Assembly (NCBI GenBank): GCA_947034895.1
Contig: OX344762.1
Span: forward strand, 70,550,981-70,614,980
Source: Rhytidiadelphus loreus
Lineage: Eukaryota; Streptophyta; Bryopsida; Hypnales; Hylocomiaceae
Length of the DNA stretch: 64,000 bases
Direction: 5' to 3'
The notes beneath the pieces are model-generated. The model was given only the letters and a program-made list of their open reading frames with translations, had not been told where the DNA came from and searched no databases. The position numbers were made by a program, and so were the translations under genes. Shown here one piece after another: positions 1 through 64,000 of the stretch (positions within the stretch are counted from its first letter, which is position 1; the number at the start of each line of letters is the position of its first letter).

Positions 1-1
1 G

Positions 2-1774
2 GAATTAACCCCCAGAGGACAACAACGTGCACAAAGGAGAAGGGCGCAACGTGTATCTCATGAACAACTTCCAGAACCAAATATTCGTGTAGAGGTCCAG
101 GGCCCTGTTGAACCAGTACTTGGAGTTGCTCAGGCGCAATTCCAAGCACCTGATGAACCAACTCTTGGAGTTGTTGATGTCATGGCTGCTGCAGACACCA
201 TACAAAGCTTGAGGGTGCAATTACAAGACCGAGGTGATGAACTACATTCTCTATATGAAGATGTGGGCAAGTTACGAGAAGACATCACGCTCAAAGACAG
301 AGTAATTGCTCAACAAGCACGTGACATAGAGGAGCTTCGGTAAGCTCTACAAGCAGAAGAAATGATGAACGAAGGTCAAGATCCACGAGGACATGCACAA
401 GGACCTCCTCGGGATTCTTAAATTCTGAGGCAAAATGCTCCAGGTGATGCTGCCATGTCTACACAAGAAGATTCATTGGCCTTTCCCGAAATAATGGCCA
501 CCGGCAACGGACCAATGCAGACTGAAGTTCGGGGCATGGGTATGGACAACAACCTTGAGCTCAACAACTTGCGAGGCGAAAATCAAACATTACAAAATCG
601 TTTGCATGCCTTGGTGGAGCAGTACTACCAATGGAAGTTGGCATGCGTGTTCACCGTTGACAAGACACGACAACTGGTAGCAGAGTTCAAGAAATTGGAC
701 CACTACTACAGTGAGCACAATCAAGAAAGGGTGTTTGGCTTGACTTCATGGGCCCTTGTGGATGATCTTTTCAGTCCCAACATGGCAATCATTGAGCTTG
801 ATGGTGGAAAAGCAATCATTGATTGGTCCAAACACAATTGGGATTTCAAAAACCAACTTGGGTCGAAGGTCGACTACAAAGGCAACCCGTTGTTGGAGTG
901 GCCAAATCTTTCAAGTTTTGTGCACGACGGGACCACATGTCCCATTTGTATGAATCCATTTGGCCCTGAAGGTGGAATGCAGTTGGGCACGTGCAACCAT
1001 GTATAGCACCCATTTTGCCTCATCAGTTTCATGATTGTTCGTCGTCGGTGCGCAATGTGCAAGGCTCCCTTCCACGAGCGCTTGTACGAGTTGTTTGGCT
1101 TGGTCCCATACATGCCACCACATTGGGAATACAATGCCACGAATGCCCCAGATCACCATAGAATGTGGGGAACAGACTTGGTGTGGAGTTGGAAATTACA
1201 AATGACATCGTTGGACAAGACACAAGTCGCTGCTAAATGTGGTTGGGAGACTAACCCCGATCAAATTGTCCAAGTCTGCCACCATTTGATTCCGATGAAA
1301 GACAAGCATAGCCAAGGACGGCGGAATTTTTTCTTTCAATGCTTCAATGGACATTGGGACGAGGTTGGACTCAAGTTTCAATTTGGACCTCACCCTCGGC
1401 GATGGTTATGGGGCGTTGATGGAGTTCGAGTCACCGATGACAATGGAATTTGTATTGGGGAGGACCCTGACATGCCCGACCCCGCGGAGCTTGCTCAATT
1501 ATCGAAATCTGAGTGGAGGGAAACTTTCAGAAACGAAGGGCTGGATTTTTTGCTTGAACAACATAGCCCGGATACACGCCGAGCTCTGGAGAGTCTCAAG
1601 CAATCACAAATCATGAGGGCCATTCTAGAAGAAGACGGACCAGCGAGGAGAACTCGGTCTGCGGTTCGTAGACTTCAACTAGGCTCCAATGAAGATTTTC
1701 CAATGCAACGCGGCACACACGACAACGAGGCTGGACCTAGTGGCACTGCAAACAGTCCAATGAACATCGACTGA
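2..1774 (+). pseudogene. RING-H2 zinc-finger protein pseudogene with coiled-coil N-terminus
   Basis: One reading frame is open from the window edge to a TGA at 1772 apart from three stops: TAA at 341, TAA at 419 and TAG at 1004. The first ~110 codons are charged and heptad-like (around LRVQLQDRGDELHSLYEDV), consistent with a coiled coil. A RING-H2 finger follows: CPIC near 940, then C-x-H (TCNH) just before the TAG, then HPFC and CAMC after it. The TAG sits exactly in the two-residue gap between the fourth and fifth zinc ligands, so all eight ligands (C3H2C3) survive around it. The C-terminal ~230 codons contain an unrecognised conserved-looking region (GTDLVWSWK, QCFNGHWDEVG) and a basic patch. 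RING-H2 proteins usually act as ubiquitin E3 ligases; here the stops argue for a dead copy. A member of a transposon-dispersed family is possible. The 5' end lies outside the window. Confidence 0.7.
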
Positions 1775-2466
1775 GTGCATTTTTTAGTGTGCTAAACTAG
1801 TAATTACTAATTAACAAAGCATGTTTTGCATATACAGTTATAGACTTTGACACTTATCATTACCGAGGCTTATAGAATTGCTACTTTGGTAGTTCGGTAC
1901 TACAAACAGTATTAGACAAAGACTTGTGGATATGCATATTTTCTCGTGGAAAAAGTATTGTATAATGTATACTTTTCAATTTTTGTACTACATGATGCAT
2001 ATGAAATACATATATTCAATTGTTGAATTCCTTTGCATGATATGGCATGTGTGATATGTGGATATAATAATGTACTCATGGCCTAAGAATAAGTGCATTT
2101 CGGATTTTGAGTGTATGAAGGTATATATTCATGTAAATATATATGTATTAATATTATTGTATGTGTATAAAAATTAAAAAGATATTAACAATTTAACATT
2201 AATGTATATTTTGTTACAAATATATTGATGTTAATGTATGAAGGGATACATTAACCTTTGAATGAGTTGATCCATCCAAAAATGGTAAAATTTCTTATTT
2301 TAGCTTGAATAACAATCAGATATTTTTATTGCTTAAAACTTTGAATTCTATATCATTTACAGAAATTGCAATTTTGTTCGCGAATGTTTCTAATTGTTAT
2401 CATTTCTAACTTTCTATTGCAGAAAATCAGCATATAATCATATATGAGGAAAAAGAGGAAAACAAT
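1775..2466. other. AT-rich non-coding stretch
   Basis: No coding potential on either strand and no clear repeat unit. It separates the RING pseudogene from the TTAA element. Confidence 0.5.
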
Positions 2467-3242
2467 TCAATCACCCCCCTAATGACATTTTTTCTGTCTA
2501 AAAACAATAAAAACTGCCATTTCTACTACGTTGTCCAAGATTCCAACAAAATTGTATTTTTGAAACTGAACCGTAGGATCTTGAAATTTACTTGCTTGAA
2601 ATTATGTGGTTAAAATTTCATGAAGTTAGACTGTACAGATTGAAAGATATGACTATATGAGCATTCAAAGTTTAAAAAACAAGGTTTCTTCAACACTAAA
2701 CTGCAATTTTAGATGACTTTTATTGCTATTTATAGAAAAAATGTGTACTATGGAATTTGAATTAAAAATTTATTGTGTTGAAGACTTGAGTTGGGAGTCT
2801 ATGAAAAAAAATTCAAAAAATAACAACTTCATTTTCATACTTCAAGAAATTGTCAAGTACAAGTGTAGAACTGTAGAAGCACGTTTAAAATTGAAAGAAA
2901 AAATAAACAATTAATAGCTCTTAGATGGGATTGAAATACAATAATCCCAATGGTGAGATTGTTCTAGAAAACAAACATAACCTTTTAAAAAACCAAAAAT
3001 CTGAAAATTGCATTCTAAAGATTCAATTTCTTTTGCTGCCCACCGAATTCAATTCTACGCATCTTGTGGTATAACTTTGGCTTCCAAGCACCGATTGAAA
3101 TAAAAATTATATTCCCACAAAGCTTATTACATTTTCTATCTTCAAAAAAAGTTTTGCAAAATTAGGATAAAATTTCAGCCCATAGAAACCTGCCCGAATT
3201 CTAAAGTGTCCCCTCAGGGGACAATGGGACTTTAGGGGTTAA
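2467..3242. mobile_element. TTAA-flanked MITE, degenerate copy
   Basis: Member of the repeat family seen most cleanly at 49,588-50,529 and 60,775-61,647. The 3' end is well preserved: a subterminal hairpin GTCCCCTCAGGGGAC, then GGGACTTTAGGGGTTAA ending at 3242. The 5' end (near 2471, CACCCCCCTAATGAC) has decayed. The interior shares the family's fixed order of blocks (ACTGCCAT, then ACCGTAGGATCTTG, then CACCGATTGAAATAAAAATT). No protein is encoded, so it is non-autonomous. Confidence 0.6.
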
Positions 3243-3949
3243 TTTGAAATTTTGGGGGGAGGTGCAAGTAGTAATGGAGGTGAACCAAAAAAAATCCAAT
3301 TGCTTATTTTATTTTTCACACAAAAGAAAGCCACATCAAAGTATCAAATAAGTGAAACAACTTGAAGTCGAATTCCCTCTTGACGAGTTGACGTCCTAAA
3401 CTTGAAGTTGAAACCAAATGAATCCTTTTATGTAATTGATATACAAAATTTATATACATTTTGCTAATTCCTCCGATATTTTTTCTTCTTATTTTTTGTT
3501 TTTACAATAATTTAGGAATAAAAGTAAAATTATTCTGATTTCTTAAAGGTAAAGGTGGAAATAAAATTATAGGAATTACAAAATATATATTAGAGTGGAA
3601 TTGTTTTGGGAAAGTTGTATTGTTGTAAAAATGTTGAAGCATGTAGTCATGTACTCATTTAGCCAACTTGCCATGAAGAATGAATTCATAGAATAACCAC
3701 AATTTTCTGCCTCCACCATTCATCATCCGAAATTCTTATAAGCTAAAATTTGAACAGTCAATATTTGTTATAATTAATTACACACATCCTACTATCCTAA
3801 ATATAGTAGGATTTTTTTTGGTATGCTTCTATAAAGAAATTCAAATACATTCCATACTTGCTCAAATTTTCTGAAATTGTTATCATTGAATACCCCAAAT
3901 TTCCATACTTGCTCAAATTCTCTTAAATTTCGTTGAAACATTTCTAAAA
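3243..3949. other. AT-rich non-coding stretch
   Basis: Homopolymer-rich sequence without open frames or recognisable repeats. Confidence 0.4.
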
Positions 3950-4540
3950 CCCTTTTTTTTGGAATTCCAAACCCTTTTAGCTTCTATTTTGGAGAACTAT
4001 AACATTCATCCTTTAAGTCTTCAACTTGAATTTTCAAAAACGAGTACCTTGTTTACCATTACAAATCCTAAAACTTCTAGCATCTTATTATATTTGTTTT
4101 CTTGAAAGTGTGCAACTTAGTTTTAATTCTCTAGAAATCCCATTTTTGGGGTGTGGGGACTATTTCTCAAGTCCTTGGAGAAGCGAAGAAGACCAAGGGC
4201 GATACATGAAGGAGACACGTCTTTCCATGAATTCTCTTTCAACTCAAAAAGTAGTTGGACTTCTTAATACAACCATTGACTTCAAGAAATTCCCCGAGCT
4301 CAAATTAATGGCTGACTGCATTAATTGGTTTCCCTCTTTCCCTCTCTCCATAGGAAGGAAGAATCCCATGCTAATTCCAAATCTCAAGGTCAATTCCATT
4401 CCCCCCCGTCGTTGGTGGAGAGAGTTCTTGCATCCGAGATCAGGGCGTGAGGGCGGGGACGTCAAGGCGTGGACGTCCCGTCAGGGCAGGGACGTGAAGT
4501 CAGGGCGTGGACGCCAGGGCGCGGACGTCCGGCCGCGGAT
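3950..4540. repeat. Direct duplication, copy A (partner 5690-6210)
   Basis: Shares the same sequence order with 5690-6210: an AT-rich part, TTCTCAAGT, CAAAAAGTAGTTGGAC, GCAGCCATTGACTT-like, CTCAAATTAA, GGAAGGAAGAATCCCA, then a GC-rich block of GGACGTCC-type motifs. Estimated by eye at roughly three-quarters identity. The GC-rich end (4438-4540) resembles the inverted subterminal motif at 10,741-10,934, so both copies may be 5' subterminal material of the hAT element. Confidence 0.6.
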
Positions 4541-4559
4541 TCCAATTCCAATTGCAATT

Positions 4560-4671
4560 TTGAACTCCTTCCTTGAACTCCCTCCTTGAACTCCCTCCAA
4601 GCCAATTTTGAACTCCCTCCAAGAACTCCCTCCAAGAACTCCCTCCAAGCCAATTTTGAACTCCCTCCAAG
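4560..4671. repeat. Microsatellite-like GAACTCCCTCCAA repeat
   Basis: Tandem 12-13-bp units built on GAACTCCCTCCAA, with the interrupting spacer GCCAATTTT at intervals. Non-coding on inspection; the two long shadow frames across it are products of the repeat. Confidence 0.75.
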
Positions 4672-4673
4672 GG

Positions 4674-5447
4674 TTTGCTATCCCCATACCGAAAATAATG
4701 AAATGAATCGTTGCCCTTGAATTAAAAAATCACTTAACTAGTATTTCATTTCAATACCCACCCCTCCTAAGTCCTAGACTTGCTTTAGAGTTTAGAGCTC
4801 TAGGATCCCATTACACAAATTAGAGGGTGGAGTCTAATGATTGAATATTTGAAATCATAAACAATTTTGCTTCGTTTCATTCCCAAAGACCCAAACCACT
4901 TTGCTATCCCCATACCGAAAATAATGAAATGAACCGTTGCCCTTGAATTAAAAAATCACTTAACTAGTATTTCATTTCAATACCCACCCCTCCTAAGTCC
5001 TAGACTTGCTTTAGAGTTTAGAGCTCTAGGATCCCATTACACAAATTAGAGGGTGGAGTCTAATGGTTGAATATTTGAAATCATAAACAATTTTGCTTCA
5101 TTTCATTCCCAAAGACCCAAACCACTTTGCTATCCCCATACCGAAAATAATGAAATGAACCGTTGCCCTTGAATTAAAAAATCACTTAACTAGTATTTCA
5201 TTTCAATACCCACCCCTCCTAAGTCCTAGACTTGCTTTAGAGTTTAGAGCTCTAGGATCCCATTACACAAATTAGAGGGTGGAGTCTAATGGTTGAATAT
5301 TTGAAATCATAAACAATTTTGCTTCATTTCATTCCCAAAGACCCAAACCACTTTGCTATCCCCATACCGAAAATAATGAAATGAATCGTTGCCCTTGAAT
5401 TAAAAAATCACTTAACTAGTATTTCATTTCAATACCCACCCCTCCTA
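4674..5447. repeat. 226-bp tandem array, about 3.4 copies
   Basis: Units start with TTTGCTATCCCCATACCG at 4674, 4900, 5126 and 5352; the last is partial and stops after CACCCCTCCT. Copies are nearly identical (single-base changes such as GAATCG/GAACCG and GCTTCG/GCTTCA), indicating recent expansion or homogenisation. It lies between the two diverged copies of the 3950/5690 duplication. Confidence 0.95.
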
Positions 5448-5689
5448 TTTTACCCATTACAAGAAATTTTGGTTAAAGTCTTTAAGCCCTAAATCCTTGT
5501 ACCCTTTTTCACGGAAAAAACCCCTTCAAGCATATTCTAAAGCATTATGATTTGTATTTGATTTAAATCCAAAACCTTGTAGCTTTGTATTTAAAAAATG
5601 AAGACTTAAACCAAAAGCTTGAGAAGTATACGTTGGTAATAGTTTGATTTGTAAACTTCAAATCCAAAATCACAAACACCTTTTCTTAA

Positions 5690-6210
5690 TAAGAATGAAA
5701 TATAAACTTTGAACTTGAATTTAAACAATTATGTACCTTGACTTTCATTAGGACTCGAAATCCTTTGGGATTTTAGTTACACAAATTTATTCTTTCTTGT
5801 TTGGAAGTTCAATTTCATTTTCTATTTTTATTTTGGGTTCCAACTTTACATGGGTCCTACTTCTCAAGTGCTTGATGAAGGCAAGAACTTGAAATTTGGC
5901 CTCAAGAAGGGAGTGACATGCTTTAATACGTTGTCATTGAACTCAAAAAGTAGTTGGACCTCTTAATGCAGCCATTGACTTGAAGATATTCCCCGTGCTC
6001 AAATTAAGAGCTGACTACATTAGTGGATTCTCCTCTCTCTATGGGAAGGAAGAATCCCACCACGGAATTCGTACCAAAGTCTATGGTAGGACCTCCCCCT
6101 CCTGCCGTCCGTGGACGCATCTCGCCGGGGCGTGGACGCGTCGGAATTGTGTGACGTCCGTACCCCTGATGTCCCTGCCCCTGCAGAAGAGGTCCGCGCC
6201 CCTACACTCC
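5690..6210. repeat. Direct duplication, copy B (partner 3950-4540)
   Basis: Second copy of the block described at 3950-4540, about 1.7 kb downstream, ending in GC-rich ACGTCCGTGGACG-type motifs at 6110-6200. It lies just upstream of the transposase gene and may be part of its promoter region. Confidence 0.6.
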
Positions 6211-6215
6211 CAGGC

Positions 6216-6221
6216 TATAAA
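6216..6221 (+). promoter_or_regulatory. Possible TATA box of the hAT transposase gene
   Basis: TATAAA in the context GGCTATAAAGCC, about 250 bp upstream of the preferred ATG at 6472 and directly after the GC-rich block at 6110-6200. Position and context are plausible; no transcript evidence. Confidence 0.3.
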
Positions 6222-6471
6222 GCCAAGCTTGTCGGATTGACTTCTTTACATTTGTCATCTTGGCCTCATCATCTTGGACTTCAATTCACTTTGAGCTCCT
6301 TGGGAGTCTACTTGGGTGACAAATGGCCCTAGTTAGCTGTTGAGGTGATGTAAAAGTCAGTTCAAGCAGTTGATTGGCGCTAACTACTATTTTGTCCTTT
6401 TCATTTGGTGTAATAGCCTCTTCTACAGTTCTACCTCCTCCAAGAAAACGTTTGCATTCGTCGTGAACGCA

Positions 6472-9400
6472 ATGGGAAGTCAACGAAAGCAAACAAAAGA
6501 ATGGGAACCGTGGTATAATTTCTCTGAGAACGGGGGGAAAGTGAGTTGTGTATTTTGCAATGCAACATTCACCTATAAACACGAGCGCGCTTTTGCTCAC
6601 TTTGGATATGGTGCGAAGTCCGAGAGGTCAATTTGTCGTAATGCAACGCGAGCCGTGCACCACCGATTTGCAAATTGTGCAAACTTTGTTCCTCAACGAT
6701 TGAGCCCCGAGGACATGTATGAAGGAGAATCAATTCCCACTGGTCCATCAAGAGCAACTCCAGTTGCAAGTTCAAGCCAATCCTTTCAAAACGAAGTGAC
6801 GGGAGGGGGTTCAGGTGACGCCCAAGCTGAAGGGGTTACTCTCCCTGAAGGGAATGATGCAATACAAAGGTCCCAAAGTCTCGTTGCATCAAATTCCACA
6901 AGATCTGGGTCATTACTTCAGCAACGTATGAAGGATGCTTTTAATGTTGCGAAGAGGAAGGAGTTGGATGACAAGTGGGCATCATTTTTTTACGAGGCGA
7001 ACGTGCCATTTAATGTGGCAAGAAATCCAGCCTTTATTGAGGCAGTGAGGGCAACCTCAATGGCAAGGTTTGAATACAGTCCACCTTCTTACCATCATTT
7101 CAGGACGAAATTGATTGAACCGAAGAGGTTGCAGATCGAGAAGCAAATTGAAACCAAAGTTGGTTTTGCAGTGAAACATTATGGGGTGACAATATGCACT
7201 GATGGCTGGGATGACGTGAACCGGAGGCCTCTAATGAATGTAATGATGTCGTGCCCTACCGGTGATGTATTTTTGGGGGCCATTGACACCACCGGGCAAA
7301 AGAAGTCCATGTGCTACATAGCGGACCAGATGAAGGTATTCATTGAGAAAGTGGGTTCAAAGTACGTGACACAGGTTTGTACAGATAATGCAGCGAATAT
7401 GCTTGGAGCATTGGATGATATCGTTCGCACGTATCCACACATTTTCAAGCAGGGGTGCATGGCACATGCTTTGGATCTCATGTTGGAAGATTGGGCCAAA
7501 GTACCAGAATTCAAAGATTTAATTCAGAGGGCAAGAAGATTGTGCCAGTACATTCGGAACCATCACACGACCATGTCGGTATTCCGGAAGTTGAGTCCGA
7601 CCCTTCAGTTAGTAGTGCCCAGCGAAACCCGCTTTGCTTGTAATTTTCTCATGTTGCAGCGATTGGAGAAACTTCGCGGAGTACTGCTGTGGTTAAAAGA
7701 CCATGCGCGCGTTCAAAATTACTTTGATGGTCTGCGAGACAGACAAAATGCGGAGCAAGCAGCTACAGCTTCATGTAATGTGGTGTCAACTATCGAAGAC
7801 GTGGGCTTCTGGCAACGATGTGCAAATTACGTGCACATGACTGAAGACGTGTTGAAGGCATTGCGCATATTTGATGGCCGAGAACCAGCTATGGGTCGGG
7901 CGTGGCTCGTAATGCACAATTTGAGGGCGCATGTGTTTTCTTTAAGAGGGCCACCCTTCAACCTACGAGATGACATAGCCACCACCATGGAGGAGTCTTT
8001 CACATCCAGGTGGGACATGGTGTTCACGGATGTTCACTATGCTGGGGCCCTTCTAAATCCGTATCTCTTGGATAACGTGGCACTTAGGGTTGATGGAGTT
8101 GCACTCCGTGCATTGTATCGAGTCATCCGCAAAATGGAAAATGTAGTGGGTGTGGAGTTTAACAACGTGTTGGCGGAATTAACAGAATTCGAGGAGGGCA
8201 CGGGGCCATACAGTGCAGCAGAGACACCTGACATTCGAGCGACACAGATGCTTCCTCACCAATGGTGGCACAGGGTTGGAGATCGAGCACTATCTAAGAT
8301 TGTCGTTCGTATCTTGTCATTGACGTGTTCAGCATGTTCATGTGAAAGGAATTGGAGTATGTATTCCTTCGTCCACAACAAGGTCCGGAATCGGTTAGCC
8401 CCCGAGAAGGCTGAGTCATTGGTATATATTTATACCAATAGCCGTGTACTTCAGCAAAGACCAGGGGTCGATCCTGTTCGTTGGTATGATGCTAATATCC
8501 TCTCGGAGGATTCTGATCCAAATGCCCTTGGCCCCGTTCCAATGGCTGAACGCAATCGTGAATTTGATGCGATGGTAGCTGAGGAAGAAGAAGAGGCTGA
8601 TGTAGAAGCTAACCGAGCACCCCGAGAATACCAACCAAATCCAGAGTTGTGGAGGGCGGGGGCTGATCACCTTGCAGAAGCTAGAAATTACTACGGAGAT
8701 GGTCATGAAGTGGAAGAGGAAGTCCTCCCTAGTCGCTGGGGCCCTTGGGGAGCCGATCCTCGCCGAAGTCCTACATCCATTGGCGATGAAAATGTAGTTG
8801 TTTCTGAAGTGCAACCTTTGTCATCGTCTTCCGAGAGTGATCACCCGGCCGCAGTGGACGCCAATGATGATAATGTTATCTCGAACAATGACGACAACCT
8901 TCCTTTGGAAAACGAAGGGGGAAATGGAAATGGCAGTGAGAATTTGAGGAACAATGCAACTCAGAATACTGAAGGATCCGTTTGCGATCGTGATGGCAAT
9001 AGGGGGCCCAGAGGAGTGGGGGGCCGCGATAGCAACAGAGTTGTTGGAGGACACCATGGCCAAAACATTGGAAATACAAGGATGGCACGACCGATCACAA
9101 GACATGTTGTGGAGGTTAATGCAGTGGAAAGAACGCGTTTTGACCTTGAACATTTAGATCACAATGATGTTTTTGCGTTTACTGACCCGCTTGAAGACGA
9201 AGCCCATATACCACCACCAGTTGCAGTGCATACTATTATTTCTAACCCTTCATCTCCCGCAACTTCAAGTGCTCCTTGTCGACCTTCCGAAGAAGTGCTA
9301 GGCTCAGTGGGAAATGTTGCAATGACGACTCAAAGCATTTCAAATGTTACAACGGGTGGTAGACACCGTACCGCCTTTCAACCCGCAATTCACCACACTA

Positions 9401-9954
9401 TGGGTGAATATCAACAAGGACGTGGAAGGAGTTTCGTCCGTGGAAGAGCAAGAGGTCGTGCAACGATTGGAGGCCGTGATATTAGAGGTGGACGAAACAA
9501 TAACGAAGCGTTGTCATCGAGGCCCCCTAAACGCCCTCTTCTAGGAATTGGGGTCCGAGACCCGAACGTGGTGATAGAGCCATTTTTGAATACGTATGTC
9601 CCAGGACCAACTTTGTCCACTCCAGTGTATGTCGTTCCTCGAGTACAAGGAGGCCCCATTATAAATTCTGACGCGGAGGACCCTAGAGCTCAACGGCACA
9701 AGAAGTTTAAACGTAGTCGTAGGCATGGTCAAACAGCTGTGGAGCTTCGAAATGAGAACTCGGAAGTGGAAAACCAGTGGACCGCAGACGGTGACGATGG
9801 AGAAGATGAACGTGGAACTAGTGAAGTTGGTGATGATGAAGACGACCCTGATTGTGATGAGGCACCAACAGATGATGATGTGGTCATTCGAGATGTTGCA
9901 TTACCAGATCCGGGTACACAAGAAGTTCGCAGATCAAGTCGTTTCAACAATTGA
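6472..9954 (+). CDS. hAT transposase (BED finger, DUF659, hATC) with long disordered C-terminal tail
   Basis: Uninterrupted 1160-codon gene. The frame is open upstream to 6370, but the leading 34 residues look non-coding and the ATG at 6472 (MGSQRKQTKEW) precedes the first domain. Residues from that start: BED-like zinc finger C26, C29, H43, C55; DUF659 region about 215-390 with RNase-H-fold acidic residues D244 (CTDGWDD) and D305 (CTDNAANM), plus the hAT C-x2-H pair C329/H332; hATC dimerisation region about 590-665 with E625 in CERNWS, the position of the third catalytic acid in hAT enzymes. All catalytic residues are present. Past residue ~670 comes an unusual ~490-residue tail: acidic and polar runs, an RGR/RGG box about 983-1009, a basic KKFKRSRR nuclear-signal-like stretch, then an acidic end. 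Likely role: cut-and-paste transposition. The length and lack of stops suggest recent activity. Confidence 0.9.
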   Translation: MGSQRKQTKEWEPWYNFSENGGKVSCVFCNATFTYKHERAFAHFGYGAKSERSICRNATRAVHHRFANCANFVPQRLSPEDMYEGESIPTGPSRATPVASSSQSFQNEVTGGGSGDAQAEGVTLPEGNDAIQRSQSLVASNSTRSGSLLQQRMKDAFNVAKRKELDDKWASFFYEANVPFNVARNPAFIEAVRATSMARFEYSPPSYHHFRTKLIEPKRLQIEKQIETKVGFAVKHYGVTICTDGWDDVNRRPLMNVMMSCPTGDVFLGAIDTTGQKKSMCYIADQMKVFIEKVGSKYVTQVCTDNAANMLGALDDIVRTYPHIFKQGCMAHALDLMLEDWAKVPEFKDLIQRARRLCQYIRNHHTTMSVFRKLSPTLQLVVPSETRFACNFLMLQRLEKLRGVLLWLKDHARVQNYFDGLRDRQNAEQAATASCNVVSTIEDVGFWQRCANYVHMTEDVLKALRIFDGREPAMGRAWLVMHNLRAHVFSLRGPPFNLRDDIATTMEESFTSRWDMVFTDVHYAGALLNPYLLDNVALRVDGVALRALYRVIRKMENVVGVEFNNVLAELTEFEEGTGPYSAAETPDIRATQMLPHQWWHRVGDRALSKIVVRILSLTCSACSCERNWSMYSFVHNKVRNRLAPEKAESLVYIYTNSRVLQQRPGVDPVRWYDANILSEDSDPNALGPVPMAERNREFDAMVAEEEEEADVEANRAPREYQPNPELWRAGADHLAEARNYYGDGHEVEEEVLPSRWGPWGADPRRSPTSIGDENVVVSEVQPLSSSSESDHPAAVDANDDNVISNNDDNLPLENEGGNGNGSENLRNNATQNTEGSVCDRDGNRGPRGVGGRDSNRVVGGHHGQNIGNTRMARPITRHVVEVNAVERTRFDLEHLDHNDVFAFTDPLEDEAHIPPPVAVHTIISNPSSPATSSAPCRPSEEVLGSVGNVAMTTQSISNVTTGGRHRTAFQPAIHHTMGEYQQGRGRSFVRGRARGRATIGGRDIRGGRNNNEALSSRPPKRPLLGIGVRDPNVVIEPFLNTYVPGPTLSTPVYVVPRVQGGPIINSDAEDPRAQRHKKFKRSRRHGQTAVELRNENSEVENQWTADGDDGEDERGTSEVGDDEDDPDCDEAPTDDDVVIRDVALPDPGTQEVRRSSRFNN

Positions 9955-10740
9955 GGGGCACCTGACAGCATCTGTGTTCTGTAGACCTTCATTCATCATG
10001 AGTTCAAGACAGTTGCACTAATTGAAACATGAAGTAATGAAGATCTACAAGAAGAAGAAGGAGAATCTTAGATAACCAGTAGAAGAGGAGGTGTATCTTG
10101 AGAGCAGTATATTCATTGTGTTGTGAACTTGTTATTGTACTGAACAACGCTTGAAATATAAAAATGTTTTTGGTTATTTAAAATAAAAAAGTTTCCAATT
10201 GTGTTTGTAGAATTATCGCATTTGCCATGCATGAAGATGACATTCATGAGTGTAGTTATATTGTATAGTTTGAATGTTGTAAGTAAGGTGTACTAAATTT
10301 ATTACTATCCTTGCATTCACGTAGAAAAAAACATTCACTACTATCATCTTTGATGCCTTCCAAAGGGCTGAAAATTTGTTATTTAAACATGAAATTCTTT
10401 TCACAAAATGATCTCTTTGCTAATAACATGTGTGCTAAATTTCAAGGCCAGAAGATTTACACATAAAAAGATATTCACAATGTACCAACATGTGTACTTT
10501 TGTGGTTTAGAGAAACAATTTCAATGCTACCAAGTACCAACTCACAGAAATTGAGAAATCAAAATTCGGCCATGAATTTTTTGGCATGAGATCATGTCTA
10601 TGTTGATAACATGTGGGTCAAATTTGAAGTTCAAAGGATTTGCCTATAAAAAGATACTGGAAATGTTTTTCACCCTATGAAAGCAAGAATTCGTAAATGA
10701 AGTACAAAAATTCTCCAAAAATTCGGATTAAACTAATGCG
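9955..10740. other. Non-coding 3' part of the hAT element
   Basis: AT-rich sequence between the transposase stop codon and the GC-rich subterminal repeats; no further gene seen. Confidence 0.45.
10182..10187 (+). terminator. Possible polyadenylation signal of the hAT gene
   Basis: AATAAA about 230 bp after the stop codon in an otherwise AT-rich 3' region. AATAAA is common by chance in such sequence, so this is only a candidate. Confidence 0.25.
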
Positions 10741-10934
10741 TCCCTGCCCTGTCCAAGACGTCCCCGCCGTGATGGAAACGTCCGCGCCCTGACGGAAACG
10801 TCTGCGCCCTGACGGAAACATCCGCGCCCTGATTTCAATGTTGGAAAATTTCAAAAATGAAAGGTGTCCGAAACGTCCGACCCGTCCGCCCGTCCGGTCC
10901 GATCACTCCGACCCGTCCAGTATGACACCCCTGA
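10741..10934. repeat. GC-rich 20-bp subterminal repeats and right terminus of the hAT element
   Basis: About four tandem units of ACGTCCGCGCCCTGACGGAA (with variants) at 10,757-10,833, followed by CGTCCGACCCGTCCG-type motifs and the proposed terminus ending CACCCCTG at 10,934. Subterminal repeats of this sort bind transposase in hAT elements. Confidence 0.6.
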
Positions 10935-11371
10935 TATTTTCTATTGTTGTAAACTTTTGAAGATTGAACTTTGTTGTATGTTCATTAAAAATTAACCTCC
11001 TATTTCTTTAATTGTATATGCAGGCAACAAAATTGGAACAAAGTCGTTGGAAGCTACTTGTAATTCACTTCATATTATTGTAAGAAATATAGTCTCTATT
11101 GACTTGTGTAAATAATTCATTGTGATATACATATTTTATATTTGCGATTAATAAATTATAAATGTCATTGAAAGGAGTTACATTCCTTCTTATATATTCC
11201 CTCTCCAATATAATTGTTTCTTGTATATCTTTAAAATCATATGTATTTGTTTTTAACTACATGAAATCTTTTATTCAATTGTTAAATCATTTTAATGTAT
11301 GATTGCAAATATGCTTAGGTATCCTACAACTGTTGTATGATTTGTTCAATTCATAGTTCAACTTACATATC
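10935..11371. other. AT-rich non-coding stretch
   Basis: No open frame or repeat identified; flanks the right end of the hAT element. Confidence 0.4.
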
Positions 11372-12313
11372 AATAAAAAAATGACTACTTGGAGTCACAA
11401 AGTGATTATAATAATTTCCAAAAAATGACTAGGTGCTCTCAATATGACTGAGAAGGGTCGTTTTACAAATCATCAAAAAATATGACTCACCGCAGTCATA
11501 TTTCACATGACTACAAAATATGACTCACCATAGTCATATTCCACATGATTGCAAAATATGACTCACCATAGTCATATTTTACATGAGTGCAAAATATGAC
11601 TTACCGTAGTCATATTCTACATGACTGCAAAATATGACTGACCATAGTTATATTTCACATCATCAAAAAATATGACTCACTGTAGTGATATTCCACAAAA
11701 TATGACTAACCACAGTCATATTCCACGTCATCAAAAAATATGACTCAATGCAGTCATATTCCACAAAATATGACTGACCGCAGTCATATTCCACGTTACC
11801 AAAAAATATGACTGACCACAGTCATATTCCACTCATCAAAAAATATGACTGACCACAGTCATACTCCACTCATCAAAAAATATGACTCAACGCGGTCATA
11901 TTCCACAAAATATGACTAACCAGTCATATTCCACATCATCAAAAAATATGACTCAATACAGTCATATTCTACAAAATATGACTGACCAATCATATTCCAT
12001 GTTATCAAAAAATATGATTCAACGCAGTCATATTCCACGTAGGATTTTTTCATTAACCCGGGCAGCTCAATAAAAAGTCAAAGAAAGTCAAAATATACGC
12101 CTTGTTGGCATACTATGGCTAATTATAGGTATTTATACCCCTTAATTTATATGACTGTCAATATGACTGATGTCTGAAGCGACTGCTTCAAAACGACTAC
12201 TGCAGTCATATTCCAAGTCATCTACAGTGATTTGTGCGCTAGTCATATTTTTTGATTTTACGACTGACTACAGTCGTTTTTTGCAGTCATAAAACACTGC
12301 TTTTGTTGTAGTG
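11372..12313. repeat. Array of TATGACT...AGTCATA inverted motifs ending in a CACTA-type terminus
   Basis: More than a dozen units, each an imperfect hairpin (ATATGACT, 5-8 nt loop, AGTCATAT) separated by spacers such as TCCACATCATCAAAAA. Units vary by substitutions and spacer length. The array ends in ACACTGCTTTTGTTGTAGTG at 12,313; read inward this is CACTACAACAAAAGC, a typical plant CACTA (En/Spm) terminal inverted repeat. I found no partner terminus upstream. Best reading: the subterminal repeat block of a truncated or rearranged CACTA element, inserted in the gypsy remnant that begins just beyond it. Confidence 0.65.
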
Positions 12314-12322
12314 TTCACCCTC

Positions 12323-14600
12323 TCATGAAGTGTTGGTACTACTTTTTTGTTGCCATCCAGTCACACTTGAAGCAAATGAGCCCCCTTCCACACAAACCGT
12401 TTGGCTTGTTTTAGAATATGATCTCTCATTGACCAATGTTGTGGCCGCCAATTCATTATGCTTCAAGTATTTTATTACTTCCACATTATCAAAAATATCC
12501 TTAGCAGTACCAAACTCTTTACTTCTATCTGCATCCATCGTCATCACAATGGCTTCCTCAGTAGTGTCTCTAGTCATAGCCAAAATACTCAAGTAGGTGG
12601 TACAATGCCATCCTAATAACGAATCTTTTCCTACCTCTATGTGCCATTGAGCCCCTATAGAGTCCACTTAGTTAAGACTTGGATTGTGATCCAAACTGTC
12701 AACATCCATATTCACCAAATCGGCTCAATGTATGTTTTTAAAATCGTACTTCATTAGCATGAGGGCCATTGTGCAAGCTTCCATGTGAGCTTATTGGACT
12801 CTATTAGCTACTTCAATGGTTGGTAATCTGTCACCAATAGAAATTTGTTGCCATATAAATAACAACAAAAATGAACAATAACTCAAACCACCGCTACACT
12901 CTCCCTCATATGACCTATATTGTCCCTTTGCGTTGTTGAAATGACTGGCATAAGCTACAGTGAGCTCTTTGCCATTATTGTTCATTTGAATTAGCACCGC
13001 ATCAATCCCTAGTGAGCTCCAATCCGTATGTAATTGATATGACCTACCAGAAATTGGCCTTCTCAATATTGGTGCCGATGCTAATAATTCCTTCAATTGC
13101 TTGAAGGTGGCCTCTAAATCCTCTCTCCACATCTAATGTTGATCATTTCTTGTTAGCATGGTCAATGACTCAATGGCTTTGCAATTGCACTAAATGTCTT
13201 TACAAATTCCTGGTAGTAATTACACAAACCCTAAAATGCTCGCAATCTACTCACATCCTTCAACCTTGGAATAGAAATCATCACCTCCACTTTGCTAGCT
13301 ACTACTCTCAATTCACTAGGATATATCAGATGGCCCAAGTACTCTATATGATCATAATAAAACTTATATTTACTTGGATGTAGTTTTAAGCCTTGAAGTC
13401 TTAGTCTAGCAAACACATCCATCAAGTGAACTATTGTTTTTGGTTAATGTTATAGACAATAATGTCATCAATGTAGCATTTAATAAAATTCAAGCCAGAA
13501 AATATGCAATCCATAATTTTTTGAAATTCCATTGGTGCATTTTCAAACCAAATGGAAAGAACTTCCATTGATATAAGCGGCCCTTCCCATTCTAATCAAT
13601 TCTCCAAAATACCGTCTTCTCCTTATCACTTTCTCGAATACCAAATTGGTGATAGCTTGACTAGAGATCTAAAGTACTAAATACTTTATTATGGCCAATA
13701 GCGTCGAAATTCTCTTCTAGTGTTGGCATTGCATAATAGTTTGACTTTGTGAATTTATTAATTCTATGATAGTCCCTACACATCCTTTTCTCTAACCAAT
13801 TTCCATAAACGTTCTTTTTAGATGGCATAGTCATTGTTGATGCTTACTCACAATCTGGTGAAGCTAACTCCACTAACCCTGCCTCTAATAACTCTTTGGT
13901 GTGGGCTTGAATCATTTTGCATTCTTCCTCGCTATACTTGTACGACTTGTGATAAATTGGTGCATCATTTGTCAAGTTAATTCGTACCTCTTGCCCTTTT
14001 AATACTCCCAAATCCTTAAAACTAAAGGAAAAATAATCCATGTATTCTTTAAGGAATTCTTGTTCTTCCTTTGCCTCTGCTTCATCCTCTAGGCCTACCA
14101 ACGATTGTCAAGTTTCATTAGTCATTGTTTCCTTCTTATCTTCTTTTGAAGTAGGTTTTTCCACCTTTAGTTGCTATTGTACACCACCTAGAACAAAGTC
14201 CTCTTGCTCCACCTCAGCCATGCTATATTGCTCTTCAACTTGGCTCAAATGCCATAGTTCTTCTGTTTGGACCTAAAAGTCTTTTTCAAAGAATAATTTC
14301 TCCACGTGCTCTGATTCAATTTTGTATTTGACCATTTCTTCTCAACTAGGCCAATTGTGGGCAGATAATTATCCACCCTTGGTAAATAAACGGACACAAC
14401 CAGGTTCTAGGATTTTACGTGAATTCTATCCTAACGGGTGACTAAGCGTAGGCCCATTGTACCTTCCAAGCAATGGATCTTTTTTCTAATGTTCCTAATT
14501 TCCGTCGGTGACAACAGAGTTGCCTCGATTGGCAAGGAGATAGCTTGGGCTGACCGCCCCTTAACGATAACCTACACAAACTAACACCAAATCTACTCTA
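12323..14600 (-). pseudogene. Ty3/gypsy retrotransposon pol remnant (protease end, RT, RNase H)
   Basis: Decayed coding sequence in several frames, read from 14,600 downward. Near 14,560-14,440 is a fragment after the protease (LEGTMGLRLVTR). At 14,101-13,844 is the RT N-terminus (PIYHKSYKYSEEE, KELLEAGLVE). At 13,475-13,464 the RT catalytic YIDD motif is still present. At 13,425-13,231 is the RT thumb (KLHPSKYKFYYDHIEYLGHL). At 13,132-12,791 is RNase H (QLHTDWSSLGIDAVLIQ, VAYASHF). The connection domain and the start of the pre-integrase region follow (DIFDNVEVIKYLKH near 12,500). Frameshifts and stops are numerous. No integrase is seen: the sequence stops where the CACTA-like array begins at 12,313, which probably cut it. 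Confidence 0.85.
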
Positions 14601-14639
14601 ACCTATGGAAAATTAAGGCTAGATGGCCCTTCTAACTAC

Positions 14640-15530
14640 CGAGAAGGAATTTCTATGTTCCTTCCATGGTTTTCTATGTTAAATTGATTTTTCCTTTTTA
14701 ACACTGAATTCCTACGTTAATTCCTACTTCCTAAAGGATTTACCTTTTTACTTAGATTTTTTATTGCCCTAATGGACTTATAATTCTTGCTTAACTTTTG
14801 CCTACCTACTTCCTAATACTCCTAATTCATCTTCGCGCTTTTACTTCCTAATCTAATTGGTTTCACTAATTAGTTCGCTTCTTCTTTCGACCCTAGCTAA
14901 ATGCATCTCCTAATTTTTTGTCCTAATTCCTTGTTTAAGTTTTCGACTTAATTTCTTGATGTGGTTATCTAACGCAACTTCCTATTTAATGATTGACCCC
15001 CTCTAATTTCGCTTCCTAATTTAATGTTCCTTCCTAATCTAATTCTAACTCCTAATTCGGCTTAGCCCTTAATTTAATGTCGACACTTAGTCTAATTCTT
15101 TTACTTTTAGGTTAATTTTAACTTTTACTTTGGTTTTCTAATTTAACCTTTTTTCCTAATCTGATTTTAATTACCTAAGGTAATATTCAACCGCTAATTC
15201 AGTTTTAACTCCTAATTTGATTGTTTTGTTCCTAGATTAATTTTAGCTTCTAATTTGGTTTTCTAATGTTTTTCGGTTAATTTGGACTCCAACTGCTAGC
15301 CAATACCTAAATTTATCCTTTCTTATTCCTAATTCTAAGTTTTCGTCGTAATTTCACTTCTAGCTTAACTTGTCATAATGTGGTCGATCTACGTTCAATT
15401 TTTACGTATAAGATGTTTTCGGAAACTTCTCATCCTAAGTTTTTGCGCCTAAACTTATGATTCTCGCTAATCCCTACTCGCTAATCCGTATTAATCACTA
15501 ATTACTAGAACTAGCGTAAATTAGGGAAAA
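14640..15530. repeat. CCTAATTT-rich low-complexity tract
   Basis: About 0.9 kb dominated on the plus strand by CCTAAT, TTCCTAATTT and TAATTTAATG words at irregular spacing, with few purine runs. No fixed period and no open frame. Probably a degenerate low-complexity or very old repeat region, possibly the gag or leader side of the neighbouring minus-strand gypsy element. Confidence 0.5.
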
Positions 15531-16189
15531 AAACATGAGGACTTAGTTTAATGACTTAATTGATTGTTGCCAACACTCGCAATATCTCCCTCCATACCTC
15601 TGGCCATGTGTTCATACTCCATAGTAGACACGTATTTGGAAATGCCTAAGGCTTTAAATTTAGAGGAGTAATACACGTATAGATGTCCTAATTGGTCTCC
15701 TTCCTTCTCCTTATCTCTCCCTCTTTTATTCTAGCACTATTCCACCAAACTTTAATGTGGTCTTACACCTATGACGCTAATTAATTGAAGGGCTACCTAT
15801 CTTCTTATATCGTCATATTTTGCGTCATCCTAATCCTCCTTCTAATGGCCACCAAGTACTCTTGGGATTTCCTTACACCTTTTAGGACTAAATCACTATT
15901 GATCATCTCCCTCCTTCCTTTTTCTGTTTAGTCCTATCTTCCCTCTAATCCCCACTCATTGTTTCGGAGTGATGTTGTGGTGGTGAGGATGTGCGTGCAG
16001 GTTAGACGTTTTGGTGCAGACCCTTCTTTCTAATTCCTTCCTCCCCCTTTAAGGATCTTTTCCTTGGTATTAACTTCACATGGCGATTTTTGGTTGCTTG
16101 TTTTGTCTTGTATTTTCTCTTTTCCTCCTGGAGTCCAAACACCAAACTCGAGACCCAAATCCGCTCACACCTATCTAACCCCTAATCCT
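15531..16189. other. Unassigned non-coding stretch
   Basis: Pyrimidine-rich sequence with short minus-strand frames (e.g. MEYEHMARGMEGDIASVGNN near 15,570-15,630) but nothing recognisable. Could be further decayed retroelement leader or gag. Confidence 0.35.
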
Positions 16190-16327
16190 CCTCTCCTCCT
16201 AACCCCTAACCTTTGGACCCTCACTCCCTAGACCCTCTTTGGTGACTCTCGACCCCCGCGGCAACCCCCGATACCCCTACGGATCCCAACACCTTAGTGG
16301 ACCACGGTACCCTTGCGGACTCCCGAC
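16190..16327. repeat. GC-rich degenerate minisatellite, left part
   Basis: Irregular ~20-bp units of the type GGTACCCTTGCGGACTCCCG. The same repeat continues at 21,840-22,060; the hAT element 16,328-21,839 is inserted between the two parts, directly after CTCCCGAC. Confidence 0.7.
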
Positions 16328-16500
16328 CAGGGTTGTTCGTTGCGACAGCGTGACACCGCGACAGACAGACGTCGCGCGACGTCTAGTAGAGCCCGCGTGA
16401 CGTCACGAAAAGTCAAATTTACCTTTGACTTTATATAAAATTATCCCCCTCCAGCTGGATGCCATGTGGCATCTACATGGCAAACTCAAGGGGCGCATAC

Positions 16501-16620
16501 GGATACTAGGCGACTGCATGTAGGGGCGACTGCAGGTAGGGGCGACTGCAGGTAGGGGCGACTATAGGTAGGGGCGACTGGAGGTAGGGGCGAGTGGAGG
16601 TAGGGGCGACCTCTTGTAGG
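16501..16620. repeat. GGGGCGACTGCAGGTA short tandem repeat
   Basis: About seven units of roughly 16 bp (GCGACTGCAGGTAGGG and variants). The same GTCGCCC core, inverted, appears at the opposite end of the element (21,481-21,660) and inside it (18,193-18,516). Confidence 0.85.
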
Positions 16621-17515
16621 AGTGATTTGTAGTGCAATTCAAAATTGCCACTTCTGCTGTAGTCATCCAAGAAAATAGAAAAAATATTTTTTGGAGAATC
16701 TAACCGTAAGATCTTGTACTTAAGTTGTCTAAGATCATGTGGTAAAAATTTCATAAAGTTTGGCCACATAGATTGGAAGATATTAGCATTCAAAGTTGGA
16801 AAAAAAAATTGAACTTTGGCTTGCAATTTCAGATGACTTTGACCACCATTTGTGGAAAAAAATTGCACTATAAACTCTAAATTTAAAAAAATTATGTTGA
16901 AAAATTGAATTGAAAGTTTAAGCAAAAAATTTCAATAGAAACACACTTGATTTTCATTTTTTAAGAAATTGTTGAATAGAAGTTGGTCTATGATTGAATG
17001 AAAAACTAAATTGTTAATAGCTTTAAGTTGGAATTGAAACACTATAAGCACAATGGTGAGATTATTCTAGTAGACAAATTTACCTATATTAAACAATTTT
17101 CAAAAAAATTGTATAAATTACATTAAAAAATATATCATATAAGATGTTTTTTCAAAAAATTATTTAGATTGTCTAAAAGACAAGATTGTCCATAATTTTT
17201 TCATTGCTAGTCCAAATGGAATGAATCAAAGCTTCACATGTACACAAAAATATAATATTTGAGGGAAAAAAATTTAATATTAATTGACTTATTGTAATTT
17301 TTTTGTTGCTTGCTGACCTCTATTTTCAGCTTAGGGTGGCATAAATTTTGCTTTTGGACACCAATTGAAGAAAAATTTATATTCTTACAAAGATGATGTA
17401 CTCTTCTATCCTCCAAAAAAGTTCAAAAAATGAAAATGAAAATTGAGACTATATGCACCTACTTGAACTCTTTAAAGTCCTTCAAAAGGACTCAAGTTGG
17501 TCCTTTAGGGGTTAA
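16621..17515. mobile_element. TTAA-family MITE copy, left arm of the hAT element
   Basis: Family order preserved (AAAATTGCCACTT, AACCGTAAGATCTTG, CACCAATTGAAG) and an intact terminal GGTCCTTTAGGGGTTAA ending at 17,515. The opposite terminus is replaced by the GGGGCGAC repeats. It is inverted relative to 20,555-21,470. Confidence 0.6.
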
Positions 17516-18192
17516 AACTCAACTTTATTTTTGTACACTTTTACACACATTAGTTTAGAAGCAAATAAATTAAAGTACATTGTTTGGAAAAAATTACAAA
17601 ATATTTGCACAAAAGAATTCAAATTCAAGATTCAATACATAGACCTTGGCACCTAGCGTTTTGAATATTTAATATTTTTTCTAAATGGCACATCATATAA
17701 AAAGTGGTTAATGTATTTACTTTCCTTTTCAAAATTTAGAAGCATGAAATGTGACCTATGTTTTTATTTGTACTAACATAATAACAACATGTCCTATTAC
17801 AAAACATCAATGCCATAAACAACTTCAAGGGCTTTATCAACCATGAGTAGCTTTTCCACCTATCTACATATTAGTTGCTTTTTTGAATCAGGTTCAATGA
17901 CTATATCCACCTTCCTCACAAAGTACCTCATTACTAATGTGTTTTCAAATATTCTATTGTCATATTTGAGTAGTTGCGTGGATGAGTGTCTCTAAAGTAG
18001 CACCTGTGACCTTACTATAAGTAACTAAAATCAAAAGAGTCCTTTTATTGTTGACCACATCGTCAAATATTTGTTTCTACTTAGGATCTCTCATTAAAAA
18101 GCGTATAATCTCTGTCCTCACTTGTTGGTGTACAACTTTGAATTAGAAGCACATGTCATTATATCACCATATGCTTAGTGATGTCAATTTTA

Positions 18193-18516
18193 GTTGCCCC
18201 TAGAAACCCCCAAACGGCCCAAATTTGCCAATTTTTGGACAAAGGGAGGGCCATTCTTTCCACTTCCACCCGCAGTTACCCCTTACCCGAGGTCGCCCTT
18301 AAGAAGTCGCCCTGACCCGCGTTCTCTTCCATGAGAGGTCGCCCAAGACCCAAAGTCGCCCCTAGAAACCCCCAAACGGCCCAAATTTGTCAATTTTTGG
18401 ACAAAGGAAAGACCATTCTTTCCACCTCTACCCGCAGTCACCCCTTACCCGAGGTCGCCCTTAAAAAGTCGCCCTGACCCGCATTCTCCTCCATGAGAGG
18501 TTGCCCAAGACTCAAA
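18193..18516. repeat. 162-bp tandem duplication with GTCGCCC motifs
   Basis: Two adjacent copies (18,193-18,354 and 18,355-18,516), each starting GTYGCCCCTAGAAACCCCCA and ending in GTCGCCCAAGACYCAAA-type sequence, with a handful of substitutions between them. Confidence 0.9.
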
Positions 18517-18869
18517 GTTACTTGAAAAACGCATTGGATTGCATTTTTTTGGTGATGAAAGTAGAAATTGACAACTTCATTAGAGTCAATTATTTTTGTT
18601 TTAGTTTGCTAGGTACATTAGTGGACCTACGTTGTTAGGTGAGCTAAGTAAATGGAACTGGATGAGATCAGATTTCATAGTTTTGACACCTAATCTCATT
18701 TATTAGAAATGAAAGCTCTTCTAAAAATCTAGTTGCTTTGGATTCTCTATAGTACTACTTGTATTTGATAATATATTGTTTGATCTATTAATCAACTCTA
18801 GTATATAAATTTTATGGCAAGATGTCATCTTCTATTGAATAGTCAAGTTTTGCAAACATGCAATTTTGT

Positions 18870-20535
18870 TAAATATATATCAATGGTTCATTTTCATTTA
18901 TTCGATTGGGATTACATGATATGAAATAAATCAAATAAGAAAGATCATACATATCTCTCCATCTATTTTTTTGTATTTCAAAATCATTTGATAAATTATA
19001 CACTTATAGAATGACTATTTGAGATTTGTTTAAATCCGTAGGGGAAATTTTCATTTAAATCTCTTCCCCACTAATTTAGAAGTGAATATGGTAAATAATT
19101 CATAAGTACAAAGATGTTTGGAGAATCAAGAAAATTAAATGGGGAAGGTATTCCAAATATTTTCATGCATTACTTTGTATTTTGAAATACACTTCATAAA
19201 TTATAGACCCCTTTAGTAGGATAATTCGTTGAAATTTGCATAAATTAAATCAAAAGGGGAAGTTTTCATTTAAATTCCTTCCCCACTAATTTTTTAAGTT
19301 AGAGATGAAGGTGGTAAATAATTCATAATTACAAAGATGTTTGGAGAATCAAGAAAATTATATGGAGAAGGTATTGTAAATATTTTCATGCATTATTTTG
19401 TATTTTGAAATACACTTCATAAATTATAGACCCCTTTAGTAGGATAATTTGTTGAAATTTGTATAAATTAAATCAAAAGGGGAAGTTTTCATTTAAATTC
19501 CTTCCCCACTAATTTTTTAAATTAAAGATGAAGGTGGTAAATAATTCATGAGTACAAAGAAGCTTGGAGAATCAAGAAAATTAAATGGGGAAGGTATTGC
19601 AAATATCTTCATGCATTATTTTGTATCTTGAAAAACAATTTATAAATAATACACCCATAGGATAAGTCTTTGAGATTTGCATAAATCAAAAGAGGAAGTT
19701 TTAATTCAAATCTCTTCCTTTTAATTTTTAAGTTAGAGACAAAGGTGGTAAATAATTCATAAGTAGTTGAGTACAAGGATGCTTGGAGAATCAAGAAAAA
19801 TAAATGGGGAAGGTATTGCAAATATCTCCATTCATTATTTTGTATCTTGAAAAACAGTTGATAAATAATACACCCATGGGATGATTCTTTGAGATTTGCC
19901 TAAATTAAATAAATAAAAAGGAAGTTTTAATTCAAATTTCTTCCGTCTAATTTTGAAGTTAAAGATGAAGGTGGTGAATAATTCATAAATAGTTGATTAT
20001 AAGGATGCTTGGAGAATCGAGAAAATTAAATGGGGAAGGTATTGCAAATATCTCCATTCATTATTTTGTATTTTGAAATACATTTGATAAATAATACTCC
20101 CATAGGATGATTATTTGAGATTGCATATATTAAATCAAATGGAATAATTCTTATTTAAATCTCTTTCTTCTAATTTTTAAGCTTGAAATTAAAGTGGTAA
20201 ATAATACATGAGTATGATGAATTGATGATACTTGGAGGATAGTGAAACTCAAAATGGAAAGCTCTTTCTAAAATCTACATTTTATTATTTTGTATTTTAA
20301 AATCTACTCCATAAATAATACCCTGGTAGGATGACTTTTAGAGATTTGCATAATTCAAGAGGAGAAGCTCTAATTTAAATCTCTTTCCTCTATTTTTAAA
20401 TTTTAGATGAAGGTGGTAAATCATACATAAGTATGATGATGCATAGAGAATAGAGAAAATCAAATAGGAATGTTTTTATACAAATCTTCAGAGGGTGTTC
20501 AAATTTAAAATCCACTTGTTAAATAATACACTAAT
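18870..20535. repeat. Satellite-like array of ~223-bp units, about seven copies
   Basis: The anchor GGTAAATAATTCATA or close variants recurs at 19,090, 19,313, 19,536, 19,747, 19,973, 20,196 and 20,415 (spacing 211-226). Each unit contains GGAGAATCAAGAAAATTAAA, a TTTTGTATTTTGAAATAC block and CTCTTCCCCACTAAT. Outer copies are more diverged than the central ones, as expected of unequal-exchange homogenisation. Confidence 0.9.
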
Positions 20536-20554
20536 AGGATTTTAATCTCTAAAC

Positions 20555-21470
20555 TCTCATTGTCTTCACAAGGGGCAAATGGATTTTGGCCAAGTTCCTA
20601 TATGGTCAAATTTTTATGAAAAGATACTAAAAAAAAATTAGCTTTCTAGGAATGTCATTTTTATTTTAATTGGTGCCTAGGAGCAAGAGTTATACAACAA
20701 TTAGCTTTGATCTAAATTAAATCATTTGGATGAGTAAAAACAAATCTTGAAAATTTTGAATTAAAAATTAATTTTTTTTTTCATATATTTTATTTTATTT
20801 TCATATGGAAAGCTTAAAAAAAAGGGTTTAGGGTTTAGCTTTTATTCATTTCATTTGGATTTATGATATGAAGAGGTTGCCAAGAAGTTGTAGAGCATCT
20901 TGTTTTGCAATCAATTATAATATTGATTTGTAAAATATAGGTATAGGATTTGTTTTTGAGTTCAATTTTCAGAAAAATTCAGAACAAATAGGTCCACCAA
21001 TTTAACATTGATTGTTAGAACAATCTCACTATTGGAATTAGTGAGTTTTAATTCCATCTTAGAGCTATTAATGATTTAGTTTTTCCCTCTATGATACCTT
21101 CTTCTACTAAATAAAATTTTAAATAATGAAAATTACATTATATTTTCAACTTTTATTTTTTCTATATTTTCAACTCAATTTTGAATGATGAAAAAAAACT
21201 AAATTCAAGATCTACAATTCAAACTATTTAAGTTAAGAAGATTTGAAGTCTCTTAAACTAGTTTGCCATTGTGCCAAAAAAACACAATTTCTTCACTTTG
21301 AATGCATTTATCTTGCAATCTATGAGGTCAAAATGTCTGAAATTTTTTCCATGCATTCTCAAACTATTCTATTGCAAGATCCTATGGTAACATATGGAAA
21401 AAAAATACCATTCTAAGTTTTTTTTCTCTTTGCAATTTGCACAAAAATGACAGTTTTGAGTGTTTTTTGA
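20555..21470. mobile_element. TTAA-family MITE copy, right arm of the hAT element (inverted)
   Basis: Recognisable family blocks in the opposite orientation to 16,621-17,515 (TTGGCCAAGTTCCTAT, AACAATCTCACTATTGG, GCAAGATCCTATGGT, GACAGTTTTGAGTG). Its outer terminus is missing and replaced by GTCGCCCCC repeats, mirroring the left arm. Confidence 0.55.
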
Positions 21471-21480
21471 CAATTGCAAC

Positions 21481-21660
21481 AAGGAGGTCACCCCCTTGGA
21501 CCAGAAGTTGCCCCCTTGGACCAGAAGTCGCCCCCTTGGACCAGAGGTTGCCCTAATTTTAGAACCCGTACTCGCCCCATTTGTACTTGCACGCGCCCCC
21601 ATCCGCGGTCGCCCAAGGCTGAAGTACGTGCGCCCCTACCTGTAGTCGCCCAAGTTGGCT
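21481..21660. repeat. GTCGCCCCCTTGGACCAGAA short tandem repeat and relatives
   Basis: Three 20-bp units (GGTCACCCCCTTGGACCAGA type) followed by dispersed GTCGCCC motifs: the inverted counterpart of 16,501-16,620. Confidence 0.8.
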
Positions 21661-21839
21661 TTCCACATCATTTTGTAAACCTTGCCACGTAGGCAAAATC
21701 TATTTACTGTGGGGTAAATTTTTTTACCCCTCCGCGACGCGATGTCAAGTAAACTCGACACTTGGTGACACATGACACACGACATCAGATGTCATACACA
21801 ACGCCTAAACCCAAAAATATGTCAGACAAGACAACCCTG

Positions 21840-22060
21840 CTCCCGACACCCCAGCGGACCCTGGTACCCCTGCGGACTCCCGACACCCGCAAACCCCGAT
21901 ACCCTTGCGATGACCCAACACCCTGGCGGACCTCCGACCCTTATGGATTTCTGATACCCCAACGGTGACCCCAACACCTCCGGTTGACCCCGGTACCCCT
22001 GCAGACTCCCGACCCCTGTGGTGACCCAGACCCTTACAACCCAGACCCTCACGACCCAGA
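21840..22060. repeat. GC-rich degenerate minisatellite, right part
   Basis: Continuation of 16,190-16,327 after the hAT insertion: CGGACCCTGGTACCCCTGCG, GGACTCCCGACACCC and similar units, ending in CCCAGACCCTCACGACCC. It begins with the second copy of the target duplication CTCCCGAC. Confidence 0.75.
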
Positions 22061-24268
22061 CCTAGGTTGGCCCTGTGGCTGGCTGGTTTGGATTTTGATT
22101 TTGGTTTTTTTTGGATTGAATTTTTTAGGTACAAGTGTATAAACTGGGTTTTGGAGGCAACTCCAATAAATTGACTTTTTAGGAGGTAAATGTGGTGTAC
22201 TGGGTTTGTTGGGGGAAAATATAATGGGCTGGTTCAAAGTGGTCTTTTTTAACTTGCACGACACACTTAGACGTCCCCTCCAACCTAAGCTAATTTGCCA
22301 CTAATCTTAGAAGCTAAACTTTGGACTTTTCCAAAAAGATCTTAGAAACTATACTTTGGAATTGAACGCTAAAGGGGTTCAAAGCTTTGTCGTGGGGTTG
22401 GTTTTAATACTGACTGTAGGACTTGGCAACCCCTGGGGGGTTCAAAGCTCTGCCGTACGGACGACTTTAACACAGACTTTAGGACTGATCAAATGACACG
22501 AGTTCAAAGCTTCGCCGCCCCCAAAGGGGTGGGCCCACTCAACAAAAAAAATAAAGTACGATAGTTAGAGCACACTTAGAGAAGACTCACGCCACCACAC
22601 GACTCCAATGATTAAAGACTTATGCACTAAAGGCCCCCCAAAGCGGCATCACCAAGGTATGGTGGGGGTTACTCTAGGGTTAATGCTCAACCCAAAGGAC
22701 TAAAAACACTCCACACAAAGTACACAAGTAACCAAAAGACACTTGAATGTGCACAAGAACAAGAGAAGGATCTCCAAGGACCTTCAAAGCTGCAAATAGA
22801 ACAACAATTGGAGCCAAAAGTGCTCCGAAAACACCATAGAGGTTTTTTGGCCTAAAACGCCAAAAGTTTCAAGATAACTTGGACCCACGGACCCAAAACA
22901 AGTATTGGGGGTGTTGTAGAAGGGGAAATGGAGCCCTTATATAGGTTTCCAAGGGAGCCCCCCCCTAAACTTACTACTAGTAATCTCATCTTTCCGGATT
23001 TTCATCCTTATCTTTGAGATTTTCACCAATTTTGGGTTTTACGATGGTCACAACTCACAAGTTCTAACTATTGGAGATTAACTCCGAATTGGAAATTGAT
23101 TGCACCATTGGCTTCAAAATGCCATTTTTAACCTTGAAGACCCCACTTCTTGCTAATACCGCAAGAAACCTCCCCTAAGCTGATACCAACCTTGATTAGC
23201 AACAGGTTAAAAAATCTAACTTTTGGAGGTTACCTTTTTGCCAAGGGGGACTGGCCAGGGTTGTCTGGAAGGTTCTTGGGAGCAAGAAAAGATTCTTGGT
23301 TGACTTCGTTCCAACTTCATGCGCTCTTGGGACGCCGGTCAAGTCTCCGTAAATCCTGCCACGTAGATAATTTGGAGGGAATGTCACTAATTCGGGGACT
23401 TTCTGCTGTTGGAATCCCATAAAACTTGTTGGTGCGCGTTATTAGCATAAAAGATGCTACTCTAATTCTTAGTGAGATTTTACCGCCACCTAGGTAATTA
23501 CCTCAAATTTTCCATCTTGAATTTAGGTGGTTGACTGTTTGGAAAAAAATCTTGGAATGATCAGAAAAAACCAAGACTTTTCTAGGAACCTCTCATGGAA
23601 TCTCCCGAGAGACCTACAAGTCCGTGATGGCACTCACATTGTCTATCATGGACAACACCAGACGCCTGCTCCATTAATTTACCGGCAGTCAAGGAATCTT
23701 CCACATACGAGGAAATCTTGGCAAATGAATTTCGCTTTTGAGTCCTTAGCATGGTTCGAATCCAAAATCACAATTTGGTGGTTGTAGACACCTTCGCTAT
23801 CGATCTTGAGGAGGTGTCACTTGCATGCTAATAAATTGGGGTTTCTACTATATTTTGTCAATGGAATGGAGAAACTGAACCCTTTCTAAGGAATCTCTCT
23901 AGGGGTTCTACCCAGACTCTATTTAAGACCTAATTTAGCCAACCAGGTCACATGTACTGAGGTTTTAGGCTATTTCAAGTAAGAACCCTCAACCCTTTCA
24001 AATGCCACTAATTCTCTGGTTCTAACCTATTTACAAGTAGGTTATAGGATCATTCTACGTATAAAAGTACATTTATGACCAAATACTATATTGGCATGTA
24101 ACATATCTATTTTGGTTCTACACTCTTTTTAGGATTTTTTGTCAATATTTGTGTTATAAATTGCAAAACTTGAAAAAAAAGAAAAACAATGAGTCCCAAG
24201 TGACGAATTCGGAGCTCACACCAACTCGTTCTAAGAGTTATGAAAAATGGAGTATCCTTCCATAAATC
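22061..24268 (-). other. Possible LTR/untranslated region downstream of the methyltransferase relic
   Basis: No convincing gene. Three imperfect ~62-bp units built on GGGTTCAAAGCTYTGCCG occur at 22,375-22,540. On the minus strand a TATA-like CCTATATAAGGGCTCC is present near 22,945-22,930, as in many plant LTR promoters. The region follows the 3' end of the minus-strand methyltransferase sequence, where a 3' LTR would be expected. I could not define LTR ends or find a second copy in the window, so the LTR reading is tentative. Confidence 0.3.
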
Positions 24269-25450
24269 TCATAGGTAAGCTATAAAGGCCTCTCCACCCC
24301 TAACCACCAAGTCTAGGCCTCTAGAACTTGATGGTTCATTGGCCTCTTGCAACTCATAAAATCCCAAGTGGCCTGCTAATGTTGAAGCTATGTGCTTTTG
24401 CTTAGCCACTAGAAGTGAAACAACCCAAGAGAGACAATTTAACTTCATAGCTTGGCCAATTAAATAACATCTTTGAAACTCCATGATGCTAGAAACTTTG
24501 GTGACCTCCGTTGGGAATCTCGTAGCTCGTTTCCACTTATAGGCATTGGGCTCAACTATCTTTTTAGTGCAAAAATCCTACACTAAGCCTAGTCTATTGT
24601 TTTTAAGAGCCTAGGACCTTGAAAAACTCACCAAGGTCGACAAAGCTTTGTGTGACTCACTTTTACAGTTAACTACTGCCAACGGTGCTTAATCATTGTA
24701 ATATATGTGCCTTGGTGACCAATTAGTATAAAAAATATCCTTCACTTAAATGTTGGACCATTAAATACGTCCAACCACCGCATGTAATAACTCTAGTAGT
24801 ACTATATTGGTCTACCAAAGTCATGGTCTAATGAGCTTTTGAGCCCATTACTGTCACATCCAATAATACAGGAATTCCAAGAATTTCGTGGATGCAGTGG
24901 ATATTCTCAAGTGTGCATGTCCGTGAAGTACCTACTACAAGCACATTTTCAATAATGTATCCCAGTGAACGTAGTTGAGAACTCTAAATAGTACGTATTA
25001 TCCGCACCATATTGTAGAACTGCAAAGAACGATTGTTTTTCAATCCATTTTGCTTACCCACCATAGACATCCCTTGACATGGTCACCTTATAATAATTAA
25101 ATTCATGGGCCCCAATGGCCCAATCGTGCAATGTCATCATATGAAATCAAAGAAATGTCACTCAGTAATGTTGAAAATGCGGTCTTAATAGCATTGATAT
25201 TCAATAATGATGGAAAGATTGAGTGCAACGGTTGAGCATGATGTTTGGCTACTTGTCGCATCATATCATTGTTGTCTACATAAACATAGTGCTTCACCTT
25301 TACACGTGCTTGCAACACTACAGCCACTCCAATGCCAATACCACCAAACAACTCCAAAAGTGTAATACCTTTGTTTAGCGGTTTTCAATTAATTGTGGAA
25401 GTATCTAGAGGCGGACCAGCATCGTCCACACCTCCATTTTTTTCCTCATT
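24269..25450 (-). pseudogene. DNMT-type C5 cytosine DNA methyltransferase, degenerate, retroelement-associated type
   Basis: Read from 25,450 downward. Motif I is well kept (GITLLELFGGIGIGVAV) and followed by a motif-II-like YVYVDNND and a DIARLGHWGP segment (25,357-25,103). After a frameshift the catalytic motif IV PCQG is readable at 25,082-25,071, although the expected Trp before it is a stop. Motif VI (GYIIENVLVVG; ENV at 24,950-24,942) lies in another frame. The C-terminal part has RFPTEVTK, LIGQAMKLNCLSWVVSL and GHLGFYE (24,560-24,300). Several stops and shifts make it non-functional. The enzyme family transfers methyl groups from S-adenosylmethionine to cytosine in DNA; copies carried by LTR retrotransposons are known from streptophyte algae and dinoflagellates. 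Family assignment is confident; attachment to a retroelement is inferred from context and resemblance. Confidence 0.8.
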
Positions 25451-26061
25451 TTATGGCAATAAGGATTGTTGCCATACATTTTGAATCACCATCCCTATAG
25501 CTTGTTGTAATTGGGTGGTACTCTCCCGTGCCAATTCCACCCTTAGTTGATATAATATTTCACCTCCAACTTCCAAAATCTCAACATTATTATATACTTT
25601 GAATTGAAGCTATAATAGAAGGATTCTAAAAATCCTCTTGAAACCAAGGTTGGCCCTCTGCTACAAGCCTAGAAAAGCAGTAGAGATCAACCAAATTACT
25701 AGTAAGAATTCGTATAAAACAAGTTGGCAATTGAGCCTTGCGCCCATCTCTTACTTGCCATTGTAGTCTATATGATGTTGTCTCCTTCCAAAAGTTCAAG
25801 ATAAAATGCATACAATATAATACCATAGCCCCTACCAAAACATCATATGATTTGGCCTCTGCAACAATGTAACTATAGCTTTTACCTTCAGGAAGTTAAC
25901 ATCTTCAACATCATCATAACGGAGTCGTAGTATCAACTCACTCCTTGTGATCCCATTTGCTTGCTCCATTCTACAAAAGTACTAATTGTCCACATGCATG
26001 TTTCTAATGTGTCCCTAGTCAAATCCAAGCTTTCAATTGTTGACTCACCTAGCATCAAGGA
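25451..26061 (-). pseudogene. Degenerate coding sequence upstream of the methyltransferase motifs
   Basis: Frames here run toward the methyltransferase with frameshifts (e.g. LQQAIGMVIQNVWQQSLLP near 25,500 and RDGRKAQLPTCFIRILTSN near 25,730). Not recognised as a known domain. It stops at the hAT insertion at 26,062 and probably continues at 27,924. Confidence 0.4.
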
Positions 26062-27923
26062 CAGGGTTGTCCCTCTCACATCAAGACCAAACGTCCGGAT
26101 TCATCCATGGCGTCCGTTGGGATAAAAATAAATAAATAAATAATTTTTTTTCCTGGACGGTCCGTTTGTCAACTTGCATGGGTGGTCCGTTGACTTGGAC
26201 GGTTGGGTTGTTGACCTCGACGGTGGACAAACTGGCTGTCCAAGTTGACGGACAGGCCATCCACAAAAAAAGTTGGAATCTGAAACATCCTTGAATCAAG
26301 GCATCACTCTATTTCTTCGTAGTCATTAGGCTAGTATTTGTCCAAAAGTTTTTGAATTACTATTTAGCTGTATACCTTTTATCACAAAAAAACTTTTTCC
26401 TATTATATTGCTAGCCTGATTTCAGCTAAATAAACTCCTGAGAAAGATTACCTTTTTGGTACTAAAAAGTGACCTCTATTGTTTTTCTACTTATGTGTCA
26501 TAAGTAGTAAAAAGACTATCTCACTGTATCTTTTCATGCTAAGCATATTCTAAGGTTTTGTGTATCTTTTCTCAAAGGAATAAGGTCACATTTCCAAGAA
26601 GTACAAACGAGAGTACAAAGCATACATATTTTCTCCTATTGAAATACAATGTATCAACATCTTCATTACTTTTGGAACTATTTAAAAAATAGACAAGTCT
26701 CCAAAGGTTCTTCCATAGCAAAAAGATATGGAGAGAAAGTACTTGCAAGAGTATGGAACACTAATGTAAAAGAAGGTACAAAGTAATGATCCAAAGAAAC
26801 TCCAAAGAAAATACTACAATAGGGTAGCAAAAAACTGTCATTTTTATCCAACTCCAAGAGGCTTGGGACCTCACCTATACCCGTCCCAAAAACAAAACAA
26901 TGCAATGTTAGTGAAGTGTACGAGGTGTCTCCAGTCCACAAGCACGTGCTATAATTTTCACAAAGAGAAGAATAACTGTACAGAGCAAACCAATGTTTAA
27001 CATCAACAAAACAGACAAGTGAGACAAAATCTAAGAACAATTAGCATGATGTGAAGACTCCATGTCTACTTATGCACTACCAATCAACACTTTGCCTTAC
27101 TCTAGGGAGAGAAGGTAATACTAAGTAAGAACTGAAGCAGAAAGATAATGCCAGCATGTAAACTCTAGCACATATTCACATTGGGCTTGCATCCTTTTTA
27201 TTAAGAAGCTAAGGTTCCTTAGCCACCTTGCTCATTAATGAATGTTTTCATCTGTTGTCTCCACCCAAGAATAAGAAACACGTCATTTTTTGACGTATGC
27301 AATCATGGTGTGAAAGATTTGAGAATTAAGCTTGCTGACTATTACTATTCACTCACCTCGTCCTGACAAGCCTTAGATCATATGGGAATTGGATCTCTAC
27401 AGATCTCATTGGTATTGACCAGCTTTTGATATTAACCAACTTTGGTTATTTTTGACGTCTCCTGCTCTTATTTTTTGATTGGAAATATTTCTCATTCCGT
27501 CCGCTCAAGTCTTAGTAAAATACAATGGCAACAACTGTAAATACATATGCTTTTAAGCTGACATGTGTCAAGGTATAAAAAGATGTAAGAACTAGAATAT
27601 ATTCCTTATGAATACTAACTTTCACTCAATTGTCAAGTCTGAATTTCAAGAAATTCTTACAAGCTTTTTTTAGAACCAAAGAGTTTTGAAACTCAAATAT
27701 AAAATCTTAAAAAAAAGGAAAAAAGAGAAAAGAAAAAATTTGATGACCTATTTGTCAACTAGACGACTGGTTTGCTCTAGGGTGACGAACTGGCCGTCAA
27801 AAAAAAAAGGGGTTGGGGGTTGGGGGGGTTGACAGCAATACCGACGCAATAGGACGCGTAAGGCAGACGCTTCATGACATCCGGATGTGAAAAGCCCATG
27901 TCACGTCTGGATAGACAACCCTA
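26062..27923. mobile_element. 1.86-kb non-autonomous hAT-type element with 8-bp target duplication
   Basis: Left end CAGGGTTGTCC at 26,062; right end AGACAACCCTA at 27,923, i.e. inverted termini (C/T)AGGGTTGTC(C/T). Flanks ATCAAGGA (26,054-26,061) and ATCAAAGA (27,924-27,931) form an 8-bp target duplication with one mismatch. GC-rich subterminal GGACGG/CCGTCC-type motifs lie inside both ends (26,090-26,260; 27,750-27,900). The interior has no recognisable transposase; the minus-strand frame at 27,040-26,678 (120 codons) matches nothing I know. Confidence 0.75.
27809..27828 (+). other. G-rich tract with quadruplex potential
   Basis: Runs of 4, 5 and 7 guanines separated by TT; the last run can supply two G-tracts, so the strand satisfies a four-tract G-quadruplex pattern. 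It lies in the right subterminal region of the hAT-type element. Confidence 0.5.
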
Positions 27924-27931
27924 ATCAAAGA

Positions 27932-28773
27932 TTGTGCACTGGATTCCAATAGTATATGTCAAGGTGCAAAAATTCTCCCTTTGGACCCAATAAGTTGGAA
28001 ATGCCCTAGAAATTGTCAAGAACCACTACTCTTGGAGTAATGAATGACCGTTCTATTGTCGGGCATGCTAGCAAAGTCTTCAATCAAGCAATTGCCAATA
28101 AAAGTTCCTTTGACTCAATTCAATCATTGCTAGTTACTACATGTGGCTCAAGCATAGTTTCCATGGCACTAACTATTGGTGAAGTGCCATCCTCACACAT
28201 GATAGTCACCAATTGGAACATTCTCACCACATTATACTACGAATGTACAACCATGGTTGTAGAAAATAATGGAGTATGACATACGATGGTAGATGCATCA
28301 ACTAGTATGTCCACACCTTGGCCACTTGCATTGGTCTTTGAAGCTACTTGTGGACCGCTTGAGTTCATTATAGAGGAGGTAGGCACCACATCTTCAAGTG
28401 CAAATGACTCAAGTGATCTAGCTTGGCAGTTGACTTCCCCTCGTTGTGGATCTAATCCTGAACTTGCACCTCGTGGAATATCATGCACCATAGTCTTGCT
28501 CCGTATTCTGGCAAATGCATCCATTGGCATTCCATTTGGGTCCACCATTTGAGAAGAAGATCCTTTTGCCTTGATAGTTGCACTCATTGCTTCCATTTTG
28601 GCCTCTAACTCCGTGAACGAGGCCTTCTATGATTTTTTCTCTCTTCTCATGAATTTGGTCTCTTTGGATTCACTACCCTTAGCATCTTTGGTCCCTTGGA
28701 CTTGAGTTCTAGATGTATTTTCTAACAACTTGCCTCTCCACCTAAGGAAATCAGTTAGTGTATCTATAAGTAA
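27932..28773 (-). pseudogene. Degenerate coding sequence, coiled/low-complexity segment
   Basis: Minus-strand frame 28,596-28,237 (119 codons; MEAMSATIKAKGSSSQ start) extends upstream through KASFTELEAK and a basic stretch near 28,700 with one stop. Composition is polar and disordered, gag-like, but no domain is recognised. It lies between two insertions and is in the same orientation as the methyltransferase relic, so it is taken as part of the same broken gene. Confidence 0.4.
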
Positions 28774-29305
28774 CTATGTGTGTTAAAGTGATTTTTTGAC
28801 CCTCTATTTACTTTTTAATAAACTATAATTTCAACCTATAATTTTGAGTTTTGTTTAATAATGATTGTAGGTTTCTATTGCCAAAAATTCCCAATTCTAA
28901 TAACATGTGACATGATTTGTAGAATAGATTGAAAAATGAACTAAAATAGCTTTTTTCTTCAACTCAAATATTGATAGAGAATACATTTAGATGACCATTG
29001 CATCAATATTCAAGAAAAATGAACTTTCAATAGAAAGTGATTTTCAATCATTTTTTGCTCATTTTTTGCTCATTTTTTAGACATTTTGATTCTTATATAA
29101 AATAGGGGGGTGAAAGTTATTTTCAATTCTACAATGTATTTCTTTACTTCAAAAATTTGTAACTAATTATAATTAACAAATAAAATTATTAAATAATTCA
29201 AAACATAAACTTTCAAAGTAGGAAAATATATTGATATTTTCTTCTTTTCCTTTTATTTAAATTTTAGGATATAAAATAGGGGGTCTAAAATATTAATACA
29301 CGTAG
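28774..29305. mobile_element. MITE with ~35-bp imperfect terminal inverted repeats
   Basis: Left terminus CTATGTGTGTTAAAGTGATT, right terminus (read inward) CTACGTGTATTAATATTTTA, followed on both sides by GACC(C/C)CTATTT-like sequence. The interior (AATAAACTATAATTTCAACC, TTTAGATGACCATTG) is shared with 63,780-64,000, so this is a dispersed family. Target duplication not resolved. Confidence 0.6.
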
Positions 29306-29982
29306 TTTTTAATGGACACTCTAAGTGATTTTCCCATTCCTCTCCATGGCCCTTGACGCCACAACCCGAACAAAAACCACTAGCATTGGTCGGTTCTTTC
29401 TTTGCACTTTTCTTGCAATCTCGCTAGCAATGACTAACTCCTCCACATCCGCATCATGCAATATCCGCATTTGCCGTGTTAGATGGAATGCTAGCCTTGG
29501 TGGACTTAGTCTTCTTTGGCAATTTTTCTTCCTTGTGCAAAAACCTCATGGCGGCCTTTTTTTTCAAAAGAGTGATCTCAATTCTCTTAGAAGTCTCGAA
29601 TACATACCTTAAAGTTGGCAAAACATCCAACCTTAAGGCTTCACTATAGATAAGGGTTTTCAATCCCTTGTCTAAAATACTATACTAGTCTTTAACAACT
29701 CGATGTTCAATCACTCCATAACTAGCAGATATTAACCACTTTAGTCTCGAATGTGCCTCATACAACAATTTGTCACTTCCACATGAAAATGTGCAAAATG
29801 ATTTCATCTAGTCTACTCATTGGCTACAATAATCCCATTGTAACTACATGAAAAATTGCTTAGTGACGCTGAAAGGTGGTGGATCTACCACTAGTGTAGT
29901 AGTTGTAGTTATAGTGGCTTCAGGACCTTCTGTGCTCACACCCCCTTCTTCTTTCTTCTCTTTGTTAGTTGGTAGCACAATG
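29306..29982 (-). pseudogene. Degenerate coding sequence between the MITE and CACTA insertions
   Basis: Minus-strand frame 29,663-29,454 (SEALRLDVLPTLRYVFETSK, then a lysine-rich stretch) and fragments up to the CACTA element at 29,983. Same orientation as its neighbours. Product unknown. Confidence 0.35.
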
Positions 29983-30971
29983 CACTATAAGAAAACAAAG
30001 TTTTTTTTATGTTGCAGAAAACATGAGATGGCGTCTTTTTTGACGCGGAAGTAATCAACGTAGATGTCTCCTAAAATCCGTTATAATTGACTAGCAAAAA
30101 ACGTGTAACAGACATGTTAAAACGTGTCCGATTTTGGCATGTTTTTTGTTGACGTCAAGAAGAACGTGTGTTTTTCAGCTTCAAAAAACAAACCACGTGG
30201 AGGACACGTCAGCGACATGTCACCTATTTTTGGCGGGCAATGCCACGTGTGAAATTTTCATCCATCCGGTCAAATCATATTTGTATCATTTGAAAATTTT
30301 ATTGGTGTTTTTTGAAACGTCAAATTAGACGTTTTTTGAAAAATCAATTGGTACATATAACATATCCTATCTTTAAAATGAAGATAAATTAAAAAATTAA
30401 AAAATATTGTCAAATTCAACAAAAATTGAAAAAAACTTACCATTTACCTTCAAATAAATTTTTGATGGTAAAATGAAGGAATTTCTTCATTAAAATTTAG
30501 TGAAAATGAAGGATTTCAAAGTTTTACTTATATTCTTTCTCTGCCCATAGAGAGACAAACGATATGGGATAAGTAAAAAAGGGGATGTATAATGAATTAC
30601 GTTTTGGGGGACATTCCTGCAAACGTCTTCAAAGACGTAAACGTCTCACTTGACATCTTTGCCTTCTGCCTGAATTGCATTTCTTACCAACAGTCAATAC
30701 TCTATTACTGACTGCACTAACTTCTGCAAGTGCAAAATGTAATTAATGCTGACGTGGACAAACTTGTTGTAAGTGATGTTTTCTGGGACGTCTTCAAAGA
30801 CATACACGTCTCATTTGACATTTGGCATTCTAATGTTTACAACGCCATGTCTGTGTAGACGTCAAAAAAAAATTGCACGACTACGTACGTTAACTTGAAA
30901 ACGCAAGACATCTCAAAAAACATGTGCCGTTCTGTGACTAACGTAACCAAAAATGTAGTTTTCTTATAGTG
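29983..30971. mobile_element. 989-bp non-autonomous CACTA element
   Basis: Termini CACTATAAGAAAACAAAG (left) and, read inward from the right, CACTATAAGAAAACTACA: 14 identical bases beginning with CACTA, as in plant En/Spm elements. Flanked by a 3-bp target duplication ATG (29,980-29,982 and 30,972-30,974). Inside are repeated ACGTCTTCAAAGAC-type palindromic motifs (30,624 and 30,788) that may be subterminal protein-binding sites. No transposase. Confidence 0.9.
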
Positions 30972-31500
30972 ATGCTTGGCCCTTTTCCCTGCATCAGCAT
31001 AATTTGAAGCATAGTAGTCGTGCCATGCCAAAATTTTGGTAGAATAAAGTAACTCAAATTCTCCATAATTCAACAATGGAGCCCCTTCTAGGCACCCAAA
31101 TAGTGCCCTCCATATCATATATGGATTAAAACTCACGTTACGTGATTTCAAGAGTTTACACTACATCGTAAACTCCCTCCTTAAATCATCCACTTTCATG
31201 GTGTCTGTGGCACTTGAAAAATGCCACACCCCACAATCAGCACCGCCATATGATAAAGCCATGTCATTCCAAACATAAACAAATTCAGTAAAAGTGAGCC
31301 TTATTCCATGGTCTACCATTGTGACGTAGAAATCCTCACTATTCCCACTAGCGGTCTCCTCCATCCATTTTGCTCGTTATTCTTCACTTGTGTCCAGTAG
31401 AGCTTCACTTCTACTTCTCATACTACCGAAGGGTCGTCGACTCCTAGGATGGATGAGCACAAATCCAATAGTCACCAACAGGTCACTCATGGATAATCTC
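30972..31500 (-). pseudogene. Degenerate coding sequence of unknown family, 5' part of the interrupted gene
   Basis: One minus-strand frame runs from about 31,500 to 30,975 with two stops (near 31,376 and 31,159). Readable parts include SDLLVTIGFVLIHPRSRRPF, DFYVTMVDHGIRLTFTEFVY, NPYMIWRALFGCLEGAPLL and ASNYADAGKRAKHH, the last ending exactly at the CACTA insertion. The aromatic-rich, protein-like composition leaves little doubt that this was coding, but I do not recognise it. Confidence 0.55.
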
Positions 31501-34400
31501 CCTAACAAAGAACACACCACTCCTAATGAAGCCCGTTCGTTGAAATGACTTTAGTTTTTTACGTAGCTACCACTCTTTATTGATAATATGACCAAGCCTC
31601 ATGACTCCCCTCAATTGCCTTAGAGTAAATTGTGAGTGGTATTCTTAATCTACAAAATTGAAAGTTAGAGTGTTCCAAACACTAGAGGCTCTCTCTAGTC
31701 ACCAGCCTTGTTCCCACTGCCACGTAGTGTGAAACAAATAGCCTCAAGCATGAAACTCTATAAAAATCAAGGAGAATGTGAATAATTCCATTGGTCTTGA
31801 AAACGTATACCTAACAACTTCATATCGTTGACCCTCGTTCTTCAATACAACTGCTATACATGGAATTATCATGTCGATAGCCTCCACTCTCCGTCTTAGT
31901 CAACACAAGGGAGCTACAATCACTAGTTTTTCCAACCTCTACTCACAAATAATTCAAGCCCCACGTTGTCAAGTCCAAAACTCTATAAATTTGTTGCTTA
32001 AGATTTTGGTGCCAAGCAATTTTGTGATTTGACCCTAAGGTGTTCTCAAGCCAACGGTGATAGCACAATTGGTTGAGTGAATTCTTCCACTTGGCCTTGG
32101 CATGATGACCCACTAGAAACTCCCACTTGCAACTCTTGAAACAACTCAACAATTTGGTGGATATTTTCTTCACCCAAATCACTTTGTGTTTTCTTACCTT
32201 TTATTTCTTTAACCCATAATTGTTCTAAGAGTGTAGTGAAGACTTTACCTTTGTCTATAGTAATACCTTGTTGTTTGGTTCACCATTGTAAAATGCAACA
32301 AAATTACAAAAAATGGTTAACCAACTTTCATGATGAATACTGTATCATGTGTAGGAAAATAAACTCTCACTCAAAATCAAAAGAAGTAGTTGGTACATGC
32401 CACCAACTACACTCCAAAACTAAAACTAACCAATTATATTGCTAGTTCTAAAGAAATAAAAATCCACCTATTCCTACCGCTAATGCCTTGAGCCTTAGCT
32501 CAATCCTCCAACAAGCAAAATTAATTAATGTATTGACTTCCCACCAAAATAATTATATCCATCACTTTGTCAACCGTTTGTACATGTGAGTAGTCTTCAA
32601 GAATCTTTTTGTGATCAGTATCCCATTTTTTCTAAGTAATGAATGGCGTGAGTTCAAGAAATAGGCAATGAGTTGCCACCCTAAGCCCCTCCATGTTACC
32701 CTCTTGAGCCTGAGCTAAGTCTTCTTGCCACTATATCCACCACTCTCTTTCTTAATGTTACAATCCTTCAATCAACAAGTACACGTGAAGAAATCGTAGT
32801 AAAGTGGTAGTGAAATTGGCCTTTTCAAACTATGTCTCATAGGTCAAAACCATGTGCTACCCTCTCAAATGAAAATAAACTCTCACTCAACCAATCTTCA
32901 GATGACTCATGGTCACCGCTCACTACTTGACCTTCATCGTTTGAACCAATCACCCAATGCCACAAGTTCAACTTGAACTCACCTTCGCCTACTCATCATC
33001 CCAATCCACGTTGTTTGGTAAATGATCTTCCTACAATAGAAAATAGCACAATCGACAAGCTAGCTACCCAACCATTAACACTTACTTGTCAATGCAATGT
33101 ATCAAAGTTTCCAAGACTTTATAGGGCGGACTTGTCATCCTTCAAAGTCTCTAGGGTTGCCGCTACTAGAGGCAAAATTCTCAACCAACTTACTAACTTT
33201 AGAAAGCCAAATTGCAATCAACAACACCCACTAATCACTCCTTCAAAAACTAGATCTAGACATCACTTCAAACTACACTCGCAATAACAAGCTCCAACCT
33301 CTACAATACCAGATCTGTTATTCTCAACCTCACTTCTTAGTCTCAAATACGAGAACAAACCAATTGGCTTCAAAACTTGAGCAAACAACCTCCCAATATT
33401 CAATTATAGTTCATTGCTCGATTCAACTATGCACTCCTAAGCTTCTCAAGTCCCAATGTGAGCCTTCCCAACCACCACTAACTCACAATCTTCTACTTTG
33501 GCCGCCCACAAGTCCATGAGCCCCAACAACCATCTCTCTTACATAAACCCCTCAAAAACTCCCATGAACTCTCGTGCATCACAACTTTGGCTCCCCTAAT
33601 TCCAAAGAGAGAGATGACACCATTCATCCAAAAGTTAAGGAAGGAATATCTCATGGCAAGCCCCTAGTGGCCCTTTTGGGGATGGCCCACAAATTTTAAC
33701 CACTAAAGCAAGGCCAATAATGCACATATTTTGCTAGGAAGAGGTTAGGACCCATTTCCAAAGCCCAGGGACCCTAAAACCATGCCTATAGAGCTCCACC
33801 TTGAGCTCTCTTTGCAATTCCAGCACATGAAAACCCCTCCAAAACACTCTAAATGTGTTTCTACAAGTTCTTAGGTGTCACAATCAATTGTGCATACACC
33901 AATGAACACAATAGGATCTTTTTCAAGCAATACATGTGAAAAAAAGCTTCAAAAGAAACTAAAAAAAACTCACAAAGATTACACAAGTCGAATCTACATC
34001 ATTCTTGAAGAATGAATGAATGCATGCTTATATAAAGCTTCAAGGCAAAACGTCCTTCACTCCATCACATGAGAGACTCAACTTGAAAAAGATGAGTCTC
34101 CACACCATACACGTGGAGTACATGGACATCAAGGTCTTGACTGAGGTGCTGAAATCCTTGCCAATGACCTAAACCATGACCCAAACTTGCAACCTTAGTC
34201 AATGCACTCCATATAGCCTTCTTTCCATCCCACCTAGCTTTGCCAACATCAAAGTTGACAGGAAAACACCATCTACACTCCTCTCATCACACATTAATCA
34301 TATTTGAGACCCTTTTATAGGGTTGATATGAAGAGCTTAGTTACTTTAAGAACCTATTATTCTAGAGATAAACCCCTAACAATTGTTGCACAAAAATTGT
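31501..34400. other. No definable gene; possible leader of the minus-strand relic
   Basis: Short minus-strand frames (e.g. 32,182-31,943) and a plus-strand 104-codon frame at 32,973 have no recognisable motif. A TATA-like TTTATATAAGC occurs on the minus strand near 34,040-34,030 and could be an old promoter for the relic. Otherwise nothing seen. Confidence 0.3.
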
Positions 34401-35449
34401 TGAATATTGAGCAAAATTGAAAATAATAATCATCTTCAGAAATTGTATTGAACTACTACAAAAAATTCTATACTATGAGAAATGTCTTGAAAACATTTCC
34501 AAGTCTTTGATATCCTAAATTAATTGCAAGATTAGTAAATATCTTTTGGAGTTTAAAATAAATAGTTTTTTTGGACTTATTTGATAGGTTCACTAAACTT
34601 TATTTCTTCTTGGAGAGATTTTTGCACTATAGATAGTTTATTTATTGTACAATTGCATGCTATGTGATGTTTGTTACTTACTTGCCAAGTTTCAAAAGTA
34701 GAAGAACTTAGTATAACCAATTAGACAAAGCTAGTTTCTAAAGTTGAACTATAAAATCCTTTTCAAAATATGCATGTTTTGCCACAATTGTATGAGTGAA
34801 TCCATGATATATTTTCTTCTAAAAATGAAACAATAAGCAATTGCAAGAAACACTAGTACTATTTCTTGTCACATGTTATATACTTGAATTACTTCTAAGC
34901 ACAACTTTAGGAGTAATGATTTAATTTAGTTGAAATTCATAGTGAAAAAAAAAAATTAACATTATTTTCTAATAATAGTCTAGTAGGGCACCAAATGTTG
35001 CAACTTTTGAGTACTCTTATTAGAAAAATATTAGGGAACAATCAATCTCTTAAATGGCCTTAATATTGATTAGCCAAAATAATCCACCAAGGTCACATTT
35101 ACTGCAAGAAAGTGAACATCAATAAATAAAACATCAATCTTTTATAGTATAAGACTTGTGCATTTAACAATATCTAAGACTACCTCCCTAGAAGCTTCTA
35201 ATTGAATGAAAATTGACTTTGAAGAGAATGCATGCTACAAATATGTAGTATGTGACATAAAACTCTAAACGACCAAAGAGTCTACTTTGGTCTTTTTGAG
35301 AACTCAAACAACTTCTATTGATTATAATTTGAAATTTTTACATGACATTCTAAGGATGGATGCTAATCATCCTAATCTATGCGAAGCTTTGTTTCATGTC
35401 ATTCCAATAAATATTGCAAGAGTTAAAAGATTTTTACTCATTTCAATGT
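34401..35449. other. AT-rich non-coding stretch
   Basis: No gene or clear repeat recognised. Confidence 0.4.
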
Positions 35450-36100
35450 TAAACTAGGTAGCAAAAAATATATTTGAAAAAATATTAATTAAATGTTTTT
35501 GATTGGATAGATATATATCTGCTCAAAAACAATTGAACCATTTAATTCCAAATAAAGAGGTGAAAGTTATGAAGAGTTTTATTTTCTAGACAACAAAGGT
35601 AGAAAAAAACATAGGAGGAAAATGATCCTAAGAAGGGGCTATTTCATATTGTCTTTTGCACTCAATTTTGAAAATTTCAAATAACTCCCCCCCCCCCCCA
35701 CACACACAAATACTGATTGTTTTCCTAGAGCATTCACAGCATTGGAATTAACATTTTTCAATTTCTTGTAAAAGTTATTAGCAATTTAGTTTTTCTTTTA
35801 TTCAATACACATTCTACTCTATAATTTCTTAAAAGATGAAAATGAAAGTTTTTTGGGCTAAATTTTTTTTCATATATTCCCAATCCATTTCCCAACATAT
35901 TAACTAAAATGCACAAGTCATAGGACATATGTGTTTATTTCTAAAATGTTAAAAGACATAATTTCATCTTTTGGAAAGGCTATAAAAGCCTACATTTTGA
36001 AGTTTAGGTACATTGAAGGCTTGCAATTGGTAGGCATATTCACTCTAAATTTTTGGGATGATGTACTTGAATAAATTAACCAAAGGATCCTACAATTGGA
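35450..36100. mobile_element. TTAA-family MITE copy, degenerate
   Basis: Blocks in the same order as 60,775-61,647 (GTGAAAGTTATGAA, AGCAATTTAGTTTTTC, AAGATGAAAATGAA, GATCCTACAATTGG). Termini are lost, so limits are approximate. An uninterrupted C13 followed by CACACACA lies inside at 35,687-35,707. Confidence 0.45.
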
Positions 36101-37182
36101 TTTGTTAAAAAATGAATATAGATGAAGATTTTAGCCTTGCTTTGAAGATGAATATTTTAAAGCAATTTGGGTCCTTAAACATGAAAGAACTTTAGGGATT
36201 AAGGGATTAACATTATCAAATTTGAAATGGAATCTTATTCAAAATTAAAGTCAAAATTTTCTATTTCTCATTTGAAGAATGATACTTCTTTAGAAAGTTT
36301 ATCAAAAAGTTGTGTACACCAAAGCAATTACAAATAATATCAATTGAAAAAACATTTGAACATTGTTCCTAATAATAAATTGTTAAATTTTTGTTGTATC
36401 TTATTAGAAGTCAAAAAAGAGATCCAAGTTTCTCTTTGTATGAATTGTTTGAACAATGTATGAACTATGAATTTTTTTCAAAGTGTTGAAAATAGGTGTA
36501 CCTAAAATTGACCCTTAGCTCTCATTTATAAAGGGCTCACATTTTGGAAAGCCTATCTAGATGGGACAGTTTTGCAATTATGTCACAATTAGGTGTAGTT
36601 ACCTTACATTGAAATGTTGATTTAGTACAAGTGTATACCGATACAAAATTATTTTTGTGTAAACACTATGCCGTTCTTGAACAATTAGGTAAATTTGGCC
36701 AAAGTCAATCATACGGGCCAGAGTTACTCAAGAATTTCTGGTGTAGCAATCAAGAACTTCTGTACCGGTCTCTTCAAGTCGAAAGTGTTCCTAAGGAATG
36801 GGCACCTAAAATCGCGCCTTGAAACAAATTTGTTGTGTACATTTCAGATCAAAATGAGTTCATTCTGTACATTTCAGGTGGGAAATCTGGGTGCACATAT
36901 TTTAGAATGAGAAATGTCTCTCATCGACAAATTGTATTCCAACTTTGTAGGAACACTGAAGGTTGAAATATTCCAGTCACCAAGCCAGACTGGTAGTCTC
37001 ATATCCTGATACCCTCTAAAAATCAATACACTTACAACCAAAATCAGGGGAATCATATCATGAAGATGGCAACCACACGTTGCTCAAAGAAATGACATAT
37101 AATTAGTTATTGTCCTGCTTTTGTACAAGTGTGGTAGCCGGAACTCGCAGAGAGAGGCCAGATAACAACCAGAAAGTTAATG
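36101..37182. other. Non-coding; 3' flank of the WH1-CRIB gene
   Basis: AT-rich to ~36,600, then more complex sequence that may include the 3' untranslated region of the minus-strand gene ending at 37,183. Short frames here show no coding character. Confidence 0.4.
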
Positions 37183-40100
37183 TTATTCGGGTGGCATATT
37201 TGAGACTAAAAAATCTGAAGTCAGGTGTCTCGAGAAGCACACCTCGTCCAGCCAAGCTACATTTCGCTCTCCTCCTGCAATGTTTTGATATTTACTGGTT
37301 ACCCCTTAACAGGTACAACCAAACCTAATCAAAATGTCATTGTCGCACTAGAGAGTGCAACTCGATAATTGTAGGCCTAAGATCAATTGAAGATACAAGC
37401 TCCTGAATGAATGAAGATGGTGTATCCAACAGCTTTTGAACCTAAGAATATGTACACGCTGTTTTACTGCGGTGTCCCTGTTGGACGCTGAATACATTTT
37501 TCACCTAGTAATCACCACAGATTGATATACGAACCACTTTTCAAAGAAAACTTGGGAAACTGCTGCCTGTCACCGTTGCCGTTGCCTTCGGGCAGCAGGC
37601 TTTGTCCTCTGTCGCAGAATTGAGTCTTTGAATTTTCTTGATTTTGAGTTTACTTCCAGGAACTCCAGGTATTGTTTAGGAGGCGCTGGAGGAAGTCCTG
37701 ATCTGTTCCCTGTACAATGCAGTAGGAATTTCCTTATAAACTTCTGAAATGAGCTGATTTCTTAGGTCAAGTGAACACCAATCGAAGCTGTTGATTTGTA
37801 TCATGCAATTATAATAGCTAATACGGCACAAATTCCTTTGCCATATAACACTGATAAATTTCTGTTTCCAGACGAAATTTTTTGCCCAGATGCTTAGCAG
37901 TCATTTCTAATGTCAACCCAGAGAAGACATTGAGCAATGGAGCAAAGCGGTTAAAAGTTATGGAGTTGAATGAAAGTGGGATATGTGTTAAAGCAAATAG
38001 TGGGATGTTCAGGCGTATCACTCCAAAGAATGTGATCATTTTATAGTAGAATTGTATCGCTGTGGTCATAGGAATAGTGACATGAAAGTCAAAAAGTTAC
38101 AATTGTATCTATGTGGTCATTGGAATAGTGACATGAAAGTCAAAAAGTTACAAGGTCAAATGATAATGAGACACATGTTAAATAATAAATAATAAAAAAT
38201 AATAAGTTGGGGTCTATCATTCCCGAGAGCTAATTTCTAATGCATAATAGAATTGCAGTGTGGTTTAGAAATAGTACCATTCTAAGGTTGTCAAATAGGG
38301 TTTTATAAAAAAAGAATTGTACTGAAGATCATATGAAAAGAGCCATCCGAAAGTTACATTTTTGGTTGGGTAAAAATACTAGCGATTAGTCGCTTGTTGC
38401 TAAAACGACAGAGCATTAAATTCATAACCCAAAAAGCAACATTTTAACTTTGTGAACCGTGATCACTCCATGATTTTCCCAGAGACACGATTCTCAAATC
38501 AGCACATTCCCAACTAAGGGCTTCTACATTCACGGATAAAGAACAGGATCGGTAGAAATCTTACCATGAGATGAAATCCACTTGGAAGCGGACAATGCGT
38601 CATGAATCCACTCTCGATCGCGAGGTTGTCCAAAATCAGCCAGTGGTGCTGATGAATAGTCTGGACCTGGCCTCACCTCGTCCATCTGCAAACCATGCCG
38701 CGAAAAGATTAGCACTACAAATTTATGAAACCAATCGTGTTCTGCTCGAACGCACGAATGCATGCTGTCATATAAAAGAACATGCATGAATCTTAGATAA
38801 ATGGACCAACAGTTCACTATGGCTACTGTAAGAGAACTTGATTAAATACACAGCCGAGAGAAATCAATTTTAGAAGAGTAACAGAACGATTTGGGTTCCT
38901 CTTGCCCCCTGAATGTCCAAGGTCTATTTTGAGACCCTTGGAATTTGATCTAAACTAAACAAAAAAGTCAAAAAATTTGGAAGTGTTATCGATATTCTTG
39001 AATTGTAACCGCAACAACATAACATATGGATTAAAAGATTATAAGGATTGATCACGAGAGGGTTAAAGATTTGAAAGTGATTTGAAGTCTTTCAATCCTC
39101 TTTTTAGATGCGAAATCTAAAATTATGGTAATGAAAAATATAATGGGGCTACAGGACATAACATGTAAAACCATAATCAATCAACGGCACCTCAAAATCT
39201 ACCCTACAATTATTTTAAGAGAACTTGCAATGTAAAATCTTTACCAAGATCTAGTGTATTTGAGACTCATCTCCTAGATCTCTTAAAATCAACAAAATCA
39301 AGTTTTGCAATGAACCCCTTGAACAATCTTGAATAGAAAATTTTTATTTTTTTCCTTTCTAAATTTGGATTTACGATGCTAAAAATAAACTTGAAAGACT
39401 ATTCACCTAGAATGGAAAATTAGTAATTAGTAATTTGGTAAGATGTTATCTAACTTCAAAGTTTTGAATGTGGAGCCCTGGGAATTTAAGGATTAAGATG
39501 GAGACATGGAAAAGATTGCATTTACATACCCAGCCTGGTCCATTTATGGAGGGGCCATCCCAACCGATATGCGCAACATGTTTTACGTCGGTTGGATAGC
39601 CTATATCCAGCTCGTTATTTCTCCACACTGCCATGCAAGAGGATGATTAGGCAAGCTTAATATAGAGCACATTCAAATCTGGCGAGACATAGGTGGTTAT
39701 CAACGCTGCCGGAGGTAAGCTCACCAAGTAGATGAGATAGTGCTGTCACAGCTTTCCCCACTTTCCAGAACCTCCGCTTCTTAGGTTTTTCAGATAAAGA
39801 AGATGAATCATGTGGTTGTGTATGGCGAGTGTCTACTGTTTGTTGAGCAAGTCTATCTGTACATAGAACCACAGTCATGAGTATCACATCAACGCTAAAT
39901 TAAGACAATGACAGAGGGTATACTTAGTGATGTAGTTTCCGGTTCAAAAATGAGACATTTCTGCTCGAGAATGTTGACTAGGAACACGAAACACATGACA
40001 ATCCTACTGAGGTATAGTACTTCCCCACATCTCAGGATATGAGGTGGACCAGAACATAAGATAGACTACAGCTACTTGTCTACTGCTCAGTCACAAATGT

Positions 40101-41579
40101 GATTTTATATCCTCCAGAATCGCAAGTACTGTAGCTAATTTGCATTCCATTAGATACACCGCTCAATAATCAAATATTTCCGCAATTTCTTCTTGTGCAT
40201 CGATTTCATTACCTGCATTACTGAGCCGCCTTGAAGTGGAACGTTTTGGCACACTGCGATATGAAATGACCGAGTTTTTTCCCGAACTCTCGGCTGGGGG
40301 GTCCTCATCGATGAGAGATGGCGTCGTTCCAATAATGTAGGGTTGAACTGCTTTGACAACCCTCTCTTTCATCTCAATTGCTGCTGATTTATCAGCAAAA
40401 CCAAATCCTCGAAAGCTGCCGTTCTGTCGACACAAAAGTTTAGCATGAATGACACCTTAGAATGTTCACTGGCAAAGACACGTCCTTCATCTCTTAGTCC
40501 ATGAGTGACACTTTTTGTTAAACGAAGGCCAGAAGAGAGATATGATACCTCTTGACGTATGACGAAGAACCGGTCTACGGGGGCAGTGAAAGATTGTGGC
40601 TTTCGCATTGTGTGTTCGAATAACATTTGTCCATCCTGTTCAATGGCCATGGAAATTCAGTGGTGTTGAATGACAATATAAAAAACAGTGGTGCCAAGAC
40701 AAAACTTGAAATGCCGCAATCTGACCATCCTGTTCAATGCCCACGGAAATTCGTGGGACACGCACAATTATCGAAAACTTTCAGACGGACTTCATTCCAC
40801 CTCTCGAAATTTCACTCCCTGACAAAGAACTGGTTACGGAAAAAATGATGAGATATCACACAATAATCCTCAAAACTGACCAGCAAATCGTGAAGCTGAA
40901 AATTTATCATCCCGTCTCCTAAAGGTCGCATGTGAAGCTCCCCGACAGTGCCACTGCCGTGCCATCCTAAGCCTCCCCCCGCGGCTTCGAATACTGTAAC
41001 GGCACACCTTGCCTGCCATGAAACGTTTTTATGGTTGCATGTGTTAGTGAAGCGATCAAATGTTTACTGTATAAAATATATACCGTTGCGAGGTTGCCTG
41101 TGAGTAGCTGATAGCTGGTAGCTGCAAAACTAACCCTACTATAAGCTGTTGTCGAATCAATAAATCTATACCGGTCTCCGAGAAATATATATTCTAACAT
41201 CGATGCTATTAACAAGCTCAGCCTTTCAAAATAGTGTAAAAAGACACAGGAATTTTTCATCCACAGGATGCCTATACCTCATTTCTCAAAGGATATTAGT
41301 AACGTCAAGATTAAATTATTGATTGACTGTTAAGTAGGCGATTATCCCGTTTCAACTGAAACAAAAGTGGAGCAGAATCACGGCGAGTATTCCACCGCGA
41401 GTTTGGATACTCTAATGAGGTTTTCAAAATCGCAGCAATCGGACGAAAATTGGAATTACAGTCGTACCACATAGTTCGAAGGCCATTCCATAAATTCCAT
41501 CCTTCAGATACTCCAGAGACACAATGTGCGCCAATTTGATCTCACAAGCGTGCTCATTCCACACAATTTCTCTTTGAGC
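37183..41579 (-). CDS. WH1-basic-CRIB protein, WASP-like ROP/Rho effector candidate (spliced; 5' exon(s) unresolved)
   Basis: Eight exons, GT-AG introns: 41,579-41,460; 41,012-40,881; 40,635-40,549; 40,423-40,213; 39,856-39,725; 39,627-39,530; 38,685-38,565; 37,274-37,183 (TAA). Phases agree throughout; total 993 nt, 330 residues plus stop. First four exons: a helix (AQREIVWNEHACEIKLAHIV), then a WH1-like fold (ARCAVTVFEA, GWHGSGTVGEL, FQLHDLL+DGQMLFEH, FFVIRQE+NGSFRGFGFADK) matching the WASP WH1 pattern L-x-D-x-x-D-G-x-x-L-[WF]-E and [GL]-x-F-A. Then a Ser-rich linker, basic KPKKRRFWKVGK, and a plant CRIB motif IGYPTDVKHVAHIGWD. The end (WIHDALSASKW, VAWLDEV) is short, with no proline-rich or VCA segment. 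CRIB motifs bind GTP-loaded Rho/ROP; WH1 domains bind proline-rich partners. Start codon not found: a 12-nt exon at 41,622-41,611 is possible and the first donor (ACT|GTAATT) is the least certain. Alternative: a RIC-like effector with another PH-like fold. Confidence 0.7.
38050..38151. repeat. 51-bp tandem duplication in an intron
   Basis: Two adjacent 51-bp copies (38,050-38,100 and 38,101-38,151) containing GGAATAGTGACATGAAAGTC, with a few differences. Lies in the last intron of the WH1-CRIB gene. Confidence 0.9.
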
Positions 41580-43300
41580 CTCTGAAAGTCAACAAACGAA
41601 CCGCTAATACCTGTTCAATAAGCTGCACAGCAAAGTCACGAGGAGATTTAGAAAATTACACGAGTCAAATAATGCCTTCTCGTCACACATGACGTCGAAA
41701 TCAATGTGCAAGATGCTCTGTCTGTATAAAATCAAATTTCGTAGAGGTTTTGAAGGTTACTCTTAATCGAAATTACACTAACGACGGTTATAAAATGGTA
41801 TCTCTTAAACAGGGAACAAACAGTAATCACAATAGGAAAGGAAAAAACAGACTGAAATGAAAGAAACAAATCCCTATCTTCAGACAGGGTTGGACCTAAG
41901 CAACGCAGTATTAACCGACAAATAGGAGGATATGGCGCAACGCTTGCCGTAATTGGAAACAAGAACCGCAGCACGTCACATACCAAGACAATACCTTACT
42001 TAGGAACATCCGACATAAGATGACTTAGAACTAAGATAACACCAACGACTTCTTTCTTTTTTCCTATTATCATCGCTCTACCTTAAGAGTCCTTTGCATC
42101 CACCGATCTGCTTGAACTATCAAACAATTTGCCAAAGTCGCTACAAAATTACAAGTATCGCAAGCGCGAGCAGTGTCCTTAACCGAAAACAAGAAAGAGG
42201 AAGGTGACTGCGCAATCGTACGTCCTAATACTCTGAAGCTGGCCACCAGCAAGAGAAGCCTCTCAGGAAAGAACAATAAAGTATCATGCAGGATGCTCGG
42301 GTTGCTCCATCTTCCGCCATACCGAATGAAGAAGACATCACCTCTAACCGAAGTCCACAATTCTATCGCCGTCCTTAAAACGTCTTAACTGCGACCGCCA
42401 ACCGAGCACTAATATCTCCTTTAAAGACATAGGCCAATTCGACACAGCCGGCACCAAAAGAAAACTTCTTCTTCTCGAACGCAAAGAAACTCCTCTTCAA
42501 TGTACCAATTGCCAAGCTCCAGTTCCCGCAACACGATAACAAGAACCGCAACAACAAGCCATTGAGCACAGAAACCGAGACCACGCCCCGATTCCCTCAC
42601 CACAAAGCCCTCCGATCAGTTCCACGAATCCTATCGCTCCCACCAATTAAGCCCCCGATTGTTGCCCTCCCGACATCCAAGCAGGCCGTAAACCCCGAAC
42701 ATCCAAGAACCATCACCGTGATCAACTGGCAATTACCCCCCGCGACGAACGCTGAGCTGTTCTCGTCCCTCCGGCCTCCCCGCCCGCCTGCCTCCCTTGC
42801 CCAACCTTTCTCCCCAGTTGACCAATTTTGCACCCCCCTTCTCTCAGCACTTTCTCCAAAGATATGCGCTGCTTCATCTCCGCCATCGCCTGCCGCTCAA
42901 CCATTAAAAATATGCGAAAAACAAATAAAGTGGCAGCAAATGGTCCCTCCCAGTGGGACCTCCCTCCACACTCCACCAGCAACAGCAGCGTGACTTCAGA
43001 GGCCCGATCGTCCTCAGGCACCGTCTTCCTCACACGCTGCCTCAACCCCGCTAACTTAATCTTCGTTAACTTATTAGTAACCTCATTAGTAATCTCGTGA
43101 GTCGTGACTGACTACTTTTGGATTAGTAGCTTGCGGCTCGTCCTACGTGGCGTGGCCGCTGCATCCCATCAATTACTAAAGCCGAATTTGGAGGTCCGAC
43201 GTGGCTATTCCATCGGAGATACTTTGTCTCGCAATTATTTTCTTTTTCTGCCTTTCTGTTTTTTCAAAAATGATATCCTGCTCTGTTGCAAACTAAAGTG
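41580..43300 (-). promoter_or_regulatory. 5' region (upstream exons, leader and promoter) of the WH1-CRIB gene
   Basis: Sequence complexity and GC content rise between about 42,540 and 43,050, in contrast to the AT-rich surroundings, as expected for a promoter and 5' leader of the minus-strand gene. ACGTGGC elements (ABRE/G-box-like core) occur at 43,145 and 43,200. The overlapping open frames on both strands at 42,375-43,045 are a by-product of GC content. At least one upstream coding exon with the start codon should lie here, but I could not fix it. Confidence 0.4.
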
Positions 43301-43432
43301 ACTGTACCTTAGATTGCATTTCACTGCAACGGAGAAGACCTTTCCCCTGATGTAAGATAGTGCAAATATTTTACCAACTTACTATTTGCATATTTATCAT
43401 TGATTACAAATTTTGGGGAAAAAAAATCAAAG

Positions 43433-44933
43433 TATTAGCCTGTAAAGGACCGGGGCACATTTCAGGCAGAAATTGTCAAAAACTGCCACTTTCTAAAGCA
43501 ATGAGGGAAAAATATTCAGATTCAACCGTACAAATTTGTAAAAAATGTGGAAAAAATTTCAAAAAATTTGACTACAAATATTGAAAGATTATAAAATCTA
43601 AAGTTAGAAGATTTTTCTTTTCTAACCTTGTCTAACATGGTCAATAGAGTTTAACTCCTAGAGTGAGATTTTTGCACTACACATCCGTTTCTTTAAAGAT
43701 GCATCTCGTATCATGTTAGTTACATACGTATAAAATAGAAGAGGAGTTTTGCACATGTTACCCCGAAACTATCTATCGTGTCTAAAAAGGTGCAACATAA
43801 CTTTCAATTTGGGCACTCAATGGGAAAAAAATTATACTTCCACCAAGCGGAAACTTGTTCACACCTTGTGTGAAAAATTCATAAACATCCATTTCAAATT
43901 GACTTTGTATGAATGTACTCGAGATTTATTGTGTATATTGAAAAACAATTCTAATGAGTACTGGATTAATTGAATCAATATCTAAACATTCATTATAATA
44001 TTAAATGGTCCAAAAATTAACCCATGTTGGTTGCTTGTTTTGCAGAATGCTTGTTATCTTGGCCCAACATTCTTTGTTTGTTGCTTTTCAATGAATGGCA
44101 TTCATTTGCTTCCCAAAATAATAATAAAAATAAACCCTTATACATCCACTTCGACCTCTTTGGTTTATTGAGGTCACAAAAGATAAATGTCAAAAAAATT
44201 CAAGAAATTGAATTGATAAATGAATATATTGTTCAATAATTTGACACCAAAATTTCAAATTATGGCTCTATACTCATGCAAAGTTTAGCTTTAAAATATT
44301 ATGCGTCTTGCCATAAAGCCCCATATGATACAATATAAGATATTTAGTAATATGTACATGCCAAAGTTTTGTTCCAAAAGAAAAACGTATTTTTAATTAT
44401 CAATCTATTTGTATGATGATGTATTAAAGTTTAAGATTTGATATATTAAAATAATTTTTAATTTTTAAACCTTTGAAGATTTATCAAAATAACATAAATT
44501 TTTTATTATAATTTCAAATTAGGAACAACCTTTTATATGTATGTATATATGTATGTATATATGTATGAATGTATATAAAAGAAGATGCTATGATTGCTCC
44601 ACAAAACAAGAAGTTCCATTACTTTAACATCAATAATCCAAATTGAATGAATCAAGACTTCCTAAAAAGACAAAATTATAATCTATATGAAACTTATTTT
44701 TTAAATTTGCATTCCAATATTTTGTAAATTTTTTTGTTGTCCAATGAGTTCTATTTTGTGTTTAGAATGGCATAACTTTTGCTCTTGGACACCAATTGAA
44801 ATACATTCCTAAAAAACTAATGTGTTGATGTATTTTAAGAAAAGTTTCAAAAAAATATGACAAAAATTGAGATTGTAGGAGCCTATTTGAAAGCCATTTT
44901 ATCTAGTAGGAAAAATGTGACTTAAGGTGTTAA
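43433..44933. mobile_element. TTAA-family MITE copy, enlarged and degenerate
   Basis: Starts TTAGCCTGTAAAGGACCGGG (compare TTAACCCCTAAAGGACCA) and ends GACTTAAGGTGTTAA at 44,933, with internal blocks AAAACTGCCACTTTC, GGTCAATAGAG-type and GACACCAATTGAAATA in family order. At 1.5 kb it is longer than other copies, probably by internal insertion. A (TATG)n microsatellite lies at 44,533-44,577. Confidence 0.5.
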
Positions 44934-47900
44934 AAAGAAAATTTCAAGTATAGCAATTGCATTGATGGAGAATATTTTCTATACATTGTATGGAAAATCA
45001 CACATATGATTGCAATTCATGATATTTTTGAACTAGTTAAAAAAACATCTTTATAAAAGAAATTTAATGTTTTTGTTCCAATGCACACATGTAGGTGTAT
45101 TTCAACTTCAAAATTCAAGAAATGTTAGAATATTTGGAATGAAATTTACATGTTTTAGTATGATGTAGATGCTTGGGTTGAAAATTACCACGCCAAAAAT
45201 CAAATCCATTTTGTAGAAGATTTACAAACCTTGCATTGCCATGATTCCTCTATGATGAGCAAAACATCAAGAAATATTCATAAATTCACCAAAATTTCAA
45301 AAAAGACTCATTCAACTACAATCCAAATGGTAGATTGTTGTAACAAATCAATATAAAGTAGGAAGGGGGAAAATCAAAATTAAAATTAAAAATGATTATT
45401 TTATTCATTAAAAGTTGAATTTTCTTGCCATTGACCTCAAGGAGCAATTGACATGCCATGGTCTCAAGTGCCCAAAAAATTGCCAAGCAACAACTTATTA
45501 TTAAATATGATATGTATTATAGTGTCATGTTACATTTATTGTTACTTATTCTATTACTAGACTCACACTAATTCTCATTTAGTTGACAAACGGTATTAGG
45601 TTGATATTCAATGTTGGTAAAATTAGTGGTATTCTTGACATTTAGTGCACTATATGTCAACATGAAAATTACAATAGTTGACAAATAGTGTTTGATCATG
45701 TTAACATTTAGTGTTTGAATTTGTATATTAGTATTGAAAATACCATATATCATTATTAGCATAATTCTTCTATGATTACAAAAACTGAAATTTTAAAGCC
45801 AAATATTAAATAATCCAAATAAAGTGCATATGTATTCAATCCAAATATGTGCACATGTGCATAATATATGCATAACCCCAATAAAGTGCATATGTGTTCA
45901 CATAACAATTATGGATTTACAATTAAAATGTGCATCTAAAAATTTAATTAGACACAAAAAAAATATCAAAATACAAAAGTCAAAATGCAATTGGTTATAA
46001 GAATTTTTAGGGGTGAAAAAATGATGAAACACTAGTAGAACTAGGTCTTAGAAGACTTTATCATGCAAATGACTTAAAGATGGTCTTGAGCCCCAAGTCA
46101 AGTGTTCAATCAAGTTTGTCACATTTCAACATCTATCATAAATTAATAGTATGGATATTTTTTTACTTTATTGAAATCATTTGCTTTACAATGAGGTTAA
46201 AATTTAGCAAAAAAAATGCAATAATAAAATTAGAATGTATGACTATGCATACATGCATTGTTAAAGTACAGTACATAATGCACTTACTCATGTACAATAT
46301 GTTTGATTCTACATTCAAGAATCAAACCCACAATTGTCTTGATGCTAATAGTGACCTTTCATGGCCATGAGAAGCTTGAATCTCTTCATCTTCTACATGT
46401 ACAAGTAGATATCAATCTTCATTTTTTAAGTCTTTATTGGTCACATTTACAAGAATGTTGTATGGTAAAAAAATGCATGAGTCAAACTCCTCTCAAAAAG
46501 ATGTAGAAGAGAAGAGGCCAATGTGTGCTATAGTGTTCAATTACACATCTCGAATTAATTGAATTATAGTTTTAACAACAATTCAGGTACAATAATTTCA
46601 AGTATAACAATTGAGCTACAATAATATTACAAGTATCATGATGTTCTTAATTGGATTCCTCCAAGGTCAATTAAATTGGATTTGGGTGATTTTTTAAATA
46701 TTGGTTGACATGATTTAAACTATTAGTCCTATTGTAGTCATGTGAAACCTATTGGAGACCATACTTTTATATTTTTGTGTTAGGCACATGGAAATCAAGA
46801 GATTGAAGAGTAGATGTCACTTTATGTTTTTGAAAATGAATTCCTAGGTCTCTTGGGTCAACTATAATTAATTTTGTAGTCATAAGTTCTAGTCACTAGA
46901 AGACATCACTCTACTAGTGAAATAATCAAATAGCTATGATAGAATGATGTAGAAAAACTAATGATGAAATTTAGTGTTACTACACTAATTGATTTGAAAA
47001 TGCTAAATTTTTTTATTTTGATGAAGATTTTTGCTAAGAGCATAGATATTAATCCCTATAGGACCAAGTGGTTGTTGAACTACTAATTGAAAATTCCTAC
47101 CATGTCAATTTTTAATGGGATTTTTTTTTTAAATTGACACAAGGATGGATACGTACCCCCATTTCAATATACCATTTTTTTTTATTGGGTGGCAATATAA
47201 AAAGATATACTCTTGCAAAAAGTTAGAGCAATTCATGCAATAGGGAATCATCTATTAAATGTAGTACTTTGCCCTAATTGGAAAAAAGTTCGGGCAATTC
47301 GGGCAACAATAGTCTAGTATAAAGATGCACAATTGAAATCCAAAAAAAATATTTTATTTTCATTTTTTCTTCACTAATCAAAATCAATAGCATTTTTTTG
47401 ACAATTCATGCCAAAAATGTGCTCCATTCCTTCAAGGGTCAATTCTACCAGTATTCCAAAAGGAGGATCTCCAACTGCCTTAGTGGGCATCCCAACTCAA
47501 CCATTGTTGCACCCATAGCCGGCTACCGAAAGCTACACCTTTGAAATGTCTGGTTTGCCTCTCTTGATCCTATTAGTCTTTTGTTCTTGTTGTTCTTGTT
47601 TGTTCTTGTTCTGGCTGGTGGGGTTGTATTTTGCCATTTGCAATGAAATCCCATTTCATTTCTTTCACAAAAAAAAATAGAAAAAAATAGGGGTATTTCT
47701 ATAAAACATAGTTGGTAAAAATGTCCATGAAGAGTAAAAACTTACAACATTTTAAAAATCAATTACAGTAGTATGGCTACCAAATGATTATCTTTTGTGT
47801 TTATAGAACTAGGTGTTTGGGCTCCCCCCACCCCCTATGAAAAATTGTGAACCATTGATGGGATTCATAAGTACCCACTATAGCCATTGATTTAATTTTT

Positions 47901-49287
47901 TTTCCAGTAAAATATCCATTGTGTACTCCTGTCATACATCTCATCCAGATATACTGTTGGCTCACTCATCAATTTTCAAAAAGAAAAAAAACTCCTCCCT
48001 ACCAATTGGCCATCAGTGAGGTGCATCTTAGCCAAATATATTGTATAGTTGTATACTACTCAGCTATATACATAACACATATACGGAATACATATACCCA
48101 AAAAATACATACGAAATACATATATATTATCCCATTTCGTTTGCTCATGAGTGAGTCTAAAAAATATAAGAATGGAGAGGGGGGGAGGAAATTAAATTAA
48201 AAATCATTAATCATTAACTTAATGTAAATCTAAACCTCAAGATGCACATTCTCTCACTATACACAAATTTCATTATTAGAGTAGTTGAATCCACAAGGCA
48301 TCTTTTGAAAGTGGGCAAATTAAAGTACCTTCCTGGGCAATAAAGATTCTTCTAAATTTATACGGGTGATGAAAAGCATACTGTTCCAGAATGTAAAGTT
48401 GGCCGGTGCCATTGATGATAGCAGTTTTTCTCTGGGAATGAATTTGTCAAATTGGATTAAGCTTAGTCTAACTTAGTTGAGAATCTCAATTAAGAATATC
48501 GCAGATGGTGTTCCCATTGATTCGATGGATACAGAGTCTGTTACAGGTCCCTGGATACCTTATAGAGTTTGCAGCGGACTGTACCCGAGGGAAGTTAACT
48601 GAACACGGCACTGAATCACTGACGGTAGACTGGTAGTACGATCACTACAGTTAAAGTCAATAGGGAACACCCAATCCATGATAAAGAAAGAGCCAGGGTG
48701 GTTGTGGATATAAATAAGCTTATATTGATAGGTGGAGAGACTAAAGACTGACTGACTGACACAGAGGTTTGTCTTATTATTGCTTGGGACGATACTAATT
48801 TACCAAAGACACGCTATTTTAAGGTATAAGGTAGAACTACCTATCACCCCCCTGATTTGCAATCTGACTATTTTGGGGTTAATTTCAAGAAGGGCACATA
48901 TTTTTCAGAGGTGTGTTTTTGTTTCACGGATCAAACCCAAGTGGAATTATAATTTTCCCATTAAAATTGTAATTTCTATGAATTTTTGAAGTGGTCAGTC
49001 CTGAAATTACAAAACCATTTATAGAGTGGGGTCAAAATTGTCCCATAAACAACCCATTACCGCCTAATCAAGTACTAGATATTCTCTATTAATGGAGTGA
49101 CACGTAACCCTTGTTGTCATAAAAATCCCTGATTCTGTAATAGAATTCTCTGATTTTGTCATAAAAGGAAGGGAATTGGAGGGGATTTTAGGCGGAATTG
49201 GGGCCAAAGTTGGTGACGGAATTGGGCTGGTCTACTTGATGGAATTGGACTGCAGAATGGTAATGGGTGTTTTGACCTTATAATGAA
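44934..49287. other. Gene-free stretch
   Basis: AT-rich, no coding sequence. Two points of note: 47,400-47,690 resembles the tail of a 5'-truncated non-LTR retrotransposon (TTCTTGTTCTGGCTGGTGGG, then AATGAAATCCC and an A-rich tail near 47,670); 48,300-48,800 is more complex and less AT-rich than its surroundings but has no open frame. Nothing else seen. Confidence 0.35.
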
Positions 49288-49587
49288 CTGAAGGTATGTT
49301 CACACGGCCAGGGTGAACTGCCCCCCTTCTCGGCCCTGCGGGCAAACCCTGGAATTATTTATTTTCCACACATAAATTTTTTTGCAAAATTTTAATTCAT
49401 TTTCGCGATCAGAGACCTCAAATTAGTTGTGAGAGGTCAAGAATATACCCTAGAACAACCCAAAATAGGGGGCCTTTTTTTTACATGCCCCCCTGGTAAG
49501 GCCGAGTGAGGGGGTCAATCCACCCCAATCGTTCACACTTGGTGATAGGGGTGATGTTTGGAATGTGAATTCGGTTCAAAAGTAGGT

Positions 49588-50529
49588 TTAACCCCTAAAG
49601 GACCAAGGCCTTTTTTCTGTCAAAAAACACTCAAAACTGCCATACCTATAGCAAGGAGTAAACAAAATTGAAACATTTTTTTTTCCATATCTAACCGTAA
49701 GATCTTACACCTAACTAGTATGAGAGTGTGTGGAAAAAATTTCAGAATTTTTGACCGTTTAGATTGCCAGATATCTACGTTTAAAGTGGAAAAAACAAGT
49801 TTTTCAGCACATTGCGGGACTAGATTTTTTGACTTTGAACATTTTTAACTTTAAATTTTTGCACTACAGAGTTTTGAGCTTTAAATCTTTACAGTGGAGA
49901 ATTGAGTTGAGAATCTAGGTAAAAAAAAATTCAAAAAAAAATTTAATTATCATTCTTAAAAAAATTGTTAAGTAGAAATAGGTATGAGATAGAAGGAAAA
50001 TCTAAAATATTCATATATTTTAGATGGAATTAAAATGCACTAATCCCAATGGTGAGATTATTCAAGCAAGTATATCAGACCATGCAAAAAAAAAAAAAAT
50101 TGAAAAATTTGAAAAATTGCATTCACAAATGAATCCTACAAGTTATTTTTTTCCAGAAGAAGCTCTAACTGCCCGAAAAACAAGAATGTCCATAACTTTC
50201 TCATAACATATCCAAATGATATGAATCAAAGCTTTCCAGATAGAAAAAAAAATTAATCTATGAGAAAAAATAATATTAAAAATAAAATTCAAATTTTTGT
50301 CCATTTTTTTGGGCTGCCCGAGCTGCCCGCCGTCCCCTCGTTTGAGTTTATTTGGTCATAACTATTGTTCCCGGGCACCGATTTTGAAAAAAATTATATT
50401 CCCACGAAGCTAATCAAATTTTCTACCTCCAAAAAAAATTTCAAAAAATCAGGAGAAAATTTCAGCCTGTAGGTACCTGCCCGAAAACGCATTTGTCCCC
50501 CGAAGGGACAATGGTCCTTTAGGGGTTAA
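49588..50529. mobile_element. TTAA-flanked MITE, intact reference copy
   Basis: Begins TTAACCCCTAAAGGACCAAG and ends ATGGTCCTTTAGGGGTTAA: termini are inverted repeats CCCCTAAAGGACCA directly inside a TTAA on each side. A hairpin GTCCCCCGAAGGGAC lies just inside the right end. TTAA target sites and CCC...GGG termini are the pattern of piggyBac-type elements; no transposase is encoded. 942 bp including both TTAA. Confidence 0.75.
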
Positions 50530-50947
50530 ATTTGTTCCTACAATCCTTACTAACAATACTCTTTAACACCATTTGCAAACATACCTTAAGGGAAGTAAGT
50601 GAAGTGGCCAAGAAGGAAGTCACAGTAGGGTTTTTTTTATATTTATTTTAAATAGTGCAGAAAGCGATAATCAATGGAAGGATGAAGCTATTTACATCCA
50701 TGGAAATGGATGAAACCTACAATCTATAGGTGGATCCTCATTTTTCATCCCAAACAATGTACATTCATCCAAAATAGAATAATATTGTTCCAAATTTGGT
50801 AGCTAATTTTCAATTTCATCCATTAAAGAGCAAAAATATTTTTCTAAAGATTACCCACCAAAAAAATTATCGTTTTTTGGCAAAAAATTGCTCAAAAAAC
50901 AAAACCTGGATTGTGGTATTGAACTTTATTGGTTCCTAACAACAACG

Positions 50948-51091
50948 ATTAAGGTATGTGCACCTCAAAGAGACTTTCTCCTAATTGAGACTCCTATCTA
51001 CACTAGTCCAAGATTCTAAGTTTGAAATCTTGGACAATTGTAGATAGGTGTTGCAATTAGGAGAGTGTCCCTTTGAGGTGCACATACCTTA
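50948..51091. mobile_element. 144-bp foldback MITE
   Basis: Near-perfect long hairpin: TAAGGTATGTGCACCTCAAA on the left is repeated inverted at the right end (TTTGAGGTGCACATACCTTA), and the arms continue for about 60 bp (CTCCTAATTG, CCTATCTAC) with a small loop. TA or TTA at the borders is consistent with Stowaway/Tourist-type insertion. Confidence 0.85.
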
Positions 51092-51176
51092 TTGCAATGT
51101 GTGTTTTCAAACAAATGGTGATTGCATTGGATTCCCTTGTAATGCTTAGTTGTAATGTATTTTCTATTCTAAAATA

Positions 51177-51761
51177 TTAACCCTTATAGTCGCAAGGTCA
51201 TTTTTTTGCCAAAATCACTTAAAACTACCACTTTTGCTATGATCACTTATGAAATAAATTTTCCAAATATTTTTTAGAATCTAACTATCAAATCTTGTTC
51301 TACACTTGATTTGGATTGCGTGACACATTTTTTGTGATTTTTGACTGTATAGATTGAAAGATATTAGCATTCAAAGTGAAAGAAAAAAAATTATTTCAAG
51401 AAGTTGCTATGATTGCCTGCAAAACAAGAAACTTCATACCTTTCACATCACTAATCCAAATGGAATGAATCAAAGCTTCCCATTTAGAAGAAAATATAAT
51501 CTACAAGAAAAAAATATTATAATTTTTATTTCAATTTTTTGTGGATTTTTTTTACTGCCCAATCTCCCCCATTTTGAGGTTATTGTGGCATAACTTTTGC
51601 TCCCAAGTACCGATTGAAATAAAAATTACATTCTTGGAAAGCTCACAAGTTTATCTATCTTATGAAAAAGTTTTTAAAAAAATCAATAAAAATTGAGATC
51701 ATAGGAACCTGCCTAAAATCCATTTTGTCCCCCTTATTGACAATGGAACTTTAGGGGTTAA
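51177..51761. mobile_element. TTAA-family MITE, shortened copy
   Basis: Left TTAACCCTTATAGTCGCAAG, right GGAACTTTAGGGGTTAA, with family blocks between (AAAACTACCACTTTTGC, TGGCATAACTTTTGCTCCC). At 585 bp it lacks part of the interior found at 49,588-50,529, a typical internal deletion. Confidence 0.65.
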
Positions 51762-52032
51762 AAAAATATTTTTTCTTAGATTTTTTAATTTTTTAATCTT
51801 TATATTAATATATTATTTATGTCAATTTCATCAAAAAAAGGTCAAAAAATTCAAAAATTATGAGAAGATTTTTGGATGAAATTATAGTTCGAAGTACTAT
51901 GTTCACCATCTAAAATATGGATGTTGGAGAGCTTATTTAGGGGCCAAAATAATATCAATTTAAACTAAGTTATATTATATAAGTAATTCATTGATGAACC
52001 TTGAATCTAAAGAAAGTTTCACAATGAGGATC

Positions 52033-52462
52033 TAAGGTAGCCAACCTCTTTCTGACCACAAACCTATTTTTGCTAGTTAGACTGCTTTATTTCCGATCAC
52101 TTGTGATAGCTCACCTGATTAGGTGACAGCTCACGTAGCACAAATGTCGGGAGGTGTACATTGAATTCATACAATGATCGTGAGATGTACATTGAAGCCG
52201 CAATTATCACCTGCTTCGAAGCATGGTCGAATTTGTAATCAGCCTATGGTTGGAAATGCGGTACCCTATATAACAAAAATGGATTGAAAGGAATCTTTAC
52301 AAAAAAAATTCATAATTATTTTATTTTTGAGGAAAAAAAAGGAAAAAATTCTGGAACCCTCTTTAAATCTATTTCTCTACATGGGGGATTTTTCTCTTCA
52401 CCAAATTCATACTGGAACTACACTAAATTGCTTATATGATCAGAATGAGGTCGGCTACCTTA
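52033..52462. mobile_element. 430-bp MITE with ~25-bp terminal inverted repeats
   Basis: Left TAAGGTAGCCAACCTCTTTC, right (read inward) TAAGGTAGCCGACCTCATTC; the match extends to TCTGA. TA at both borders could be the target dinucleotide. No coding capacity. Confidence 0.75.
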
Positions 52463-53459
52463 TTTTTTAGACAGAAGTATTAGTTGGAAACATAGTTGCA
52501 CACAACAAGTTCGTAATTGAGTTTGGTGTCTACAATATTTTGCATTTGGTGTCTAATTACAAGGCGCCATGACTAATTCAACTCTCACCACCTCAAACAA
52601 GTGTACATGTGGTGTACAATTTTGTTCACAATTGTAGCTCTTAGGTACACAAGGATGGAATTGAAAAGAGAGTGGTAAGTGGTTTGTTTCACCTTACAAT
52701 TATAGATGTCCTCCACTCTAAATATTATAGGTTTTAATATCTATAAAAATGGTTAAATTATTCATCAAGAATAAAAACTAATTATTTAAAAAAATCAATT
52801 AGTGTAAACAACACACTATACAAAGTACTACACTAAATATCATTATTATTGTAATAAGCTAGAATTCTAAGTAATAATTATTAAAGTTGTAGTGGCTAAT
52901 TTGGGGTTTAATTTTTTTCATGTACATATTTTTACTGTATTGATTCAATTTTTTTAATTTCATCTATTTTTAGTGATTACCATCCATCACTTAGTAGGAA
53001 AAAAATGATATTTTTGATCCAAAAATATATATTTTATAACACTCTTATAACTTTGATGAATTTTTCCTACTAAAATTAACTAGCAAGTGAGATTATCATT
53101 ATGGAAACACTTTTTGTTGGTTTTGGGGTAGTGTAAGGATTGTTTTGGGCCAATAGGGCAACACAGTTCAACAATTCATAACCAATTCAAGCTTTGTCAA
53201 AAAATTATAATTATAATTACTCTCCCCATTTCTCACCTTTTGTCTTCATGAGGAAAAAAAACTTAAATTCTCAACAATGCCAACATGGCAAACCCATCAT
53301 TCTGCTTGTGATGAGTTTAGTTTACTTTAATCACAAATTATTCTTTTGTGAAAATTTGTACAATATAGTAATACTTCAGAACGAGTTCAAATAAAACATT
53401 GTGATCTTCACACTATAAATAAATTTGTCTCTCAACAATAATAGAATTATGCACACCTT
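52463..53459. other. AT-rich non-coding stretch
   Basis: No gene recognised; short frames only. Confidence 0.4.
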
Positions 53460-54002
53460 AAATTAGGCTATTTGTTTGTTTTATTTTGATTGTTACAGCA
53501 AGATCTTTTCAACTATGCGTTTTCCAATCACGTTCTTCATATCGTTGAAAAGTTCTCTATGAGGAAGGGTGCATGGGCTTTGTTACATGGCATTTGTAAA
53601 AGTTATTGAATTTCAAAGTTTTTATGACTTAGAAAATTAGAAAATTACTTTTATTTTTATTTTGACTATGGCAACATCATTAGGCACACTAGTCCATACT
53701 TTAAATTAGAGTGTTTTTATTTATTTATTTTTATAATAAGATTTCTTAGACCGTCTATTCCCTAGCCATGTTTCTAGTACTATTGGAAAGTTCTCTACGA
53801 GGAGGGGTGCACAAGCTTTGTTTCGTGACATTTGAACCTACAATGTGAAAGTTATTGAATTTCAATGTTTTAAGAGTTAAAAAATTAGAAAATTACTTTT
53901 ACTTCTATTTTCACTATGGCAACATCACAAGGCACACTAGTCCATACCTTAAATTAGAATGTTTGTTTTGTTTTGTTTGTTTGTTACAATGAGATGTCAT
54001 GG
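53460..54002. repeat. ~240-bp tandem repeat, interrupted by the CACTA element
   Basis: Two copies plus the start of a third before 54,003 (anchors AGTTCTCTATGAGGA at 53,551 and AGTTCTCTACGAGGA at 53,789). The third copy resumes at 59,045 (AGCTATCTACGAGGA at 59,088) and runs to about 59,240. Removing the CACTA element restores a continuous array. Confidence 0.85.
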
Positions 54003-54239
54003 CACTAGAAGAAAAAGCAGGGTTTTGCGACTGCGGTTTGCGACTGGTTTGTAGTCGTATCGGACGTTTGCGACTTGGTGATATTCTGGAGTCCGCAGTC
54101 GCAGTGGACAAGTCGCATGAGTTGCACTGCAGTCACGAGGTTGTTTGTTATTCGATAGGCAATGGAGAACTTCGTCGATGAACTGCTGTGACGTGGTTGC
54201 TGATGTGGTATTCATTACCACGTAACTACATTTCACTCA

Positions 54240-54760
54240 CTTGTGACTTGTTTTCAACTTGTATGCGACTTGATTGTAATTCATCTATAACTTCAGTGCC
54301 ACTGCTATGCAACTTCATTTGAACTTTTGTTAAACTTCATGCAACTTCTTTGCAACTTTTGTGCAACTAGAATGCAACTTGTTTGCAACTAGAATACAAC
54401 TAGAATGCAACTGGAATGTAATTTTTTTCACTCCTATGTTCCAACTCTTGTGCAACTGAAATGCAACTTATTTCTAACTTTCGGAGAACTAAAATGCAAC
54501 TCATTTGCAACTCCTATGCAACTAGGATGCGACTAGTTTGCAACTCTTGTGCAACTAGAATGCAACTTCTATGCTACTGGAATGCAACTTTTGTGCTACT
54601 GGATTGCAACTTCTATGCTACTGGATTGCAACTTCTCTGCTACTGGAATGCAACTTTTGTGCAACTAGAATGCAACTTTTGTGCAACTTTTGTACAATTG
54701 GAAAGCAACTTATTTTCAACTTGTGTGCAACTATTATTTGCTACTACATTGTAACTTATT
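54240..54760. repeat. Left subterminal GCAACT repeat array of the CACTA element
   Basis: Dozens of short units of the type TGCAACTAGAATGCAACTT at 11-20-bp spacing. A smaller block in the same orientation recurs at 57,300-57,440. CACTA subterminal repeats bind the accessory transposition protein. Confidence 0.9.
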
Positions 54761-55059
54761 TGCAACTTCTATCTATGGTAGTCTTTTCAAAATCTGTGCA
54801 ACGCATTTGACAGCCTTACACTTCTTCTATACAACTCAATTATTACCCTTATACATCTTATATTAATTTGTTTGCAAGTCTTGCAACACTCATGTAACTA
54901 ACTGTAACAATGCTAAAAATTAGAGAGTGCATTAGAATACTGCCATTTTTTACAAAACAAAACAACTGCATGAAATAGTTATAAACCATTGGCATACACA
55001 GTGTGCACATGCTGCAAACAACATTCGTAAATGGTTCAATGTCCTTCAAATACATCATT

Positions 55060-56330
55060 GATCATGATCCCTATTCGTCACTAATTTTCAACTTCATTAC
55101 AACTATTTTGCATTTACGAATTGGGACCTACATTGCAACTACATGACAAGTACACTACAACTACTGTGTAATTTCAATTACTTAACCACCTACTAGTACA
55201 GAGCATTATTTTATTCCTGTTAGTCCTTTTCAAGCAAATGCAAAAAGTAATTGGGATCTGGACATTATGACCATTAATAGCAGCCGGATGACAAGGAACG
55301 TATATTGGGAAAGGTGTAGCTCGATCATTTTTTCCTCGTAAAAATATAGACAAAGACCTAGTTTTGAGAATGCGTCGATCAGCTTGATTCACAAAAAAAT
55401 ATCTACAGAGAGGATAGTTTCATAGGAGTACAAAAAGACTATAGCCAACTCCAAGTTCCAATTTCTAGAGAGTCTCTTACTATTCCTTTGTTGTTCCTTC
55501 AAGTGTCTGTATGGCAGCAGCTAGCTCTGCTACTCTGGCATCTCGACGCAATTCCATCTCTGTCTTTTGATAGTCACTAGAATCCATGTCGACCAAATTC
55601 TACTCACTTGCATCCAAAGTCACATAGTCAATGTGAGGTCACGAAGACAATTCAATGCAGAATTAAAATTCATTTAACATTAAAGACGAGCAAAACCAAA
55701 AACAAACTGAACATGAGAGGGCCAGAACTTGCAACTGAAGTCAAGAAACGAAAGAAATTCAGAACGATGCAGTTCGAGAGACGAATCTATGTTTTACAAT
55801 TCTTTTGTGCTCACGTTTGTACAAAGCTCAATTATTCAACTCAAGAAGGCAATGAACGCGACTTCAGCCACAAGCTCTGAAGCTCGCAAAATTTGACGAC
55901 AAATGGCCGCAAAGGCTGTCCTCCCATGTACAGACACAAATGAAAGAGTATCCAAGATCATACGTTACTAAAGAAGTAGATAAGGTATCTATGAAAGAAC
56001 CCTAGTCTAATGCAAGAAACACGGTCGGTATTACTCTCTCCGGAAACAAAATTCACTGAAGCTCCATCATTACCCGTAAGCTTATTCCAATTCTTTCAGT
56101 ATAACTTTCCAATTCCTCTAGGAGGTGTGATTCTAAACCTAGTACCTCATACCTTCGAATAGAACCTTGGAATTTGCGATTGAAAGTAAAATTAGAACTC
56201 ACAGTCACCACAGATGCCACGCAACTTCACGCAACTTGCACCGTTGTTCGCGTAGATCAAAAGCTGAGTGCTACACCCCAAATCTAGCGCATGAACCATA
56301 CAAAATCGATTTTAGGGTGAATTCCAAACG
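55060..56330. other. CACTA interior, likely more captured or decayed sequence
   Basis: No coding sequence recognised. Sequence directly following the dynamin fragment (minus strand, below 56,331) may include further DRP1 intron or exon sequence too decayed to call. Confidence 0.3.
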
Positions 56331-56692
56331 GGTCTTATGCAACTGAAGCACAAGAGGACGCCTCGTAACAATTCCTGGCTCCATGAAAACGACAGCTAAA
56401 AACCATATCTGTGGCAATATAATTTCAAAGTATTCCACATTACTTTGCAACAATACAAGGTGAAGTTCAAATTAATGTATGTAACTTACTTGAACCACGG
56501 AACAAGAAGTCTCTCCCAACGATGCTCTCCAATATGGAGGACTTGCCAGAGCTCGATTTCAATATGTATGACAGCACTAGTTATTTGGAATAAGGTTTCT
56601 CCCGAAAAAATGGTCCAATGTCAAATTAAACAGAGCTCAACAACGAGATGTGGAATCAACTCTTTTACAACGAAGGAGATGAGGGCGCTCAC
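56331..56692 (-). pseudogene. Captured fragment of a DRP1-type dynamin-related GTPase gene
   Basis: Minus-strand sequence matches the start of plant dynamin-related protein 1. At 56,692 is the expected N-terminus with the ATG changed to GTG (VSALISFVVK; DRP1 type ENLISLVNK). The P-loop region follows after a frameshift: SSSGKSSILESIVGRDF at 56,556-56,506, with the GKSS Walker A motif. The donor (CGTGGTTCAAGTAAGT) and acceptor (GGAGCCAG) frame an intron, then GIVTRRPLVLQLHKT at 56,374-56,331, the diagnostic DRP1 stretch. Since introns and a plant-style leader (AACCCTAG near 56,880, read on the minus strand) are present, the capture was of genomic DNA, not cDNA. DRP1 proteins act in clathrin-mediated endocytosis and cell-plate formation; this copy is too short and damaged to work. 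Confidence 0.88.
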
Positions 56693-57570
56693 CGATCTGT
56701 AGCAGAAATCAAATACTAGCGGAAACCCTGGAAAATAGAGAACTCCCTAATATGCTGAGAAAGTAAGAACTCTAATTCACAAGCGAGAACTCCCTGAAGC
56801 TTTGGAAAAGCAACACAAAACCCCAGCAAAAGCAGATAACGATGCAACTGTAGCCCAAAGAAAGTGGCGGCAAAACTAGGGTTCCGACTCGAATTCCAGG
56901 CCTGTATCGTTGACACGTCACCTCATACCTTTGACCATGGCCTCGCTCGTAAGACCGCGTCACCTAAATCTCTCACCACGGCTCTTAGACTTACAACCAT
57001 GATATTGTACGTTTTCCACCTGCCCTACACTACCTGTCACTTGAGAGTCCAAGCCAAAATGAAAATACATGCTCAGCTGTAGTCCCAGATGGGCAACATG
57101 ACCTTAAGTTGCTCCATGAGTGAAAACACCTTACTATTCATATGACCCTAAACCCTAAAATTGGATATAATTTGGATCCTATCAGTAATTTGGAGCCACT
57201 TGTGAAGTAAGTTGCACTAGTCTGTTCATCTTTTATAATCTAATTAGTAGAACAAAGATATGCAAGTTCAATGCAATTGGTTGCAGTAGCAAAGATGGAA
57301 CTAGAATGCAATTGGTTTTAATAATCTTGTGCAACTGAAATGCAACTATCATGCGACTATAATGCAACTGAAACACAACTATCATGCGACTATAATGCAA
57401 CTGAAATGCAACTAACATGCAACTAACATGCAACAATAGTGACTGTGAGGTGTCCAGGGATGTCTTAGGTGAGCATTTGCAGTTGTTGCTAATTAGGCTA
57501 CAACAAATTGTAACAGTGTTAGTTTTAACTTCTTTCATGCACTTGCAGTAAGTAGAAGGAGGATTGTCAA

Positions 57571-57999
57571 ATGGATTCAAGCATCGCACCACTTGATGTG
57601 TGGATAAAAACAGTTGTTCGCAACAGTGACATTAATGCACACAGTCCTGAAGATAGAGATAGGATATTATTATCCACAAAACCATCGCAAAAGGCACTTC
57701 GATATTCTTGTATGAAAGCTTTTGGAAACCATTTCAGGGTGGATGACGACGCATCCAACCAATTGCAAACATACGACTGCGGGGTTGCATCTATGTTCCA
57801 AATTCCAGCTTCTGATCTTCGAGATGTGTCAGGGCACTATGTTGGAGTACTAAAAGATATATTGAAATTAAACTACGGGTCTCTTAGCAACCCTGTGATA
57901 CTAATGCGATGTGAATGGGTGAAGAAAACAGACAATCGACGAAATGCAACATACATTCGAGATGAGGCTCTTAGCATGTGCAAGATATTAGTCTCTTAG
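57571..57999 (+). pseudogene. CACTA transposase remnant, DUF4216-like segment
   Basis: A 142-codon open frame (MDSSIAPLDVWIK start). The middle and end fit the DUF4216 domain found at the C-terminal side of CACTA transposases: FGNHFRV, QTYDCGVASMFQ, HYVGVLKDILKLNYG, VILMRCEWVKK. The expected upstream Transposase_21 domain is absent from the rest of the element, so this is the retained 3' part of the former gene. The ATG may be internal to an old exon. Confidence 0.65.
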
Positions 58000-58429
58000 C
58001 ATGTGCAAGATATTGACACCATTTATTTCCAAGAAAATGGTCATTTTTAAGTTTGAAAGTTTCTTTGTATGTTGTATCCTTCATTTCAAATAGACTTAAT
58101 GCACTAACGCATGCAATTGTCTGCCCTCTATTAAAGAAAAAGGCGAGTAGAAATGAAGTGAACCTTTAAAAATTATAGATGAATAATATCACAGAGGCAC
58201 ACTTATTTGGTCTTATGAAGTGTGCAACTTGAATGGCTCTAAACCAGCTTCAAATACAAAAATCATAAGTTGCATCTCATAGTGAACTCATAGTAAACTT
58301 ACAATCACAATTGTCTAGCAAAGTAAGGATGCAACTACAACTCATATGAAATAAGTACTATAGCATTTTGACTAAGAACTCTAACTGCCTTTGTTTTGTA
58401 ATCAAACTATAGTCATTATGTTGTTGAAT

Positions 58430-58760
58430 TTTAGTCAAATTGTAGCCAAAGTCTATTTGTTCTGTAGTGGAACTGTAGTTGTTTTTTAGTTGCATTGCAG
58501 TCTTCTTCTAATTGCACTGTAGTCATTTTCTAGTTGTATTGCAATTGTTTTCTAGTTGCATTTCAATCATTTTTTAGTTGCACTATAGTCGATTTTCAAT
58601 CATGTTCTAGTTGCATTGCAATTGTTTTCTAGTTGCATTTGCATCGTTTTTTAGTTGCACTGTAGTCGGGTTCTAGTTGCAGTATAGTTGATTCCTAGTT
58701 GCATTTGAGTCATTTTTGAGTTGCAATGTTGCCGTTTTTAGTTGCAACGTAGTAATTAGT
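58430..58760. repeat. Right subterminal AGTTGCA repeat array of the CACTA element
   Basis: Units of TTCTAGTTGCATTGCAGTCG type, the inverted form of the left array at 54,240-54,760, as expected for CACTA subterminal binding sites. Confidence 0.9.
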
Positions 58761-59269
58761 TTGTTTTCTGTAATCGGAGTGACTACATTTTTCCACGGTG
58801 GCCTCTATTTCGTGGATAGCTGTCTATATGGACAACTGCGATGAATATTGGATGTAGAATACCTCTTGTTTGTTCTTCTATTACAGTATCGTAACCCTAC
58901 TCTTCATTTTCCAACTACTTTGCGACTACAACTACATACACGTCAAATTTGGTGCAAATACAGAGGGCTACAGTCGCAGTACAGTTGTATAGGACACATA
59001 GTTGCATCTCAGTCGGTTGCAACGGACACGTTTTTCTTCTAGTGTGGATTGTGCATTCTCCAATCACGTTCTTGGTACCACTGGAAAGCTATCTACGAGG
59101 AAAGATGCACGGGCTTTGTTTTGTCATGAGTTTGAACCTATGGTGTGAAAGTTATTGAATTTTGAAGTTTTTATGAGTGAAAAATTTAGAAAATTACTTT
59201 TACTTCTATTTCAAATGTGACAGTGGCACAAGGCACACTGAAATTGTAGAAGCTTTGAAACCACCCACA

Positions 59270-59560
59270 TCCACAAATGTACACTCTGTGTACATGTTGC
59301 TTTTTCATAGCCTTCGGCAATGTACAAACCATGTACATTTTAGGAGGTGGGCGATTTTAGAGCCCTATGCCATTTCAACTTCAAAATTTCAAAACTAATT
59401 TTACAAAGCTCCAAAAAATATGAAACGACTTGGATTAGATGCCAATTTCACTTATCTTTCAAGGAAATTTTACTGAAAACTATTTCAAGAAGCTTGGCCT
59501 CCCCAAAATTCAGTTTCAGCTCTTAGGTGGGCGATTTCTGGACCTGTTACCTTAGTTTAT
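59270..59560. repeat. Inverted repeat arm (partner 62,080-62,400)
   Basis: AAAAAATATGAAACGACTTG and GATTAGATGCCAATTTCACTT here match, inverted, TTTCATATTTTTTGG and GGAATTGGCACCTAATCC at 62,200-62,250. The arms enclose the G-box cluster and a TTAA element. Two diverged copies in opposite orientation, or ends of one large element. Confidence 0.6.
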
Positions 59561-59810
59561 CTTAAATCATCCTTCATTATTTAGTGTCTGTTGTATCATT
59601 TGTATAATACAAACTATCTATGTAGAACTGTATCGAAAATTAAAAAAATTAAAAAATTAAAAAACAATTTGTAGAACCCACGTCCCACCTATTAGTCCAT
59701 GGTCGTACTGCGTGTCCAATGTCCAGCAGTTCAGGTATTGAATTGAATCAGTCCAAGGACTAGAAGCCACGAAATTCAGGGGCAGGTTTAGTTGACTGTA
59801 GATAGTCGAG

Positions 59811-59930
59811 CTTGACACGTGTCAAGTTTTCCGAAGCCCTATTTCCTTGGAAAGTCGCGGAAGACTCGCACAAAGGACGCCCGCAAGAGCCCGGCCCACC
59901 TAATATGGTCACGTGGCACTGCTTACGTGA
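59811..59930. promoter_or_regulatory. Cluster of ACGT-core elements (G-box/ABRE-like)
   Basis: A perfect 16-bp palindrome CTTGACACGTGTCAAG at 59,811-59,826, a G-box TCACGTGGCA (CACGTG 59,910-59,915) and TTACGTGACG at 59,923-59,932, within a locally GC-richer stretch (59,680-59,960). Such clusters bind bZIP/bHLH factors in plant promoters. No gene was found next to it on either strand. Confidence 0.45.
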
Positions 59931-60774
59931 CGAGGCAAAAACACCTGGCACCTGCTGAAGACAAGGAGTAATAAGTACTGTATTTCGGACCTTCCAATAG
60001 TCATTTGGAAATGGTCCTTATTAAACCCCGAAATGCCCAAGGTATCAAATTCTGGTGTTGACAATACTTCGAAGCCGTAAATAAAACCTAAGGTAAAATC
60101 CCATTTCTGACTGGGGTCCAATAACCAACTTATAGACTGATTTATTTCCAACCATAGCAAAAATAAAAAATTCTCCATTTCAAAATTGGGACTTATAAGT
60201 TATTGACATATGTCCCAAATTAGTGAGTCAGAAAGTAGAAAGCTATAAATAAGAAGGTAGTTTTTGAGTGATCAAAATTAGGAGAGTCTATAGATCGGCA
60301 ATGGGTCCAAAGCACTTTTTGCCTTTCAAAATTTATAGTAATTTCAATTCAAGTGATAAAATTATATCAATCCTCCTTATTTCTATCCCTACACCTCTGA
60401 AAATATTTGCATTGCCTTGTACTATCCTAGATCATGTCTCCAATTGCTTATTTGGTCGACTATGGGGGCTACTACCTTAATCAAGTTACTATTTCTAGTA
60501 TTTAGTATTCTTGAAATTTTTTAATTGAAGTCTAGTTTTAGTATCAAAATTTTGACTTGGAAAATGAATGATTACAATTTTTCTATTAAAGATTTTGTGC
60601 AAAGGTGTGCATTGCAAACCTTTAATTTTCTAGTGTTGAGGGCTTTTGGAAATGAGTTTCAAATACACTAGATATTGGAGAAATAGTCTTATTAGGAATG
60701 CATTTAAATTAAATGGTAGAGTAGATTTTGAGAAGTTTGCAGTAAATTGATTGGAGTTATGCATGTTATGTCCT

Positions 60775-61647
60775 TTAACCCCTAAAGGACCATTGTCCCC
60801 TCGGGGGACAAAATGGATTTCGGGCAAGTTCCTATGATCTCAATTTTCAGTGATTTTTCTTGAAACTTTCCCATAAGATAGGAAAACTTATGAGCTTCGT
60901 GGGAATATAAATTTTATTTCATTAGGTGCCCGAGAGCAAAAGTTATGGCATCTTAAACATAATTTACACGTCACCGGGCAGAAAAATAAATCTACAAAAA
61001 TTTGAAATTAATTTGAATTTTTTCTTCTTCTTAAAGATCATGTTTTTGTCTACATGTGAAGCTTTGATTCATTCCATTTGGATTAGTAATGTGAAAGTTA
61101 TGAACAATCTTGTTTTTCGGGCAATTTGAGCATCTTCTTGAAAAAATAACTTATAGGATTCAATTCTGAATGCAATTTTCACAATTTTTCAAAAAAAATT
61201 GTTTTACAAGGTTAACTTTTCTATTTAGAACAATCTCACCGTTGAGATTATTGTGTTTCAATCCCATTTTAGACCTATTAAAGATTTAGTTTTTCTTTCA
61301 ATCTTGGACCTACTTGTACTGAACAATTTTTTAAAGAATGAAAATCAATCATGTTTTTTTTTAATTTTTTTTTCTAGACTTTCAACTCAATTCTTCAACA
61401 CAAAAAACTTAAATTCAAGGTCCATGGTGTAATTTTTTTCCCCAAATGGCATTCAAAGTCATCTAAAATTGCAACTCCATGAAACTCCATGAAATTTTTA
61501 CCACATGATACTAGACTAGTAAAGTACAAGATCCTATGGTTAGATTCTAAAAAAAGTATTTTTTTTGTTTTTTGGGATGAATGCAGCAAAAATGGCAGTT
61601 TTGAGTAGTTTTTGACAGAAGAACGGCCCTGGTCCTTTAGGGGTTAA
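60775..61647. mobile_element. TTAA-flanked MITE, intact copy (opposite orientation to 49,588)
   Basis: Starts TTAACCCCTAAAGGACCATT and ends CTGGTCCTTTAGGGGTTAA; the subterminal hairpin GTCCCCTCGGGGGAC is at the left, so this copy is inverted relative to 49,588-50,529. 873 bp. No coding sequence. Confidence 0.75.
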
Positions 61648-62079
61648 CCTCACATTTTTTTGGTGACCAATTTTTTAGATTTGACATGTGAAAAGAGGAT
61701 TGAAAGACTTCAAATCACTTGTAGAGTTTTAACATCCTCGTGATCAAACATTATAATCCTTCAATCCATAAGTGATATTGTTGTCTTTAATTTCTTTTAC
61801 CATATGATCTCTAACATGTCTAGTTTGAATTTGTATGGTTACAATTTAGGAAAAATTGATAAAATTTATCAAAATGTTGGCATTTTGTTCAATTTAGAGC
61901 AAATTCCAAGAAACTCAAAAAAAACTTGGGCATTTAGGGGTAAGCTTATACCGTAGCAACGGGTGGATTGAGAAGAGAAGAACCCTTCTAAAATTAATAA
62001 AACCAACATAAATGAAATGATGGCCCAACTATCCAAGTTTCATGGATCTAAATAAGATGGCAAATTTCATCTTTCACGT

Positions 62080-62400
62080 CACCCTTAGGAGATAATGGGT
62101 AGGAGGTCCATAAAGTGACCCCTTGACCATTTGATTTGCAATGTTGAAAACTTCAACTTCATTGAAATATTTTTCAGTAAATTTTTGTTGAAAAACAAGT
62201 GGAATTGGCACCTAATCCAAGTTGTTTCATATTTTTTGGATCTTTGTGGAATTAGTTATGGATTTTGAAGTGGAAACTACAGAAGGCTCTAAAACCTTGA
62301 TATGTTCATTCTTGATACATTGAAGAAAGCAATATGTACCTTTGTGCTAGCGAACGATTTTAAAACCTAAATTACTTTGGGACCTCCTACTATAATGCCT
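62080..62400. repeat. Inverted repeat arm (partner 59,270-59,560)
   Basis: See the partner arm: GGCACCTAATCCAAGTTG and TTTCATATTTTTTGG are the reverse complement of sequence at 59,420-59,450. Confidence 0.6.
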
Positions 62401-63779
62401 TTGTAAAGAATTGGCATGTTTCTTTCTCCGAAAAATACTCAAGTCATTATATGACAATGAGGTCATTTGACCCTACAACACTTAGAGTTAAACTCATGAT
62501 CCATTCACCTAACGGTGTGTCAAGCCACGACCAATGAGCCAAACTTGTAGGTGCCTAGGCAAACAATAGTCCATGAATTTCTATATAAACACATTGTAAA
62601 ATGTCCCCTTTACACTCTATAAAGTAAATACACTAGAGGTTGACAAATAAAAAAGATTTGTATGCAATAAAAGAAGCATTATTTGGAAAAGTCACCTTAT
62701 GCACAATTTGCAAGGGTTTAAAGTTTATTGGTAGATGATATATAACAATCTCAAAATAATTCTAATGATGAAGTGATGTGCATTTTAAAAACAATACATC
62801 ATGATTGTACAAGATTTCATAATGTTGAATTTAGGTGGGTATTGTAATTAGGTGTGGTTATTTTAATTTAAGTTCAAGTTCTAAATGTCCAGTCAGCCAT
62901 TTTGTGGACGTTTATGGAATTATGGATTGTTGAAAAAAATTTACGTCTAAATTTTTTTCTAAAGTAAGCTACTTATTGTTTTTCTATTTTCAAATTTGAA
63001 ACTAAGATCTCGACAATCAAAGGTTTTATTGTAAGGACAATTGTGGAATTTTTTTATTATTAGCCTAGTGTTGAAAAATGTACTATTTAAAAAAAGTGTT
63101 GATGTTTTCATCATTAAATTTTGACCTTTTTTCACAAGTCAATTGCAATTGCAATTTTGATTAACCAATCACATGAATGTTCAAATGCTAAATCTTCAAA
63201 ATCTTCAAACTTGATTTGGAACAAATCTATAGATATTTTCTAAATTTGATCATATGGACAATTTCTAATGATAATGCTTTGCATCATGTCTTTTGATGCA
63301 AACATCAGAAAAGGTATGGAATTATACAAGTTTATTCAATTTGTGTGCCACACAATATCAACACTAATTTGAAAATTATGCAAATTTGCAAGACACATTG
63401 ATATGGAAGTGAGTATGGAAGTTCTCAATATTCTATAAAAAATAAGTATAAAGTCTATACTGTTTTTATAAGATCTCAATAAGTGTTTTTATCATCCACT
63501 TTCATTCAAGTCATCTACATACAATCACTGGTTAATAACTTTCATTGACATCCATTCAATTTTGATCTAAAATTCATCCAAATGTTGATACTAATTAGAA
63601 TGCATTCATCCATCATTCATCTACACTATTCAAATTTTCATACTAATTGAATTAACTAATGTGAGGCATAATTTTTTTAAAGACAATCAATTTTTGTCCA
63701 GAATCTTTGATCTTCACCCCCCTAAAGTCATCCTCGGGGGGTGCACTTAGTTCTACTATAACAAACCACGTGCGAACAA
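62401..63779. other. AT-rich non-coding stretch
   Basis: No gene or clear repeat; ends in a short GC-rich segment (CCTCGGGGGGTGCAC near 63,735). Confidence 0.4.
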
Positions 63780-64000
63780 GTGGTTTCTAATAAACTATAA
63801 TTTCAACCTAAAATTTTGAACATTGTTTAATAATGACTATAGTTTTCTATTGCCAAAATTTCCAACTCAAATAAAATATGAAATGATTTCTAGAAGAGGT
63901 TGAAAATGAACTAAAATGGCATGTTTTTCAACTCAAATAATTATAGAGGACACATTTAGATGACCATTGAGTCAATATTCAACTCAAAATGAGCTTTCAA
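63780..64000. mobile_element. Partial MITE of the 28,774-29,305 family, running off the window
   Basis: AATAAACTATAATTTCAACC, TTTCTATTGCCAAAA and TTTAGATGACCATTG occur in the same order as at 28,809-29,020. The right end is outside the window. Confidence 0.7.

Follow-up and report, generated by a model that had tools for sequence, protein, structure and literature searches.

A moss gene for an extended RIC-type CRIB protein with a predicted EVH1/PHear-like head and a proline-rich tail motif

The window, the whole stretch of 64,000 nucleotides of the moss Rhytidiadelphus loreus that was analysed, carries on its minus strand a CRIB gene whose coding sequence runs from 41500 to 37570 and comprises eight exons, 954 nt and 317 aa, closed by a TGA stop. 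The encoded protein combines a predicted PH-superfold head, a basic stretch, a CRIB motif and a proline tail. Elsewhere in the window, on the plus strand, a 1,194-codon stop-free open frame at 6370-9954 with DUF659 and hAT dimerisation domains represents a hAT-type transposase gene, and two adjoining open frames of 183 and 247 aa are found at 455-1774, the first of which finishes with a RING-like match too weak to pass the cut-off (E 0.004).

Coding exon 1 (41468..41500, minus strand as all that follow) contains the start ATG, encodes MEFMEWPSNYV and is followed by the donor gtacga. Exon 2 (40881..41012), which was matched in the search of the moss's own genome, begins the PH-fold domain and holds F19 and W28, while its middle part, with F78 and F79, is encoded by exon 3 (40549..40635), whose RQE|NGSF junction could be traced in the unspliced-looking relative P0038. 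Exon 4 (40213..40423) completes the domain with its final strand and its C-terminal helix, including Met102, before it passes into a linker that continues in exon 5 (39725..39856) together with the basic stretch KPKKRR and the pre-CRIB helix region. Exon 6 (39530..39627) is the CRIB exon, exon 7 (38565..38685) encodes the conserved post-CRIB segment (MDEVRPGPDYSSAPLADFGQP...) and exon 8 (37570..37709) the proline tail and basic C-terminus, with the TGA at 37570-37572. GT/AG borders and phase are consistent at all seven junctions, and the coding sequence is free of internal stops and frame breaks. The intron between exons 7 and 8 includes a near-perfect direct repeat of approximately 50 bases (about 38055-38155 of the window), recognized by eye.

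The start and the end of the gene model were set by comparison with relatives. The moss protein is colinear with the 34 aligned relatives. The N-terminus is reached by 29 of them, the other five (P0004, P0012, P0020, P0030 and P0034) starting later, and in P0001 it reads MEFMEWPSNYVARC. The preliminary description had proposed one spliced gene of eight exons in phase, and its CRIB exon and main exons were right; its first exon does enclose the start ATG, although in a different frame, and its last exon was replaced on the evidence of the relatives, so that the span 41579..37183 and the 993 nt given there become 41500..37570 and 954 nt. Identity to the moss protein is 95% for P0001 and 83% for the Ceratodon protein P0003, as measured with a 284-residue query, an early model that had a wrong small last exon and was without the first one. 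P0001 is most likely a spliced transcript, because its 317-aa open frame fits a contig of 1,771 bases, compared with a genomic span of 3.9 kb at the moss locus; P0038 and P0041, on the other hand, appear to be unspliced, their frames continuing into introns at junctions shared with the moss gene (VIRQE|NGSF; |ARCAV; HDLL|). When the own genome was searched with P0001, this gene was the sole matching locus, with seven exon matches at E<=10. That the head and the CRIB come from the exons of two separate genes, or that the gene is a pseudogene, is hardly credible: head and CRIB are joined in one protein in 34 relatives, some of which (e.g., P0001 and P0002) have the whole open frame on short contigs, and the moss coding sequence is intact.

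The plant-type CRIB (PTDVKHVAHIGWDG), called canonical from the outset, is matched by Pfam PBD (2.7e-5, 24.8 bits, above the cut-off of 21.3), its motif IGYPTDVKHVAHIGWDG lying at 39554..39604. Homology to RICs runs from the pre-CRIB helix through the CRIB to the post-CRIB residues PSWMNEFR...DFSSAPL, and the basic stretch with the pre-CRIB region (KPKKRRFWKVGKAVTALSHLL, 39726..39788) aligns with the N-terminus of angiosperm RICs, of which P0045 and P0043 begin at the pre-CRIB helix (MTTKMKGLLKGLRYISQIF). The Amborella protein P0045 is 60% identical to P0009 over a 97-column BLASTP stretch from the RIC start to the post-CRIB segment. Judged by sequence, the kinship of the CRIB half with flowering-plant RICs beyond the CRIB is strongly supported, as are the gene model and the PH-fold prediction, and the proposal that the moss protein is a ROP effector is probably correct. 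RICs are typically, though not by definition, small and devoid of any other folded domain; the moss protein is named an extended RIC-type protein, and not a typical RIC, because of its predicted folded head of ~108 residues. The number of residues preceding the CRIB is 180-246 in head-bearing proteins vs. a median of 29 (range 15-143; 114 of 123 measured) in RIC-like ones. In the CRIB protein P0167 of Aristolochia fimbriata an extra VSNK is inserted precisely where exons 6 and 7 meet in the moss gene (PSW|MNE), which hints that RIC genes share this intron position.

A whole-genome PBD search, in which six candidates were scored, pointed to four places including this gene. Two of the others have a CRIB of the form GWPTDVxHVxHVTFD and are presumably RopGAPs, one of them being followed by a frame with EGIFRINAENSHHEHV that we take to be a RhoGAP; the fourth, L014 (C1:10277624), is a CRIB-like match below threshold (19.7 bits) that is interrupted by an internal stop and may be the remnant of a CRIB or due to chance. 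The gene described here is the only RIC-type CRIB found in its own genome by this search, which gives a lower bound. A single RIC gene, Pp3c12_19130, is reported for Physcomitrella in the part of the source consulted, and its silencing there made plants larger on average while solidity was unchanged (PMC6322563). Pp3c12_19130 is possibly the ortholog of the moss gene.

Residues 8-115 (40331..41479 including introns) are predicted to fold into a PH-superfold domain of the EVH1/Dcp1/RanBD/PHear branch, with the seven strands and C-terminal helix of the EVH1 class, and Mena EVH1 is among its fold matches. The structure prediction thus bears out the EVH1/WH1-class fold anticipated for the head, and with it the order of head, basic stretch and CRIB. 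In the VIA fold search the CARM1 N-domain and Dcp1 rank level with EVH1, therefore the fold search alone names no subfamily. The sequence relationship is a different matter. WH1 (PF00568) was not listed for any of the 34 members at E<=10, in a search where HMMER filters drop most matches above ~0.1, and when the own genome was searched for the WH1 family nothing was returned, an uninformative outcome in view of the exon-wise search and of control queries that were silent too. When the head was aligned by hhalign with the WH1 domains of N-WASP, WASP and Las17, the scores were at or near shuffle level. The comparison with one NECAP1 sequence gave Prob 81, a value reached by none of 60 shuffles, and that with a three-sequence NECAP profile gave Prob 84 (z 11). 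The NECAP family PF07933 touches 24 of the 34 members (best E 0.0012); on five isolated heads it scored 11.5-14.6 bits in four and found none in the fifth, the cut-off being 29.2. A PDB sequence search with the head profile returned NECAP1 weakly (E 0.5), together with RRM proteins that owed their match to a GFGF-like segment. No significant sequence match to the head was obtained for Ena/VASP and Homer EVH1 domains. The nearest sequence relative of the head is accordingly the NECAP PHear domain and not the WASP WH1, at a distant degree of kinship.

These results bear on the suggestion that the gene is the trimmed relic of an ancestral WASP, in which WH1 and CRIB were inherited together and the VCA was lost. 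The absence of a VCA tail is in keeping with crude scans, which found neither the WH2-like L[KR][KRS][VTI] nor an acidic-W pattern in the 34 members, and Pfam WH2 was also unlisted. WASP ancestry of the head was rejected on the PF00568 and hhalign results, the scores for WASP being far under those for NECAP; the flanks of the CRIB are of RIC type, and a WASP-family survey, in the part consulted, records no WASP in plants (PMC3298513). A WASP relic is thus very improbable.

The NECAP kinship raises an alternative of more weight, namely an endocytic adaptor whose NECAP-type PHear head binds AP-2 or accessory proteins and thereby couples active ROP to clathrin coats, with the tail as a ligand in its own right. 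Besides the hhalign and PF07933 matches, NECAP rows are the highest in identity among the VIA rows shown (20-23%), but the Foldseek rows give 22% also for the EVH1 domains of Spred2 and Falafel, and the isolated heads stay below the Pfam cut-off. WxxF motifs, known from NECAPs, occur somewhere in 12 of the 34 members and in seven (P0022-P0027 and P0029) as WK[VM]F in the C-terminal tail, yet P0001 is not among the 12, nor does the motif occur in the moss protein itself. The residues of NECAP that contact phospho-mu2 or phospho-AP2 are given as A32, S87 and R112, with S87 and R112 holding phospho-mu2, in the part of the source consulted (PMC6739873). By hhalign placement the S87-equivalent is S in 8 of 34 members, and at the R112-equivalent, residue 96, K is found in 19 of 34 and R in none, a variability that may speak against this function. 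Moreover, the own genome already has two NECAP genes, L001 (C2:78221830), with its PHear domain in one uninterrupted frame, and L002/L003 (C2:81465953-81467067). An endocytic role is considered unlikely, although it heads the alternatives, before an open scaffold and then the WASP relic.

The distribution of the head was explored in a search that 331 proteins passed, the best 120 of which were considered. Among the matches listed, the first head-less form is preceded by 37 rows, each with all or most of the head; 12 of them have a species name (three mosses, one lycophyte, six ferns and two conifers, with no angiosperm among these), and two more, labelled Gb_, are read as Ginkgo. The head fragments P0038 and P0041 rank lower or come only from the search for relatives of the moss protein. 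Liverworts, hornworts, Selaginella, algae and Physcomitrium do not appear among the named head-bearing matches listed, which is no proof that they lack the head, since shared words are the starting point of both head searches. Nine short proteins (from the conifers Cryptomeria and Taxus, one Gb_ and six others) share the linker too: eight begin at a Met aligned with Met102 in the last helix of the head and the Taxus one ten residues later, and P0048, aligned from its first residue with the part of P0009 that starts at residue 102, shows 49% identity over 198 columns. They look like head-less paralogs that keep a stump, the alternative being an upstream exon missed in each. A tree was built on few columns from the 34 full-length proteins, the 9 short ones and 35 of the 123 RIC-like ones; it is unrooted in itself and was rooted at the midpoint. 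In it the short forms are one branch and the RICs one branch (100/97), a set of 23 rows to which the mosses, the lycophyte and the named ferns belong is separated from all others (97/90), and the fork joining the RICs to full-length rows of the Ginkgo, Araucaria and Taxus types is weak (59/53). Provided that the root is placed on the moss side, the two head-less kinds originated inside the seed-plant full-length group.

The tail of the moss protein contains PPAPPKQY (37669..37692), which is conserved among the relatives as the EVH1-ligand-like motif PPxPPxx[FY]: in its strict form it is found in 32 of the 34 head-bearing proteins, in none of the nine short seed-plant forms and in none of the 123 RIC-like proteins, a loose proline match being retained by 3/9 and 4/123, respectively. 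The joint absence of head and strict motif may reflect as few as two evolutionary losses. The positions equivalent to the EVH1 aromatic triad, as placed by a low-scoring hhalign alignment, are aromatic in all members. In two AlphaFold models the tail seems to occupy the position of an EVH1 ligand. The second fusion, 7lxe (EVH1-ABI1), aligned only up to residue 114 in both; tail confidence in the moss model is lower, at 63 over residues 281-290 and 52 over 271-280, and AF2 might dock any proline motif into a groove of the EVH1 type.

On these grounds, an extended RIC-type ROP effector is proposed whose EVH1/PHear-like head clasps its own proline tail and is opened by ROP-GTP, a mechanism to which we give an even chance. 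At rest the head would take up the tail in its aromatic groove, and the CRIB and the basic stretch would thus be enclosed in a loop; at the plasma membrane ROP-GTP, which the protein should bind judging by its CRIB, would take this motif and pull the loop open, and the freed head and tail could then bind other proteins at the ROP membrane patch. The recruitment of proline-rich partners foreseen in the preliminary description is plausible, the first candidate partner being the protein's own tail. Against a clasp it may be argued that the head is nearest in sequence to the NECAP PHear domain and not to a proline-binding EVH1. Alternatively, an EVH1-like head that is never clasped would bring proline-rich partners such as SCAR/ABI or formins to ROP-GTP and leave the tail to some other reader, for instance an SH3 domain. 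The retained triad-equivalent residues and the Mena match agree with such an open scaffold, and several readers could suit a PPxPP tail, but head and strict motif vanish together in the short forms and RIC-like proteins, and the motif block is the only part of the tail that is predicted well in the P0009 model; this explanation is doubtful.

Under the clasp mechanism, flowering-plant RICs would be descendants that dispensed with the head and the tail ligand and kept the CRIB core. That RICs lack a WH1 domain may then be better read as a loss of the head in flowering plants. The broader proposal, that RICs are what remains of an ancestral effector that inhibited itself, its EVH1/PHear-type head clasping a PPxPPxx[FY] tail across the CRIB until opened by ROP-GTP, is advanced tentatively, as possible rather than probable. 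If it is true, plants arrived independently at an autoinhibited switch resembling that of WASP, and it was kept in mosses, lycophytes, ferns and gymnosperms. Part of the problem of how ROPs choose and activate their effectors is that flowering-plant RICs look unstructured. The head-bearing form, with a folded head that may be self-inhibiting, suggests where RICs could have come from and how they could be switched, and the moss, in whose genome one such gene was found, makes a genetically simple test system. It is also a warning that domains can come to stand in a WASP-like order where no WASP is involved.

With its EVH1/PHear-like head, the extended RIC-type protein is apparently new with respect to described RICs, as far as seen in a limited literature search by which priority is not established. 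With flowering-plant RICs, described in the part of the source consulted as generally small and unstructured (PMC11194304), it shares the homologous pre-CRIB helix, CRIB and first post-CRIB residues, whereas RICs have neither head nor strict tail motif and are far shorter before the CRIB. NECAP PHear domains (PF07933) have the PH fold and are the best sequence match of the head, which differs from them in scoring below the Pfam cut-off, in its variable contact positions and in being joined to a CRIB. The EVH1 domains of Ena/VASP and Homer resemble it in fold, in putative aromatic triad positions and in a PPxxF/PPxPP ligand-like motif, here within the same chain, but not significantly in sequence; to our knowledge, Ena/VASP proteins carry no CRIB. 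WASP and N-WASP have the same order of PH fold, basic stretch and CRIB, the CRIB following a basic stretch in the moss protein as well, and a closed state opened by a Rho GTPase, as proposed here; in contrast, the moss head is not a WH1 by sequence and no VCA is seen, and while the WASP clasp is formed by the autoinhibitory domain and the C helix, the one proposed for the moss protein would be made of head and tail.
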